Assembly (NCBI RefSeq): GCF_000153405.2
Contig: NC_020802.1
Span: forward strand, 1,755,883 to 1,819,882
Direction of reading: 5' to 3'
Length of the DNA stretch: 64,000 nt
From: Psychromonas sp. CNPT3
GTDB taxonomy: Bacteria; Pseudomonadota; Gammaproteobacteria; Enterobacterales; Psychromonadaceae
Positions 1 through 64,000 of this stretch are shown here, one piece after another. The notes beneath the pieces are model-generated. The model searched no databases. It was not told the DNA's origin and saw only the letters and a program-made list of their open reading frames with translations. Within the stretch, counting starts at the first letter, position 1. The number at the start of each line of letters is the position of its first letter. The position numbers were made by a program, and so were the translations under genes.

Positions 1-1
1 G

Positions 2-652
2 CAAGGCGCCGATGAACTGGTTTTTTATGACATCAGCGCCAGCGTAGAGGGGCGCGTTGTCGATAAAAGCTGGGTAAGCCGCGTTGCACAGGTGATTGAT
101 ATTCCTTTTTGTGTGGCGGGCGGGATAAAGAGTATTGAAGATGCGCAGCAAATTTTAAAATTTGGCGCGGATAAAATATCGATTAACAGCCCCGCACTAA
201 GCAACCCTAATTTGATAAATCAGCTCAGTGAACGATTTGGCGTGCAGTGCATTGTCATTGGTATTGACTCTTTTTTTAACGCAGCAACGGGTGAGTATCA
301 AGTTAAGCAATTTACTGGCAAAGAAAAAAGTAGTCGCACCACAACGTGGAATACCTTTGACTGGATAGACGCAGTGCAAGCGCGCGGCGCGGGTGAGATT
401 GTACTCAATGTGATGAATAACGATGGCGTGCGCAGTGGTTACGATATACAACAATTAAGCAAAGCCCGTCAAATCTGTGATGTGCCATTGATAGCTTCTG
501 GTGGCGCAGGGGAAATGTCGCATTTTCGCGATGTATTTCAACTCTCCGATGTCGACGGCGCATTAGCTGCTAGCGTTTTCCATCAACAAAGTATTCATAT
601 TGGCGACTTAAAAACATACCTTAAAACACAACAAATAGAGATCCGATCATGA
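2..652 (+). CDS. hisF: Imidazole glycerol phosphate synthase subunit HisF, 5'-truncated by the window edge
   Basis: HisF is the cyclase subunit of the HisF-HisH complex. It uses ammonia delivered by HisH to turn PRFAR into imidazole glycerol phosphate and AICAR in histidine synthesis. The open frame runs in from the window edge with no start codon. The first visible residues ([11 protein letters not shown]) match the region about 40 residues into E. coli HisF, so only the N-terminus is missing. Family hallmarks are present: [31 protein letters not shown], and LIASGGAG near the C-terminus (phosphate-binding loops of the TIM barrel). The stop codon overlaps the start of hisIE by four bases (ATGA), which indicates translational coupling at the end of a his operon. 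Confidence 0.97.
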
Positions 653-1290
653 CTGATAAATTAATGGATGAACAACAACTTAATGCGCTCGACTGGAAAA
701 AAGTAAATGATTTGATGCCCGTTATTGTGCAGCACTGTGATTCAGGAAAAGTGCTGATGCTCGGTTATGTCAACAAAGCGGCATTAGCAAGCACACTAAG
801 CACCGGTAAAATGACATTTTTTAGCCGCACCAAAGCGCGTTTATGGTGTAAAGGTGAGCAGTCTGGGCATTTTTTAAATGTAAAAGAGATCAGTAGTGAC
901 TGCGATAACGACACCTTACTTGCGATTGTTGAGCCGATGGGCCCAACCTGCCATTTAAACACCGAGAGCTGTTTTAAAAACAACTTGCAGCCCACAGTAA
1001 GTTTTCTGACTGATTTAGAAAATATAATTGCGAGCCGTAAAAATTGCGATCCAAGCAGTAGCTATAGCGCGCAGTTGTTTGCGCAAGGCACGAAACGTAT
1101 TGCCCAGAAAGTCGGCGAAGAAGGCGTTGAAGTTGCGCTGGCTGCCATGGCCAAAGATACACGGGAGCTGACCTGCGAAAGTGCCGATCTTATTTACCAT
1201 CTTCTTGTTTTATTACAAAATGAAGGGTTAAACCTACGCGACATTACAACCGAGCTTACACGCCGCCATCAATTACAAAATAAAGCATAA
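649..1290 (+). CDS. hisI: Bifunctional phosphoribosyl-AMP cyclohydrolase / phosphoribosyl-ATP pyrophosphatase
   Basis: HisIE catalyses the second and third steps of histidine synthesis: hydrolysis of PR-ATP to PR-AMP, then opening of the adenine ring. The N-terminal half (about residues 1-115) is the cyclohydrolase, with [18 protein letters not shown] and the metal-binding DCDND and PTCH segments. The C-terminal half (about 120-213) is the MazG-like HisE domain, with [14 protein letters not shown] and [13 protein letters not shown]. The 213-residue length is usual for the fused enterobacterial-type enzyme. It overlaps hisF by four bases and is followed by a hairpin terminator, so it is probably the last gene of the his operon. 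Confidence 0.97.
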
Positions 1291-1303
1291 GGCATAAAAA
1301 AAC

Positions 1304-1336
1304 CCCTAATGAGTGTTCTTACTCTTTAGGGATTTT
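1304..1336. terminator. Terminator between hisIE and the convergent haem-binding gene
   Basis: Arms CCCTAA (1304-1309) and TTAGGG (1326-1331) are extended inward by GAGT/ACTC with one T-T mismatch. An A-run precedes the hairpin and a T-rich stretch follows it. It lies between two convergent genes, so it could serve both. Confidence 0.75.
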
Positions 1337-1368
1337 CAAAAATTACTTTAAAGCACTTTTAAAACTTT

Positions 1369-1947
1369 TTATATGCGTTTTAATGTACTTTCATCGGTAT
1401 GTTCGAACGCTTTTCCATAGATATCTAATGACATGGTTTGCGTATATGACAAAGTATCAGCTTGTAATATCAACTGTTGCACATAATGTGTCATTTTCGC
1501 ATTTTTCAGCATAAACGGTGATTGGATAACTTGCCAATCGCCTTTTTCGATACTTGCTTGCACATCAAAAACCAAGCTATCTGTCTTTGATGTGTCAACG
1601 CGCCCGCCTGCTAACACGCAAATGCCACGCGGAATAATTAAAGAGTGCATCACCGAATTGTCTGACGCATCAAACATCCAATATCCTGTTTCACGGTGAA
1701 TAATTTTATTATTGCTAATACGCTGCACTTGTTGCATATAATGCACTGCACTTAAACATTGGCTTTCTGCATTGCTAACATCACCGGCTGGCGTAAAGGT
1801 GATCGTTTCATAATATAGATTCGTTTCTATGCCATCGGGCTCCGGCGCAATATCAGTGCCTTTTTTACCCTGCCACTGCCCAATTAAGCCGGCCAAAGGG
1901 CCATAATTCACACTGTCATCTTTACTCATATTGACCTCTATATACAT
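1369..1947 (-). CDS. Nitrobindin-like haem-binding beta-barrel (FABP-like) protein
   Basis: The 192-residue protein resembles the bacterial haem-binding beta-barrel family related to nitrobindin and the THAP4 C-terminal domain. Recognisable segments are LAGLIGQWQGKKGTDIAPEP near the N-terminus, YYETITFTPAG, IHRETGYWMFD and the C-terminal SLDIYGKAFEHTDESTLKR. Members of this fold bind haem or small hydrophobic ligands and may react with NO or peroxynitrite; the role here is not shown by sequence. No signal peptide or membrane segment is visible, so it is probably cytoplasmic. Two starts are possible. The ATG at 1947 has AAGGAG 10 bases upstream. An ATG six codons in (1929) has AGAGG at good spacing and gives a more typical N-terminus (MSKDDS). 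Confidence 0.75.
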   Translation of the reverse strand: MYIEVNMSKDDSVNYGPLAGLIGQWQGKKGTDIAPEPDGIETNLYYETITFTPAGDVSNAESQCLSAVHYMQQVQRISNNKIIHRETGYWMFDASDNSVMHSLIIPRGICVLAGGRVDTSKTDSLVFDVQASIEKGDWQVIQSPFMLKNAKMTHYVQQLILQADTLSYTQTMSLDIYGKAFEHTDESTLKRI

Positions 1948-2164
1948 AATGATAAGGCTCCTTAACGTGATATGTCACGCCAAAGAAACAACATTAAAAA
2001 TAAGGGTATAGTGCCACCCCTTTACTTAAAATGCACTGACAATTGTTGATAATTTTTTTATTTCCTAAATGCCCTTATATTTTAAAAATAAGCGCACAAA
2101 TAAAAAAAAGCTTAATGTCGCCATTACGCTTTTCATTCAGACTTTAAAATAACGCTAACACCGA

Positions 2165-3865
2165 CTAATTAAAGTTATATTGCGTCACAATAGGCGTGCG
2201 TCCCAATGTTTTATCTGTAAAGTACTCATAAAAACAGAGTCCCATAAAGCCCGCTGACATATTGTAAACGTCTTTAAACCCCATTTTTTGTAACGCTAAC
2301 ACCGCATTATAACTACGCTGCCCACTACGACAATGTATGTATAACGGCACATCCGTTGGCAGTTCATCACAGCGTAAACGCAGCTCACTCAGCGGAATGT
2401 TAATAGAGCCTTTAATGTGCCCCGCCTCTAATTCACGCGTTTCTCGCACATCCACAATACAGGCATCCGCCTCAACAAGCGCGCGCACAGCTGTTACATT
2501 GACCTGCTTATAATCACTATTTAGTAAATTACTGCCAATATAACCCGCAAAATTAACCACATCTTTAGCGGTGCCAAAAGGCGGCGCATAGCAAAGTTCA
2601 AGATCTTTTAAATCCTCAAGCGTACCTGAAAATTTGATAACGGTTGCGATCACATCAATGCGTTTATCGACATTACCTTTACCAATCGCTTGCGCGCCCA
2701 ATATCCGCCCTGTCGGTAATTCATACAACAATTTAAAATGGATCAGCTCAGCATCTGGCATTAAACCGACTTTGTCATTTGCTATCAAGTTAACCGTCGC
2801 ATGATCAATATTAGAATCGCTGGCCTCTATCATTGCTTCATTTAAGCCAGTCGAAGCAGCGTTATAGTCAAACACTTTAATAACTGATGAGCCTATGTAG
2901 CCACGGTTATTCACGCGCATACCATTAATATGATCAGCGACGCTACGCGCTTGTTTTTGAGCAGGGCCTGCAAGAGGCAATTTAAAATAGGTATGTAATA
3001 AACTATTATAAACTTCGATCACATCACCAACAGCATATATGTCGGCATCATTGGTTTGATAGTTTTGATTTACCTTCATGGCACCGCTTTGGCCTATCTC
3101 TAAACCCGCTTGTAATGCTAATTCTGTTTCGGGCAATACGCCGATCGCAAGCACCACCGCATCCGCATCAATACATTTGCCTGAGCTCAGTAATATTTTA
3201 TTCGTTGTAAATGCTTCAACCCGATCGTTCACAATAAGGTTAACGCCTTGGCTTTGCATCTCTTTATGTAAAATTTGTACCATCTCATGATCAAAAGGTT
3301 TCATGATCTGCGCCGTTGCTTCAATTAAAGTAACGTCATAGCCCGCCTCGGTTAAGTTTTCAGCACATTCAACACCGATAAACCCACCACCAATAACACT
3401 AATACGGCGCACATGTTTTTTTTCAATATGCGCTTTTAAACGTTCGATATCGACCACATTACGAATAGAAAAAGTGTTCACTTTATCAATACCCGCAATT
3501 TGAGGGAAAATGGGTTTTGCCCCAGGTGATAATATTAATTTGTCATACGACTCTGTGTATTGCTCGCCCGTCGCAGTATTTTTAATATTCAGCGTTTTCG
3601 CGCTACGATCAATGCTCAGCACCTCACTGTTAATACGTGCATCTATATTGTATTGATAAGCAAATTTTTCAGGGCTCATTAGCACAAGCGCAGAACTATT
3701 AGGCACAATGTTGCTTAAATGATAAGGCAAAGAGCAATTAGAAAAAGACACATGAGGGCCTCTTTCAAACATTATAATTTGATCCGTTTCGCTATGCCGG
3801 CGGCAACGCGCCGCAACCGATGCACCACCGGCAACGCCACCCACAATTAATATTTTTTTACTCAT
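2165..3865 (-). CDS. CoA-disulfide reductase family flavoprotein with C-terminal rhodanese domain
   Basis: This is an FAD/NAD(P)H-dependent pyridine-nucleotide disulfide oxidoreductase of the CoADR/Npsr type, 566 residues. The N-terminus has the FAD Rossmann motif (VGGVAGGASVAAR). It is followed by SFSNCSLPYHL with the single redox Cys at about residue 44 that is typical of CoA-disulfide and persulfide reductases. A second nucleotide motif (ISVIGGGFIGVECAENL) and the FAD-binding AVGDV segment come next. A rhodanese domain occupies roughly residues 465-566, with active-site loop HCRSGQRS (Cys about 512). The fusion points to reduction of CoA-persulfide, polysulfide or CoA disulfide with sulfane-sulfur transfer. 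The exact substrate is inferred. The gene stands alone behind an AT-rich palindrome. Confidence 0.85.
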   Translation of the reverse strand: MSKKILIVGGVAGGASVAARCRRHSETDQIIMFERGPHVSFSNCSLPYHLSNIVPNSSALVLMSPEKFAYQYNIDARINSEVLSIDRSAKTLNIKNTATGEQYTESYDKLILSPGAKPIFPQIAGIDKVNTFSIRNVVDIERLKAHIEKKHVRRISVIGGGFIGVECAENLTEAGYDVTLIEATAQIMKPFDHEMVQILHKEMQSQGVNLIVNDRVEAFTTNKILLSSGKCIDADAVVLAIGVLPETELALQAGLEIGQSGAMKVNQNYQTNDADIYAVGDVIEVYNSLLHTYFKLPLAGPAQKQARSVADHINGMRVNNRGYIGSSVIKVFDYNAASTGLNEAMIEASDSNIDHATVNLIANDKVGLMPDAELIHFKLLYELPTGRILGAQAIGKGNVDKRIDVIATVIKFSGTLEDLKDLELCYAPPFGTAKDVVNFAGYIGSNLLNSDYKQVNVTAVRALVEADACIVDVRETRELEAGHIKGSINIPLSELRLRCDELPTDVPLYIHCRSGQRSYNAVLALQKMGFKDVYNMSAGFMGLCFYEYFTDKTLGRTPIVTQYNFN

Positions 3866-3977
3866 TATAATACCCTTCCTTTTAATTTAATCATTTTAAT
3901 CCCTACACGGGGAGGTATCGATGGACGAATAAAGGCGCACCACCTCTGAAACCTAACATCGAAATACCCAAAACAAG

Positions 3978-3999
3978 TATATTAGCTAAATCTAATATA
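3978..3999. promoter_or_regulatory. AT-rich palindromic operator candidate upstream of the CoADR-rhodanese gene
   Basis: The perfect 8-bp inverted repeat TATATTAG-N6-CTAATATA lies about 112 bp before the start of the flavoprotein gene. A TATACT-like -10 on the minus strand overlaps its end. AT-rich TATTAG/CTAATA palindromes are typical of winged-helix repressors of the ArsR superfamily, including sulfide/persulfide sensors. Assignment to such a sensor is inferred from the product. The rest of the 3866-4235 gap holds no gene that I can support. Its right end must carry the pyrC promoter. Confidence 0.45.
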
Positions 4000-4235
4000 A
4001 GTGTATCAGTATTTTCTTTGATATAACAGCACAGACGTTGAAGATTTATTATTCAAAATTGAAAGAGCCCGTAAAGAGGGGGCGATCCTCTGATCCATCA
4101 AAAAAACCAACAATAAAATTAATCGTTACCGCATTGAACGATCCCTTTTAACAATTACGTGATCTCATCGAGATATGTACATGAAATATTACCCAAAGCA
4201 GTGTAAAATAATTCTAAATTCTAGGAGATAAGCAA

Positions 4236-5267
4236 ATGATCACTTTAAGCCTTACCCGCCCCGACGATTGGCACCTGCACTTACGTGATGGTGATGTATT
4301 AAAAGACACCGTAGAAGATAGCAGCCGTTATATGGGACGCGCTATTATTATGCCCAACACAGTCCCTCCTATCAGTACTACCGATTTAGCGAAAGCCTAT
4401 AAAGAGCGCATCATGGCAGCGCTTCCCAGCGCACCTTTTCAGCCACTTATGACCCTTTATTTAACCGATAATACAACGCCCGAAGAGATACGAAAGGCAA
4501 AAGTATCTGGATTTATTTATGCAGCTAAACTCTACCCTGCAGGCGCCACCACCAATTCAGATTCGGGAGTAAGCTCAACCGATAAAATTAAAGACGTATT
4601 AGAAACGATGCAAAAACTTTCCATGCCACTGCTCGTTCATGGCGAAGTGACCGCACATGATGTGGATATTTTTGATCGTGAAGGTGAGTTTTTAGAGCGT
4701 GTTTTACGACCTTTAATTAGTGATTATCCACAACTTAAAATAGTAGTTGAGCATATTACCACTGAAGATGCCGTGCGCTTTGTCAGTAACGCAGGCCCAA
4801 ATATTGCGGCCACCATTACCCCGCATCACTTATTGTTTGAGCGTAATGACATGTTAGTTGGTGGTATCAAACCGCATTTTTATTGTTTACCTATTCTAAA
4901 ACGTAAGCGTCATCAACAAGCATTGATAACGGCTGCGACAAGTGGCTCTCCAAAATTTTTCTTAGGGACAGATTCTGCCCCACACACCAAGCAAACGAAA
5001 GAGTCTGCATGTGGTTGCGCGGGATCTTATAGCGCCTTTGCGGCCATAGAGTTATATGCAGAAGTGTTTGAAAAAGCCGGCGCGCTAGAAAAACTAGAGG
5101 CCTTTGCAAGTTTTCATGGCCCTGATTTTTATGGCCTTGAACGCAATAGTGATACGATCACATTACAAAAGAAAGAATGGCAAGTACCTGAAACACTCGA
5201 ATTTGGTAATGATAAAGTGGTGCCTGTAAAAGCGGGAGAGATGTTAGCTTGGCAAGTTGTGAGTTAA
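4236..5267 (+). CDS. pyrC: Dihydroorotase
   Basis: PyrC cyclises carbamoyl-aspartate to dihydroorotate in pyrimidine synthesis. The 343-residue length fits the E. coli-type (class II) enzyme. Zinc-site residues are visible in WHLHLRDG (His13, His15). The carbamylated lysine is in [17 protein letters not shown] (Lys98). Further ligands lie in LLVHGE, VVEHITT and the catalytic-aspartate segment [10 protein letters not shown]. The start is preceded by a good AGGAG (4222-4226). The gene is monocistronic, with a strong terminator directly after it. pyrD lies about 3 kb away on the other strand. Confidence 0.97.
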
Positions 5268-5270
5268 ATA

Positions 5271-5298
5271 AAAAAGGCCTGCATCAGCAGGCCTTTTT
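5271..5298. terminator. Bidirectional terminator after pyrC
   Basis: A perfect GC-rich hairpin (AGGCCTGC / GCAGGCCT, loop ATCA) is flanked by an A-run on the left and a T-run on the right. It serves pyrC and probably the convergent PhnA-domain gene. Confidence 0.9.
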
Positions 5299-5324
5299 GT
5301 AAGAATACTTTTTATAAGAGGTTC

Positions 5325-5918
5325 TTATGCATCAAAAAGAGGCATCTTTTTCAAATAACAGGTTAGAAGTACAATGCGCACGCCATTAACGCGCCCTTCT
5401 ATATGCTCTGGATTATCTGTTAACGAAATATTACGTACGGGTGTACCGCGCTTAGCGGTGAAGTTCCCACCTTTTACGTCTAAATCTTTGATCAAGGTAA
5501 CATTATCACCAGCAAGTAAAATACTGCCGTTAGAGTCGCGTGTTGGTGCAACTTCTTCAATGTCATCAGCAGCAACGCCATAATCGGCCCAAGCGCGCGT
5601 CTCATCTTCAAGATACATCATATCAAGTAAATCTTGCGCCCAAATTTCGGTTTTAGATAAACGTGTTAATAATCGAAAAGCCGTTACTTGTACTGCAGGT
5701 ACTTGACTCCACATACTGTCGTTTAAACAGCGCCAATGATCACTGTCCATCTCAACCTCTTTATTAAGCTGAGTAGCACAAGTCTCACACACTAAAACAG
5801 ATTTATCTGAATTAGGCTCTTTAACTGGTGGCACTTCAAAAACAGCTAAATTTTTTGTTGCACTACACAATTCACATGATGCGCTATTACGCTCATTAAG
5901 GGCGGCTAAAATGGGCAT
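5325..5918 (-). CDS. PhnA-domain zinc-ribbon protein
   Basis: The N-terminus has two Cys pairs (CELC about residues 15-18, CETC about 44-47) that look like a zinc ribbon. The C-terminal 70 residues match the PhnA/YjdM domain (DSNGSILLAGDNVTLIKDLDVKG, then RGTPVRNI and a closing IVLLTCYLKK). At 197 residues it is longer than E. coli YjdM (about 110), with an extra helical middle segment. Despite the historical name, PhnA-family proteins have no established enzymatic role in phosphonate use, so none is claimed. It stands alone between terminators, with an AT-rich upstream region. Confidence 0.8.
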   Translation of the reverse strand: MPILAALNERNSASCELCSATKNLAVFEVPPVKEPNSDKSVLVCETCATQLNKEVEMDSDHWRCLNDSMWSQVPAVQVTAFRLLTRLSKTEIWAQDLLDMMYLEDETRAWADYGVAADDIEEVAPTRDSNGSILLAGDNVTLIKDLDVKGGNFTAKRGTPVRNISLTDNPEHIEGRVNGVRIVLLTCYLKKMPLFDA

Positions 5919-6125
5919 GGTTTAATACCTTATATATATGATGGTTTTTAAAAAACCGCATTATGCGCGCATTTTACGGCAACGGCAAACGCTAACTCGA
6001 TAGTTACCCGATTAAGCGTTTTATGATTGACAGCATTATAAAAATAATATTGCTTACCTTAAAGCACAAAGCACGTTAAAATACCTCATTAGATTATTTA
6101 ATCTCTCTTATATTAGGCTCAATTT

Positions 6126-7280
6126 ATGAATGAACTACTCAGCATTGCAAACCAAAACTTAATTTTGCATCGCCATCCAAGAAATAAAAAAGAAACGTTG
6201 CAAGCATGGGACTCTGCTGATGAATACTTGATCAATCATTTTGTAGATAACAATCTAGCAGAAAAAATAAAAAACGAAGACGAGCTACTTATCCTTAATG
6301 ATGGATTTGGCGCCTTAACGTGTTTTTTTAATGAGATAAAACGCACCGCAGTCACAGACTCTTATCTTTCTCTTAGCTCGATTAAGCTGAACATGCAACG
6401 CAACCGTTGTATTGAAGAAAACCTTTTATTACAAGATAGCTTACAAAGCTTTCCTGAAAATATTAAAGTTGTTTTGATCAAGATCCCAAAAACAAACGCA
6501 TACCTTGAGTTTTTATTACAAAAACTACGCGCGGTGATCTCGGCAGATACTATCGTTATCGCAGCGGGTAAAGTTAATATGATCCATAACTCAACACTGC
6601 AATTGTTTGAGCAATATATTGGCACAACTAAAACTTCACTTGCGAAGAAAAAATCACGTCTTATCTTTTCTGACGTTGAAGTCGCATTTGACGCAGAAAC
6701 GGAAGAAAAAGAGATCGCGATCACTTGGGAAGTTGAAAACCATAAATGGAAAATTCACAACCATGCTAACGTGTTCTCACGTAATCACTTAGATATTGGT
6801 GGTCGCTACTTAATGGATAACTTACCTGACGGTGATTTTTCTAACATTGTCGATCTTGGCTGTGGTAATGGTATTGTCGGTATGGCTGCCTTAGAATATT
6901 ATGCCGATTCAAAAGTGACTTTTATTGATGAGTCATACATGGCGGTTGATTCTGCGCGTATTAACACCTTAAAAAACTTTGAAGAAGAGCGTAGTGATAA
7001 CGCTCGTTTTGTGGTTAATAATGGCCTTGTTGGCTTTAAAGCTGCGAGCCACGATCTGATTTTATGTAACCCTCCTTTTCATCAGCAACAAGTGATCACG
7101 GATCATATTGCTTGGAGCATGTTTAACGATGCACATTTTTGTTTACAAGAAGGTGGCGAGTTAATCATTGTGGGTAATCGTCATTTAGACTACCAAGATA
7201 AGCTAACGCGTATTTTTGGTGATTGTGAATTGCTTGCTGAAAACAAAAAGTTTGTTATCTTACGTGCTATTAAAGCTTAA
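6126..7280 (+). CDS. rlmG: 23S rRNA (guanine(1835)-N(2))-methyltransferase RlmG
   Basis: RlmG methylates N2 of G1835 in helix 67 of 23S rRNA using SAM. The 384-residue protein has the two-domain architecture of this family: a degenerate N-terminal methyltransferase-like domain (LQAWDSADEYL, LILNDGFGALTC) and a catalytic C-terminal domain. The SAM motif is VDLGCGNGIVG (about residues 240-250) and the catalytic N-P-P-F tetrad is in CNPPFHQQ (about 319). HNHANVFSR precedes the catalytic domain as in E. coli RlmG. It is transcribed alone and ends in a hairpin terminator. Confidence 0.95.
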   Translation: MNELLSIANQNLILHRHPRNKKETLQAWDSADEYLINHFVDNNLAEKIKNEDELLILNDGFGALTCFFNEIKRTAVTDSYLSLSSIKLNMQRNRCIEENLLLQDSLQSFPENIKVVLIKIPKTNAYLEFLLQKLRAVISADTIVIAAGKVNMIHNSTLQLFEQYIGTTKTSLAKKKSRLIFSDVEVAFDAETEEKEIAITWEVENHKWKIHNHANVFSRNHLDIGGRYLMDNLPDGDFSNIVDLGCGNGIVGMAALEYYADSKVTFIDESYMAVDSARINTLKNFEEERSDNARFVVNNGLVGFKAASHDLILCNPPFHQQQVITDHIAWSMFNDAHFCLQEGGELIIVGNRHLDYQDKLTRIFGDCELLAENKKFVILRAIKA

Positions 7281-7313
7281 TTAATATTAACCTTTAGCCT
7301 TTAATACAAGCAT

Positions 7314-7343
7314 AAAAAAACGGATCAAAAGATCCGTTTTTTT
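7314..7343. terminator. Bidirectional terminator between rlmG and zapC
   Basis: Perfect stem CGGATC / GATCCG (7321-7326 and 7331-7336) with an AAAA loop, bounded by seven A and seven T. It is positioned between two convergent genes. Confidence 0.9.
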
Positions 7344-7362
7344 GTGTTTAAAATTTAACACC

Positions 7363-7890
7363 CTACCCTGCATCACCATCATCTATCAAAGTGATTTTAT
7401 CTAAACTCACTTTAACAATTTGCCCTTGGCGCAACGTTTTCCGTGAGGTCAATATATGTTGCGTATCGACTAATAAACATAATGCAAACTTATCATCAAC
7501 ATCAATCACAAAATACTTCGCAGTTACCTTTTCTTGATCCGAAGTTAAATAAACACACTCTCGACTTCTAATATCCAACGCTTCAATTGCACACGTTTGA
7601 TACTGCCAACTTTTAGGCATGATAGGCTTATGAAATAACGTGACGGCTAAAATATGTAAAATGATAGAACAACTTTGATCCGCCGTGTATTGCTCTGCGC
7701 AGAACTGCTCTTTAAGTAAAGTATAATGTGCGACATCCTCTAAACTAAACGACAGTATTTTTTGAGGCAAGCTAATAAACATACGCGCTTGATACACGAG
7801 CTCAACTGAGTCATCGCCCATTAAAACACTAACGCTATTATCTTGCGGATCAATACTCCATTGCCAATCCGCTTGCGGTAAATAAATCAT
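7363..7890 (-). CDS. zapC: Cell division protein ZapC
   Basis: ZapC binds FtsZ and promotes protofilament bundling at the division ring. The 175-residue protein is weakly conserved, but its length is close to E. coli ZapC (180). It keeps the MPKSW segment (MPKSWQYQTC), the W-rich N-terminus (DWQWSIDPQDN) and a C-terminal LCLLVDTQ...LRQGQIVKVS pattern. Position is strong support: E. coli also places zapC (ycbW) directly after pyrD in the same direction. No membrane segment is present. The call rests partly on synteny. Confidence 0.8.
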   Translation of the reverse strand: MIYLPQADWQWSIDPQDNSVSVLMGDDSVELVYQARMFISLPQKILSFSLEDVAHYTLLKEQFCAEQYTADQSCSIILHILAVTLFHKPIMPKSWQYQTCAIEALDIRSRECVYLTSDQEKVTAKYFVIDVDDKFALCLLVDTQHILTSRKTLRQGQIVKVSLDKITLIDDGDAG

Positions 7891-7972
7891 AACTAACCTT
7901 TACTGCTCTTTAAATCTTTTAAAATTAAAAGTTCAGACACTGATAAAAGAGCCTGAACAACACGCTGTCGCG

Positions 7973-8983
7973 TTAAATATTGTTGACAATATCTTTCACT
8001 AATTTTGGTCCATGGTAAATAAAACCACTGTAAATTTGTACCAAACTTGCTCCCGCATTTATCTTCTCTTTGGCAGCGATCACGCTATCAATACCACCGA
8101 CACCAATGATTGGGATCTCACCTTTTAAATGCAGTGCAAATTTCTTGATAACTTCAGTACTTTTACTTTGTAATGGACGTCCACTTAAACCACCGGTTTC
8201 ACCCGCATGTGACATGCCTTGGATCATCTGTCTGTCTAATGTAGTATTCGTGGCAATCAAACCATCAATTTTATGTTTTAACAATGATGCTGCAATTGAC
8301 TCTATCTCTGCATCACTTAAGTCAGGCGCTACTTTTAATGCTAAAGGTACGTATTTATTATGTTTTTTATGCAATTCACCTTGGCGCTCTTTAAGGGCCA
8401 AAAGTAAATCATCTAATGCATCGCCATACTGTAAAGAGCGTAGTCCCGGTGTGTTTGGTGATGAAATATTAACCGCAATATAGCCTGCATACTGATAGAT
8501 CTTATCCATACAGATAAGATAATCATTTTTACCTTCTTCGACGGGTGTGGCGCGATTTTTACCAATATTAATACCGATGATACCTTTATAACTACTCTCT
8601 TTAATTTTGCTGATCAGCTGATCTACGCCGTGATTATTAAATCCCATGCGGTTAATAATACCCTCTGATTCTAATACTCTAAACAAACGAGGCTTGGCAT
8701 TACCCTCTTGCGCTACTGGCGTCACGGTCCCTACTTCTACATGCCCAAAACCCATCGATCCAAAAGCATCAATACATTCGCCGTTTTTATCTAATCCGGC
8801 TGCAAGTCCTAAAGAGTTGGGAAAGGTTAAACCCATTACCGTGACAGGACGTTGTTGTACTTTTTGACGGTAAAAGATATCTAATAAAGTGCCATGTGTT
8901 AATTTTAACTGTTTAATCGAAAGCTCATGGGCTTTTTCGGGTGATAGCATAAATAGAAAATGGCGCAAAATGCAATAAAACAT
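7973..8983 (-). CDS. pyrD: Dihydroorotate dehydrogenase (quinone)
   Basis: PyrD is the membrane-associated class 2 enzyme that oxidises dihydroorotate to orotate with FMN and quinone. The 336-residue length and the amphipathic N-terminal helix region ([17 protein letters not shown]) are those of class 2. Other marks are [40 protein letters not shown] with the catalytic Ser, ATNTT, and GVGGIDS for phosphate binding. It lies 82 bp upstream of zapC in the same orientation. Confidence 0.97.
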
Positions 8984-9033
8984 AATAAAAACCTTATTTG
9001 AATGAATGGAGTAGAGTGTATTTATTGTAACGC

Positions 9034-9837
9034 TTATTGCTCTTCAGATGAAGCAATAAGCAGAGTTTGATAGGCGTGAATACGGACTCGCCAGCCTTTT
9101 AACCAACGCGATTCATCCTTGGGCGCATTTTTCACGCGCCGTGTTAATACTTCATCAGCGCTATATGAAAAAGCACGCAATGCATTTTGATAGTGCATGG
9201 GCATTGTTAATAACACCTGCTTAAGTCCCCAAGCTTGTCCTTGATAGGACTCACTAATAACAAGGCCTTCACCTTTAAAGTTAACGTAATCTAACAATGC
9301 AAATACCCCTTGCGGTGATTTCATCAGTTGTTGTACATTCTCTTTTATACGTAACTGCTCGGCAGGTGTTGCACTATGCACAATGTCGGGAATACTGGTT
9401 GTTAAACGCTGCGCAATGAAGGCTGCTTGCAAGCGGATATGCGTACTTAATAAAGTGCGCAGTTCCTCTAATTGGCTTTGCTCAAATTGAGCATAAAATT
9501 GTTCGCGGGTTTTCCAGGGGGCATATTTCGCGGTTGTCAGCCAAAGGGGTAATTGCACACCTTGCGCTTTAAAATAATTTAATAACGCGGGAAATTGCTC
9601 TTTAAAGGGACCTTTTTGCGCACTTGGATACCAAATAAAATGACCAATACCTAATGATGGAAACGCTTCTCCGACGTTCCAATGGGTAAGGTTTTTTATT
9701 TTTTGACTACCCTCGTTCTCCCAAATAAGAGCGCCGAGTACATCGAGTTGTCTATCATTTAAAGAAGGAGATAACTTTTCAATGGCAAAGCTATAAGAAC
9801 TACATAAGAAGAAAAAAAAGATAATGAACCGAGGCAT
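9034..9837 (-). CDS. Secreted protein of unknown function, possibly lysozyme-like
   Basis: The 267-residue protein starts with a hydrophobic signal peptide ([18 protein letters not shown], probable cleavage after SFA), so export to the periplasm is likely. The mature part contains LIWENEG (about residues 37-43) followed by [11 protein letters not shown] (about 61-71). This acidic residue plus G-I-G-H spacing recalls phage-type lysozymes and chitosanases, but similarity is too slight to assign an activity. The C-terminal half is helical and charged. It sits between pyrD (50 bp away) and a short conserved-looking gene, all on the minus strand, so it may be co-transcribed with the tsaB group. 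Confidence 0.6.
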
Positions 9838-9891
9838 TTGCCTTCCTTACACTTTAAAGGGGGGGTAAAAAATAAAGCTCAACAACCCAAT

Positions 9892-10191
9892 TTACACCAC
9901 AAAATGAAAACCCATGCTTTCCATTATCTCATCGCGTTTTTGTTGTGAGGCGATTTGTAGATAAGCATTTACCGCACCTTTCTGCTTATGACCGGGCTTA
10001 TCATAACCAAGACTTTGGTGCAGTGTGTCTTTTTGTTTTTCGGAGAGAACCATTGAAAACGTTGCAGAAGGGGTTTTTTTAGCAACAGGCGCAAGCTCGC
10101 TCTGCATCGCAGGCGTGGCTTTTTTTACGTCATGACTAGGCTGCGACTTTAGCGGTTTAAACAGCGTCGTTGTCGGATTAATTACGTTCAT
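9892..10191 (-). CDS. Small hypothetical protein downstream of tsaB
   Basis: The 99-residue soluble protein is not recognised. The first half is low-complexity and rich in Pro, Lys and Thr (PTTTLFKPLKSQPSHDVKKATP). The second half is more ordered (VLSEKQKDTLHQSLGYD, AYLQIASQQKRDEIMESMGF) and looks like a short helical domain. It starts 31 bp downstream of tsaB on the same strand with a GGGGG-type ribosome-binding site, which supports co-transcription. No signal peptide or membrane segment is present. Confidence 0.55.
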   Translation of the reverse strand: MNVINPTTTLFKPLKSQPSHDVKKATPAMQSELAPVAKKTPSATFSMVLSEKQKDTLHQSLGYDKPGHKQKGAVNAYLQIASQQKRDEIMESMGFHFVV

Positions 10192-10222
10192 TGCGTCGCG
10201 CCCCCTATTGGCCTATCTCGTT

Positions 10223-10936
10223 TTATTCTCTACCGGGTAGTTTTTTCCACGTGACTTTATCACGAAGATAAACCGGTAATGCATTTTCTGGTAACTGCGT
10301 TTCCTGCATCTCAATGCCTTTTTCAACTTGCTTTAACATATAGCGAGCGGAGGGAAATTCAATATCCAGTATTTTTAAATTTGAAAAATAGGTCTCTAAT
10401 TCAGGATAAGCTTGCCACCCCGTACCCACTCTGCAAATATGTGTCTCTAAGCTTAATGTTAGCGCACCTAAATCTGACGGTTTGATCACTTGTTCAACAT
10501 CAACCAATGTCATTAATTCGCCATCATATTTGTAATGACCAAAATAAACTTCTCCCATGCGCGCATCGATAGCAGCATAGACTTCCGTTATTTGTTCAAC
10601 ATCATAGGCTTGCTGCGCCATCGCTTGTAGTGTTGATACGCCCAACATCTTTTTATCTATACCGAATGCTAAACCTTGTGCAATACTGATGCCAATTCTC
10701 ACGCCGGTAAAACTACCTGGGCCACGTCCATAAGCAATGACGTCAATGTCACTTAACGCGACGTTTGCTTGGGTCAATATCAATTCAATGGTCGGCAATA
10801 TTTTACGTGTATGTTCACGTGGTGCGAGCATAAAATGATCGCTAATTATCTTTTCATTTTCATTTTTAATAAGTAATGCAACTGAGCATGCTTCTGTTGA
10901 TGTATCAACACATAACACTTTTAATGTTTTAGTCAT
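10223..10936 (-). CDS. tsaB: tRNA threonylcarbamoyladenosine biosynthesis protein TsaB
   Basis: TsaB (YeaZ) is the scaffold partner of TsaD in making t6A37 on ANN-decoding tRNAs. The 237-residue protein shows the ASKHA-fold N-terminus (LCVDTSTEACSVAL), the helix AYGRGPGSFTGVRIGISIAQGLAFG (about residues 68-92) that forms the TsaD interface, and GVSTLQAMAQQA. It lies 20 bp downstream of the yoaA-like helicase gene on the same strand. This pairing also occurs in E. coli and suggests one transcript. Confidence 0.95.
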   Translation of the reverse strand: MTKTLKVLCVDTSTEACSVALLIKNENEKIISDHFMLAPREHTRKILPTIELILTQANVALSDIDVIAYGRGPGSFTGVRIGISIAQGLAFGIDKKMLGVSTLQAMAQQAYDVEQITEVYAAIDARMGEVYFGHYKYDGELMTLVDVEQVIKPSDLGALTLSLETHICRVGTGWQAYPELETYFSNLKILDIEFPSARYMLKQVEKGIEMQETQLPENALPVYLRDKVTWKKLPGRE

Positions 10937-10956
10937 ATTTAACCTGTTTCTTCTTT

Positions 10957-12879
10957 TTAATCTATATTTTTTAAAAAATCAATCGCATTTTGTAGCGTAC
11001 GTGTACGTGGCATCGCGGGTAAACTATTTAGAAACAGATCCCCATATTTTCGCGTCACTAAACGATTATCACACACAATTAATACACCTTTATCTTGCTC
11101 AGCGCGAATAAGACGGCCAATCCCCTGCTTAAAGGCTATCACCGCTTGCGGTAGTTGCACATCAAAAAAGGGATCTTTACCTTTTAATAACGCATCTTCA
11201 ATACGGGCTTTTAATAAGGGCTCTTCAGGAGAGCTAAACGGCAGTTTATCAATGATCACGCACGATAACGTTTGCCCGCGAACATCCACACCTTCCCAAA
11301 AACTACTGGTCGCAACCAGTAAGGCATTACCATGCTCAACAAACTCCTTTAATAAGGCTTGTTTGCTTTTTTCGCCTTGTAATAATACAGGCAAAGTTAA
11401 GGTTTGTCGAAACCCTATCGCCAGCTGATTCATCATGGCATGACTCGTACAAAGAAAGAAACACCGACCTTTACTGGCCCTTATCACCGGGGAGAGTTCA
11501 TCTACAAGAATATTGGCTAAACCTGGCGTTCCCGGCTCAGGGAATAAGCGAGGCACCACAAATAATGTTTGCTCCGCATAATTAAACGGGCTATTTAATT
11601 GCAGTGCTTTACTCTTTTGTAAACCCAACAAATCCATAAAATGGTGGAATTTTCCTTGCACGGAAAGAGTGGCCGACGTGAAAATCCACGCTGCATTTTT
11701 TTTCTCACATTCTTCCTGAAAACGTTTCGCCACACTAAGAGGCGTAATATTTAAGGTGACATGCTGCGCAGAGCAATCAAACCAATAGCTAAAACCGCTG
11801 CTATTGACTTCATTTAACTTTTTAAATAATAGCGTGAACGTCGCTAAACGTTCAAAACAATGATCTAATAACTCACTTTTTCCAAGACGCTCTAATAACA
11901 CCGAATTTAAAAACTGCATCACCTGTAATAAGCGTTGAACATGTAATTGCATGACCCGTTGTTTGGATTTTTCTCGCCAACTTCCGGTGCCTTTATCCAT
12001 CGCAAACGCAAGGCGAAAATCAAGCGCTGAAACACGTAATTGGTCAGCGGCTTTCGCCATCTGTTTAGCTTCTCGTAGCTCCATGCGATACACAAAATCA
12101 ATATCTTTGGCTAAATCGATTAATTGACGCGTGGAGAGAGACTCTCCAAAATAGACGCTGGCGATATCGGGTAATTGATGCGCTTCATCAAAAATATACA
12201 CGCTTGCCTCAGGAATAAGCTCCCCAAAACCGGTCTCTTTGACCGCAAGATCTGCAAAGAAAAGATGGTGATTTATCACCAATAAATCAGCCTGCATCGC
12301 TTTTTTTCTGGCATTAACAATAAAGCAATCATCAAAACATGGGCACTCTCGCCCAAGGCAATTATCATTGTTGCTGGTAATAGCAGATAATATAAACGCA
12401 TCTTCTGCTAAAAAATCAATTTCAGAGATATCGCCCATTTTGGTTTTAAGCGACCAATTTTTTATTTTAACTAAGGTTATCTGTAAGGCTTTCTCTTTTC
12501 GTTGGCTCTCTAATATAAAACGATTAAAGCGTTCTCGGCAAAGATAGTTACTGCGCCCTTTTAATAAGCTTACCGAGCCAGTAAATCCCGTAGTTTCTAT
12601 TAAAAGCGGTAAATCTTTTAAATATAACTGCTCTTGTAGGGCTTTACTGCCTGTTGATATGATAATAGAGGCGTCATTGTTTTTATTATATGAGAGTAAG
12701 GCAGGCGCAAGGTAGGCAAAGGTCTTTCCGGTACCGGTTTCAGCCTCGACCAATAATTGTTCTTTTTTATCAATAGCGCAGACAACAGCTTCCGCCATTT
12801 CTACTTGCGCGTCACGTGTAATATAATGCGTTAATTTTTTACTGAGAGGACCACGTGTTGAAAAAAAAGATGAAATCAA
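10957..12879 (-). CDS. yoaA: DinG/XPD-family ATP-dependent DNA helicase YoaA
   Basis: This superfamily 2, iron-sulfur 5'-3' DNA helicase is related to DinG and XPD. The 640-residue protein has Walker A AETGTGKTFAYLAPALL (about residues 47-63), Walker B box DEAH (VYIFDEAHQLPD) and helicase motif VI QGIGRLIRAEQD near the C-terminus. The Fe-S cluster cysteines sit in YLCRERF and CLGRECPCFDDC (about residues 113-190). E. coli YoaA partners the polymerase III chi subunit in repair of damaged replication forks. The same partner here is inferred. tsaB follows 20 bp later. Confidence 0.92.
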   Translation of the reverse strand: MISSFFSTRGPLSKKLTHYITRDAQVEMAEAVVCAIDKKEQLLVEAETGTGKTFAYLAPALLSYNKNNDASIIISTGSKALQEQLYLKDLPLLIETTGFTGSVSLLKGRSNYLCRERFNRFILESQRKEKALQITLVKIKNWSLKTKMGDISEIDFLAEDAFILSAITSNNDNCLGRECPCFDDCFIVNARKKAMQADLLVINHHLFFADLAVKETGFGELIPEASVYIFDEAHQLPDIASVYFGESLSTRQLIDLAKDIDFVYRMELREAKQMAKAADQLRVSALDFRLAFAMDKGTGSWREKSKQRVMQLHVQRLLQVMQFLNSVLLERLGKSELLDHCFERLATFTLLFKKLNEVNSSGFSYWFDCSAQHVTLNITPLSVAKRFQEECEKKNAAWIFTSATLSVQGKFHHFMDLLGLQKSKALQLNSPFNYAEQTLFVVPRLFPEPGTPGLANILVDELSPVIRASKGRCFFLCTSHAMMNQLAIGFRQTLTLPVLLQGEKSKQALLKEFVEHGNALLVATSSFWEGVDVRGQTLSCVIIDKLPFSSPEEPLLKARIEDALLKGKDPFFDVQLPQAVIAFKQGIGRLIRAEQDKGVLIVCDNRLVTRKYGDLFLNSLPAMPRTRTLQNAIDFLKNID

Positions 12880-12955
12880 TTTATATCGCTCTTGCTGGAC
12901 TAATAATTAGCTGTATTCTACGTGAGTTAATACAAATTAATAAGAAGAATATACG

Positions 12956-13339
12956 ATGATAAAATTGCCCGGTAGATTAGGTGTTGAATTTAAAACGATA
13001 CGTGCGATGGTTAATATTTATTGTCACAACAAACACCCGGCAAAAGAGACGTGTGCAGAGTGCCAAGCCTTTTTAAGCTATGCGAACGAAAAGTTAGATA
13101 GATGCCCCTACGGGCAAAATAAACCCACCTGTAATAAATGCCCTATTCATTGTTATAAAAAAGAGCAACGCGAGCAGGCGCGCACTATCATGCGCTATGC
13201 AGGCCCGAGAATGTTGCTTTGGCACCCTATTTTAGCGTTTAAGCATTTACACGCAGAAAAGCATCCTATTCCCCAAAAAATACCCGAAAAAGCATCACAT
13301 CGTCATCTGCGAAAATTAAACCGACACATCGACACTTGA
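12956..13339 (+). CDS. ygbA: YgbA-like nitrous oxide-stimulated promoter family protein
   Basis: The 127-residue, cysteine-rich, basic protein matches the family annotated as nitrous-oxide-stimulated promoter protein (YgbA in E. coli, whose gene is NsrR-regulated). Conserved features are MVNIYCHNKH, CAECQAFLSYANEKLDRCPYG, CNKCPIHCYK and MRYAGPRMLLWHPI. The seven or so cysteines could hold metal. The biochemical role is not established. It is divergent from yoaA with a 76-bp gap. I saw no convincing NsrR box there. Its 3' end overlaps the convergent small ORF that follows. Confidence 0.85.
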   Translation: MIKLPGRLGVEFKTIRAMVNIYCHNKHPAKETCAECQAFLSYANEKLDRCPYGQNKPTCNKCPIHCYKKEQREQARTIMRYAGPRMLLWHPILAFKHLHAEKHPIPQKIPEKASHRHLRKLNRHIDT

Positions 13340-13570
13340 ACCTTTGTTTTCATCTTTCGCGTTGCTTTGCTGCTCGCTTGACTCAGTCTCTTGCTTTACA
13401 TTTATCTTTTTTAACAAATGCACGCTTTCGGCCACATCTTCAGGTGAACTATTGTTCTCCTGTTTTGAGGCTTTATATTTTTTCATTTTATGATTAACTA
13501 ATTTTTCCCCATTTATTGATTTAAAAACCGCGGGGGGCTGAATAAATTGAGTGATTAAATGCTGACTCAT
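13316..13570 (-). CDS. Small hypothetical protein convergent with ygbA
   Basis: I place the start at the ATG at 13570 because a strong AAAAGGAGG lies four bases upstream. The longer frame to 13606 lacks such a site. The 84-residue product is hydrophilic, starts MSQHLITQFIQPPAVF and ends in a disordered Glu/Ser/Asn-rich tail (ESSEQQSNAKDENKGSSVDVSV). No known domain is recognised. Its last 24 bp overlap the end of ygbA on the other strand. The ribosome-binding site is the main reason to consider it real. Confidence 0.4.
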   Translation of the reverse strand: MSQHLITQFIQPPAVFKSINGEKLVNHKMKKYKASKQENNSSPEDVAESVHLLKKINVKQETESSEQQSNAKDENKGSSVDVSV

Positions 13571-14118
13571 AAAACCTCCTTTTAAAAATTTATCGGCTGT
13601 TTCCATTATTACTTGATGCGTTATACATAAATATAAGGCTGATATTCAAAAAAAGAGACAATAATAATTATCAATTCAAATAATAAAAGACGATAGCCTC
13701 TGCTCAAATCGATAAAAATATGACGAATAAGTAACCTTCAAAAGTATATGTACTATTATATCTCAACTAGCGATGAGTTTTCATCTGCCACTTGTGCCGA
13801 TAACGACGCAAACCCTCTCTACACATAGGTTGTTGCTTTTTTATTGCAGTTAAATGGCCGTGTAATTTAAGCATCGCGATCTATTTTTCTCATCTATAAA
13901 ATAAAGTGCGATACAAAACAAATAAACACTATTAAATGTTTATTTAGTACTCTCTGTGGGTGCTGCGTAGATAAGCTCAGTTTATTCTGTGTATGAAAAC
14001 AAATAAGGTACTCTTTACTTTTACCTCGCTTACTTAGATCACAGTTTAACTATTGACTTAGCCGTCTAGATGTCTTAATGTCTATTCAAGTACCTATAAA
14101 TAATTTTTAGAGTAGATA
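13571..14118. other. Intergenic region carrying the metNIQ control region
   Basis: No gene that I can support lies in these 548 bases. The right end holds the MetJ operator described separately. The remainder is AT-rich (for example the A/T-rich runs at 13620-13720) and shows no obvious tRNA, riboswitch or repeat of the families found elsewhere in the window. Confidence 0.5.
14060..14083 (+). promoter_or_regulatory. MetJ operator: three tandem met boxes upstream of metN
   Basis: Three adjacent 8-mers resemble the MetJ consensus AGACGTCT: AGCCGTCT (14060-14067), AGATGTCT (14068-14075) and TAATGTCT (14076-14083). The block ends 35 bp before the metN start. MetJ with SAM represses methionine uptake and synthesis genes in gammaproteobacteria, so repression of metNIQ when methionine is plentiful is expected. 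Confidence 0.85.
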
Positions 14119-15153
14119 ATGATAAAAATTCAAAACGTAAATAAAATATTTTATCAAGGGGAAAAACAGATCCCAGCCTTGCAAGATATTAATCTAAATA
14201 TTGCACAGGGAAGCATTTTTGGTGTGATCGGCGCATCGGGTGCAGGGAAAAGTACCTTGATCCGTTGTGTTAATCTATTAGAGCGCCCCACGACAGGTGC
14301 TGTGATTGTTGATGGTATCGATTTAACAACGCTATCGGCTCGCGATCTTACTTTGGCGCGTCGTAAAATTGGTATGATTTTCCAACACTTTAATTTACTG
14401 TCATCTCGCAGTGTTTTTGCCAATATCGCCTTACCGCTGGAACTCGCAGGGGTCGATAAAAAAAGCATACAACTCAAAGTAAATACCTTACTCGATCTTG
14501 TTGGCTTAACCGATAAGAAAGACACCTACCCTGCTAATTTAAGTGGTGGACAAAAACAACGTGTGGCGATTGCGCGCGCATTGGCATCAGATCCTAAAGT
14601 CTTGTTGTGTGACGAAGCCACCAGTGCCCTTGATCCTGCCAGTACACTTTCTATTTTAAACTTACTGCGCAAAATAAATAAAACATTAAACCTGACCATT
14701 TTACTGATCACCCATGAAATGGCCGTTGTTAAAGGGATCTGTAGCGAAGTCGCTATTATTGGTGATGGAAAATTGGTTGAGAGTGGCAAGGTGGGTGATA
14801 TTTTTGCGCATCCCAAAACTGAATTAGCCCGAGACTTTATACGCTCTACTCTCGATTTAACCATTCCAGAAGATTACCAAGCGCGTTTACATGCAAGCCC
14901 TGTGCAAAATAGTTACCCTCTTTTACGTTTAGAGTTTACGGGCAACTCCGTAGATGCGCCGATAATAAGCCAATTAGCAAGAAAATTTAATATTGATATC
15001 AGCATATTAAGCTCAAACATGGATTATGTCGGTGGATTAAAATTTGGCTTAATGCTGGCTGAAGTCTTCGGTAGCCCAGAGGCAACCAAAGAAGCAATTA
15101 CCTTTTTAAAAGAGCAAAAAATAGAAGTCGAGGTGTTAGGATATGTCGTTTAA
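14119..15153 (+). CDS. metN: Methionine ABC transporter ATP-binding protein MetN
   Basis: MetN is the ATPase of the D/L-methionine importer MetNIQ. The 344 residues contain Walker [12 protein letters not shown] (about 37-47), signature [15 protein letters not shown] (about 140-154), Walker [12 protein letters not shown] (about 162-172) and the switch histidine in [10 protein letters not shown]. Residues about 250-344 form the C-terminal regulatory (C2/NIL) domain that binds methionine and causes transinhibition. The gene follows the met boxes and overlaps metI by 11 bp. Confidence 0.97.
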
Positions 15154-15829
15154 TTTAATTATACAATGGTGGGAAAATAACACCCGCATGATACAACTGT
15201 TAATAGAGGCCCTCGGACAAACCTTAAATATGGTGTTCTCTTCAGGCCTTATCGGTTTTGCTATCGGCATTCCCTTAGGCGTTCTTCTGCACATAAGCAA
15301 AAAAAATGGCTTACTTGAAAACAGCATTTTAAATAGAGTTTTAGGCATTGTTGTTAATATTGGGCGCTCTATTCCTTTTATTATTTTGTTAGTGGCTATT
15401 ATTCCCTTTACTCGGTTTATCGTGGGTAGCTCCATTGGCACAGCTGCCGCCATCGTCCCCTTAACCATTGGCGCGATCCCTTTTATTGCCCGTCTTGTCG
15501 AAGGTGCCTTATTAGAAGTTCCGAACGGTTTAGTTGAAGCGGCCCAAGCAATGGGCGCATCCCCGTTGCAAATTATCATTAAAGTATTATTGCCAGAAGC
15601 ACTACCGGGCATTATTAATGCGGGTATTATCACCTTAGTTACACTCGTTGGTTACTCTGCAATGGCAGGTACCGTCGGTGGCGGTGGCTTAGGCGATGTC
15701 GGTATTCGTTATGGTTATCAGCGTTTTGATGGCACGGTTATGTTTATCACCGTCGTCATGCTGGTTATCTTAGTTCAAATAATTCAATCGATTGGCGATC
15801 ATCTTGTTAAACGCGTAGATCATCGTTAA
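15143..15829 (+). CDS. metI: Methionine ABC transporter permease MetI
   Basis: MetI is the membrane channel subunit of MetNIQ. The 228-residue protein has about five membrane segments and the EAA loop that docks with MetN ([26 protein letters not shown], about residues 132-157). The ATG at 15143 lies inside the end of metN (11-bp overlap), which implies translational coupling. metQ follows 31 bp downstream. Confidence 0.97.
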
Positions 15830-15860
15830 ACACTCTTAGTTAATACAAAAGGAACATCAT

Positions 15861-16679
15861 ATGACATTAAACATTAAACACATTTTAAGCGTTGTCGGTC
15901 TGGCCTCATGCATTGCCTTAACCGGATGTAACGATAAAAAAGAAGAAGTGGTTGATAATAATAAGATAAATGTTGCAGTTATTGCAGGCTCTGAGGCGCA
16001 AGTTGCTGAAATTGCAGCAAAAGTGGCTAAAGAGAAATATGGCTTAGAAGTAAACCTTATTACTTTTTCAGATTATATCACGCCCAATGCGGCCCTTGAT
16101 GAAGGCTCTGTTGATATCAATGTCTTTCAACATAAGCCTTATTTAGATCAACAAATTAAAGATCGTGATTATAAATTTAGTATTGCTGGCAATACCTTTG
16201 TATACCCGATTGCAGGCTATTCAAATACCATAAAATCATTAGATCAACTTGAAGATGGTGCACAAGTGGCAGTACCAAGTGATCCAACAAACTTAGGCCG
16301 CTCATTGATTTTACTTGAGCAACAAGGTCTTATTCGCTTAAAAGATGGTAGTGATTTAAGTGCGACGGTTCTCGATATTGTTGAGAATCCTAAAAACTTA
16401 AAAATAGTAGAGCTTGAAGCCGCCCAACTACCACGTTCACTCGATGATGTTGCGCTCGCTATTATCAATACCACTTACGCAAGTAGCATTAATCTTTCAC
16501 CCGAAAAAGATGGTTTATTTGTTGAAGATAAAAAATCACCTTATGTTAACTTGATAGTGGCACGTACCGACAATGTTAACGCCGTCAACGTACAAACGTT
16601 TGTTAAGGCATATCAATCTGAAGAGGTGTACCAAGGTGCCCTTAAAATCTTTAAAAATGGTGTGGTAAAAGGCTGGTAA
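15861..16679 (+). CDS. metQ: Methionine-binding lipoprotein MetQ
   Basis: MetQ is the substrate-binding protein of the methionine importer, anchored by a lipid at the outer face of the inner membrane. The signal peptide ends in lipobox LTGC with acylated Cys23. The 272-residue protein has NLPA-family features: DVNVFQHKPYL-type segment (here INVFQHKPYLDQQ), VYPIAGYS, VPSDPTNLGRSLILLEQQGLI, and NTTYA near the end. AAAGGA precedes the start. It is the last gene of the operon. Confidence 0.97.
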   Translation: MTLNIKHILSVVGLASCIALTGCNDKKEEVVDNNKINVAVIAGSEAQVAEIAAKVAKEKYGLEVNLITFSDYITPNAALDEGSVDINVFQHKPYLDQQIKDRDYKFSIAGNTFVYPIAGYSNTIKSLDQLEDGAQVAVPSDPTNLGRSLILLEQQGLIRLKDGSDLSATVLDIVENPKNLKIVELEAAQLPRSLDDVALAIINTTYASSINLSPEKDGLFVEDKKSPYVNLIVARTDNVNAVNVQTFVKAYQSEEVYQGALKIFKNGVVKGW

Positions 16680-16705
16680 TAAAAGTTTAATTTAGAAACA
16701 CACAC

Positions 16706-16736
16706 AAAAAAGCCAGTGTTTAACACTGGCTTTTTA
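16706..16736 (+). terminator. Terminator of metNIQ
   Basis: A perfect 10-bp stem (AGCCAGTGTT / AACACTGGCT, 16711-16720 and 16722-16731) is preceded by an A-run and followed by TTTT, 30 bp after the metQ stop. Confidence 0.9.
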
Positions 16737-16757
16737 TTAGTTCATCATAAGGGAAGG

Positions 16758-16922
16758 TTATACCAAAGGAATTAATATAGCTTCCATGTATTGCGCAGGA
16801 AAAATTAACACTAGCAAGGCGTGAGTTGTAGGAGATAGTTGTTCTCACTTCAAAACTCACAACGCAGGTAGGGATAATTTCAACAAGCAAGACGGGTAAC
16901 CTTTTTAGTTCCTTTGGTATTA
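16758..16922 (+). repeat. MITE-like repeat, full copy 1, inserted in the rlmM stop codon
   Basis: The 159-bp core (16761-16919) has 11-bp terminal inverted repeats TACCAAAGGAA / TTCCTTTGGTA and is flanked by the direct repeat TTA (16758-16760, 16920-16922). It is closely similar along its length to the copy at 48513-48671. It has no coding capacity. An internal inverted repeat (GTGAGTT / AACTCAC) adds fold-back potential. The right-hand TTA is, on the minus strand, the TAA stop codon of rlmM. Confidence 0.85.
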
Positions 16923-18020
16923 TTCATCTGGCCCTACTTTTTTGCCCCATACATTACCTAACACACTAATGTGGACAGTGATCTCTTCTCTATCATGATA
17001 CAAATGTTTCGCTTGTAACTGATATTGAAGGCCTGCTTCTTCAAGCTGGTCGGTGATCAATTTAATATCTTGTTGCGCTTCTTGGTAACGCTTTTTCATC
17101 GGTAGCTTTAAGTTAAAGATTGTTTCTTTACACCAGCCTTCAACCAACCATTTTGCTATTAATTGTGCCACCCGCTTAGGTTTCTCAATCATATCGCAAA
17201 CTAACCAATAAATATTTTTACGATCAGGTTCAAATTTAAAACCGTCTTCCATATAATGGGTGACTTGCCCACTGTCCATTAATGCTTGCGCCATAGCACC
17301 ATTATCAACACAGCTTACAAACATACCTTGACGTACTAATTGATAAGTCCAGCCTCCAGGACAAGCGCCTAAATCAACCGCACGCATACCCGATGTAAAG
17401 CGCTCTTCACGCTCTTCTGCTGTTAAAAAAGTATGCACTGCTTCTTCGAGTTTCAATGTAGAGCGGCTCGGCGCTTCACTTGGGAAACGTAAGCGCATAA
17501 TGCCCATATATTGCTCATTACGGTTACCCACTAAAGAATAACCAATATAAGCTGATTGATTATCTAAAAAGCATAAGTGATAACATATTTTTTTACGGTT
17601 TTCTTTGGCAGTTAAGCTCTTTTGTTTTTTTAATGCTTGGCGTAATGGCACGGTAAATTTACGACAAAAAGTCAGTAGAGGTTTTGTTTCGTCCCCTTCT
17701 GGCGTTTCTACGTATAAATCCCCTCCCATCGGTAAATCGCGCGTCACCTCTAAAATAGGCGTGATACGATCTTCAAGCGGTAAGTCTTTAATTAACGTTT
17801 TTATCACGATCATTTGACGAGCAAAAATCAACTGTGAATAATCAAGACCGTTAGCAAGCTCTAAAACATCTTCTGGGTTATAACATTGATAAAATACATA
17901 GCCACTCTGGCGTTGCGTTTTAATAAACCCAAAAACATCAAGTGCACTTGCTTTATCTTGAACTTCATTCGCACAATCATTTTCGAAACCGGGACGACAA
18001 TATAATAAAATACCTAACAT
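16920..18020 (-). CDS. rlmM: 23S rRNA 2'-O-ribose methyltransferase RlmM (C2498)
   Basis: RlmM (YgdE) makes the 2'-O-methyl group on C2498 of 23S rRNA. The 366-residue protein has the expected layout: a THUMP-containing N-terminal part (CRPGFENDCANEV) and a Rossmann-fold catalytic part with SAM motif VDLGACPGGWTYQLV (about residues 214-228). YWLVCDMIEKPKRVA and the K-D-K-E type catalytic residues follow, including FNLKLPMKKR. ygdD lies immediately upstream with a short overlap, as in E. coli. The stop codon coincides with the target duplication of the adjacent repeat. Confidence 0.96.
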   Translation of the reverse strand: MLGILLYCRPGFENDCANEVQDKASALDVFGFIKTQRQSGYVFYQCYNPEDVLELANGLDYSQLIFARQMIVIKTLIKDLPLEDRITPILEVTRDLPMGGDLYVETPEGDETKPLLTFCRKFTVPLRQALKKQKSLTAKENRKKICYHLCFLDNQSAYIGYSLVGNRNEQYMGIMRLRFPSEAPSRSTLKLEEAVHTFLTAEEREERFTSGMRAVDLGACPGGWTYQLVRQGMFVSCVDNGAMAQALMDSGQVTHYMEDGFKFEPDRKNIYWLVCDMIEKPKRVAQLIAKWLVEGWCKETIFNLKLPMKKRYQEAQQDIKLITDQLEEAGLQYQLQAKHLYHDREEITVHISVLGNVWGKKVGPDE

Positions 18021-18403
18021 TTTTTACTCTTTGTAATAAAAGATAAGGCGGCAAATAACCACGCACAAATCAATAATAGCCCACCAAGTGGGGTTATCAT
18101 GGCAACGATTTTTGTTCCCATCAACACATATAAATATAAACTACCACTAAAAAAACAGACGCCTAAGAGTAATGATATTTGACTGAGCAATAAATAACGA
18201 CTCGGCATCAATAAATTTAACGTTGAAACCATCAATAATAGCAGCGCATGTATTAACTGATAATTCACGGCTAACTGAAAGTAATCGACTTGCTGCAAAC
18301 TTGCCCAAGTCGATAAACCATGGTTTGCATAAGCGCCAAGTGCGACGCCCGTCGCCCCCAGCATGCTTGCCATAAATAGAAAAAATCGATTCGATTTCGT
18401 CAT
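18014..18403 (-). CDS. ygdD: DUF423 family membrane protein YgdD
   Basis: This small inner-membrane protein of the DUF423 family has about four membrane segments. Conserved features are LGATGVALGAYANHGLS near the N-terminus, YQLIHALLLL, and FSGSLYLYVLMGTKIVAMITPLGGLLLI. Function is unknown. I choose the ATG at 18403 (MTKSNRF) because it gives the family-typical N-terminus and sits just after the kdsA stop. An in-frame ATG at 18430 would overlap kdsA. The 3' end overlaps rlmM by 7 bp, the usual pairing. Confidence 0.88.
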   Translation of the reverse strand: MTKSNRFFLFMASMLGATGVALGAYANHGLSTWASLQQVDYFQLAVNYQLIHALLLLMVSTLNLLMPSRYLLLSQISLLLGVCFFSGSLYLYVLMGTKIVAMITPLGGLLLICAWLFAALSFITKSKKC

Positions 18404-18410
18404 TTTAAGA

Positions 18411-20127
<1,717 letters not shown>

Positions 20128-20128
20128 T

Positions 20129-20515
20129 TTAACCTACCAATAATATCGCTTGTTTCATGGTTACTAAATACACAATATATGCCAACCACCCAAATGCACC
20201 GACAAAAGACAGCCACTGTATTGGGCGACTCTTTTGTGCATTTAACGCTCGGTTGACCATAAATAAATACGCTACAAATGCAATTAGTTTTTCTAACAGC
20301 CAATATCCAGAGCTCACAAAAGGATCTATTTGTAATAACCAAGCTAAGATAAGACCAAATGCTAAAACCGTTAAATGCGTATGTAATAATATTTTTTTGA
20401 AAATGGCTTTTTGCGCATTTTTATGCCCACGTTGTAGCCAGATAAAGTTAACGATAAAAAAGATCACCGCAATTAAAATTAATGTTAAATGGGTATGTTT
20501 TAAAAAAGCATACAT
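20129..20515 (-). CDS. SirB2 family membrane protein
   Basis: The 128-residue integral membrane protein has about four hydrophobic segments, with positively charged ends (IWLQRGHKNAQKAIFKK). It matches SirB2/YchQ by size, topology and position between prmC and sirB1. Function is unknown. The E. coli name comes from an old link to an invasion regulator. It is separated from prmC by two bases and from sirB1 by one. Confidence 0.88.
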   Translation of the reverse strand: MYAFLKHTHLTLILIAVIFFIVNFIWLQRGHKNAQKAIFKKILLHTHLTVLAFGLILAWLLQIDPFVSSGYWLLEKLIAFVAYLFMVNRALNAQKSRPIQWLSFVGAFGWLAYIVYLVTMKQAILLVG

Positions 20516-20517
20516 AA

Positions 20518-21351
20518 TTATTTTGATCCTTTATAAATAGCGATACTGATGCGCTCATTGCGCGCGAGATCGCACTCTGTTCTTATTTCATCAAACTCAA
20601 AAAGGCGGAATATATTACGTACCGCCTCGCCTTGCTCAAAGCCATGTTCAATCATTAACGTGCCATTGGTTTTTAAATATAAGCGCGCTTGGCTTACAAT
20701 TAAATGAATATCTGCCAGTCCTTTGTCATCTGCGACTAAAGCCGATAAAGGCTCAAAACGTACATCGCCTTCGGCTAAATGATGATCCTCTTTATCAATG
20801 TACGGAGGATTACTCACAATAAGATCAAAGCGCCCATGCACTTGACTAAACCAATCACTTTGATAAATATTAACATTATCTAGCTTTAATGCTTGCCTGT
20901 TTTCAATCGCTAATTGCACTGCGTCTGCATTAAAGTCAACCGCACTACACTGCGCATGAGGCAATTCACTGGCAAGCGCTAAAATAATTGCGCCTGTGCC
21001 CGTCCCTAAATCTAAAATATGCGAGTTAGGTGAGCAAACTTGTAATGCATATTCAACTAATGTTTCTGTATCTGCACGCGGAATAAGCGTCGAGGCATTC
21101 ACCTTAAAAGGCAAAGACCAAAACTCACGAGTGCCCGTTAAGTATGCAACAGGGACCCCTTTGATACGCTCATCAATCAGAGCTTTATAAGCCTCTTTTT
21201 GCATATCTGTTAAAAGGCGCTCAGGCCACGTCATTAAATACACACTCTCTTTTTGTAAAACAAAACAGAGTAATACCTGTGCATCAAGTAACGCACTGTC
21301 ACTTTTAAGCAATAATGATTTCGCCCAGACGACGGCGGCATCTATGCGCAA
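20518..21351 (-). CDS. prmC: Peptide chain release factor N(5)-glutamine methyltransferase PrmC
   Basis: PrmC (HemK) methylates the glutamine of the GGQ motif in RF1 and RF2. The 277-residue protein shows the helical N-terminal recognition domain, SAM motif ILDLGTGTGAIILALA (about residues 114-129) and the catalytic NPPY in LIVSNPPYIDKED (about 181-193). Its start directly abuts the prfA stop, so it is probably coupled to its own substrate. Confidence 0.97.
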   Translation of the reverse strand: MRIDAAVVWAKSLLLKSDSALLDAQVLLCFVLQKESVYLMTWPERLLTDMQKEAYKALIDERIKGVPVAYLTGTREFWSLPFKVNASTLIPRADTETLVEYALQVCSPNSHILDLGTGTGAIILALASELPHAQCSAVDFNADAVQLAIENRQALKLDNVNIYQSDWFSQVHGRFDLIVSNPPYIDKEDHHLAEGDVRFEPLSALVADDKGLADIHLIVSQARLYLKTNGTLMIEHGFEQGEAVRNIFRLFEFDEIRTECDLARNERISIAIYKGSK

Positions 21352-22443
21352 TTAAAAATCACTCTGCGCAAGTGCTGCTAATTTATCGGCTTGATCTTCA
21401 AGTAAAATAGGATCAAGTAAGGCATCTAACTCACCTTCTAAAATATCATGCAAACAGTATAAGGTTAAATTGATACGATGATCACTCACACGTCCTTGCG
21501 GATAGTTATAAGTACGAATACGTTCACTACGATCGCCACTTGCTACTAAACTACGACGGATAACTTGCTCTTCCGCATGATTTTTTTCGTCTTCAGCTTG
21601 TTGTAAACGCGCTTGTAAAACAGACATCGCTTGCGCTCTGTTTTTATGTTGTGAACGCTGATCTTGACACTCGACCACTGTGCCCGTAGGAATATGCGTC
21701 AAACGCACCGCCGAATCAGTTTTATTCACGTGCTGACCACCTGCGCCAGATGCACGGAACGTATCCACTTTAAGGTCGGCAGGATTGATAACGATAGCTT
21801 CAGCTTCAGGAACTTCAGGCATCACCACAACCGTACATGCAGAGGTATGAATTCGCCCTTGCGACTCAGTTTCTGGAACACGTTGTACGCGGTGACCACC
21901 GGACTCAAACTTCATAATACCGTAAGCACCTTCGCCCTCAATTTTAGCAATGACCTCTTTATAGCCCCCTTGCTCACTGGCGTTGGTGTTCATTATTTCT
22001 AAACGCCATTTTTTACTATCAATGTATTTGCTGTACATACGGAAAAGGTTTCCGGCAAAAATAGCGGCTTCATCCCCACCCGCACCGGCGCGAATTTCGA
22101 TATAACAGTTACGATCGTCATTAGGATCTTTAGGTAATAACAAGATTTCTAATTCAGATGAAAGCGTTTCTAACGTTGCTTTGGCTTCTTTTACTTCTTC
22201 AACGGCCATTTCTTGCATTTCAGGATCATCGTCTTCAAGCATCATTTTTGCACTTTCAAGATCTTCAACCGCACCTTGATAACCTTTAAAACTAAGCACA
22301 ACGACTTCAAGTTGAGAATACTCTTTGGTTAATTTACGATATTTATCTTGATCCGCTAAGGTCGCAGGATCGCCAAGTAACGCTTGAACTTCCTCATAGC
22401 GCTCAACTAATCCCTCTAATTTTGCAACAATTGATGCTTTCAT
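21352..22443 (-). CDS. prfA: Peptide chain release factor 1
   Basis: RF1 reads UAA and UAG and triggers hydrolysis of peptidyl-tRNA. The 363-residue protein contains the GGQ loop in [21 protein letters not shown] (about residues 225-245) and [30 protein letters not shown] before it. The stop-recognition loop ends in the [11 protein letters not shown] region. It sits between hemA and prmC, as in most gammaproteobacteria. Confidence 0.97.
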
Positions 22444-22464
22444 ATTTTTCTCTTTTTTAACGTT

Positions 22465-23721
22465 TTATTCATCGTTCAAACCTAATGCTGAACGTAATAT
22501 TTGTAGTTCATGATCATCAATAGCGCGACCTGCAAGTTTGAGTGCACGCGTAGGATCATGGATAATTTTATTAGTTAACTTAAAAGCCAGCTCGCGCATC
22601 ACTTTTTCTGCACTGTTACCTTTATGCAATGATGCAATGGCATGCTCTAACAAAGTATCACGCAATAACTCGTTTTTTTCGCGATAACGGCGGATACTTT
22701 CAACCGATTTTAGTGATTCAATCCAAGTTATAAACTCAATCACACACAATTCTATAATTTTTTCAGCTTCAATAGCTGCGCCTTGTCGCGCTTGTTTATT
22801 CTCTTCAATAATACCGTGTAAATCATCGACACTATACAAATAAACATCATGTAATTCATTAACTTGCTCTTCAATGTCTCGAGGCACTGCAATATCAATA
22901 AATAACATGGGTTGATTACGTCTTGCCTTTAACGCACTTTCAACCATACCTTTACCAATAATAGGTAAAGGACTTGCTGTTGATGAGATAATAATATCCG
23001 CATACGGCAAATGCTTAGGGATCTCTTCAAGCGTGATAGCTTGCGCATCAAATTGATCAACAAGATCCATCGCCCTTGATAAGGTGCGATTGGCAATGGT
23101 GATATTAGGCACATTATGCTCAACTAAATATTTACCGACTAACTCAATCGTCTCCCCAGCACCAATTAATAAAACATGGCTCTGCGCAAGGTCGCTAAAT
23201 ATTTGCTTGGCAAGACACACAGCAGCAAAAGCGACTGAAATTGCATTCGCACCGATTTGCGTGTCGGTACGTACTTGTTTGGCAACAGTGAAAGTTTGTT
23301 GAAACCATTGTTGCAACACTTTCTTTACACTTTTTGCTTGCCCAGCGCTGACAAACGCTTGTTTTATTTGCCCCAATATTTGAGGCTCGCCTAATACTAA
23401 AGAGTCCAGACCTGAAGCGACCCTAAAAAGGTGCTGCACCGCTTTATCATTTGTATAACAATATAAACTATCGACTAGGTCGGTAAGCGCTACACCATGG
23501 AAATGACATAACCAGTTGATCACAACCTGACAACTCTCACCGCTTAAATTGCAGTATATTTCACTGCGATTACACGTTGATACGATCACCGCTTCTAATA
23601 CGCCATCTTGCTTTAATAAGTCTTGATACGCACGCGCGAGTGTCTCGGGTGAAAACGCCACTTTTTCTCGCAATGAGACAGAGGCGCTTTGATGGTTAAT
23701 TCCAATCGCAAATAAAGGCAT
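22465..23721 (-). CDS. hemA: Glutamyl-tRNA reductase
   Basis: HemA reduces glutamyl-tRNA to glutamate-1-semialdehyde, the first committed step of C5 tetrapyrrole synthesis. The 418-residue protein has catalytic Cys50 in IVSTCNRSEIY, the NADPH-domain signature VLLIGAGETIELVGKYL (about 186-202), IANRTLSRA, and the C-terminal dimerisation helices (HDPTRALKLAGRA). It is the first gene of the minus-strand cluster. The 190-220 bp upstream of it, shared with divergent bamE, hold no other gene. Confidence 0.97.
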   Translation of the reverse strand: MPLFAIGINHQSASVSLREKVAFSPETLARAYQDLLKQDGVLEAVIVSTCNRSEIYCNLSGESCQVVINWLCHFHGVALTDLVDSLYCYTNDKAVQHLFRVASGLDSLVLGEPQILGQIKQAFVSAGQAKSVKKVLQQWFQQTFTVAKQVRTDTQIGANAISVAFAAVCLAKQIFSDLAQSHVLLIGAGETIELVGKYLVEHNVPNITIANRTLSRAMDLVDQFDAQAITLEEIPKHLPYADIIISSTASPLPIIGKGMVESALKARRNQPMLFIDIAVPRDIEEQVNELHDVYLYSVDDLHGIIEENKQARQGAAIEAEKIIELCVIEFITWIESLKSVESIRRYREKNELLRDTLLEHAIASLHKGNSAEKVMRELAFKLTNKIIHDPTRALKLAGRAIDDHELQILRSALGLNDE

Positions 23722-23941
23722 TCAATAATTTCACAAGACAAGTTAAATAAACAAAGGTGAATTCTACTAATATTTAGGGTAAATTTAAAGGGTGAGAGCA
23801 CTTCTTACGCATTTATATCCCTTTTATCGTAAAAAAAGTCACTTTAAGCCCTAAACAGCCACTCTCTATAATTTACAACGCCCTCTGCCTTGGGTATTAT
23901 TCAGGCTCTTTTTGTTATTATTTAAAGTTGCTATCAAAATC

Positions 23942-24319
23942 ATGCTAATTAAAAACACTATTGTTTCTCTTTTTCTTGTCAGTGCACTTTCGGGTTGCTC
24001 ATCTCTTTATGATACTTTTGTTTATCAAATTGATGTTACCCAAGGTAACTACATTGATACCCAAAAAATGGCGCAACTTGAACTCGGAATGGATCAGCAA
24101 CAAGTCATCTTCCTGTTAGGCTCTCCGATGTTAGTGGATCCCTTTGATTCTTCTAGCTGGTATTATATTCGTTATATCAAGCCCGGTGGCGAAGCTATCC
24201 AGCAACAACAAATCGTTTTAAAGTTTGAAAATAGAATTTTACAACGCATTGAAAAAGAAAAGGAAATTGAAATTAGCCCACTTGTTGAAGAGATGCAAGT
24301 TGAAGCCGAAAAAGCATAG
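23942..24319 (+). CDS. bamE: Outer membrane protein assembly factor BamE
   Basis: BamE (SmpA) is a lipoprotein of the BAM complex that inserts beta-barrel proteins in the outer membrane. I choose the ATG at 23942, which gives a compact signal peptide ending in lipobox LSGC (Cys19). The frame is open further upstream only to a TTG. The core shows [33 protein letters not shown] and WYYIRY. The C-terminus is acidic ([11 protein letters not shown]). The convergent rnfH-ratA pair lies next to it, the standard arrangement. Confidence 0.93.
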
Positions 24320-24346
24320 ATACGACAAATATTGGCAAGTTTGCCT

Positions 24347-24643
24347 TTATTTGTTTTTTTGTGCCATTTTAGCTGCGCGTAACTTGCGCATTTCTTTAGG
24401 ATCGGCCGTTAGAGGGCGATATATTTCAATTCTATCTCCCGCTTTTAACGTATAGTCTAATTTTTCAATACGGCTAAAAATCCCCACCTTTGCCTCACTA
24501 ATTATTATTTGGGGAAAATGCTGGGTTATGCCTGAAAGATGCAGGCTCTGCTCAATTGAGCTTCCCTCGGGTACCGACACCGACAATAATACTTGCTTAT
24601 GAGGAAGCCCGTATACCACTTCAATATCAATCATTTCACTCAT
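24347..24643 (-). CDS. rnfH: RnfH family ubiquitin-like protein (RatB)
   Basis: The 98-residue protein of the UPF0125/RnfH family has a beta-grasp fold. The start at 24643 is chosen because AGAGGGG precedes it at good spacing and MSEMIDIEVVYGLPHKQ is the family N-terminus. Other conserved parts are VFSRIEKLDYTLKAGDRIEIYRPLTADPKE and a basic tail RKLRAAKMAQ. The role is unclear. It is adjacent to ratA, which gave the E. coli name RatB. Confidence 0.9.
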   Translation of the reverse strand: MSEMIDIEVVYGLPHKQVLLSVSVPEGSSIEQSLHLSGITQHFPQIIISEAKVGIFSRIEKLDYTLKAGDRIEIYRPLTADPKEMRKLRAAKMAQKNK

Positions 24644-24662
24644 TTTTATCCCCTCTACTTTA

Positions 24663-25100
24663 TTAACGTTCGCCATAAACAGACTTAGCACGCTCCGCAA
24701 AAGATTTTACCATTGAGCCCACTAAATCCTTAAAAATGCGCCCAAACGCCAGCTCAATTAATTTACTCTTAAACTCAAATTTTAAATCGAAACAGACCTT
24801 ACACGCTTGGCTATCTAAGGGTATAAAAACCCAGCCACCACTGAGCGACTTAAAAGGGCCTTCTAATAAATGCATTTCTATTTGTTTACCTGGCGTTAAA
24901 ACGTTCTCTGTCGTAAAACTCTGACTTATTCCCGCTTTAGAGACTTTAACGCGAGCACGCATCATATTGTTTTCATGCATTAATAACTGCGCACCAACAC
25001 ATCCCGGTAAAAACGCGGGGTAAGATTCTACATCGTTGACCAATTGGTACATTTCATCTGCGCTATACATTAGTAACGCACTACGGGAGACTTCAGCCAT
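24663..25100 (-). CDS. ratA: RatA / COQ10-like START domain protein
   Basis: This 145-residue START/polyketide-cyclase-like protein has SALLMYSADEMYQLVNDVESYPAFLPGCVGAQLL at the N-terminus and LEGPFKSLSGGWVFIP in the middle, typical of RatA/YfjG. E. coli RatA has been described as a ribosome-association toxin. Relatives act in ubiquinone binding (Coq10). The sequence does not decide between the two. rnfH follows 19 bp later on the same strand, and smpB is divergent. Confidence 0.92.
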   Translation of the reverse strand: MAEVSRSALLMYSADEMYQLVNDVESYPAFLPGCVGAQLLMHENNMMRARVKVSKAGISQSFTTENVLTPGKQIEMHLLEGPFKSLSGGWVFIPLDSQACKVCFDLKFEFKSKLIELAFGRIFKDLVGSMVKSFAERAKSVYGER

Positions 25101-25206
25101 TCTCTCAACTCTTAGATAAAAAAAGCAGTTTATACTATCTCACTATTGAAAAAAAATAATTTAGACATATATCTAGTTTAATTATTTACAGTTACAATAT
25201 GAGACT

Positions 25207-25692
25207 ATGGCTAAAAAAAAATCAAAAACTAAAAACAATGAAAATACGATAGCACGTAATAAACGTGCGAGTCACGAGTACCACTTAGAAGAACGCTTTG
25301 AAGCGGGTCTTGAACTACAAGGCTGGGAAGTGAAATCGTTGCGTGCGGGTAAAGCAAATATCGCAGATAGCTATATTTTCCTTAAAAATGGAGAAGCATG
25401 GTTATTAGGCGCCTCTTTCCCCCCTCTTGATGCTGCTTGTTCACATGTTGTGTGCGAGCCTATGCGCTATCGTAAACTTTTATTAAAACGACGCGAATTA
25501 GATAACCTACTCGGTAAAGTTGATCGCCAAGGTTACTCTATTATCCCTATTTCTTTGTATTGGAAAAATGCATGGGTGAAAATATCCTTTGCCTTGGCAA
25601 AAGGTAAACAGGCTCATGACAAACGCAATGCAGATAAAGATCGTGAATGGCAAGTACAAAAAGAACGCATGATGAAACACAGCGTTCGTTAA
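25207..25692 (+). CDS. smpB: SsrA-binding protein SmpB
   Basis: SmpB binds tmRNA and brings it to stalled ribosomes. The 161-residue protein has [42 protein letters not shown] and the basic C-terminal tail [25 protein letters not shown], which enters the mRNA channel. Its RNA partner gene ssrA begins 96 bp downstream. Confidence 0.97.
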
Positions 25693-25749
25693 ATAAGCAG
25701 TCAAACAATCGGGGTTAAGATAAAGCTATCTAGCTTCGATTGGCTTTGC

Positions 25750-25755
25750 TATACT
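25750..25755 (+). promoter_or_regulatory. Probable -10 element of ssrA
   Basis: TATACT lies 33 bp before the mature 5' end of tmRNA, a suitable place for the -10 of a precursor with a short leader to be processed. A matching -35 is poor, so this is a tentative call. Confidence 0.45.
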
Positions 25756-25788
25756 CATCGAGTAAGCAGAGCATTTGTTTACCACTGT

Positions 25789-26142
25789 GGGGATGATTTA
25801 GGACTCGACGAGATTCTTGAAACCCAAGGTGCATGCCGAGGTGACGGCTGGCCTCGTAAAAAGCCGTCAACGTTATAGTTGCAAACGACTCTAACTACTC
25901 TCTAGCAGCTTAGGCTAGCTAGCCTTCCACCCAAGTTTCTCCTATGGGCAGGGATTCGGAAGGTCATTTACATTGGATAGCGAGGGAACCTTGTTCGAGG
26001 GTGAACCGCGAAATAGTATCGGACTCGCTTTTTGGTATCCTGTCTGTCGGAGATCAACGAGTTAACTAAAAGACTGACTAAGCATGTAGTACCGAGGATG
26101 TAGGTTTTTCGGACGGGGGTTCGACTCCCCCCATCTCCACCA
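25789..26142 (+). ncRNA. ssrA: Transfer-messenger RNA (tmRNA)
   Basis: tmRNA rescues ribosomes stalled on broken mRNAs and tags the products for degradation. The 5' end GGGGATG pairs with CATCTCC before the terminal ACCA (acceptor stem with one G-U pair). Conserved blocks include GACTCGACGAGATT-like 5' sequence, AAACCCAAGGTGCATGCCGAGG, and the 3' TGTAGTACCGAGGATGTAGG, followed by a T-arm GGTTCGACTCCC. The tag frame at 25881-25913 encodes ANDSNYSLAA followed by TAG (resume codon GCA), close to the E. coli tag ANDENYALAA. The length is 354 nt. smpB lies just upstream. Confidence 0.97.
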
Positions 26143-26148
26143 CCTACC

Positions 26149-26183
26149 AGCCCCTGTGATCACTAGATCACAGGGGCTTTTTC
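26149..26183 (+). terminator. Terminator of ssrA
   Basis: A perfect 13-bp stem (AGCCCCTGTGATC / GATCACAGGGGCT) with loop ACTA is followed by TTTTT. It begins seven bases after the mature 3' end of tmRNA. Confidence 0.93.
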
Positions 26184-26428
26184 GTTCTAGTGACCACATT
26201 GTGTCCAATCCCATTTCAACTTTAATTATTTAGTTACTTACCCCCCCCAACAAAAAAAACTGTAATTGCACCAATGAATATTCCTAATCCGCGTACTGAT
26301 GTTACAATTAAAGTTATAAAAACCATGGTGTTTATAGCTTTTTCAGGTTTAAATAAATCCGTATATACGGATAATATTATCCGAGTAAATTAATTTAGTA
26401 CTGATATTAAAGGTATTTCAATTAACAC

Positions 26429-27877
26429 TTAAATACTTACAGGGTCTGGGATAGTAATACTAGGATCTGGTAGTAAGGATTTTACTTCAATCAAATTCCC
26501 GAAGTTAAATATATATACGTCCTTTTCTTTTTTAGTCATATCGAAATCAGGTGCTTGCTTTGTTTTAACACCGATCCAATTCGAAAAAATAGATATAAAA
26601 TGAAAAGCACTTACTTTGTTTTTTACAGTTACCTTTTTTGTATCATCACTAGACAACCTAATAAAAGGAATGCTGTAGTTAGATAAATACGCATTTCCCA
26701 CATGTAATTGAGACTTTTCTTTTGTACCCGTATCATTTAATCCATGATCAGAAAAATATATTAATGAATAGCTACGTTTTCGTTTTTTTAACCTATTTAT
26801 TACATTTTTAATTAAATTATCTGTGCCTTTATAACTAGACAAATAACAGGATAATTGCTTATTATCTAAATGATAAATGTCCTTTCTGATTCTTTCACAA
26901 AAATCAGGGTGAGAGCCCATCAAATGTAAAATAAACAAACGGTGTTTTTTTGTTTTTTTACCCAACTCTTTTGTGAATATAGGTAAAATAGCAGAATCGT
27001 TAACATTCATACTGTCATAGCTACCTAACTTTAAAAAAAACTTATGCTTACTTCGTTGTGCTATCATCGATATGGCAGTGTCAAAACTCCCTACAAAACC
27101 TTGATTAGAAATCCACGTTGTCTCTAATCCTGATTGATTTGCTAGCGTAATAATAGTATTACTTACATCCCCATATTTTAATGACAACGTTCTTGGTAAT
27201 GAAGTCGTTGTATTTGGAGCAGCAGAAAGATAACCATCCAGAAAGAAACCATTAGTTTTTTTTAAAAAAGGTGTCGTATTTAATGCGTAACCATAAGCAG
27301 ACATGTAATCTTTACGCATGCTTTCACCAATAATTAACACATAGTCATCATAATTACTTTTGTTACTTATAATCTCCCAAGATGGCTGTATTAATAAGCT
27401 TTCTGTAAATTTTTTATTTTCATTAAAAGCCAAAGTTGTATTAATGAATATTCTTTTATAGAAATCACCCACGGGTGATATTAAAAATAATACAACTCCG
27501 ACAAGTATGATTTTTTTATTAAACTTAAATTCTACATAACTTACATATATAATTATTACTATTAATAGCAATATATTTAGTAATACAAACAACATTGGGA
27601 TCACACTAAGAAACTCTAAAGACTCCCTTACATTCGTTTCAAAGAAGGACACTAATATCCCAATATTTAATCTGCCATATATCATTCCAGTTGTGAAATA
27701 TACCAAGGGTAAAATCAAAAGAGGTAGTATAAAATAACGTTTGATATTTTTATTACCTGATAATAAAAATAACGAAACGAGAAGAGAAAAAGAAGATAGC
27801 ATTTTATCTACATTGAATTGTGGTCCAAGCCCAAACACTAACAATAACCACATCGTAATAATAACAAAGCATTTCAT
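26429..27877 (-). CDS. Phosphoethanolamine transferase-like membrane enzyme (alkaline phosphatase superfamily)
   Basis: The 482-residue protein has about five N-terminal membrane segments (residues 1-150) followed by a periplasmic sulfatase-fold domain. Active-site elements typical of lipid A/LPS phosphoethanolamine transferases are visible: LIIGESMRKDYMSAYGY (metal Glu), SAAPNTTTSLPRTLSL (candidate nucleophile Thr), HLMGSHPDFCERI, and YFSDHGLND. It most resembles the EptA/EptC/YhbX group. The acceptor (lipid A, core or another glycan) cannot be told from sequence. The gene is AT-rich, stands alone, and lies directly beyond tmRNA, a common island site, which suggests acquisition. The 26184-26428 gap holds no gene. 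Confidence 0.82.
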   Translation of the reverse strand: MKCFVIITMWLLLVFGLGPQFNVDKMLSSFSLLVSLFLLSGNKNIKRYFILPLLILPLVYFTTGMIYGRLNIGILVSFFETNVRESLEFLSVIPMLFVLLNILLLIVIIIYVSYVEFKFNKKIILVGVVLFLISPVGDFYKRIFINTTLAFNENKKFTESLLIQPSWEIISNKSNYDDYVLIIGESMRKDYMSAYGYALNTTPFLKKTNGFFLDGYLSAAPNTTTSLPRTLSLKYGDVSNTIITLANQSGLETTWISNQGFVGSFDTAISMIAQRSKHKFFLKLGSYDSMNVNDSAILPIFTKELGKKTKKHRLFILHLMGSHPDFCERIRKDIYHLDNKQLSCYLSSYKGTDNLIKNVINRLKKRKRSYSLIYFSDHGLNDTGTKEKSQLHVGNAYLSNYSIPFIRLSSDDTKKVTVKNKVSAFHFISIFSNWIGVKTKQAPDFDMTKKEKDVYIFNFGNLIEVKSLLPDPSITIPDPVSI

Positions 27878-28040
27878 ATGTCATGATCTCTAACATTAAT
27901 TAATTTAAGCCAAATTATAACCCTATAAAACAAAAAATACAGCACACTCTATAACGTCAATAACTCAGCATCATATTGCCGGTGTCTAATTTTATGTTTG
28001 TTCCTTTATCATTCTTAACCTTATTTATACTAATAGGATT

Positions 28041-28600
28041 TTAAGACTTGATCGTTAACGACACTTCAGCCTTATTTTTTATTGCATGATTCGTTAGCGG
28101 AGCCACTTTTGAGAGTGGCATTATATTTTTAGGTAAACTCGCATTTGATGATGTGAGAGTGCTCTTTTTATTAAGCGCTTCATTGGTAGTTATCCCTGAT
28201 TTTACGTTTTTATCCTTTAGTTTTCCAAGCTTGATATTGAGTTTATCAATGTCATCACCCGCCTCGGTAGCAGACGTTTCCACCCATCGGGGATAAGCGC
28301 ATCTGGTAGCATTTTTATCAATGATTTAATACCATCCCATACCCACCCTATCGCCTCGCCAACGGCTTTTAATACCACATCAAAGCCAATAAATTTATCG
28401 ATTAAATAACCTATTCCAACAACGGCCACCAATGCGGCTGCAACCATTAACATAGTGGGGTTCCTCGTAATAACGGAGTTGAGCGTAATGAACGCTATTT
28501 TCAAGGTAAGCAAGATCCCAATAAACCCTTTGAAATTGTCTTTTATAACGAGAACGCCTTTGATAACAAGTAAAAATGCCTTATAAATAAAGTTTAAGAC
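28041..28600 (-). pseudogene. Remnant of a phage tail tape-measure gene (frameshifted)
   Basis: Two overlapping minus-strand frames together read as one tape-measure C-terminal part. The first (28600 down to 28217) gives a hydrophobic helical stretch, VLVIKDNFKGFIGILLTLK, then NPTMLMVAAALVAVVGIGYLIDKFIG and WVWDGIKSLIKMLPDALIPDGW. The second (28283 to 28041) continues in another frame with ETSATEAGDDIDKLNIKLGKL and ends in a normal stop. Continuity is broken by a frameshift near 28283, and an upstream TGA at 28601-28603 cuts the N-terminal part. No other tail genes remain, so this is a prophage fossil a short distance from ssrA. Confidence 0.7.
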
Positions 28601-28658
28601 TCACACTGCCTCTTTGATTGGCGTCTAACTCGCAGCATGAGATGAGAAGCTAATTACA

Positions 28659-29291
28659 TCAGGCATTTTGTATTGCGTAGTTTTGCAGGATTTTAGGCAC
28701 TTTATTTTTAGGCGTATTAGCGATTTGTTGCATTAATGAGAACAAGGGCCGTTTAATGCCATAGGTTTGGCTAATATTATCCAGCATGTGTAGCCATAAC
28801 TTGGCGGTCATTTGTGCATCGAATAACGCGCGGTGAAAGCCCCCCTCTTCCGACAAATTTAACTGCTTAACTAAGTTGCCTAGACTGTGGCTTTGAGAAT
28901 CAATATTAATTCTCCGCGACACTAATAACGAGCAGGTAAATTCCCCCTGATAAGTACGTGATATCTCATCTAATTCATTATCTAAGAATTTTTTATCAAA
29001 AGATGCGTTATGCGCCAATAAATTATCATCGCCGATAAAATCACAAAACTGCGCCATCACGTCACTGCAACTGGCAGCTTCCTTTAGCATGTGATTAGTA
29101 ATACCCGTGTAATCTTCAATAAAACTATTTACTCTGATCCCAGGGTTCATTAGAGCCTGAAACTGATCGGTAACTTCACCATTGACGATACGTACAGCGC
29201 CAATTTCAATGGCTCTGTCGCCTTGATTTGGCGATAAGCCGGTGGTTTCAAAATCGAGCACCACGATAGTGTCTGCAAAGCGTTGATTCAT
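28659..29291 (-). CDS. DnaQ-like 3'-5' exonuclease
   Basis: The 210-residue protein has the DEDDh exonuclease fold: motif I VVLDFETTGLSP, motif II AHNASFDKKFLDNEL, and motif III HRALFDAQMTAKLW. It is a stand-alone epsilon-like nuclease, similar to the DnaQ/ExoX group, rather than the replicative subunit, because it lacks the polymerase-binding tail of DnaQ. The start at 29291 (MNQRFADTIVV) is preceded by a GAGAG-type site; ten more codons are open upstream. It lies between the tape-measure remnant and a PhyH gene. The substrate (DNA repair or RNA) is undetermined. Confidence 0.85.
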   Translation of the reverse strand: MNQRFADTIVVLDFETTGLSPNQGDRAIEIGAVRIVNGEVTDQFQALMNPGIRVNSFIEDYTGITNHMLKEAASCSDVMAQFCDFIGDDNLLAHNASFDKKFLDNELDEISRTYQGEFTCSLLVSRRINIDSQSHSLGNLVKQLNLSEEGGFHRALFDAQMTAKLWLHMLDNISQTYGIKRPLFSLMQQIANTPKNKVPKILQNYAIQNA

Positions 29292-29566
29292 AATATAAAC
29301 TCTCATTAATAGAAGCATCATTGTTACAGATATTTACAATAAATTGTACTAGAAATATTTATTTAAATAATGAATAGAACTAACAGCCCCATTGACCAGA
29401 AAAATCAGGTATTTATCCCCCTATAATTTGGAAAACCTATGCTTGTGCAGCAGGTTTATCGATGCTAAATTACGCTCAAAATAGCGTTACATAAAGAATA
29501 GTGAATATTAATCACATGTGTGAATTTTTATATCTCCCTTTAAATAAATTGAGGTAATAGTCGTTA

Positions 29567-30382
29567 ATGATCGAAAGTCGCAATCAATTACGAAGTAATT
29601 ATGAAGTTGAAGGTTACTTTGTTATTAGAAATTATTTTAGTGTCGCTGAGATTGCATCACTGAGAACCGTCATTTTAAAATTCCATACATTATGGAAAGA
29701 TGACAATGTTTATTTTTATCGACAAGAGGCATTCAATTCCTCTTTGATCACTGGCAGTGAATATTTAGGCTTCTATGATCGCGTCATGCTGTTTGATTTC
29801 ATCAGTTCCAAGAAAATAATGGATATTGTCTATTCGGTTATCCCTAATGATCCCGCATTTATGAATACGCAGTTGTTTTTTAACCCTTATAATAAACAGC
29901 AAGATAATTTTTGGCATCGAGACTGTCAATATGATCATGGTGTCGAAATGCAAAAAAAGGTCATTCATGACACCCAAGTCTTGCACCTGCGGATCCCTTT
30001 ATTTGATGAACCCGGCATGGAGCTAATACCAGGTACTCATAAACGTTGGGATAATGATGAAGAATTTAATGTCCGCCAAGAAATAAACGATAAATTGAGT
30101 AGCGATAGCATCTCGACGGGTAAGACGATTGCATTGGCAGCGGGTGACTTATTGGTTTTTTCAGCAGATATGATCCACCGTGGTTTGTACGGAAAAGATA
30201 GGTTAGCGTTGGATATTTTAGTGTTTGAGTCAACGGCTGACTTTGTTGATTATGTTGATGACGACTGCTTACCCGATAGTGCAATGCTAGAAAAAATAAC
30301 AGATCCTAGGTTGTTCAATAACACCTTAAACTTGAAGGCGAAGTCTGCTACAAAATTAGATGCTCAGATCTTTAATCTTTAA
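29567..30382 (+). CDS. Phytanoyl-CoA dioxygenase (PhyH) family protein
   Basis: The 271-residue Fe(II)/2-oxoglutarate-dependent oxygenase has metal ligands in FWHRDCQYDHG (His117, Asp119) and MIHRGL (His204). Arg212 in KDRLALDI would bind 2-oxoglutarate. The segment GMELIPGTHKRWDND is typical of PhyH proteins that act on small hydrophobic or amino-acid substrates. Bacterial members range from fatty-acid to ectoine hydroxylation, and no ectoine genes are near, so the substrate is unknown. It is monocistronic, with a 245-bp AT-rich upstream gap holding no gene. Confidence 0.85.
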   Translation: MIESRNQLRSNYEVEGYFVIRNYFSVAEIASLRTVILKFHTLWKDDNVYFYRQEAFNSSLITGSEYLGFYDRVMLFDFISSKKIMDIVYSVIPNDPAFMNTQLFFNPYNKQQDNFWHRDCQYDHGVEMQKKVIHDTQVLHLRIPLFDEPGMELIPGTHKRWDNDEEFNVRQEINDKLSSDSISTGKTIALAAGDLLVFSADMIHRGLYGKDRLALDILVFESTADFVDYVDDDCLPDSAMLEKITDPRLFNNTLNLKAKSATKLDAQIFNL

Positions 30383-30573
30383 TCTTTTGCGGCGTTATCT
30401 AGATTAATGTCACTCTGAGTGCTTTCCTGTTTTTCGGGGCTATATAGGATAGATAGGGCTATCTATCCTATGATGGTAATGGGTATATTTTATTTCATCA
30501 ATACTTACTGAGACGCCTCTAATGGAGAGATCTCACTCACTTAACTCAGCGTAAATTCACGTTTCGGTGATGA

Positions 30574-30690
30574 ATACCCAAGAAACTAAAAAGGTTACCC
30601 GTCTTGTTTGTTGAAATTATCCCACCCTGCGTTGTGAGTTTTGAAGTGAGAACAACACTCTGTATCGAACCGGTAAAAATTAACATGTCA
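30574..30690 (-). repeat. MITE-like repeat, decayed copy 3 (inverted orientation)
   Basis: On the minus strand this matches the 3' half of the 159-bp element, including the GGGATAATTTCAACAA-like block, CTCACAACGCAGG and GTTGTTCTCACTTC. The terminal repeat is mutated (TACCCAAGAAAC instead of TACCAAAGGAAC). Beyond about 30660 only a short GGTAAAAATTAAC stretch resembles the element. It occupies the 347-bp gap 30383-30729, where I see nothing else. Confidence 0.75.
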
Positions 30691-30729
30691 TCAATATCCA
30701 GCCAACTATTCTTAAATTGTTTTTAGGCT

Positions 30730-32310
30730 CTATCGCACGAATGAATCGAGCTCCTCAGCTGACTTAGTCACTGCAAAACTCTGTGCATCCGTCGTTAATG
30801 CGTAATTATTCCTACCCTTACGTTTTATTGTATACATGGCTTTATCTGCCAACTCTACCAATTTTTCAGGCGTATCTGCATGATCAGGGTATAAGGCGAT
30901 GCCGATACTCACTCCAATATCTATTGATTCATTTTTATATTTATAAGGTTTATCTATAATTTTAATTAACTTTTCTGAAATCGTTATAGTACTTTCTTGA
31001 TCTTTTATATTAGTAAGTAAAATACAAAATTCATCACCTCCAATACGCCCGACTGTATCAATCTCCCTTACGCTTTCAGTAAGTCGAATCGCAACTTCTT
31101 TTAAAACAAAGTCACCGGTATGGTGACCAAAACTATCATTAACTTTTTTAAATCCATCTAGATCCAAAAATAATACTGCTATTTTTTGCTTATTTAGCTT
31201 AGCGTCCGCTAATGCTTTTATAAGGCGATCTTGAAAAAATTGTCTCATCGCGAGCCCTGTAAGAGCATCATGATTAGCCATATAAAGGATCTGTTTTTTT
31301 GCATGCTTCAATTCGGTAATGTCTTGTTTTATAGCAATATAATGACTAATTTTATTGTTTTTTTGTTTAACGGGTGCGATTGATGCAAGTTCCCAAAAAA
31401 AGTCACCATTCTTTTTTCTATTATGAAACTCTCCGTGCCAAGCATTTCCGGTTGAGAGTGATTTCCAAAGGGATGCATACCCTTTTTTATCCATCTCTCC
31501 AGAACTAAAAATACGAGGGTTTTTACCGATAAGATCTTTTAATAAATATCCTGTTTTCTTCTGACACGCTGGATTTACATATTCAATCAACCCCGCTCTA
31601 TCGGTGATAATGATAGATGAATCGGATTGATTAACGGCAAAAAAATAGATTTCAAGCTCAGACTTCAAACTGACGTATAGAAGTAAAATAAGAGCAATAG
31701 AACTTCCACTTAAAATAAATGTTCCCCCTAAAAAATAGACTGACAACAATATTTCGTGTGGTAATAATTCATAACCAAAATAATAAAATAACGATATGCC
31801 ACCTCGGATCCCCTGAAACACTCCAAATGAACCAAATACAGCACACCCGGCTAAACCTACAAATAACCAAGGCGTCTTTTTGTCTCGTACAAATGTAATG
31901 ACAATAATAAAACATATCACCATGAGTACGAGAGATATTGTAGCTACTCTGACATTGACATTTTGTGATCCACAACTTAAATAATAAAAGAGCACGACCA
32001 TGAGGGGAGGTAAGCTAAAATCAAGTGATCGTAGTGGGGATTGCCCCACAAAAATACGGATCCCCCGTAAGATAAGTAGAAACCCCAGAATATAAAATAA
32101 ATCACCAACAAATAATGAAAGGCAATCAGAAATATTTCCTATTCCATATATTAATAAATTACCGATAGCAATGCAGAGCATACCGATAACCCAAAAACCA
32201 GTCCCTTTGCGCCTAGACTGTAATAACCAAAGAAAAAATAATGATACAACCGAAAAAATAGAAATAAGAATAGTCATAATAATCATCGTATTCAGATCTA
32301 ATTCAAGCAT
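30730..32310 (-). CDS. Membrane-anchored PAS-GGDEF diguanylate cyclase
   Basis: The protein makes cyclic di-GMP from two GTP. Its 526 residues begin with about seven membrane segments (residues 1-215), followed by a PAS/PAC sensor domain (FFAVNQSDSSIIITDRAGLIEYVNPAC to about residue 340) and a GGDEF domain (about 345-505). The active-site motif GGDEF is intact in RIGGDEFCILL. An upstream RxxD (REID, five residues before GGDEF) provides the product-inhibition I-site. No EAL domain follows. It is monocistronic. Cyclic di-GMP output here could bear on the nearby surface-protein genes, but that is only positional. Confidence 0.93.
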   Translation of the reverse strand: MLELDLNTMIIMTILISIFSVVSLFFLWLLQSRRKGTGFWVIGMLCIAIGNLLIYGIGNISDCLSLFVGDLFYILGFLLILRGIRIFVGQSPLRSLDFSLPPLMVVLFYYLSCGSQNVNVRVATISLVLMVICFIIVITFVRDKKTPWLFVGLAGCAVFGSFGVFQGIRGGISLFYYFGYELLPHEILLSVYFLGGTFILSGSSIALILLLYVSLKSELEIYFFAVNQSDSSIIITDRAGLIEYVNPACQKKTGYLLKDLIGKNPRIFSSGEMDKKGYASLWKSLSTGNAWHGEFHNRKKNGDFFWELASIAPVKQKNNKISHYIAIKQDITELKHAKKQILYMANHDALTGLAMRQFFQDRLIKALADAKLNKQKIAVLFLDLDGFKKVNDSFGHHTGDFVLKEVAIRLTESVREIDTVGRIGGDEFCILLTNIKDQESTITISEKLIKIIDKPYKYKNESIDIGVSIGIALYPDHADTPEKLVELADKAMYTIKRKGRNNYALTTDAQSFAVTKSAEELDSFVR

Positions 32311-32841
32311 TTTATAAATTCCTTTTACTAAAAAAGCTTATAAATTAGTATACACGTGAACATTATAACTACTTAACATCATTTACAAAAATAAAGGAAT
32401 GATCGTAAAAATATCTTTAATTGACAATAGGAACATGTCTTTAATTAGATAAATTCAAGATCCAGCTACTATATAAATAATTTAACCCAACATTTTTGTA
32501 CTTTGAGATCGAGTCTACAGTGAAATGTGACACCTTTTTTCTGATATATACCCTATAAAGTACTTTTTTATATTTTATATTTGGCTTCTTTTTCCTCATT
32601 CGTAATAGTGAATACTCCTGAATAATCAATGATACAAAACATTGAAAATATATCTGCATCTACAACACCGATCATTACTTAATCTAAACACATCTTCACT
32701 TAAATACAAAAAACACTAACCCCATGTTTTTAACATGCAAATTTATGTTATAAGTGAACAGTTAACCAACGAATATGTAGTATTTTACTGCTAAGAGGTT
32801 AATAGTATAACGTCTATCTTACTGACATTTAAGGAATTATA
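32311..32841. other. Non-coding AT-rich gap between the diguanylate cyclase and RDD genes
   Basis: About 530 bp with very high A+T and no open frame that shows codon bias or a known domain. A 72-codon minus-strand frame inside has no ribosome-binding site or similarity I recognise. It must contain the divergent promoters of the two flanking genes. No repeat of the window's families is present. Confidence 0.5.
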
Positions 32842-33327
32842 ATGAAGAGTGATCTTCCCGAAAAAATGGCCGACACATATAAATACACTGGATTCTGGCT
32901 AAGAACAGGGGCAAGTCTCATCGATACGGTGATCATACTTGCATTAACTTACCCCATTCTCATCTCAATATACGGCTGGGGTTATTTGGACAGTAATGAT
33001 TTAAGCGCAGGTTTTGCAGATTTGTTAGTGAGTTGGGTCCTTCCCATTATCGCAGTCATAGTCTTTTGGATATATTATCAAGCAACGCCCGGAAAAATGC
33101 TAATAAAAGCCCGCATAGTGGACGCTAAAACAGGTAACGAACCAACATTAAAACAATACATCATAAGGTATTTTGGATATTTTTTAGCTGGTCTCCCACT
33201 AGGGCTCGGTATTTTTTGGGTTGCTTGGGATAAAAGAAAACAAGGATGGCATGATAAATTAGCCGGAACGGTTGTGATAAGCCCAAAAGTCACTGCAACT
33301 CAGGAAGTACATTTCACCGGTAAATAA
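32842..33327 (+). CDS. RDD family membrane protein
   Basis: The 161-residue protein has three membrane segments and the RDD signature: the aromatic/Arg-Ala start YTGFWLRTGASLIDTVIILALTYP (Arg and first Asp) and ATPGKMLIKARIVDAKTGNEPTLKQYIIRYFGYF. These are followed by WDKRKQGWHDKLAGTVVI at the C-terminus. The family has been linked to sodium/proton exchange and other transport roles, but function here is unknown. It has a GGA-type ribosome-binding site (AAGGAATTATA before ATG) and no partner gene. Confidence 0.88.
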   Translation: MKSDLPEKMADTYKYTGFWLRTGASLIDTVIILALTYPILISIYGWGYLDSNDLSAGFADLLVSWVLPIIAVIVFWIYYQATPGKMLIKARIVDAKTGNEPTLKQYIIRYFGYFLAGLPLGLGIFWVAWDKRKQGWHDKLAGTVVISPKVTATQEVHFTGK

Positions 33328-33619
33328 CTGACAAGATAATTGGACTCCCAAGACGGCCCACGTAAGCTGAAATACATAGCATCCATATTTCAGGGAGTTC
33401 AATATAATAGATGAGACTGATTTAGTAGCGGTTATATTCAAGGATGCACATACATGAATATTTGCATTACGCCTAAACATAAAGCGCGCCCACTAAGGCT
33501 TAATGCTTCTCTTTTATCTTAAAAACAACACTTAAGAGCAAGCTAAATAGGCATTACACAAATTTAAATTATAAGTGTTAAAGTTCACTTTTTTAGCCTT
33601 GTGTAGGCTATGATTTTTA

Positions 33620-34552
33620 TCAGAGCAGTCTCTCTGCATTTTCACAATCTTCACAAAGAAGTAAGTAAGCATTTCCACGCTTTAATACATTGGTACTTTT
33701 ACTTTGGCATATTACACAAGGCATCTTCATCGCGGTATTGGCGATGCATTTATTACATTTAATATAATAACCGTAGCGCCCACTTTTAGCGGTGAAATCA
33801 GAAGATTCTCCACAATTTTTACATTTGAGCAGTGACCTTTTGACGACTATTCCATCAAATTTTGCATCCAAGACTTTATCGATTATTGGCAGTATTTGTG
33901 GCTGTTTTTCATGGATCTGTTCGACTAAAAATTCTATGATAGATTTTAAATCGTCGAGATTGAATTTAGGGCGAGTATCTAAGATATTAAGTGTGCGCAT
34001 AACCACATTTGATAACTTCATTATTTTATTTAACTTCTCAACTAAAAATTCACTTTTAACCAGTTGCTTAGAAATCTCCTTTGGCATTGTTTCCCTATCT
34101 ATAATCGCATCACTTGAAACGACACAAACATTGTCCCAGCAACGCATACCAAAGCTTTGTTTTAATCCTAAAATCTTATCTAATATGTTGCCTCTATTCT
34201 CAAAGAGTAATTCACGGAGTAACCGTTGCTGTAACTCAACTTGCTTTATTGGGGATGGCATGCCAACCCATTTACTATTAAAACTTCGAGTCCATTCATT
34301 AAAACTATTTACTTTAACCTCGCCTTTAATACTTTTTGACTCGATTAAAATAAATCCATATGGATAAACAAGCAAATGATCTATCTGCGCTGTTTCGGCA
34401 TTGTATGTAAACTTAAAATCATTAATTACAAATATATGAGGGTTATCTTTGAATGCTCGCCTAAGGAAAAAAGCAACATCTTGCTCTTGTTTTTGTCCTG
34501 CTTTAGCAGTTGGTGAATATGTATTTTTGAGAGTGATATCTTTAACGATCAT
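33620..34552 (-). CDS. NERD domain protein with C-terminal zinc ribbons
   Basis: The 310-residue protein has an N-terminal nuclease-related NERD domain (residues about 15-130) with the core INDFKFTYNAETAQIDHLLVYPYGFILIESKSIKGEV. The Asp and the E-x-K pair match the predicted endonuclease-like active site. The C-terminal 75 residues have paired cysteines (CKNCGES, YYIKCNKC, CVICQS, CEDCENA) that resemble topoisomerase-type zinc ribbons. The combination suggests a nucleic-acid-binding nuclease, possibly repair- or defence-related; no activity is proven. It stands alone. The 33328-33619 and 34553-34869 gaps hold no genes. Confidence 0.83.
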   Translation of the reverse strand: MIVKDITLKNTYSPTAKAGQKQEQDVAFFLRRAFKDNPHIFVINDFKFTYNAETAQIDHLLVYPYGFILIESKSIKGEVKVNSFNEWTRSFNSKWVGMPSPIKQVELQQRLLRELLFENRGNILDKILGLKQSFGMRCWDNVCVVSSDAIIDRETMPKEISKQLVKSEFLVEKLNKIMKLSNVVMRTLNILDTRPKFNLDDLKSIIEFLVEQIHEKQPQILPIIDKVLDAKFDGIVVKRSLLKCKNCGESSDFTAKSGRYGYYIKCNKCIANTAMKMPCVICQSKSTNVLKRGNAYLLLCEDCENAERLL

Positions 34553-34820
34553 AAAAATGATATTCCATTTAAAGGCAGTCTAATTATTTGATAGTAAACT
34601 AAAATCCTTATTATTTTAAGTGTTATATAAAATCATTTTAAAGTATTAGACAAGTGAATATAAAGTCAAGTCCGTCATCTTCGCTTCGTTAAAAAATAAA
34701 CTGTTTGAATAAACATTTAAAGCACTTAGATAAAGGTATATGGCGACATGATGCAAGCTGATAAGAAGTGTAAATAAAATTTATAGTGACCAATGAATAT
34801 AACGTTGTAAAGAGTAATAA

Positions 34821-34856
34821 AATAACCTTTGAAATTTAAAAATCACAGAGGTTATT
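34821..34856 (-). terminator. Terminator-like hairpin after fibro-slime gene 1
   Basis: Arms AATAACCT / AGGTTATT enclose about 20 bases, and T-rich sequence follows on the minus strand, 14-50 bp beyond the stop codon of the surface-protein gene. Confidence 0.55.
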
Positions 34857-34869
34857 CACTAAAGATGTA

Positions 34870-35625
34870 CTATTTTTTTGATTTACGTTTAACCAAAAAT
34901 AACAAACTTAGGCCCATTAACATGATAAATAGTGTATTAGGGGCATCAACCGGTTGAGACGTTAATAAGATTGACGTTTCTATGCTAAATTTTGAGCCAT
35001 GTTTATGGCGCTCTGCAAAAAATAGATCAAATGTATAATTATTACCGATGTTTAAGCCTAAAGAATCTAAACTTATACTTTGTCCTCGTGGTCCGTGTAT
35101 GCCTCCTAAATCAACCACCAGTTGGCCATTGATAAAGACCCATAAATCATCATCACCAACAAAGCTAAACATCTCTCCACCTTGATAGGTAAAGTTACTA
35201 TTAATCTCATAAGTAAAATGATAATTATGTGAATTTCCCTCATTTCCCCACCCCTGGTTATCAATCGGGAAAAAACTCGTATCAGAAAAAGAATATACGT
35301 TGGGATCCGCGGTAATACTATTATCTAACGTTATTGAATGTGAGATACTCTTATTCACGCCATTCTCATCGTTGTACCACTGATTAAAATTCACACCCGA
35401 TTGATAAATACTGGGAGTAGACAAACCGCTATAAACCGGCTTTCCATTCGCGCCTAGCTGAGAACTCACTAGCCCTGTTACATGCCCATCAACCGTACTC
35501 TCAAAATCAGAATGTGATTGCTTAAAATCACGAACCGTCCCTCCTAACGTTATTAGAGCCGCATTTAATTGCACCGGAAAAATAAATAAAAGGGTCATTA
35601 AATAGTAATGTTTTTTAATATTCAT
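34870..35625 (-). CDS. Fibro-slime domain surface protein with PEP-CTERM-like tail, paralog 1
   Basis: The 251-residue exported protein has a signal peptide (LLFIFPVQLNA), then [14 protein letters not shown] and the fibro-slime/PA14-like core [19 protein letters not shown] and [15 protein letters not shown]. It ends in [20 protein letters not shown] followed by KRKSKK: a short Pro motif, one membrane helix and a basic cluster, the tripartite layout of PEP-CTERM exosortase signals. Exosortase sorting and surface or matrix attachment are inferred; no exosortase gene is in the window. Two paralogs lie downstream at 35878 and 38311. The promoter has a sigma-54 site and an upstream 17-bp box. Confidence 0.82.
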   Translation of the reverse strand: MNIKKHYYLMTLLFIFPVQLNAALITLGGTVRDFKQSHSDFESTVDGHVTGLVSSQLGANGKPVYSGLSTPSIYQSGVNFNQWYNDENGVNKSISHSITLDNSITADPNVYSFSDTSFFPIDNQGWGNEGNSHNYHFTYEINSNFTYQGGEMFSFVGDDDLWVFINGQLVVDLGGIHGPRGQSISLDSLGLNIGNNYTFDLFFAERHKHGSKFSIETSILLTSQPVDAPNTLFIMLMGLSLLFLVKRKSKK

Positions 35626-35677
35626 ATGTTTATTCTCCTTGAGTAAACGATATACTGATCTGTACTATATTGTTTAT

Positions 35678-35693
35678 TGCAGGTTTAGTGCCA
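35678..35693 (-). promoter_or_regulatory. Sigma-54 type -24/-12 promoter of fibro-slime gene 1
   Basis: On the minus strand TGGCACTAAACCTGCA contains GG-N10-GC, and TGGCAC matches the -24 consensus exactly. It lies about 53 bp before the start codon and about 60 bp downstream of the TGTCGA box. Confidence 0.8.
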
Positions 35694-35752
35694 CAAAAAC
35701 AAACCAGTAAAATCAAACAGATGGAATGATTTATTTTATTTTTCCAAAAAGG

Positions 35753-35769
35753 TGTAAATAATATCGACA
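35753..35769 (-). promoter_or_regulatory. Upstream activator box 1 (TGTCGA-N5-TTTACA)
   Basis: The 17-mer TGTCGATATTATTTACA (minus strand) is an imperfect palindrome (TGTnnATAnTATnnACA). An identical 17-mer occurs at 36754 and 39197 and a close variant at 42735, in each case upstream of a PEP-CTERM-type gene. It is a probable binding site for a dimeric sigma-54 activator. Confidence 0.75.
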
Positions 35770-35822
35770 GGATTTAGAGGTGTTCTGACGACAATAAAAA
35801 GCATTTCTCTTCTCTATTTCCC

Positions 35823-35860
35823 AAAAAAATAGCCTCTGTAATTTAAACACCACAGAGGCT
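35823..35860 (-). terminator. Terminator after fibro-slime gene 2
   Basis: The 9-bp stem AGCCTCTGT / ACAGAGGCT (35831-35839, 35852-35860) is followed on the minus strand by a run of T (35823-35830). Confidence 0.8.
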
Positions 35861-35877
35861 TGTTCACCAAATATCTA

Positions 35878-36633
35878 CTATTTTTTTGATTTTCGTTTAA
35901 CTAAAAATAACAAACTTAGGCCCATTAACATGATAAATAGCGTATTAGGGGCATCAACCGGCTGAGACGTTAATAAAATTGAAGTATCAATACGGAAGTT
36001 TGACTGCGTTTTATGACGCTCTGCAAAAAACAGATCAAAAGTATAATTACTACCAGCGACTAACCCTAATGAATCTAGATTAACACTTTGCCCACTTGCG
36101 CCATGCACACCACCTAAATCAACCACCAGTTGGCCATTGATAAAGACCCATAAATCATCATCACCAACAAAACTAAACATCTCTCCACCTTGGTAGGTAA
36201 AGTTACTATTCAGCTCATAAGTAAAATGATAATTATGTGCATTACCTTCATTACCCCATCCCAAACCATCCATGGGAAAGAAACTTGAATTTGTATAAGT
36301 GTATACATTCGGATCTGCTGTAATGGTATTATCTAAATTAATCGAATATGAAAGGCTCTGATTAACCCCGCTCACATCGTTATACCATTGATTAAAGTTT
36401 ACGCCTGATTGATAAACACTTGCGGTTGATAAACCACTATAAACGGGTTTTCCATCCCCCCCAAGAGTCGCATCTACCATGCCTGTAACGTTACCGTCAA
36501 TCGCACGCTCAAAATCAGAATGTGATTGCTTAAAGTCACGCAGAGTACCACCGAGAGTGATCATTGATGCGTTGCTTTGTGCTGAAAAAATTAATAAAGC
36601 AACGATTAAATAACAATAATTTTTAGTTTTCAT
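35878..36633 (-). CDS. Fibro-slime domain surface protein with PEP-CTERM-like tail, paralog 2
   Basis: The 251-residue paralog is the same length as copy 1 and close to it throughout. It has a signal peptide (LLIFSAQSNA), [51 protein letters not shown], and a C-terminal sorting tail [20 protein letters not shown] identical to copy 1. About 100 bp at the 3' end are nearly identical between the two genes even at silent sites, which suggests recent duplication or gene conversion. The -24 element of its promoter is weaker than in the others. The DMT transporter gene is divergent from it. Confidence 0.82.
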   Translation of the reverse strand: MKTKNYCYLIVALLIFSAQSNASMITLGGTLRDFKQSHSDFERAIDGNVTGMVDATLGGDGKPVYSGLSTASVYQSGVNFNQWYNDVSGVNQSLSYSINLDNTITADPNVYTYTNSSFFPMDGLGWGNEGNAHNYHFTYELNSNFTYQGGEMFSFVGDDDLWVFINGQLVVDLGGVHGASGQSVNLDSLGLVAGSNYTFDLFFAERHKTQSNFRIDTSILLTSQPVDAPNTLFIMLMGLSLLFLVKRKSKK

Positions 36634-36678
36634 CCTATTCTCCTAAAAAATAATGAGAGCTTACTCACGCTTTTATAG

Positions 36679-36694
36679 TGCAGATTTAATGCAA
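36679..36694 (-). promoter_or_regulatory. Degenerate sigma-54 type promoter of fibro-slime gene 2
   Basis: The minus strand reads TTGCATTAAATCTGCA, aligned base for base with TGGCACTAAACCTGCA of gene 1 but with GG changed to TG at -24. It lies about 47 bp before the start codon and at the same distance from its upstream box. It may be weaker or inactive. Confidence 0.5.
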
Positions 36695-36753
36695 AAAAAA
36701 TATCCCAATAGAATCAAATGGATATAATAATCCGCTTGTTTTTTTGTTGACGT

Positions 36754-36770
36754 TGTAAATAATATCGACA
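36754..36770 (-). promoter_or_regulatory. Upstream activator box 2 (TGTCGA-N5-TTTACA)
   Basis: Identical in all 17 bases to the box at 35753, with the same spacing to the promoter element (about 60 bp). It sits in the divergent region between surface gene 2 and the DMT transporter. Confidence 0.72.
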
Positions 36771-36987
36771 GAATTCTCACTTTTTATTGCATCGATAAAA
36801 GCAATAAAAAATCCCTTCTCTTACCTCTCTATTCCAAAAGAGTATAAAAACCTTTTTATTTAGAAAAAAAAATACACAGAGAGGCGGCCCATCACGTATA
36901 AAAGTCAGCTTTGCACCACAATCCATTGGTAAATGAAGAGAATAAGTCGTATGCTCTGATACCTTTTTTATTTAGAATAAATGATTT

Positions 36988-37857
36988 ATGTCTCAGCACC
37001 ATCCCCTACAAGGCGCCTCTTGGATGCTAAGCGCTGGCCTTGCTTTTGCTATCGTCAACAGTATTGCGCAATACCTCAGTATTACATTTGGCATTCCCTC
37101 GACCATGGTAGCCTTAGTGCAATACGCCATTGCTTTAGTGGTGATATTGCCTTATCTGCGCACCTTAGGTATCCGTAACTCACTTAAAACAAACTACTTT
37201 GGCGCCCACTTATTCCGTGTGTTTATTGCTGTCATTGGTATTCAATTATGGTTATGGGCACTCGCTTACCCCGTTCCTATTTGGCAAGGCATTGCATTAC
37301 TCATGACATCGCCTTTGTTTGCCACTATTGGCTCTGGATTGTTTTTAAAAGAAAAGGTTGGGATGGCGCGTTGGGGCGCGACGTTGGCAGGTTTTGTCGG
37401 TGCAATGATAATCTTAGAGCCTTGGGCAGACAGCTTTACGTGGGCAACATTACTGCCCGTCGGAGCGGCTTTCTTCTGGGCTTGGTACTCTTTAATGGTA
37501 AAGAAAATGTCAGCAACTGACTCCCCTTCTACTATGGTGGTCTACTTACTGGTATTAATAACGCCCTTTAATATTTTACTCGCATTACCCGATTGGCAAA
37601 TACCGACGGGCGTTAATGTCTGGTTATTATTAATGGGTGCAGGCGTAATGACCGCCTTAGCGCAATGGGCGATTGTAAAAGCTTATTCCGTTGCAGATGC
37701 CTCTTTTGTACAACCTTTCGATCATGCAAAATTACCCTTAAATGTATTGGGTGGCTGGTTGGTTTTTGGCTGGGTACCGCCGGGACGTTTATGGCTGGGC
37801 GCGGCTATTATTATTGCATCCGTTGCGTTGATAACACAATGGGAACGTAAAAAGTAA
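36988..37857 (+). CDS. DMT family (EamA) transporter, intact copy
   Basis: The 289-residue inner-membrane protein has about ten hydrophobic helices in two EamA repeats, typical of drug/metabolite exporters. Recognisable parts are SMLSAGLAFAIVNS-type start (WMLSAGLAFAIVNSIAQYL), IALLMTSPLFATIGSGLFLKE closing the first repeat, and AYSVADASFVQPFDHAKLPLNVLGGW in the second. The substrate is unknown. A decayed copy lies at 39430-39819. It is followed by a hairpin and then the tpm remnant on the other strand. Confidence 0.9.
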   Translation: MSQHHPLQGASWMLSAGLAFAIVNSIAQYLSITFGIPSTMVALVQYAIALVVILPYLRTLGIRNSLKTNYFGAHLFRVFIAVIGIQLWLWALAYPVPIWQGIALLMTSPLFATIGSGLFLKEKVGMARWGATLAGFVGAMIILEPWADSFTWATLLPVGAAFFWAWYSLMVKKMSATDSPSTMVVYLLVLITPFNILLALPDWQIPTGVNVWLLLMGAGVMTALAQWAIVKAYSVADASFVQPFDHAKLPLNVLGGWLVFGWVPPGRLWLGAAIIIASVALITQWERKK

Positions 37858-37876
37858 CGCCTCAAAAAGATTAAAT

Positions 37877-37900
37877 GACAGTGCCAAATATGGCGCTGTC
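37877..37900. terminator. Hairpin between the DMT gene and the tpm remnant
   Basis: Stem GACAGTGCCA / TGGCGCTGTC (one G-U pair) with loop AATA, 19 bp after the transporter stop. The same hairpin recurs in unit B at 39839-39862. It lacks a long T-run, so it may be a convergent terminator of moderate strength. Confidence 0.55.
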
Positions 37901-37920
37901 ATTACAACTTAGCTGATTTA

Positions 37921-38260
37921 TCACGGCGTTTGTAACAACCAAACAAATTCTTTAGCATCGATACCTTTTATGCCCCCCCCTAACTCCACTGCAGGCATGC
38001 AAAAGGAGGCCCATTGAGCAATATTTTGTCGTATTCAACCGTAATTAATAGTTGCTTGGCGCCTTGACTTATCTGCGCGACATGCTGGGTATATTTACGG
38101 CGCATAGGATCGGGTCATGCAACAAAAGCTACGCGATCATAAATCGCATCGACTGGGTTTGATTTTTTTGCTGACAACGTAAATATATAACTCACAAATA
38201 TATCGATGTTATGGCCTGGATAGTACTTTACCTCACCTAAATTTATAACCACTAGCGTAT
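37921..38260 (-). pseudogene. Broken thiopurine S-methyltransferase gene (tpm remnant)
   Basis: About 340 bp align with the C-terminal two thirds of the intact tpm at 39883-40518. They start at the same TGA stop context and include blocks equivalent to GAKQLLITFEYDQ, RRKYTQHVAQIS and GHNIDIFV. An internal deletion of about 55 bp, frameshifts and loss of the 5' third make it non-functional. The remaining bases to 38310 contain only a short unsupported frame. Confidence 0.85.
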
Positions 38261-38310
38261 ATAACTGGTGTGGGTTATGTCGTAATACTTGTTTCGTTAA
38301 TGCTATCATA

Positions 38311-39069
38311 TTAAAGTTTACGTTTTCGTTTAGCAAAAAATAACAAACTTAGACCCATTAACATAATAAATAGCGTATTAGGTGTATCAACTGAGTGAGA
38401 AGATGTAGATTTACCATTAAATAAAATTGACGTTTCCATGCTTAATATTGAGCCACCGGTATGGCGCTCCGCAAAAAACAGATCAAAAGAATAATCAGTA
38501 CCGATGCTTAAGCCTAAAGTATCTAAATTTACACTTTGACTCCTTGCTGAATGTAAACCTCCTAAATCAATCACGAGTTCCTTATCGATAAAGACCCATA
38601 AATCATCATCGCCAGTAAAGTTAAACATCTCTCCACCTTGATAAGTAAATTTACTAGTAAGTTCATAAGTAAAATGATGATTATGTGCATTACCCTCATT
38701 TCCCCATCCTTTGTTATCAATCGGGAAAAAACTCATATCAGAAAAAGAATATACGTTGGGATCGGCGGTAATACTATTATCTAACGTTATTGAATGTGAA
38801 ATTCTCTTATTCACGCTTTTAATATCATTGTACCACTGCTCAAAATGAGAAATAGTGGAGTTAGACTTACCGCTATAAATTGGCTTTCCATTCATACGTA
38901 GCCAAGACTTCAGTAACCCGGTTTCAAGCCCTGAAGTATTACCCTCAAAATTAACATGTGATTGCTTAAAATCACGAACAGTCCCCTCTAACGTTATTAG
39001 AGCTGCATTTGATTGCATCGAAAAAACAAATAAAAGGGTCATTAAATAGTAATGTTTTTTAATATTCAT
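38311..39069 (-). CDS. Fibro-slime domain surface protein with PEP-CTERM-like tail, paralog 3
   Basis: The 252-residue paralog starts like copy 1 ([27 protein letters not shown]). It has [38 protein letters not shown] and [15 protein letters not shown]. It ends in [20 protein letters not shown] and KRKRKL, with DTPN in place of DAPN. It is the most divergent in the middle, and a few residues are inserted before the tail. Its 5' end and leader resemble copy 1 while its downstream setting matches copy 2, so its history is mosaic. The sigma-54 promoter and the 17-bp box are both good. Confidence 0.82.
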
Positions 39070-39119
39070 ATGTTTATTCTCCTCAAGTAAGCGATATGTT
39101 GCTCTGTTCTACTTTTTAG

Positions 39120-39135
39120 AGCAAGTTTAACCCCA
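39120..39135 (-). promoter_or_regulatory. Sigma-54 type promoter of fibro-slime gene 3
   Basis: The minus strand reads TGGGGTTAAACTTGCT with GG-N10-GC and TTGC at -12. It lies about 52 bp before the start codon and about 62 bp from the upstream box. Confidence 0.72.
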
Positions 39136-39196
39136 TTCTAAATAATCCAGCCAAATCAAAGGGATGGTGTTATTTTATTGGTTTTTTTATTTAAAG

Positions 39197-39213
39197 TGTA
39201 AATAATATCGACA
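39197..39213 (-). promoter_or_regulatory. Upstream activator box 3 (TGTCGA-N5-TTTACA)
   Basis: Identical 17-mer to boxes 1 and 2, upstream of surface gene 3 and its sigma-54 type promoter. Confidence 0.75.
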
Positions 39214-39429
39214 GGGTTTTTACTTGTTATTATGTTTATAATGGTAATACAAAAATTCTTTTTTTCATCTGTATTTCCCAAAAAAGTATTAAAAAACTTT
39301 TCTTTTTAAAAAAATACACAACGAGGCGAGCTTTTACGTATAAAAATCAACTATTAACAACAATCCATTGCTAAATTAAGACAATAAGTCGTATGTTCTA
39401 ATATCTTTTTTATTTAAAATAAATGATTT

Positions 39430-39819
39430 ATGTCTCAGTAGCATCCCCTACAAGGCGCCTCTTGGATGCTTAGCGCAGGCCTTGCTTTTGCTATCGTCAA
39501 CAGTATTGCGCAATACGTCATTGGTATTCAATTATGGTTATGGCCACTCGCTTACCCCGTTCCTATTTAGCAAAGCATGGCATTACTCATGATCTCGCCT
39601 TTATTTGCCACTCTTGGCTCTGGATTATTTTTAAAAGAAAAGTCGGGGTTGCAGATGCCTCTTTTGTACAACCTTTCGATCATGCAAAATTACTCTTAAA
39701 TGTATTGGGTGGGTGGCTGGTTGGTTTTTGGCTGGGTACCGCCGGGACGTTTATGGCTGGTAGCGGCTATTATTATTGCATCCATTGCGTTGATAACTCA
39801 ATGGGAATGCAAAAAGTAA
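39430..39819 (+). pseudogene. Decayed DMT transporter copy
   Basis: The sequence begins and ends like the intact transporter at 36988-37857 but is only 390 bp instead of 870. Codon 4 is TAG (ATG TCT CAG TAG). One deletion joins IAQY to VIGIQLW. A second joins the end of the first EamA repeat (GSGLFLKEK) to VADASFVQPFDHAK. A 100-codon open frame at 39534-39836 runs through the debris but begins in the middle and is not a credible gene. Confidence 0.9.
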
Positions 39820-39838
39820 CGCCTCAAAAAGATTAAAT

Positions 39839-39862
39839 GACAGTGCCAAGTCTGGCGCTGTC
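39839..39862. terminator. Hairpin between the DMT remnant and tpm
   Basis: Copy of the hairpin at 37877-37900: GACAGTGCCA / TGGCGCTGTC with loop AGTC. It lies 20 bp beyond the tpm stop and probably ends tpm transcription. Confidence 0.55.
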
Positions 39863-39882
39863 ATTGCAACTTAGCTGATTTA

Positions 39883-40518
39883 TCACGGCGTTTGTAACAA
39901 CCAAACACATTCGATAGCATCGATACCTTTTATGCCCCCTTCAATGTCACTACTTGTCAATAATGACAAGACATAATTAGCTTCATAGTATTGTTTTATT
40001 TGCGCTTTTGGGCATGCAAACGGAGGCCCACAAAGCAATGTTTGGTCGTATTCAAATGTAATTAATAGTTGCTTGGCGCCTTGGCTTATCTGCGCGACGT
40101 GCTGGGTATATTTACGGCGCATAGGATCGGGTAATGCAACAAAAGCGGCGCGATCATAAATCGCATCGACAGAGCCTAATTGCTTTGCTGACAAGGTAAA
40201 TATATCACCCACAAATATATCGATATTATGCCCTTGATAGTGCTTTATCTCACCTAAATTTATCACCACTGGCGTCACCCTTAAGCTTGCAAATAATTGC
40301 ACAACAGCCTGCTCGACTAATTCAGCCCCAACCACGCGGTAGCCTTGTTCAAGAAGCCATGCGATATCTAACGTTTTACCACACAGAGGCACAAAAACGC
40401 GATCATTCTCTTCTAAAGATAAAGCCTCTATATGCTTTATTAATTGTGGATTAACGGTACTTTGATGAAAACCAATTTGCCCCTTCTTCCACTTTTCATG
40501 CCAAAACGCTTGATGCAT
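39883..40518 (-). CDS. tpm: Thiopurine S-methyltransferase
   Basis: The 211-residue SAM-dependent methyltransferase is of the bacterial Tpm family, which methylates thiols and has been tied to selenium and tellurium methylation. Conserved segments are FWHEKWKKGQIGFHQSTVNPQL, VFVPLCGKTLDIAWLLEQGYRVVGAELVEQAV (SAM site), AIYDRAAFVALP and LLITFEYDQTLLCGPPF. It is full length for the family (about 210-220). A broken paralog is at 37921-38260 in the neighbouring duplication unit. Confidence 0.94.
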   Translation of the reverse strand: MHQAFWHEKWKKGQIGFHQSTVNPQLIKHIEALSLEENDRVFVPLCGKTLDIAWLLEQGYRVVGAELVEQAVVQLFASLRVTPVVINLGEIKHYQGHNIDIFVGDIFTLSAKQLGSVDAIYDRAAFVALPDPMRRKYTQHVAQISQGAKQLLITFEYDQTLLCGPPFACPKAQIKQYYEANYVLSLLTSSDIEGGIKGIDAIECVWLLQTP

Positions 40519-40690
40519 ATGCTCTCACTCTTGAATTAAAATTAAATAATTTACCTGATTTTTTAGAATAACCTGATCAAACCTGCATAGATAGCTGATT
40601 AATTGAAACCGACTTTAATACGTGGCGATCACAAAGGGAAAATAGATATAAGTAGAAGTAAAGGAGGCATAAAAAAACTTAAATAACGAA

Positions 40691-40763
40691 AGTTCTCACT
40701 TCAAAACGCAGATAGAGATAATTTCAACAAGCAAACGGATCACTTCTTTAGTTTCTTTGGTAT
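40691..40763 (+). repeat. MITE-like repeat, decayed copy 4 (3' part)
   Basis: The sequence matches the last 70 bp or so of the 159-bp element: GTTCTCACTTCAAAAC, GATAATTTCAACAAGCAA and the end TTTCTTTGGTAT. The 5' half and the left terminal repeat are missing. It lies between tpm and ogt. Confidence 0.75.
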
Positions 40764-40768
40764 AAGAG

Positions 40769-41284
40769 CTATCTAACCGCACCCCCTTGCTCTAACTTTA
40801 GTAAGCGCGCCTTTAAAGGTAGGCCACCAGCATAACCTGTCAGCGTACCATTACTCCCAATAATCCGGTGACAGGGAATAATCAATGCCATTGCATTTGC
40901 CCCATTGGCATTAGCAACCGCGCGCACCGCTTTTTCGTTACCGATATCTTTTGCTAATTGTAAATAGGAGGATGTCTGCCCATATTTAACCTTCGCCAGT
41001 GCATGCCAGACGCTCTTTTGAAAATCAGTTCCCACCATCACAAAAGGCAGATCAAATTGCTGGCGCATCCCGCATAAGTACTCATCCAGTTGGGATCGCG
41101 TCTCTCTTAACAGGATATTATCTTGTTCAACAAATTGCGCATTAAGTCCTTTTTGCAAGCGAGAATCTACGCCCTGTCTACGCTCTCTATCTTTAAAATC
41201 AACTAAACAAAGCTTATTTGAAAATGATCCTAAAATAAAGCTTATCTCTTTTGTTTGATAATACTGAATATTAATTTTTTGCAT
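40769..41284 (-). CDS. ogt: Methylated-DNA--protein-cysteine S-methyltransferase
   Basis: This suicide DNA-repair protein removes O6-alkyl groups from guanine. The 171-residue protein has the helix-turn-helix ALAKVKYGQTSSYLQLAKDIG, the Asn hinge NANGANAMALIIP and the acceptor site IPCHRIIG (Cys about 139), followed by GYAGGLPLKARLLKLE. Length and lack of an Ada N-terminal domain fit the Ogt/MGMT type. It stands alone between two decayed repeat copies. Confidence 0.94.
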   Translation of the reverse strand: MQKINIQYYQTKEISFILGSFSNKLCLVDFKDRERRQGVDSRLQKGLNAQFVEQDNILLRETRSQLDEYLCGMRQQFDLPFVMVGTDFQKSVWHALAKVKYGQTSSYLQLAKDIGNEKAVRAVANANGANAMALIIPCHRIIGSNGTLTGYAGGLPLKARLLKLEQGGAVR

Positions 41285-41364
41285 ATGGGAGCCTTTGCCA
41301 TTAGGTCTTAATGATTAATGATGAGTGCTAGATAGCCTCTCATCATACTCGCGACACGTGATCG

Positions 41365-41444
41365 GCTCTCCCGTCAAAACACACAACGCCTGTAGGGATA
41401 ATTTCAACAAGTAAGACAGAGCGCTTTTTTAGTTTCTTGGGTAT
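41365..41444 (+). repeat. MITE-like repeat, decayed copy 5 (3' part)
   Basis: Matches the 3' half of the element (TCAAAAC, ACAACGCCTGTAGGGATAA, TTTCAACAAG, CTTTTTTAGTTTCTTGGGTA) with scattered changes. It ends four bases before the stop codon of the small membrane-protein gene at 41448. Confidence 0.7.
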
Positions 41445-41447
41445 GAG

Positions 41448-41723
41448 TTAGATATTTAATGCCTTTTTTAACTTGTTACTCTCAAGTGCTAATTTGATAG
41501 AAATAAAAGTACAAATAGCCGTACATGTTAAAGCAATCGCCAATGCGCTATTTATCCACACAGGATCTGCCAATAACGGGTGTAATAATTGTGGCGCTTT
41601 ATCCATTTTTGCAAAGATGCCGACGCCAATAACGAGCATCGCAGGGATATCTAAAAAGCGGATTGATTTTCTTTTTTTATCAATCTCAAGTAGACGCGCT
41701 TGTTGTTGTTTTTTAAGTTCCAT
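41448..41723 (-). CDS. Small membrane protein of unknown function
   Basis: The 91-residue protein begins with a basic helix (MELKKQQQARLLEIDKKRKSI) and has two membrane segments (FLDIPAMLVIGVGIFAKM and SALAIALTCTAICTFISIKLAL), ending in a short cytoplasmic tail. No family is recognised. The coding frame is supported by its composition and lack of interruption. The upstream region 41724-41907 holds nothing else. Confidence 0.6.
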   Translation of the reverse strand: MELKKQQQARLLEIDKKRKSIRFLDIPAMLVIGVGIFAKMDKAPQLLHPLLADPVWINSALAIALTCTAICTFISIKLALESNKLKKALNI

Positions 41724-41907
41724 TTAGGTTTTCCTATTTATCCAATTTTGTGACAATATCTCATAAATTTCCCCTTACAACCAACCTTATTACAGACCAG
41801 TCGCTCAAGCTGAGGACATACAACGAGTTCATGCAATGCCACTCATCGCACAGACATTTCATTGCATATATTTATCCGCCCACTCGCTCTTGCTTATGAC
41901 ATCATTC

Positions 41908-41946
41908 CAAAAAAAAGCCTGCTCTTATATAAGAGCAGACTTTTTT
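41908..41946. terminator. Bidirectional terminator after the PEP-CTERM gene
   Basis: A perfect 10-bp stem (CTGCTCTTAT / ATAAGAGCAG, 41919-41938) is bounded by a run of A on the left and of T on the right. It lies 21 bp beyond the stop of the PEP-CTERM gene. Confidence 0.88.
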
Positions 41947-41966
41947 GCATTTTAATAAGTATTTTA

Positions 41967-42614
41967 TTAAAATTGTTTTTTTACTTTTGAGAATCCAAGT
42001 CCCGCTAGAGCAAGGACAAGAAATAACCATGTCATAGGCGCTGGCACGGTAGTAACACTGCCCGCTTTAAGCGCGTCCATCACTACCTCTACACCCGTTA
42101 TTTTAACACTGCTAAAATAACTGTCAGACATAAATCCAACCCAATTTAATTCACCCGCTGCAGACTGTAAGTCCATGGAAAATGATTGCAATAAATTATT
42201 ACTGCTATCAAAAAAATCAAATCGCGTATCAAAAAACAGGTACGAATCGGCAAAATAACCACCAAAAGAATTGGCATTAAACCCAAAATCTATATTAATA
42301 AACCCCAGGCCGAAAAGTACGGCAAATTGATTGCCATCTTGAGGTATAGCACCTACCCAAGAGGTAGTCGTACCATAAATATTCCAATTAGCAGAATCGC
42401 TAATAAGGTAATTACCGCTATGCGTGTTATTACCACTGCTCATTGTTGCATTACCACCTAATATGCTTTCACTCGTATAATGCGTCTGGTTAGTAAAAGA
42501 TTCAAAACTTTCGCTATGTGCCCCTACAAAACTTCCTTGGCTCACACTGATGATACTGGCTTGAGCACTTAGACAGATGCATGAGATAAATACGATTGAT
42601 ATAAATTTATTCAT
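41967..42614 (-). CDS. PEP-CTERM sorting domain protein
   Basis: The 215-residue exported protein has a signal peptide (FISIVFISCICLSAQA). Its mature part is rich in Ser, Asn, Gly and Phe (GNATMSSGNNTHSGNYLISDS, GFNANSFGGYFADSYLFFDTRFDFF). The C-terminus VPAPMTWLFLVLALAGLGFS plus KVKKQF matches the PEP-CTERM layout (PxP motif, helix, basic end). It is unrelated in its main part to the three fibro-slime paralogs but shares their promoter architecture. Exosortase processing is inferred from the tail. Confidence 0.85.
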   Translation of the reverse strand: MNKFISIVFISCICLSAQASIISVSQGSFVGAHSESFESFTNQTHYTSESILGGNATMSSGNNTHSGNYLISDSANWNIYGTTTSWVGAIPQDGNQFAVLFGLGFINIDFGFNANSFGGYFADSYLFFDTRFDFFDSSNNLLQSFSMDLQSAAGELNWVGFMSDSYFSSVKITGVEVVMDALKAGSVTTVPAPMTWLFLVLALAGLGFSKVKKQF

Positions 42615-42655
42615 AATGATTTATCCTTTTAAGTATTTGTGTGTAACTATCCCAT

Positions 42656-42671
42656 TGCATTATCTAAGCCA
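42656..42671 (-). promoter_or_regulatory. Sigma-54 type promoter of the PEP-CTERM gene
   Basis: The minus strand reads TGGCTTAGATAATGCA with GG-N10-GC, about 43 bp before the start codon and about 64 bp from the upstream box. Confidence 0.75.
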
Positions 42672-42734
42672 TTTTCTTTTAGACCTTGTTTTTATTAAGT
42701 TTTATGTTTTTCAATATAGAATTTTAGGGATTAT

Positions 42735-42751
42735 TGTAAATATATTCGACA
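42735..42751 (-). promoter_or_regulatory. Upstream activator box 4 (variant)
   Basis: The minus-strand 17-mer TGTCGAATATATTTACA keeps both outer blocks (TGTCGA, TTTACA) of boxes 1-3 and changes three of the five central bases. It lies upstream of an otherwise unrelated gene, which argues for function rather than duplication. Confidence 0.75.
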
Positions 42752-42834
42752 GGTCTGAGCAGAAGAAATCTGTGTGAGTCTTTTCGTCTGTTAATGACAA
42801 TATTGATCTAAATTTAATATGTAAAAAAGAATAT

Positions 42835-42863
42835 AAAAAACCCCGCAAAACGACATGCAGGGC
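42835..42863 (-). terminator. Terminator of the ilvGMDA operon
   Basis: Stem CCCTGCA / TGCGGGG (one G-U pair), followed on the minus strand by TTTTTT, 30-58 bp after the ilvA stop. Confidence 0.82.
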
Positions 42864-42892
42864 TTAAAATGGGTGTTATACCCGGTAGAGGC

Positions 42893-44455
42893 TTAACCCG
42901 CTAAAAAGAACTGATAAGCGGGACTGTTGCTTTCATCTTTATACATAAAACCAAGCTCAACTAAAAACTGCTGAAAAGCCACGTTATCTTCTTCCGGGAC
43001 TTCAAATCCCGCTAAAACATGGCCAAAGGCAGCGCCGTGATTACGATAATGAAATAAACTAATATTCCACTTACTCTTTAATGTTTTCAAAAAATGTAAT
43101 AACGCGCCGGGGTGCTCAGGAAACTCAAAGCTAAATAAACGCTCTGTGATTTTTTCCGAGGGATGCCCTCCCACCATATAACGAACATGTAATTTGGCCA
43201 TTTCATCTGCAGACAGATCTTGTACAACAAAAGCATTGTCTTCAAGTGTACTGATGATATCAGAGAGCTCACTACCACCCTCTGTTAAGCGGATCCCCGC
43301 GAACACCATCGCCGAATGACGACTGCTAAAACGATAATTAAACTCCGTGATCACACGCTTTTCTAATAATTCACAAAAATGTAAAAAAGCACCGGGTTTC
43401 TCTGCAATTTTAACCGCAAGGATAGCCTCCTTTTGCTCTCCCAACTCGCAGCGCTCAGACACATAGCGTAGGGTATGAAAATTCACATTGGCCCCACTTA
43501 AAATAGCGGCTACCTTTTCGCCCTTTCCGACGCTGCCCATATATTTTTTAAGGCCGGCGAGAGCAAGTGCGCCAGAGGGCTCTGCTATCGCACGAGTATC
43601 TTCAAAAATATCTTTCAGTGCGGCACAGATTTCATCTGAATTCACCGTGATCACCGCATCTACATATTGTCGAGCCAGACGAAAAGGCTCTTCACCAATT
43701 TGTTTTACCGCAACGCCATCGGCAAACAAACCAACTTTTTCTAATATCACGCGTTTATCCGCCTTTAATGCCTCTTTTAAACAGGCAGAGTCTTGTGATT
43801 CTACGCCAATAATTTTAACACTCGGCATCACCGCTTTATAAAAAGCAGCGATCCCCGCAATTAATCCCCCCCCACCAACGGGCACAAAAATAATCTCAAG
43901 ATCACGTTGCTGCTGTAGCATCTCTTGCGCCATCGTACCTTGACCTGCGATCACGGACTCATCATCAAAAGGGGCAACATAAACGCGCCCTTGCTGCTTT
44001 GCAATTTGCTGCGCATACGCATTAGCGGTCTCAAAGACATCTCCATGTAAAATAACCTCAGCACCCAAACGTTGCACCGCCTCTACTTTGATAGCAGGTG
44101 TTGTTACTGGCATCACAATAACCGCGGTCATGCCTAGCGCACTGGCAGACATCGCCACGCCTTGCGCATGGTTTCCCGCCGATGCGCAAACAACGCCGCG
44201 CAAAGCTTCTTCAGCTGTTAGTTCTGCGATTTTATTATAAGCACCACGAATTTTAAAAGAGTGCACGGGTTGTAAATCTTCACGCTTTAAATAAACCTGA
44301 CACCCTAAGCGGGCTGACAACTTATTTAAACACGACAACGGCGTCACATTCACCACATCATAAACACGTGACAATAAAATTTTCTGAAGATAATAATTCG
44401 CAAGATCATAATGTTGTGCTGTTTTTGGTGTTTCTCTAAAGGGTACGTCTAACAT
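42893..44455 (-). CDS. ilvA: Threonine ammonia-lyase, biosynthetic
   Basis: IlvA deaminates threonine to 2-oxobutanoate, the entry step of isoleucine synthesis. The start is set at 44455 (MLDVPFRETP), just after the ilvD stop and behind a GGAGG site inside ilvD. The protein is 520 residues. The PLP lysine is in SFKIRGAYN (Lys68), and the phosphate loop PVGGGGLIAG is near residue 200. Two C-terminal ACT-like regulatory domains (about 335-520) allow isoleucine feedback inhibition and mark the biosynthetic rather than the catabolic enzyme. Confidence 0.97.
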   Translation of the reverse strand: MLDVPFRETPKTAQHYDLANYYLQKILLSRVYDVVNVTPLSCLNKLSARLGCQVYLKREDLQPVHSFKIRGAYNKIAELTAEEALRGVVCASAGNHAQGVAMSASALGMTAVIVMPVTTPAIKVEAVQRLGAEVILHGDVFETANAYAQQIAKQQGRVYVAPFDDESVIAGQGTMAQEMLQQQRDLEIIFVPVGGGGLIAGIAAFYKAVMPSVKIIGVESQDSACLKEALKADKRVILEKVGLFADGVAVKQIGEEPFRLARQYVDAVITVNSDEICAALKDIFEDTRAIAEPSGALALAGLKKYMGSVGKGEKVAAILSGANVNFHTLRYVSERCELGEQKEAILAVKIAEKPGAFLHFCELLEKRVITEFNYRFSSRHSAMVFAGIRLTEGGSELSDIISTLEDNAFVVQDLSADEMAKLHVRYMVGGHPSEKITERLFSFEFPEHPGALLHFLKTLKSKWNISLFHYRNHGAAFGHVLAGFEVPEEDNVAFQQFLVELGFMYKDESNSPAYQFFLAG

Positions 44456-44456
44456 A

Positions 44457-46307
44457 TTAATCCTCCAACATTGAAGCGTCACGAACCGCCCCTTTATCTG
44501 CACTGGTCACCAGCAAAGCGTAAGCTTTAAGCGCGAGTGGCACAATACGTTTTCTCGAAACGGGTTTCCAAGCAAGTTTACCGCGCGCTAGCATATTTTT
44601 ATGGCGTAACTTGAGCTCTTCATCACTAATATCAAGGTGAATACTGCGTGCAGGAATATCAATTTTGATAACATCACCCGTCTCAATCAAGGCAATATTA
44701 CCGCCCGCTGCAGCCTCTGGAGAAATATGCCCAATCGATAAGCCCGAGGTTCCACCCGAAAATCGTCCGTCGGTTATTAAGGCACATGATTTACCTAACC
44801 CACGTGATTTTAAATAACTGGTGGGATACAACATTTCTTGCATGCCGGGGCCACCTTTGGGGCCTTCATAACGAATGACAACCACATCACCCGCAATCAC
44901 TTTTCCCGCTAAGATGGCGCTCACTGCATCATCTTGGCTCTCAAACACGCGCGCCGTACCGGTAAATTGATGCTCTTCTTCATCGACCCCCGCCGTTTTA
45001 ACAATACAGCCCTTTGGCGCAATATTACCCGCCAGCACGGCAAGTCCGCCTTCTTGGCTAAACGCAAATTCACGTTTACGAATACAGCCATTCTGCCTGT
45101 CATCATCCACACTATCCCAGCGACTATCCTGACTAAAAGCTTGCTGAGTTGGAATACCTCCCGGACCTGCGCGGTAAAAATCACGCACACTCGCCTCTTT
45201 AGTTTGCACAATATCCCATTTCTCTAATACCGCTTTTAAACTACTGCCCGCCACATGATTAGCGTCATTATGAATAAGGCCGGCTCTGTCCAATTCGCCT
45301 AAAATACCCATTACCCCACCTGCGCGGTGCACATCTTCCATATGATATTTAGGTGTAGAGGGGGCAACTTTGCACAAATGAGGCACTAAGCGTGAAATTC
45401 TATCAATATCATCCATGTTAAAATCAATATGCGCTTCTTGGGCAGCAGCTAATAAATGCAGCACCGTATTACTTGAGCCTCCCATCGCAATATCAAGTGT
45501 CATGGCGTTTTCAAAGGCTTTAAAATTGGCAATATTACGCGGTAAAACAGACTCATCGTCATCGTCATAATAACGTTTCGTTAATGCCACAATGCACTTT
45601 CCCGCTTCTAAGAAAAGAGCGCGTCTGTCTGCGTGCGTTGCAAGCATAGTGCCATTACCGGGTAGTGATAACCCTAAGACTTCCGTTAGACAGTTCATGG
45701 AGTTAGCGGTAAACATACCAGAGCAAGAGCCACACGTTGGGCAAGCACTGCGCTCAATTTGTGCACTGTCAGCGTCGGAGATCCTGTCGTCTGCGCCCGC
45801 CACCATGGCATCGACCAAATCTAACTTAATAATTTTATCTGAAAGCTTGGTTTTACCCGCTTCCATCGGGCCACCTGAGACAAAAACAACCGGAATATTA
45901 AGGCGTAATGCCGCCATCAACATCCCCGGCGTGATCTTGTCACAATTTGAAATACACACTAAAGCATCCGCACAATGTGCATTTACCATATATTCAACAC
46001 TATCAGCAATCAGGTCACGTGAAGGTAAACTATAAAGCATACCTGAATGGCCCATCGCAATGCCGTCATCAACCGCAATGGTATTAAATTCTTTAGAGAT
46101 ACCGCCCGCCTCAGCAATCGCACCCGCCACTAAATCACCCATGTTTTTAAGATGTACATGCCCAGGAACAAATTGGGTAAATGAATTCGCAATGGCAATA
46201 ATAGGTTTTCCAAAATCATTATCTTTGACGCCAGTGGCGCGCCACAATGCACGCGCGCCTGCCATGTTTCGGCCTTCTGTACTAGTTGCTGAACGTAATT
46301 TGGGCAT
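44457..46307 (-). CDS. ilvD: Dihydroxy-acid dehydratase
   Basis: IlvD removes water from dihydroxy-isovalerate and dihydroxy-methylvalerate in valine and isoleucine synthesis and carries an Fe-S cluster. The 616-residue protein shows the cluster cysteines in [12 protein letters not shown] and [30 protein letters not shown] near the N-terminus, and [22 protein letters not shown] near the C-terminus. It is followed after one base by ilvA. The 156-bp gap to ilvM holds an imperfect hairpin but no gene. Confidence 0.97.
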
Positions 46308-46463
46308 TAAAATATCCTTTTAAACGGTATTAAAGCATCATACTTTTACTTTAAACCTTAATTTTACGGGTAAAGGCTAAGGCGACTTTGCCTTGGCATT
46401 TTTATTCAATATATTAACTTTGTAACGCACATCCGTTATCACGGCGAACATCACAACGCTCTT

Positions 46464-46727
46464 TTATTTATTAACAAGACTAAGACGTGAGCCCTGAGAC
46501 TCAATTCGACACGTAATAACATCAATTAACTTCTCTAATTGGTGCGTTAAAAGTTCAATGGCGCGCTCACTTTCTACATGTAAATCAATATACGCGACGT
46601 TATTATCCTCACATTGCATTTTCATTTGGGTCACTTTAAAACCACGATGGCGGACCACTCTTAAGACTCTCTCTAACACTTCAGGTCGTTGCTCTAACGT
46701 TAAATTTAATTGATAACCCATATTCAT
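46464..46727 (-). CDS. ilvM: Acetolactate synthase 2 small subunit
   Basis: IlvM is the ACT-domain regulatory subunit of acetolactate synthase II. The 87-residue protein (YQLNLTLEQRPEVLERVLRVVRHRGFKVTQM) has the length and fold of E. coli IlvM. It begins 32 bp after ilvG with an AAGGAAG-type site. Operon order ilvG-M-D-A matches E. coli except that ilvE is missing here. Confidence 0.94.
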   Translation of the reverse strand: MNMGYQLNLTLEQRPEVLERVLRVVRHRGFKVTQMKMQCEDNNVAYIDLHVESERAIELLTHQLEKLIDVITCRIESQGSRLSLVNK

Positions 46728-46759
46728 CTTCCTTTTTATCTCTTATTTATCTAAACAAA

Positions 46760-48457
46760 TCAACTTGTTACTTCTTCAATCATGTCTTTATTGGCAGCCC
46801 CAGGCGGCACTAAAGGCCAGACATTGTGCGCATTATCAATACGCACATGTAATAGGTACGGCCCTTTACTATTTAGTAAGTCATCTAAACCTTGTTCAAC
46901 CTCATCATGGTGATGGATGGTGCGCCCGGGGATATCAAATGCCGACGCTAATGTGACAAAGTCTGGATTGTCTGAAAGATCTGTTTCGCTGTAACGCTGT
47001 TTAAAAAAGAGCTGCTGCCATTGTTTGACCATACCCAGTTTTTGATTATCCATAAGCAAAATTTTAACCGCTAACTGGCCACGTTTAATGGTGCAAAGCT
47101 CCTGCACATTCATCATAAAAGAGCCATCTCCCGACACCGCAACCACCATTGCATCAGGACGAGATACCTTAGCGCCAATCGCCGCCGGCAAGCCAAAACC
47201 CATCGTACCCAGACCTGCACTCGACAAATGATTTTCTGGCTTACTAAAAGACATATGCTGTGCCACCCACATTTGATGTTGGCCTACGTCGCAACAAACC
47301 ACATTATCCTTCGGTAATTTTTCGGCTAAGCGTTTAAGCATAGAGGGTGCAAAAATAAGATCACCTTTGCGCTCATAATTAAATTGATGATCATGCTTTA
47401 GTTGTTTAATTTGCTCGCACCAAGGTTGCAACTCTAAAGGCATTTGCAGTGCAGGCAACACAGTGCGTAAATCCCCTGAAAGAGACACATCGGCGCGCCG
47501 TAATTTCCCAAACTCTGCCGTATCGATATCTAAGTGAATGACTTTAGCCTTAGCTGCAAAACTATCTAGACGGCCCGTAACACGATCATCAAAACGGGCA
47601 CCGACAACAATTAATAGGTCGCATTCATGTACCGCCAAGTTAGCAGCTTTAGTGCCGTGCATACCCAGCATGCCCAAATAACCGGCACTGTCTTTATCGA
47701 TCGCGCCTAAACCTTTAAGCGTGGCAACCGATGCAATAGCCGTGATATCAATAAATTCACGTAATGCAGAGACCGCTTTCGCCATTCCCACACCACCACC
47801 GACATAAAGCATCGGTTTTTTTGATTTTTTAAGGAGGCTGCGAGCGGCCTCAATGTTGGCTTGTTCAAAAGAAACGGGCGGTGCTGGCGCGGCCTTTGGC
47901 ACTTGATAATTCATCATCATCATTTGCAGATCTTTAGGGATATCCACCAGCACAGGACCCGGACGACCCGATGCTGCAATGGCAAAGGCTTTATATAAAA
48001 TAGGCACAAGATCGTCAATATCCGTCACCATAAAACTGTGCTTAGTACACGAGAGTGACATACCTAAAATATCAATTTCTTGAAATGAATCTTTACCAAT
48101 CAGTTCACTTAAAACTTGCCCCGTAATAGCAACCATTGGCACAGAGTCAAGCGCCGCATCAGCTAAGGCGGTGATCAAATTAGTTGCACCGGGCCCTGAA
48201 GTTGCAAAACAGACACCGGTTTTAGTACTCGCACGCGCATAACCTAAAGCTGCAAAAGCGGCACCTTGCTCATGGCGCGCCATCAGATGCTCAATGGGTG
48301 AGTCATAAAGCGCATCATAAATCGGCATAATAGCACCACCAGGGTAACCAAAAATTTGATGAACGCCATGATCCATTAACACTTGGATCACCGCATCCGC
48401 ACCGCGCATCATCCTTTGATTTTTTTGCTTTCCTTGTTCTTGTTGTCTATTTTTCAT
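46760..48457 (-). CDS. ilvG: Acetolactate synthase 2 catalytic subunit
   Basis: IlvG condenses pyruvate with pyruvate or 2-oxobutanoate using thiamine diphosphate. The protein is about 565 residues and has [32 protein letters not shown] with the catalytic Glu, and [13 protein letters not shown] for ThDP-Mg binding. FAD-binding segments lie in the middle, and [17 protein letters not shown] ends the chain. I take the ATG at 48457 (MKNRQQEQ) behind GAGAAAG; a GTG at 48469 and an ATG at 48409 (MRGADAV) are alternatives. Unlike ilvG of E. coli K-12 it is intact. An attenuator and a MITE-like repeat lie upstream. Confidence 0.96.
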
Positions 48458-48509
48458 CGTCTTTCTCACTATCAGTTAAATCATCATGGCGATTTAAGGG
48501 AAAGACTTT

Positions 48510-48674
48510 TAATACCAAAGGAATTAATTAAGTTTTCATGTATTGCGCAGAAAAAATTAACACTAGCAATGCGTGGGTTGTAGGAGAGTGTTGTTCTCAC
48601 TTCAAAACTCACAACGCAGGTAGGGATAATTTCAACCAGCAAGACGGCTAACCTTTTTAGTTCCTTTGGTATAA
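48510..48674 (+). repeat. MITE-like repeat, full copy 2, in the ilvGMDA leader
   Basis: The 159-bp core (48513-48671) has terminal inverted repeats TACCAAAGGAA / TTCCTTTGGTA and flanking TAA direct repeats (48510-48512, 48672-48674). It is the same length as copy 1 and highly similar. It lies between the ilv attenuator hairpin and the ilvG start, so it is transcribed as part of the leader. Confidence 0.85.
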
Positions 48675-48707
48675 ATACCCATTCCCAATGGATTTAAACA
48701 AAAAAAA

Positions 48708-48740
48708 CCCCCGTTCCTTGCGGAGCGGGGGTTTTTTTTA
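48708..48740 (-). terminator. Attenuator hairpin of the ilvGMDA operon
   Basis: Very GC-rich stem CCCCCGCTCC / GGAACGGGGG (minus strand; loop GCAA, one G-U pair), followed by TTTTTTTT. It starts 22 bp after the leader peptide stop and about 250 bp before ilvG. This is the expected place for termination when leader translation is fast. Confidence 0.9.
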
Positions 48741-48752
48741 TCTTAGAAGACC

Positions 48753-48845
48753 TTATTTTGTCTTCTCGATGCGTGCGTCCCCCCGCTGTGATCCAATGAT
48801 CACCACGCTAATAATTATTATGAGGAGGAGGACAAAATGTAACAT
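48753..48845 (-). CDS. ilvL: ilv operon leader peptide (IlvL-like)
   Basis: The 30-codon frame starts MLHFVLLLIIIISVVIIGS and ends in a charged tail (RIEKTK). Twelve of residues 5-17 are Val, Leu or Ile, which fits attenuation by charged tRNAs of all three branched-chain amino acids, as in E. coli ilvL. It is preceded by AGGAA about ten bases before ATG and followed 12 bases later by the hairpin and T-run. It has no role beyond controlling read-through into ilvG. Confidence 0.88.
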   Translation of the reverse strand: MLHFVLLLIIIISVVIIGSQRGDARIEKTK

Positions 48846-48971
48846 CGTTAATAAGTTCCTAATATGCTAATTGCATTCAAAATAAGGTGGATTAATATAC
48901 ATAGTGCTTAATTAATAACACAACAAAACAACAAAGACAATAAAAAAGGCACTAACTTATTAACTTGATCG

Positions 48972-50447
48972 TTATTCAACAATTGCTTTCATGGCGCGCA
49001 TATGGAAACGTAATTCAGCACCAATTTTTTCAACTTTACTACTGCGAATAAGTCGATTTACTTCAATAAGACGTAGATTATCAACGGCATTACTGCCCGT
49101 CGTTGATGCGCCTCCGAGTACCTGTTTAGGCAAAGCCTTAACGTAGGGAGAAAGTAATGGCAGAGCTGCATGATTAAACAAATAACAGCCATATTCAGCC
49201 GTATCTGAAATCACTTTATTCATTTCATAAAGGCGTTTTCGAGCAATCGTATTAGCAATCAGTGGCGTCTCATGCAGTGATTCGTAATAGGCAGATGCCT
49301 CACCGATCCCCGCAAGTAGCATCGTATCAAAAGCAAGTTCAACCCCTGCTTTAAGCATAGCAACCAGAAAAACACCTTGGTCAAAATATTCTTGTTCGTC
49401 GATAAGTGCATCACTCTGCGGTGCTTTTTCAAACGCGCTTTGCTTAGTGTCCTCTCGCCATTTTAATAAATTAACATCATCATTTTTCCAATCCAGCATC
49501 ATATTCTTTGAAAATTCACCACTGATAATATCGTCCATATGTTTTTCAAATAACGGTCTCAGGATCTCTTTTAGCTCTTGCGCCATGTCATAAGCTTTGA
49601 TCTTATCTGGGTTAGATAAGCGATCCATCATATGTGTGATCCCTCCATGTTTAAGGGCTTCACTGATACTTTCCCAACCTTGTTGGATTAATTTAGAGGC
49701 ATAATTTGGCTCAACACCTTGCGCGATCATTTTTTCATAACCAAGGATAGCGCCTGTCTGCAACATGCCACAAAGGATAGTTTGCTCTCCCATCAGATCA
49801 GATTTTACTTCTGCGATAAAAGACGAATGTAATACGCCCGCTCGGTGTCCACCGGTTGCACACGCATAGGCTTTTGCAACATCAAAGCCTTGTTGCTTGG
49901 GATCATTCTCAGGATGCACCGCAATCAAAGTGGGCACACCAAATCCGCGTTTATATTCTTCTCGTACTTCCGTCCCCGGACATTTAGGCGCAACCATGAT
50001 CACCGTAATATCAGGACGGACTTGCATTCCCTCTTCGACGATATTAAAACCATGTGAATAAGATAATGTAGCACCCTGTTTCATTAAGCGCATGATCTGA
50101 TTAAGTACATGAGTATGTTGTTTATCGGGTGTTAAATTAAGTACCATATCGGCTTTTGGCACGAGGTTTTCAATACTATCGACACAAAATCCATGGCTTT
50201 TTGCACTTAAATATGACGCGCGTTTTTCAGAAATCGCCTCAGGGCGTAATGCATAAGAGATATTTAGACCTGAATCTCGCATATTAAGGCCTTGATTCAG
50301 ACCTTGCGATCCACACCCCAAAATAACAATGTTCCAATCTTTTATGAGATCGCAGGTGCCACTAAACTCATCACTGTGCATAAAACGACACTGTGCTAAC
50401 TGTGTAAGTTGTTGACGTAAGTTTAAAGAATTAAAATAATTACGCAT
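48972..50447 (-). CDS. ilvC: Ketol-acid reductoisomerase
   Basis: IlvC carries out the isomerisation and NADPH reduction of acetolactate and acetohydroxybutyrate. At 491 residues it is the long class II (E. coli-type) enzyme. It has the nucleotide motif [16 protein letters not shown] (about residues 42-57), [18 protein letters not shown], and the duplicated knotted C-terminal domain with [11 protein letters not shown] and metal-binding Glu/Asp residues. It is divergent from its probable activator gene ilvY with a 172-bp shared control region. Confidence 0.97.
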
Positions 50448-50567
50448 TTATGTAGCCCCTTGATTAAAGTTTATGTAGTGGAATGGCACGTTTAAACGAC
50501 CCAAAATCCGTAAATTGACTATAGCGCATGATAGTGATTGCTTAAAATGATATATTTAAAAGACTAT

Positions 50568-50584
50568 GTTGCAATTTATGCAAC
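50568..50584. promoter_or_regulatory. IlvY operator candidate in the ilvC-ilvY intergenic region
   Basis: The perfect palindrome GTTGCA-N5-TGCAAC lies 36 bp before the ilvY start and about 120 bp before ilvC. TTGC-N7-GCAA dyads fit LysR-type T-N11-A sites, and IlvY controls ilvC and itself from such operators in E. coli. Confidence 0.7.
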
Positions 50585-50619
50585 ACTGCACCGAGTGTGC
50601 ATTACGAGTAGGGTGATTT

Positions 50620-51501
50620 ATGGATATTAAAACGCTACACATGTATTTACATCTGGCTAAGAGCCTACATTTTTCCAAAACAGCACAGGCTATGCATGTC
50701 AGTCCTTCCACATTGAGTCGTGCGATGCAAAGATTAGAGTCTGAAGTGGGGGTTAAATTATTACAACGTGATAATCGCAGTGTCGCACTAACCTATGCAG
50801 GCATTGAATACCGCCATTTTGCGAAGCAAACACTCGATAACTGGATCACCTTAAAAAACAAAATAGATCCCTCGCAAGCGTTACTTAAAGGCAAATTAAC
50901 TATCTACTGCTCGGTCACCGCTGCATACAGTCATTTACCCGAATTGCTAGATCGTTTTAGAGACGAGCAACCGCTGATCGAAATAATATTAAGTACTGGC
51001 GATCCAGATAATGCCGTAAATGAAGTAAAAACAAATCATGCGGATATTGCGATAGCTGCCTTGCCAGATAATTTTCCTAACAATTTACACTTTTCGAAAA
51101 TTGATAATATTAGCTTGCATGTCATTGCGCCGACCATCAAAGGCCAAGTACAAGATTTATTGCGTCTTGATCCTATTCCGTGGGAGAAAGTGCCTTTTAT
51201 TATTCCCGAGCATGGCCCCGGACGCGATCGCTGTCTGCGTTGGTTCAAGCAGCAAGGCATTACGCCTAATATTTATGCGCAAGTATCCGGACAAGAGGCT
51301 ATCGCCTCTATGGTCGCGCTTGGCTGTGGGGTTAGTATTACGCCGGATGTAGTGCTCAATAACAGCCCGATACGCGATCGCATTCAAATTGTTGAGTCCG
51401 CTATCCCCATTGTGCCTTTTGAATTAGGTTGCTGTTGTAAAAAAAATCGCTTAGAGGATCCAATCCTGAACGCTTTTTTCAAAAAAATATATTCTAAATA
51501 G
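50620..51501 (+). CDS. ilvY: HTH-type transcriptional activator IlvY
   Basis: This LysR-family regulator activates ilvC when acetolactate or acetohydroxybutyrate accumulates. The 293-residue protein has the N-terminal winged helix (LAKSLHFSKTAQAMHVSPSTLSRAMQRLESEVGVKLLQRDNR) and a periplasmic-binding-like effector domain (LKGKLTIYCSVTAAYSHLPELLDRF). It closes with LGCGVSITPDVVLNNSPIRDRI and GCCCKKNRLEDP. The divergent placement next to ilvC is conserved across gammaproteobacteria. Confidence 0.96.
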   Translation: MDIKTLHMYLHLAKSLHFSKTAQAMHVSPSTLSRAMQRLESEVGVKLLQRDNRSVALTYAGIEYRHFAKQTLDNWITLKNKIDPSQALLKGKLTIYCSVTAAYSHLPELLDRFRDEQPLIEIILSTGDPDNAVNEVKTNHADIAIAALPDNFPNNLHFSKIDNISLHVIAPTIKGQVQDLLRLDPIPWEKVPFIIPEHGPGRDRCLRWFKQQGITPNIYAQVSGQEAIASMVALGCGVSITPDVVLNNSPIRDRIQIVESAIPIVPFELGCCCKKNRLEDPILNAFFKKIYSK

Positions 51502-51506
51502 AGCAC

Positions 51507-51541
51507 TTGTGAGCGCTAATATGAAAAATCAGCGCTCACAA
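51507..51541. repeat. Inverted repeat between convergent ilvY and leuD
   Basis: A perfect 11-bp inverted repeat TTGTGAGCGCT / AGCGCTCACAA is separated by 13 bases. It sits between two convergent stop codons and is not followed by a clear T-run on either strand, so it may be a convergent terminator or another fold-back element. Confidence 0.6.
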
Positions 51542-51562
51542 TAATACAGGTGCACTTTATAT

Positions 51563-52168
51563 TTAGGCGCGCCAGTTCGGGATACTGCGCTCATACTCTA
51601 AAATAGCGTCTTTGTCAGTAAGCGTCACATCGATCATATCGAGCCCATTTAATAAATCATGTCTATTGGCGCTACTAATATCAAAATCAAAAACGCTGCC
51701 TTGTGGCGATGTTACCGTTAACGCCTGTAAATCTACCGATATCTGAGCGCCCTCTTGCGCCTGCACTTCATCCATCAGTTTTTGCACCTCTGCCGGGCTT
51801 AAGCGTACCAACAATAAGCCATTATTAAGTGCATTAGCATAAAAAATGTCCGCAAAACTCACCGCAATGATCACCTTAAAACCAAAATCCATTAGCGCCC
51901 AAGGCGCATGCTCACGGCTCGAGCCACAACCAAAGTTTTCTTTGCTCAGTAAAATAGAAGCATTTTGATAGCGCGGATAATTAAGACTAAATTGAGGGTT
52001 CAGTTGCTTACCTGCATCATCAAGATAACGCCAATCATGAAAGAGGTGTACACCAAAACCCGACTTATCGACTTTACATAGAAATTGCTTAGGAATGATC
52101 TGATCCGTATCAACATTAATACTGTCAATGAGTACGCCAATGCCCTTGTGCTCCGTAAATACATTCAT
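51563..52168 (-). CDS. leuD: 3-isopropylmalate dehydratase small subunit
   Basis: LeuD with LeuC isomerises 2-isopropylmalate to 3-isopropylmalate. The 201-residue protein has the swivelling-domain features [43 protein letters not shown] and [15 protein letters not shown]. It is the last gene of leuABCD, 11 bp after leuC. Confidence 0.96.
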
Positions 52169-52179
52169 TATTTTAACTC

Positions 52180-53580
52180 CTAATATGCGTTTCTAATATC
52201 CACAAAATGCCCTGAAATCGCAGCGCCCACCGCCATCGCGGGACTCACTAAATGGGTAATACTGCCACGGCCCTGACGCCCCTCAAAATTGCGATTACTG
52301 GTAGAGGCGCAGCGATCGCCTGCCTTTAATTTATCATCGTTCATCGCTAGACACATTGAGCACCCCGGTAGGCGCCACTCAAAACCCGCTTCAATAAATA
52401 AATGTTGTAAACCCTCGCGCTCCGCTTGAGATTTAACAGAAACAGAGCCCGGCACCACAATAGCCACTACGCCTGGGGCTATTTTTCGCCCCTTTATTTG
52501 GGCGGCAGCCGCGCGTAAATCTTCAATTCGAGAGTTCGTACATGAGCCAATAAACACACGGTTAATTTTCACATCAGTCATTAACATGCCCGCTTGAAGG
52601 TTCACATAACGTAATGCTTTTTGCATACTGGCTCTTTCTGTTTTATCTTTTTCGAGCATTGGATCTGGCACCGGCTCATCAATGGCTAATACTTGCCCAG
52701 GATGCGTCCCCCATGTTAATTGAGGCGCAATATCAGCCCCATCAAGAGTGAGCGTCGCATCAAAAATAGCGCCCGCATCGGTTTTAAGCTCTGCCCAGTC
52801 CAATAATGCAGCCTGCCAATCCTCACCTTTTGGTGCAAACTCTCGTCCTTTAATATATTCGATAGTAGTCGCATCAGGGGCTATCATCCCCGCTTTAGCG
52901 CCCATTTCAATCGCCATATTACAAACCGTCATGCGACCTTCCATGCTCAAAGCGGCAATGGCCTCGCCACAAAATTCTAAAACGTAACCCGTCCCACCAT
53001 CCATCCCCAGTTTACCAATGATTGCCAGCACAATGTCTTTCGCACAAATACCCTTAGCCACTTGCCCTCGCACTTCAATTTTCATGCTTTTAGCTTTGCT
53101 TTGACGTAAGGTTTGTGTGGCCATAACATGCTCAACATCAGAGGTGCCGATGCCAAATGCTAACGCGCCAAAAGCGCCGTGCGTTGCGGTATGTGAGTCG
53201 CCACAAACAATCACGTTGCCCGGTAACGTTATGCCTAGCTCTGGGCCAATAACATGCACGATACCTTGGTTTTTATGGTGTATGTCATAAAGCCGAATTG
53301 AAAATTCTTTACAGTTTTGTACTAGCGTCTGTACCTGAATTTTCGCCATTGGGCTTAATGCATCTAAGCTTGCACTCTTGGTCGAAATATTATGATCCAT
53401 GGTTGCAAAAGCTTTTTTAGGTGCATGAAATTGACGCTGCGCGATGCGCATCCCACTAAAAGCTTGTGGCGACGTCACTTCATGAATAAGGTGTCTGTCC
53501 ACATAAAGGAGAGGCACTTTACCCTCTTTCGCCAGTAAAACATGCGAGTTCCAGACTTTGTCATATAGCGTTTTAGGCAT
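52180..53580 (-). CDS. leuC: 3-isopropylmalate dehydratase large subunit
   Basis: LeuC is the Fe-S aconitase-family catalytic subunit of isopropylmalate isomerase. The start at 53580 ([13 protein letters not shown]) follows GAGGAG and gives 466 residues, the normal length. The open frame extends 30 codons further without support. Cluster cysteines appear in [17 protein letters not shown] and in [10 protein letters not shown], with [28 protein letters not shown] earlier. It is between leuB and leuD. Confidence 0.96.
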
Positions 53581-53647
53581 TACTTGTGCTCCTCTGAAAT
53601 AATATTTTGTTAAAACTTGCCGTGATAGCCATTGTTTATGGACGCAT

Positions 53648-54757
<1,110 letters not shown>

Positions 54758-54778
54758 TTAATTAAAATGGCGCCCTGA

Positions 54779-56347
54779 TCACGCCCCTATTACGCCACGA
54801 TCTTGATCTCTTTTTTCTTTCACATCAGCCACTTTATCGGCTCTATCAATCAAATTCATGACATGTAATAACGCTAAAGCCGAGGCTTCAACCACATCAG
54901 TTGCTAAACCCACACCATGAAAATTTTGCCCCTGATACTGCGCTTCAATATCGACTTGTCCCAAGGCATCTTGCCCCTCACCTTTAGCGCTTAACTGATA
55001 ACGCGATATTTTTACAACACATCCACTCGCCCGGGCAATCGCGTTATAGGTTGCATCAACCGGTCCATTACCCGTTGCAGCTTCCGTCATCACGCATCCA
55101 TCTATCTTGATTTTGACCGTTGCAGTGGCACTGCCTTGTGTCGAATCTGAATGCACTGCTAAACCTTGTAATTTATAATGCTGAGAGGCATCACTTTGCG
55201 CCTCGATAAAAATCAAAGCCTCAAGATCATAATCAAAAACGCGCCCTTTTTTATCCGCTAATTTAAGGAAATCAGCATACAAACAATCCATATCATAATC
55301 TTGCTCGGTGTAGCCCATCTCCTGCATTCTAAATTTGATCACATGCCGACCCGATCGCGAGGTCATATTCATATTGTTACGTTTTAAACCAATGCTCTCA
55401 GGGGTCATGATTTCATAGGTATTTTGCGACTTAAGCATGCCGTCTTGGTGGATCCCTGATGAATGAATAAAGGCGTTCGCACCCACAATGGCTTTATTCG
55501 CTTGAACTGGCATATTGCATAATTGGCTGACTAAATGCGACGTTCGCTGTATTTCTTGGGCATTAATGCCGGTTTTAAAGCCCAACGCCTCTTTTCTTGT
55601 CGATAAAATCATCGCGATCTCTTCTAACGAGCAGTTACCCGCACGCTCACCGATACCGTTCATCGTGCATTCAACTTGTCGGGCACCTTGCGTTATCGCC
55701 GCCAATGAATTGGCAACAGAAAGACCCAGATCATCATGACAATGCACCGAGATAATGGCTTGATCTATGTTGGGAACCCGCAAAAATAATTGCTCTATGA
55801 TAGATCCAAATTCATCAGGCATGCTATAACCGACGGTATCCGGGATATTGATAGTACGTGCCCCCGCTAAAATAGCAGCTTCGACCATACGACATAAATT
55901 ATCAAGCGGCGTACGCCCTGCATCCTCACAAGAAAATTCAACATCGTCCGTAAAGTTACGCGCATATTTGATCGCGCCCACCGCCATCTCGAGAACCTGA
56001 TCAAAAGAACGCTTTAATTTGTGCTCAACATGAATGCTTGAGGTTGAAATAAAGGTATGAATACGAAACTGCTCAGCTGCTGATAGCGCCTGCGCTGCCG
56101 CATCGATATCTTTAGTCAGCGCACGTGATAATGCGCAAACGCGACTATTTTTAATGGTACGTGCAATGGTCTGCACCGATTTAAAGTCACCTGGTGACGA
56201 AATAGGAAATCCGACTTCCATGATATCAACACCTAAACGTTCGAGAGCCAATGCGATTTGTAACTTTTCTTTTACCGTTAAACTGGCGACTAAAGCTTGC
56301 TCTCCATCACGTAACGTTGTATCAAAAATAATTACTTTTTCAGACAT
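54779..56347 (-). CDS. leuA: 2-isopropylmalate synthase
   Basis: LeuA condenses acetyl-CoA with 2-oxoisovalerate, the first step of leucine synthesis. The start at 56347 ([17 protein letters not shown]) follows AAAGGAG and gives 522 residues; upstream in-frame codons run into the attenuator and are rejected. The TIM barrel has [29 protein letters not shown] (here [10 protein letters not shown]) and [14 protein letters not shown]. Residues about 390-522 form the C-terminal leucine-feedback domain. A leucine-rich leader peptide and an attenuator precede it. Confidence 0.97.
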
Positions 56348-56380
56348 CTTATTTCTCCTTTGAACGATTTTTTTACGCCT

Positions 56381-56416
56381 AAAAAACAAAAACCCCGCGA
56401 CTATTGCGCGGGGTTT
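56381..56416 (-). terminator. Attenuator hairpin of the leuABCD operon
   Basis: Nine-base-pair GC-rich stem AACCCCGCG / CGCGGGGTT (minus strand), followed by TTTGTTTTTT. It lies 30 bp after the leader peptide stop and about 40 bp before leuA. Confidence 0.88.
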
Positions 56417-56445
56417 GTGAGTTTTGGGCATTTATTTAATACACA

Positions 56446-56517
56446 TCACAACCTTCTCCGCGCGATTTTCGCGAGTGAGAGTATGAGGAGGTTGAGTAAT
56501 ATACTTTTTATATTCAT
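56446..56517 (-). CDS. leuL: leu operon leader peptide (LeuL-like)
   Basis: The 23-codon frame MNIKSILLNLLILSLAKIAR plus RRL has seven Leu, six of them among residues 7-15 with CTC as the preferred codon. It is followed by the attenuator hairpin. A good sigma-70 promoter lies 72 bp upstream. It fits transcription attenuation by leucyl-tRNA as in E. coli leuL. The ribosome-binding site is weak (AGAG at long spacing). Confidence 0.8.
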   Translation of the reverse strand: MNIKSILLNLLILSLAKIARRRL

Positions 56518-56588
56518 GGTTTATTTTTATGCTCTTTATAAATGAATTATCAATGCGTTGTATTGGTTTGATTTTATATCGTGCTTAA

Positions 56589-56617
56589 TTTTTAACCTGA
56601 TAAGGCTTTGATGTCAA
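56589..56617 (-). promoter_or_regulatory. Sigma-70 promoter of the leu operon
   Basis: On the minus strand TTGACA (56612-56617) and TAAAAA (56589-56594) are separated by 17 bp. The expected start of transcription is about 60-65 bp before the leuL start codon. Confidence 0.7.
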
Positions 56618-56751
56618 CCCTCTTTTTACATTTATTTTATGAAAATACAAAAATAAAACCCATTTTATTCAAAATAAGAAATAGCACTGATAATATAAAT
56701 CAACCTTTTTTAAGGTCTAAAACGCTAGCCACTAAGGGCCTGGGACACGCA

Positions 56752-57225
56752 TCATAACCAGCGTCTTACTGTTTTTTTATAGGTGATATATTGCGCTGAA
56801 AATTTTGATTCTAAGTACTTTTCTTCTTTTTTTATAACCAAAAAATAGAGCACGAGACTGGCAGGTAACACACTGAGTAATATCCAAAAACTGCCAAGTA
56901 TCAAGCCTATAGCAATACAGATAAAACAAAATGCAACATAGATGGGATTTCGAGAATATGAAAATATTCCGTGTGTTAACAAGGTAGATGTTGGTTTCCA
57001 TGGCTCAATACTTGTTTTGGCGGTGCGTAAGGCAAAGACCACATTAAGCATAGCAGCAAGGCTGATAAAAATAAGAATAAGCGCGAGCCCCTTCATCACC
57101 AAAGTACTCTGAAAGGGAGCCGGATAGACAAGTTCAAGCGCTTCACTTAACACTAAAAAACCAATAAAAATTAAAGGTGGAGGAAACTTTACCGCGGCGC
57201 CTTTCGTATCGATATCAACTGCCAT
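56752..57225 (-). CDS. Isoprenylcysteine carboxyl methyltransferase-like membrane protein
   Basis: The 157-residue protein has about four membrane segments and a C-terminal catalytic segment, with THGIFSYSRNPIYVAFCFICIAIG and then KKEEKYLESKFSAQYITYKKTVRRWL. This pattern is typical of the ICMT/PEMT (DUF1295-related) methyltransferase family of bacteria. The substrate is unknown. It precedes no obvious partner; yccF lies 50 bp upstream on the same strand. Confidence 0.83.
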   Translation of the reverse strand: MAVDIDTKGAAVKFPPPLIFIGFLVLSEALELVYPAPFQSTLVMKGLALILIFISLAAMLNVVFALRTAKTSIEPWKPTSTLLTHGIFSYSRNPIYVAFCFICIAIGLILGSFWILLSVLPASLVLYFLVIKKEEKYLESKFSAQYITYKKTVRRWL

Positions 57226-57275
57226 ATCCCCTCCTTAGTATAAAATTTGAGTGTACTTTTAAGGTTTAAACCTCG

Positions 57276-57737
57276 TTATTTTTCAGATCTTAATTTTTGT
57301 ACTTTTATGTGTGCATTGCCATAACGGGCGGCAGCTGCCACTTCTTTGCTAACAATCGTTTTGCCTATCGGCGCAATTGAAATACCAGCCAGCTTTAAAT
57401 GTTGTAACGCAAAAGGAATTCCGATGATAGTGACAAAACAAGCAACCGCAGAAAAAAGATGCCCAATGGCAAGCCAAAATCCTGCAAAAATAAACCATAA
57501 AACATTACCTAACATGCCAAAGTTTCCTGTACCAACGTCTTCATTAAGTGTTAATTCGTCACGAGAAATGGCCTCTTTTCCAAAGGGGAAAAATGAAAAA
57601 TTTGCGATCACAAAACAGCTACGTCCCCAAGGGATCCCCACAATACTGATAAAGGCTAACAGTCCAAAAAACCACCATGCCAGCCCCATTATAACGCCAC
57701 CTAAAAGAAACCAAATTAAATTAGCAATCGTTCTCAT
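57276..57737 (-). CDS. YccF domain membrane protein
   Basis: The 153-residue inner-membrane protein matches the YccF family, with two copies of a short membrane domain. The first is NLIWFLLGGVIMGLAWWFFGLLAFISIVGIPWGRSCFVIANFSFFPFGKE and the second is NVLWFIFAGFWLAIGHLFSAVACFVTIIGIPFALQHLKLAGIS. Function is unknown. It is probably co-transcribed with the ICMT-like gene. Confidence 0.9.
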   Translation of the reverse strand: MRTIANLIWFLLGGVIMGLAWWFFGLLAFISIVGIPWGRSCFVIANFSFFPFGKEAISRDELTLNEDVGTGNFGMLGNVLWFIFAGFWLAIGHLFSAVACFVTIIGIPFALQHLKLAGISIAPIGKTIVSKEVAAAARYGNAHIKVQKLRSEK

Positions 57738-58168
57738 TTTCTTTTTAATCCTTATGTTTAGCCATCATCTGCATTGCGTGGCCTACGCTTAAAATAACGA
57801 ATTTTAGCCAAGCACTCAAGTCAAAGTGTCACTTTTATACTGTGATCTTTGAATGATATGAAGAATAACATCATACTTTCTCACATTATTAGAGATGTAA
57901 AAAAGCAGTCCACCAGCCAGTTACAATATAATTTTAATCCTTATTAAGGATTTTTCATCTATTTTAGGGATAATTTGAAGTAGAAAATGAAATTGAAAAA
58001 GGAGTCGTCAGGTAAATAAACCGCTAGCCATTATACAATACTGCGCCTATACTAATCGTGTTTTAACGATTAACTAATATCAAAAATACGCAGATGTGAG
58101 TCACAACCCCGTTTATGAGTTATACATGGACGCACTCTCAGCGCTTATTTTAATATTTAAGGATAAAA
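57738..58168. other. Intergenic region upstream of the arsenic cluster
   Basis: About 430 bp with no supported gene. It contains the divergent promoters of yccF and arsR and the palindrome at 58053-58072. No repeat of the window's MITE-like family is present. Confidence 0.5.
58053..58072 (+). promoter_or_regulatory. Candidate ArsR operator
   Basis: Inverted repeat TAATCGT-N6-ACGATTA about 97 bp before the arsR start. A dyad of this size upstream of arsR fits autoregulation by the encoded repressor, but no match to a known ArsR consensus is claimed. Confidence 0.4.
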
Positions 58169-58513
58169 ATGTCTAAGACACCCTGCGCCACTACCGATGA
58201 TCTCGTGTTTTCATCGACAGAGAAAGAGATCGATGATGAAAAAAACTTGGCGCTATTATCAAAAGCACTTGCGCATCCAGCACGTATTCGGATCTTAAGA
58301 ATATTGCTAAAATTAGATAAGTTAGGAGGCTGTTTAAACAGTGATTTTGTGACTGATTTAGGCTTAGCGCAATCTACCGTGTCAGAGCATTTACGTATAT
58401 TGAAAAACGCTAATTTTATTAGTGCAGAGCCGATGCCACCTAAAGTTTGCTACCGAATTAATAAAGAAACTATCGATACTTATCAGTCTTTATTTTCTAA
58501 CATATTGAATTAA
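58169..58513 (+). CDS. arsR: ArsR family transcriptional repressor
   Basis: The 114-residue winged-helix repressor (LLSKALAHPARIRILRIL, DLGLAQSTVSEHLRILKNANFI) is at the head of the arsenic genes. The usual C-V-C arsenite site in helix alpha-3 is absent. Cysteines are instead at 6, 55 and 94, so the inducer site would have to be built differently. A role in derepressing the ACR3-arsD-arsA genes on arsenite binding is inferred from context. AAGGA lies before the start. Confidence 0.9.
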   Translation: MSKTPCATTDDLVFSSTEKEIDDEKNLALLSKALAHPARIRILRILLKLDKLGGCLNSDFVTDLGLAQSTVSEHLRILKNANFISAEPMPPKVCYRINKETIDTYQSLFSNILN

Positions 58514-58629
58514 TTTTAAGAGAGAGCTTGATGGTATTACGCATTTAACGCGTGATACACACATGCTCTTATTTTTTACTTACATTAATCGTTTATCGGC
58601 GATAGACGGTAGATAAAAAGAGGTTACAC

Positions 58630-59697
58630 ATGAGCACCGAGCAAAGCCCCCCTAAATTAGGTTTTTTAGATCGTTTTTTAACCCTATGGATTTTTTTAGC
58701 CATGGCCATAGGCGTCTTGTTAGGCTTTACATTTCCTGATCGTATCGCCTCGTTAAATACAACGCTTTCCGTAGGCAGTACCAATATACCTCTCGCCATC
58801 GGCCTTATTATCATGATGTACCCGCCACTTGCTAAAGTGAATTACGCTTTAATGCGTAAAGTATTTAGTGATAAAAAAGCAATCAGTCTATCACTCATCA
58901 TGAACTGGCTGGTTGGGCCCATTTTGATGTTTGGTTTGGCTATTCTCTTTTTAGGCGATCACCCACATTTAATGACGGGTGTGATCTTAATTGGACTCGC
59001 GCGTTGTATTGCGATGGTGCTGGTGTGGAATGATATTGGAGGAGGCAATAAGGAATATGCAGCTGCATTAGTTGCATTAAATAGTATATTTCAAATATTC
59101 ACTTACAGTTTTCTAGCATGGTTATTTATTAGTGTCTTGCCACCCTATTTTGGTGTTACTGGGCAACTTATTGATATTTCGATAATCGATATCGCTCAAA
59201 GTGTATTAATTTACTTAGGGATCCCTTTTCTTGCAGGTTTTTTAAGCCGTAAGATTTTAGTCGCCAAAAAAGGTGAGCAGTGGTACAACGACACTTATAT
59301 TCCTGCCATTTCACCCCTTACTCTTATCGCATTACTGGCTACTATTATTTTAATGTTTAGCCTTAAAGGTGAAATGATCATTGACCTGCCGATGCAAGTG
59401 ATTTTGGTTGCGATCCCCTTAACTATCTACTTTTTCTTAATGTATTTAATTAGCTTTTTTAGTGCCAAGAAAATGGGTGTGCCTTTTGATAAAAGCGCCT
59501 CTATCGCTTACACCGCAACCGGTAATAATTTTGAACTTGCCATTGCCGTTTCTATCGCTGTTTTCGGTATTAATTCACCCGAAGCTTTTGCCGGTGTTAT
59601 TGGCCCTTTAGTTGAAGTACCTGTCTTGATTGCGTTGGTTAACCTTACCTTAAGATTTAAAAAACATTATTATCTCAAAACGTCAGATATTGCGTAA
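58630..59697 (+). CDS. arsB: ACR3 family arsenite efflux transporter
   Basis: The 355-residue inner-membrane protein has ten hydrophobic segments of the ACR3 (BASS superfamily) type: FLTLWIFLAMAIGVLLGFTFP, ILIGLARCIAMVLVWNDIGGGN with the conserved transport Cys, and SIAYTATGNNFELAIAVSIAVFG with the second discontinuous helix. It exports arsenite. With ArsA encoded downstream it may work as an ATP-driven pump. It lies 116 bp after arsR. Confidence 0.93.
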   Translation: MSTEQSPPKLGFLDRFLTLWIFLAMAIGVLLGFTFPDRIASLNTTLSVGSTNIPLAIGLIIMMYPPLAKVNYALMRKVFSDKKAISLSLIMNWLVGPILMFGLAILFLGDHPHLMTGVILIGLARCIAMVLVWNDIGGGNKEYAAALVALNSIFQIFTYSFLAWLFISVLPPYFGVTGQLIDISIIDIAQSVLIYLGIPFLAGFLSRKILVAKKGEQWYNDTYIPAISPLTLIALLATIILMFSLKGEMIIDLPMQVILVAIPLTIYFFLMYLISFFSAKKMGVPFDKSASIAYTATGNNFELAIAVSIAVFGINSPEAFAGVIGPLVEVPVLIALVNLTLRFKKHYYLKTSDIA

Positions 59698-59724
59698 TCT
59701 ACTCACCAATAGGAAAATATAAAT

Positions 59725-60081
59725 ATGTTATCAATACAAATTTTTGAACCTTCCATGTGTTGCTCTAGTGGAATATGTGGCGCAGATATTGACCCTTTAT
59801 TACTGGCTTTTTCCGCCGATGTAAAATGGCTGAGCACTCAAAATATTACGCTTGAGCGCTTTAATTTAGCGCAACAAGCGCTGGATTTTGCGCAAACCTC
59901 TAACGTCTCTTCTTTTCTTGAGAAACACGGCGTAGAGGGCTTACCCGTACTTTTAGTTAATACTGAGATTGTCTTAAAGGGCCGCTACCCAACCCGCCAA
60001 GAGCTAGCATCTTGGTGCGCTTTAACCTGCTCAAGTAGTGAGGTTATTAGCCCTGTGAAATCGAGTTGTTGTGGCGCGTAG
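59725..60081 (+). CDS. arsD: Arsenite metallochaperone ArsD
   Basis: ArsD takes arsenite from thiols and hands it to ArsA. The 118-residue thioredoxin-like protein keeps Cys12, Cys13 and Cys18 in EPSMCCSSGICG, the metal-transfer site of R773 ArsD. It also has a C-terminal Cys pair in SSCCGA. FLEKHGVEGLPVLLVNTEIVLKGRYPTRQEL is typical. It lies 27 bp after the transporter and 44 bp before arsA. Confidence 0.95.
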   Translation: MLSIQIFEPSMCCSSGICGADIDPLLLAFSADVKWLSTQNITLERFNLAQQALDFAQTSNVSSFLEKHGVEGLPVLLVNTEIVLKGRYPTRQELASWCALTCSSSEVISPVKSSCCGA

Positions 60082-60125
60082 CAACGCTTAAAAAATCAGT
60101 AAATACACGTTTAAAGGATAACAAT

Positions 60126-61934
60126 ATGCAAAAGTTCTTAACTGATCCGCCCCCTTTTCTTTTTTTTACGGGTAAAGGTGGTGTAGGTAAAACCTCTATT
60201 GCGTGTTCGAGTGCACTGTTTTTAGCTGAACAGGGACACAATGTTTTATTAGTGAGTACCGATCCGGCCTCGAATATAGCGCAAGTTTTTAACACCAAAA
60301 TTGGTGAGCATATTACCAATATTGAGTCAGTTAAAGGGCTCAGTGCTTTAGAGATAGATCCACAAGCGGCAGCAAAGGCTTACCGCGAAAAAATCCTGTC
60401 TCCGGTGCGAGGAAAATTACCAGACGCGGTATTAAACAGTATTGAAGAGCAATTATCGGGGGCTTGCACCACTGAAATAGCTGCTTTTGATGAATTTACT
60501 GCACTACTCACCGATCCGGCTTTACGTCAAACGTACCAATATATTATTTTTGATACTGCGCCAACAGGCCATACTATTCGTTTATTACAACTCCCCGGTG
60601 CATGGAATGAATTTTTAGAGCAAGGCCTAGGGGATGCATCTTGCTTAGGGCCTTTAGCCGGTTTAGATAAACAACGCAAAACATACGCACAAGCCGTAGA
60701 CGCGTTATCAGATCCTGAGCAAACACGTTTAATCTTAGTGGCGCGCGCACAGGCATCAACCTTAGATGAAGTGGCACGTACTCATATTGAACTAAGCCAT
60801 ATTGGTTTAAAAGATCAATTTTTGGTGATAAATGGCCTCTATCCACAACAAGACATAAAAGAGGATGCTCTGGCAAACGCTATTTATGAACAAGAACAAC
60901 AAGCATTATTGATGATGCCAGCTACCTTAAAAAATTTACACTTAGATAAACTAACACTGCTCAGCAATAGCCTTGTCAGTTTAGATGCTTTGCGTAAGTT
61001 AATAGCGACCTCAGTGGATTTAAGCTTTGAACATGACATTAAAAACACAAAAAAAGAAACTGAAAAAGTGCAATCAGCCCCTATTATTATTGATAACGAA
61101 GCGCACCACTCACTCGTATGTTTAATCGATGAACTCGATAAACTCGATCATGGTTTGATCATGCTGATGGGTAAAGGCGGAGTTGGCAAAACAACCATTG
61201 CAGCGGCGCTTGCTTGTGAGCTTGCAAAACGTGGCCATAACGTCCACCTCACCACCTCTGATCCGGCAGCAAATTTAAGCGCGACATTGCACGGTACATT
61301 AGAGAACCTTGAAGTAACCCGCATTGATCCTGAAATTGAAACAACACGTTATCGCCAAAAAATAATGCTAAGTAAAGGCAAGCATTTAGATAGTGCAGGT
61401 AAAGCGCTATTAGAAGAAGATTTACGCTCACCTTGCACAGAAGAAATTGCCGTATTCCAAGCTTTCTCACAGGTGATTAGTGAGGCGAACAAACGATTTG
61501 TGATCATGGATACTGCGCCGACTGGACATACCTTGTTGTTACTTGATGCAACGGGGGCCTACCATAAAGAAGTTGCTCGAAAAATGGAGACTAAGCAGAT
61601 AAGTTTTAGTACGCCCATGATGCGACTACAAGATAGTACATTGACCAAAGTTATCATTGTAACGCTCGCAGAGCCCACTCCAATACAAGAGGCATTGAGT
61701 CTACAAGCCGATTTACAACGAGCAGGGATTGAGCCTTGGGCGTGGGTGGTAAATAACACCTTAAGTTTACATACATTAAAAGCCCCTTTAATGTTACAAA
61801 GAGTAGCACAACAACAATCGTATATAAATGCCGTTAAACAGCAGCATAGTCAAAAATATGCGATCGTACCCTTACAGGCAATCGAGCCTGTTGGCGTGAA
61901 TGCCTTACAAAAATTATGTGCACTACCAGCTTAA
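60126..61934 (+). CDS. arsA: Arsenical pump-driving ATPase ArsA
   Basis: ArsA couples ATP hydrolysis to arsenite extrusion. The start at 60126 (MQKFLTDPPPFLFF) follows AAAGGA; upstream codons overlap arsD. The 602-residue protein has two homologous halves with P-loops GKGGVGKTS (about residue 16) and GKGGVGKTT (about residue 347). DTAPTGHT signature segments occur in both halves. Metalloid-site cysteines appear in GACTTE (about 114), ASCLGPL (about 175) and SPCTEE, equivalent to Cys113, Cys172 and Cys422 of R773 ArsA. Confidence 0.96.
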   Translation: MQKFLTDPPPFLFFTGKGGVGKTSIACSSALFLAEQGHNVLLVSTDPASNIAQVFNTKIGEHITNIESVKGLSALEIDPQAAAKAYREKILSPVRGKLPDAVLNSIEEQLSGACTTEIAAFDEFTALLTDPALRQTYQYIIFDTAPTGHTIRLLQLPGAWNEFLEQGLGDASCLGPLAGLDKQRKTYAQAVDALSDPEQTRLILVARAQASTLDEVARTHIELSHIGLKDQFLVINGLYPQQDIKEDALANAIYEQEQQALLMMPATLKNLHLDKLTLLSNSLVSLDALRKLIATSVDLSFEHDIKNTKKETEKVQSAPIIIDNEAHHSLVCLIDELDKLDHGLIMLMGKGGVGKTTIAAALACELAKRGHNVHLTTSDPAANLSATLHGTLENLEVTRIDPEIETTRYRQKIMLSKGKHLDSAGKALLEEDLRSPCTEEIAVFQAFSQVISEANKRFVIMDTAPTGHTLLLLDATGAYHKEVARKMETKQISFSTPMMRLQDSTLTKVIIVTLAEPTPIQEALSLQADLQRAGIEPWAWVVNNTLSLHTLKAPLMLQRVAQQQSYINAVKQQHSQKYAIVPLQAIEPVGVNALQKLCALPA

Positions 61935-61944
61935 TTTAAAGGCT

Positions 61945-61975
61945 ACCTAAGCAAACTTTAGGTCGCTTTTTTTAA
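61945..61975 (+). terminator. Probable terminator of the arsenic operon
   Basis: Stem ACCTAA / TTAGGT (61945-61950, 61958-61963), followed after CGC by a run of seven T. It is short and AT-rich but well placed, 11 bp after the arsA stop and between convergent genes. Confidence 0.55.
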
Positions 61976-62886
61976 TCTTTTGGCAAACATAATAACTTTA
62001 ACCAGTTCCCCAATTTAACAATATCTGGGTGTTGATGGCGCGTTTTTTTATAGACAAAATAGAACTTATCGCCGGTGATTAGTGCGTGCATAGGGATACG
62101 TACTAAATTAGTTTGATGCGCTTGCTCCGCCATTAAATAATTATCTATCAGGGTGATCCCTAAATCATAACGGGCAGCTTCTGTCGCTAATAACACATGA
62201 CTAAAATGGCAGATTTTAACCTCCGTCGGTAAATTAAAACCACCTCGGGCGCACCATTGTTGCCAATCTTTCGGTTCCGATTTATATGTTTCATTATATT
62301 GAACCGATAATAAAGGATGCTGCCAGAGTGCATCCGGGAGCGGTTTATCCTGGATCTGTTGCCATATTTTAGGGCCACACACCGGATAGAGCTTTTCTGC
62401 ATATAAAAATTGGCTCACAAAATGATGCTTAGGTGGGTGAATGGTAATAAAGCAATCGGCTACATTATCATTACACTCAGGCTCATCCGTCACCATATTT
62501 AACGTTAAATTTATCTCTGGATATTGCTCACGAAAATCCTCTAATCGGGGGATAAGCCAGCGCATGGCTAACGAGCTATATAACGCCAAACGCAGTTCAT
62601 CACTTTTACCATAACGGATTGCTGCACTGGCATTCGACAAGCCCATTAAAGCGCAACTTATCTCATCAAAGTAACGCGCACCTACCTTGCTTAAGCTAAA
62701 GGCGCGCCCATGCCTATCAAATAAATTTTCACCTAAATGATCCTCTAATATTTTCACCTGATGACTCACCGCACTTTGGGTCACGTTAAGCTCTAACGCG
62801 GCTTTAGAAAAACTATGCAGGCGCGCAACCACTTCAAAACATTGCACTGCGCGTAAAGGAGGCAACTTCATATTAGTTAAACTCAT
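61972..62886 (-). CDS. LysR family regulator, GcvA-like
   Basis: The 304-residue protein has the LysR winged helix MKLPPLRAVQCFEVVARLHSFSKAALELNVTQSAVSHQVKILE and DHLGENLFDRHGRAFSLSKVG. Its effector domain (RLALYSSLAMRWLIPRLEDFREQYPEINLTL) is of the GcvA/AmpR-like subgroup. It is divergent from a DMT transporter gene (110-bp gap), which is its most likely target. The effector is unknown. An ATG five codons in (62871, MKLPPLR) is an equally good start. Confidence 0.88.
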   Translation of the reverse strand: MSLTNMKLPPLRAVQCFEVVARLHSFSKAALELNVTQSAVSHQVKILEDHLGENLFDRHGRAFSLSKVGARYFDEISCALMGLSNASAAIRYGKSDELRLALYSSLAMRWLIPRLEDFREQYPEINLTLNMVTDEPECNDNVADCFITIHPPKHHFVSQFLYAEKLYPVCGPKIWQQIQDKPLPDALWQHPLLSVQYNETYKSEPKDWQQWCARGGFNLPTEVKICHFSHVLLATEAARYDLGITLIDNYLMAEQAHQTNLVRIPMHALITGDKFYFVYKKTRHQHPDIVKLGNWLKLLCLPKD

Positions 62887-62996
62887 GCTAAATTAATTTT
62901 AATCATTATACATCATACTAAAGCTGACATAAGCTGGTTTTACTGCAAGTCACTAAATTAAACATCAACCCCTTTTAAATACACTGGAATAATATA

Positions 62997-63872
62997 ATGC
63001 CTAAAATGACTGTCGGTTTTGCAATGATTTTATTGGTGATCGGTAATCTTATTGCGGTCTTCTCAGATGCATTGATAAAATCTTTGCCCGATGATAGCGC
63101 GGTATATCAATTTGTATTTTTTCGCCAACTTAGCGCCGTGCTTATATTATTCCCCTTATGTCATTTTCTGGGTAATAAAAATTTATTTCAAGATCTAAAA
63201 TGGCATCTTATACGTGGACACATTTGGTTGTTTGGCGCTATTTTTATGGTGATCTCACTCAATGCCTTACCTCTAGCAACGGCTAATGCCATTTTTTATG
63301 CAGCGCCTTTACTGATGCTTCCTTTAGCAATGCTGCTATTTAAAGAAAAGTTAACGCGCCAAACTATCTGGGTTTCCATCTTTGGCTTTATCGGGGTACT
63401 TATCGTCGTACAACCCACACATATTAGCTGGGCTGCAATCAGCGCGTTAATTGTGGCTTTTACCTTAGCCAGCAATAATATTTTGATCCGAAAATTACCG
63501 AAACAACATTCAATATTACAAACGTTACTGCTCACTAATCTTGTCGGCATACCGGCTGCGTTATGCTTGGCAATGTGGGAGGGAAAACCATGGCATTGGG
63601 AACCTATTGTGACGGCAACGGGCTCAACCTCGTTTATTTTAATTTATGCAGGTATCTGCATCTTTGTGTATCGCAGTGTCGAGGCCAGTAAAGTGGCAAG
63701 CGCCGAATATAGCGGACTGCTCGGCGCGGTGGGTGTCGGTCTCTTGTTCTTTAATGAAATACCCGAAATGAGTATGCTGATTGGCACCCTCTTTATCATC
63801 TTACCTTTAATTTGGTTAGCTAGATTTGAAGCAAAAAAAAGATATTTAGTATCCCAAACTAAAAGCGAATGA
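62997..63872 (+). CDS. DMT family (EamA) transporter
   Basis: The 291-residue inner-membrane protein has about ten membrane helices in two EamA repeats. It starts GFAMILLVIGNLIAVFSDALIKSLPDDSAVYQFVFFRQ, with NALPLATANAIFYAAPLLMLPLAMLLFKEKLTRQ and YSGLLGAVGVGLLFFNEIPEMSMLIGTLFII later. It is not closely related to the DMT gene at 36988. The substrate is unknown. It is probably controlled by the divergent LysR regulator. Confidence 0.9.
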   Translation: MPKMTVGFAMILLVIGNLIAVFSDALIKSLPDDSAVYQFVFFRQLSAVLILFPLCHFLGNKNLFQDLKWHLIRGHIWLFGAIFMVISLNALPLATANAIFYAAPLLMLPLAMLLFKEKLTRQTIWVSIFGFIGVLIVVQPTHISWAAISALIVAFTLASNNILIRKLPKQHSILQTLLLTNLVGIPAALCLAMWEGKPWHWEPIVTATGSTSFILIYAGICIFVYRSVEASKVASAEYSGLLGAVGVGLLFFNEIPEMSMLIGTLFIILPLIWLARFEAKKRYLVSQTKSE

Positions 63873-63884
63873 CACGCACACAAA

Positions 63885-64000
63885 TTATAAAATATGCTGC
63901 CGATTTATTTTATCATCCACAAAAACGCGGCCACTTTTTATACTTTGATAAAAATGCTCAAACACCCGTCCCATTTCATTATTAGCATCACTTAAAAAGT
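63885..64000 (-). CDS. C-terminal end of an unidentified gene running off the window
   Basis: A minus-strand frame enters from the right edge and ends with TAA at 63885-63887. It reads FLSDANNEMGRVFEHFYQSI and continues to RQHIL before the stop. Only 38 residues are visible and no family is recognised. It is convergent with the DMT transporter gene, with a 12-bp gap, which fits a real gene end. Confidence 0.45.
   Translation of the reverse strand, partial: FLSDANNEMGRVFEHFYQSIKSGRVFVDDKINRQHIL

Follow-up and report, generated by a model that had tools for sequence, protein, structure and literature searches.

Four window promoters of Psychromonas sp. CNPT3 as part of a predicted seven-gene PrsR/sigma-54 regulon of PEP-CTERM genes, and class-wide box-to-promoter spacing in steps of about 11 bp

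Four promoters in the window (the whole 64,000-nucleotide stretch of DNA analysed here) very probably belong to a PEP-CTERM regulon that has seven members in this genome, being driven by PrsR and sigma-54 and yielding products sorted by an exosortase. The link between box and activator was published in 2006 (PMC1569441) and is not new; the original reading was correct but concerns a system already known, and what is added here is the complete seven-gene regulon and a ladder of about 11 bp in the spacing between box and promoter.

Exact matches to TGTCGA-N5-TTTACA were located before all four window genes on the minus strand, as described in the original prediction, and the first three of them were identical (Table 1). 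The GG-N10-GC elements nearer the genes were also present as written, including the degenerate one before gene 35878, in which the first G of the -24 GG is lost. A GG-N11-GC register for this copy was tried and dropped, its spacing being one base too long. Sites with no more than two mismatches to the box numbered 13 in the window, versus 6.1 +/- 2.4 in shuffles.

Table 1. Boxes, -24/-12 elements and tail-bearing genes of the window (positions of the window; genes named by their first position).
Feature	Gene	Positions	Strand	Sequence	Remarks
Activator box (PrsR-type, 'motif 1')	34870	35753..35769	-	TGTCGATATTATTTACA	pattern match
-24/-12 element	34870	35678..35693	-	TGGCACTAAACCTGCA	59 bp past box
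Fibro-slime/PA14-domain protein	34870	34870..35625	-		251 aa, exosortase-type tail
Activator box	35878	36754..36770	-	TGTCGATATTATTTACA	pattern match
-24/-12 element, degenerate	35878	36679..36694	-	TTGCATTAAATCTGCA	59 bp past box
Fibro-slime/PA14-domain protein, second copy	35878	35878..36633	-		251 aa, tail identical to that of 34870
Activator box	38311	39197..39213	-	TGTCGATATTATTTACA	pattern match
-24/-12 element	38311	39120..39135	-	TGGGGTTAAACTTGCT	61 bp past box
Fibro-slime/PA14-domain protein, third copy	38311	38311..39069	-		252 aa, exosortase-type tail
Activator box	41967	42735..42751	-	TGTCGAATATATTTACA	pattern match
-24/-12 element	41967	42656..42671	-	TGGCTTAGATAATGCA	63 bp past box
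Exported protein	41967	41967..42614	-		215 aa, tail ends VPAPMTWLFLVLALAGLGFSKVKKQF

The products of genes 34870, 35878 and 38311 were matched by TIGR02148 (fibro-slime) at 118-128 bits, and the body of the 41967 product is unrelated to them, in agreement with the original prediction. All window proteins of this set carry a C-terminal hydrophobic stretch with a basic end, as judged from sequence. With TIGR02595 their genes scored 16.7, 16.7, 16.3 and 15.7-16 bits in the genome search (at or over the cut-off of 16); the four tails scored 11.6-14.3 bits in single-protein hmmscan, just under this cut-off, and were under the cut-off of PF07589 (Pfam) as well. Since the tails fall slightly short in single-protein scans, the shared promoter provides independent support for membership. 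Among 73 fibro-slime relatives from other genomes, a good box was present before several copies from Desulfuromonadales, Vibrio and other gammaproteobacteria, and no good box was found before the cyanobacterial and planctomycete copies.

Genes 34870, 35878 and 38311 arose, together with their flanks, by segmental duplication, and the three identical boxes are therefore not independent. Within the duplication at 36866-40275, an EamA-type transporter gene is intact at 36988-37857 and its second copy is decayed, with pieces at 39308-39939 (88-96% identical). The segments 37994-38258 and 40011-40275 are 89% identical, the duplicated sequence overlapping a thiopurine-methyltransferase-like gene (39883-40518).

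Genome-wide statements given here rest on pattern and profile searches. In the 3.05-Mb genome, TGTCGA-N5-TTTACA occurred exactly five times, namely at the four window sites and at C1:1839160. Sites with one mismatch numbered 14. At two of them (C1:1458693 and C1:2012216), both a good -24/-12 element and a gene with a tail were present; of the other 12, 11 fall within ORFs 328 codons or more in length and one (L016) was without a -24/-12 element. All five exact boxes and these two one-mismatch boxes stand 59-73 bp ahead of a -24/-12 element and upstream of a PEP-CTERM-type gene, with spacers of 62, 62 and 73 bp at the three sites outside the window. In the genome search, TIGR02595 picked out seven genes that reached its cut-off, and these were exactly the seven box-bearing genes. 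One tail (C1:1457989) has a PEP motif, the others having PAP, PAP, AEP, APN, APN and TPN. The shared box and sigma-54 promoter of the regulon originally proposed are real, but seven genes are involved rather than four; boxes followed by a -24/-12 element were almost confined to positions ahead of PEP-CTERM genes, and the proposal that the box marks a genome-wide regulon of exported, exosortase-sorted proteins is supported by all seven TIGR02595 genes. The composite pattern (box plus -24/-12 element) gave eight matches in this genome and its reversed control none. Two further composite matches, L040 and L047, were rejected as regulon sites, neither preceding a tail-bearing gene; the start of L040 falls within a 224-aa ORF. 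Scanning the exopolysaccharide locus under relaxed criteria gave no convincing additional box. A chance origin of the box/promoter pairs was rejected on the basis of the reversed-pattern controls and of the location of other near-matches inside ORFs.

The exosortase, PrsK and PrsR sought elsewhere in the genome are all encoded, as is RpoN. PrsR (TIGR02915) scored 651 bits (cut-off 502.6), PrsK (TIGR02916) 461 bits (cut-off 300) and RpoN (TIGR02395) 499 bits. The single exosortase, an EpsH-family membrane protein, scored 141 bits with TIGR02602 (cut-off 105.6); its EpsI domain was over the cut-off, and with the nearest subtype, XrtA, it was under the cut-off of that subtype (171 versus 208). 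A PrsT-like TPR protein with a lipoprotein-like start, adjoining PrsR, reached 227 bits with TIGR02917, under the cut-off of 312. The genes for PrsK, PrsR, the PrsT-like protein and the exosortase are located in one exopolysaccharide locus (C1:297-331 kb).

In the mechanism proposed, RNA polymerase with sigma-54 would be closed on the -24/-12 element, and PrsR phosphorylated by the kinase PrsK would bind the 17-bp box, which stands about 63 bp upstream or, occasionally, another turn of the helix away. The intervening DNA would bend, and the AAA+ domain of PrsR would touch and open the polymerase. The products would be exported, and the single exosortase, that of the exopolysaccharide locus, would process the sorting tails at their C-termini. 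Predicted steps are PrsR binding at the box, a need for RpoN in this organism and exosortase sorting of the non-PEP tails (APN, TPN, PAP and AEP).

Co-occurrence with PrsR was assessed in 149 genomes of the order, using the composite TGTCG-N6-TTTACA-N50-80-TGG-N9-TGC. It was found in 33 genomes, 30 of which encode PrsR over the cut-off; PrsR was present in 54 of the 149 genomes overall and in 24 of the 116 without the composite (Fisher P = 1.5e-13, a nominal value since related genomes are not independent). In two of the three exceptions (G097 and G141) the matches lie inside ORFs of 284 and 542 codons, respectively. In G049 (site L140), a box and a -24/-12 element precede a genuine PEP-CTERM gene and no strong PrsR match was obtained; two other genomes of its genus do have PrsR. 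About 25 of 29 order-wide sites inspected by eye precede genes with exosortase-type tails. In genus g8 (G007, G032, G053, G073, G091, G107, G122 and G136; 2.3-2.6 Mb), PrsR was over the cut-off and the strict composite gave no match in the eight genomes sampled; the box may have diverged there.

Elsewhere in the class, boxes at L228, L229, L181 and L168 precede non-PEP-CTERM genes, which apparently encode EpsB-like sugar transferases, a GGDEF-like protein and a sensor kinase. In those genomes the PrsR regulon may therefore extend to exopolysaccharide and signalling genes. Downstream of the boxes at L195, L200 and L221, in three genomes, small ORFs with alike C-terminal ends (FRDFDxxxFRSLQE) were observed.

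That the boxes are common only through recent gene duplication, with no regulatory role, was weighed in view of the segmental duplication of the three fibro-slime genes and flanks, and its probability is judged close to negligible. The composite also stands before gene 41967, which is unrelated, and before PEP-CTERM genes at three unlinked places; in many other genera, too, it is found ahead of such genes. Among the three duplicated copies, the box is invariant (17/17) while the surrounding DNA is down to 25-44% three-way identity (spacer 27/61, upstream flank 17/67); the -24/-12 element is identical at 9 of 15 columns, four of the six differing columns being in its -24 half. Shared ancestry as the whole explanation is refuted by the unlinked sites, the class-wide recurrence and this box-specific conservation. 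Binding of the box by another sigma-54 activator of the genome instead of PrsR is very unlikely: seven other strong NtrC-like regulators are encoded, and both G049 and the eight g8 genomes break the pairing of box and PrsR, but PrsR closely tracks the box across the 149 genomes, weaker NtrC-like relatives are present in almost every genome (controls included), and PrsR is the regulator indicated by a phylogenetic profile published for 13 species (PMC1569441). The original suggestion of a PrsR-type sigma-54 activator acting via the 17-bp box is supported by the genes encoded here (PrsR, PrsK and RpoN) and by this tracking. Counterpoints to the regulon reading are the lost -24 G of copy 35878, the window tails scoring under the TIGR02595 cut-off in single-protein hmmscan (at or over it in the genome search), the PrsT-like protein under its cut-off and G049.

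Spacers between box and element were found to be quantised. At 59 order-wide sites (a set that omits G097 and G141), they were 50-52, 59-65 or 72-75 bp, with none in between. The class was then sampled outside this order (at least 144 sites in 58 genomes for spacers of 50-80, with further searches at 79-109 and 22-52), and peaks appeared at 52, 63, 74, 85, 96 and about 106 bp among the matches listed. The best period was 11.1 bp (bootstrap 10.9-11.3 among the matches listed, with sites and not genomes resampled), and 130 of the 144 matches listed were within 2 bp of a rung 63+11k, versus about 45% for a uniform spread. Out-of-phase matches at 50-109 bp are a mixture and include some real PEP-CTERM promoters (69-71 and 81 bp); the ladder rule is therefore a strong preference and not an absolute one.

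For supercoiled bacterial DNA in vivo, 11 bp per helical turn is reported as a common observation (PMC8501960), and activation has been linked to helical phasing in activation loops (PMC7408454). The spacer period matches this repeat, which implies that activation by PrsR is restricted to one face of the helix. It is likely that box and sigma-54 promoter keep a constant helical phase throughout the Gammaproteobacteria-level class sampled, and that PrsR acts across short, torsionally stiff DNA and not by free looping. An origin of the ladder in shared ancestry of sites or in base-composition periodicity was also weighed, given that sites within one genome may be paralogous and that the spacers are often AT-rich, and is considered highly improbable. 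When a single site was drawn at random from each genome, R(11) was still 0.66 among the matches listed, versus at most 0.37 for a smoothed null, and 28 of the 39 multi-site genomes among them use more than one rung. Class-wide reversed-pattern controls gave no matches at spacers of 50-109, and at spacers under 50 bp every match was in an ORF of at least 145 codons, showed no ladder and was taken as background. The period also agrees with the helical repeat of about 11 bp measured in vivo (PMC8501960). If helical phasing is the true cause, comparative spacers yield the helical repeat that supercoiled DNA has in vivo, and the ladder would be both a mechanistic constraint and a measure, drawn from natural variation, of how DNA is twisted in living bacteria. 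No published report of this quantisation was found in open-licence papers, and an earlier report is possible.

The regulon offers a clean case for a 20-year-old bioinformatic proposal, with seven promoters, seven predicted substrates and one exosortase, and the element can be used as an independent marker of exosortase substrates whose tails are near or below profile cut-offs. Haft et al. 2006 (PMC1569441) described a 17-nt motif ending TTTACA, a sigma-54 motif and PrsK/PrsR/PrsT, with a spacer mean of 62.8 nt (SD 10.6, range 32-92); the text gives only mean, SD and range, with no mention of helical phasing. The present system is like theirs in motif 1 ending TTTACA, the sigma-54 motif, single-gene transcription units, PrsK/PrsR in an exopolysaccharide locus and the presence of an exosortase, and all seven spacers (59, 59, 61 and 63 bp in the window; 62, 62 and 73 elsewhere) are inside their range. 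It differs in that all seven tail-bearing genes are marked (against 99 of 167 for the proteobacteria of the 2006 study), some marked tails are without a PEP triplet and the spacing is quantised at about 11 bp. For pepA of Aquincola tertiaricarbonis RN12, a requirement for RpoN1 was shown in 2023, with a mapped start site, -24 TGGCAC and -12 CTGCTT and a predicted upstream enhancer (PMC9850573); that work is experimental, concerns another species and tests RpoN, whereas PrsR binding is a prediction in both.

Enhancers of the NtrC/NifA type work through an upstream activator site, DNA bending or looping and sigma-54 dependence. The promoters described here are predicted to share these features, and are distinguished by a predicted activator (PrsR) and by a spacing preference that was read from natural sequence variation.
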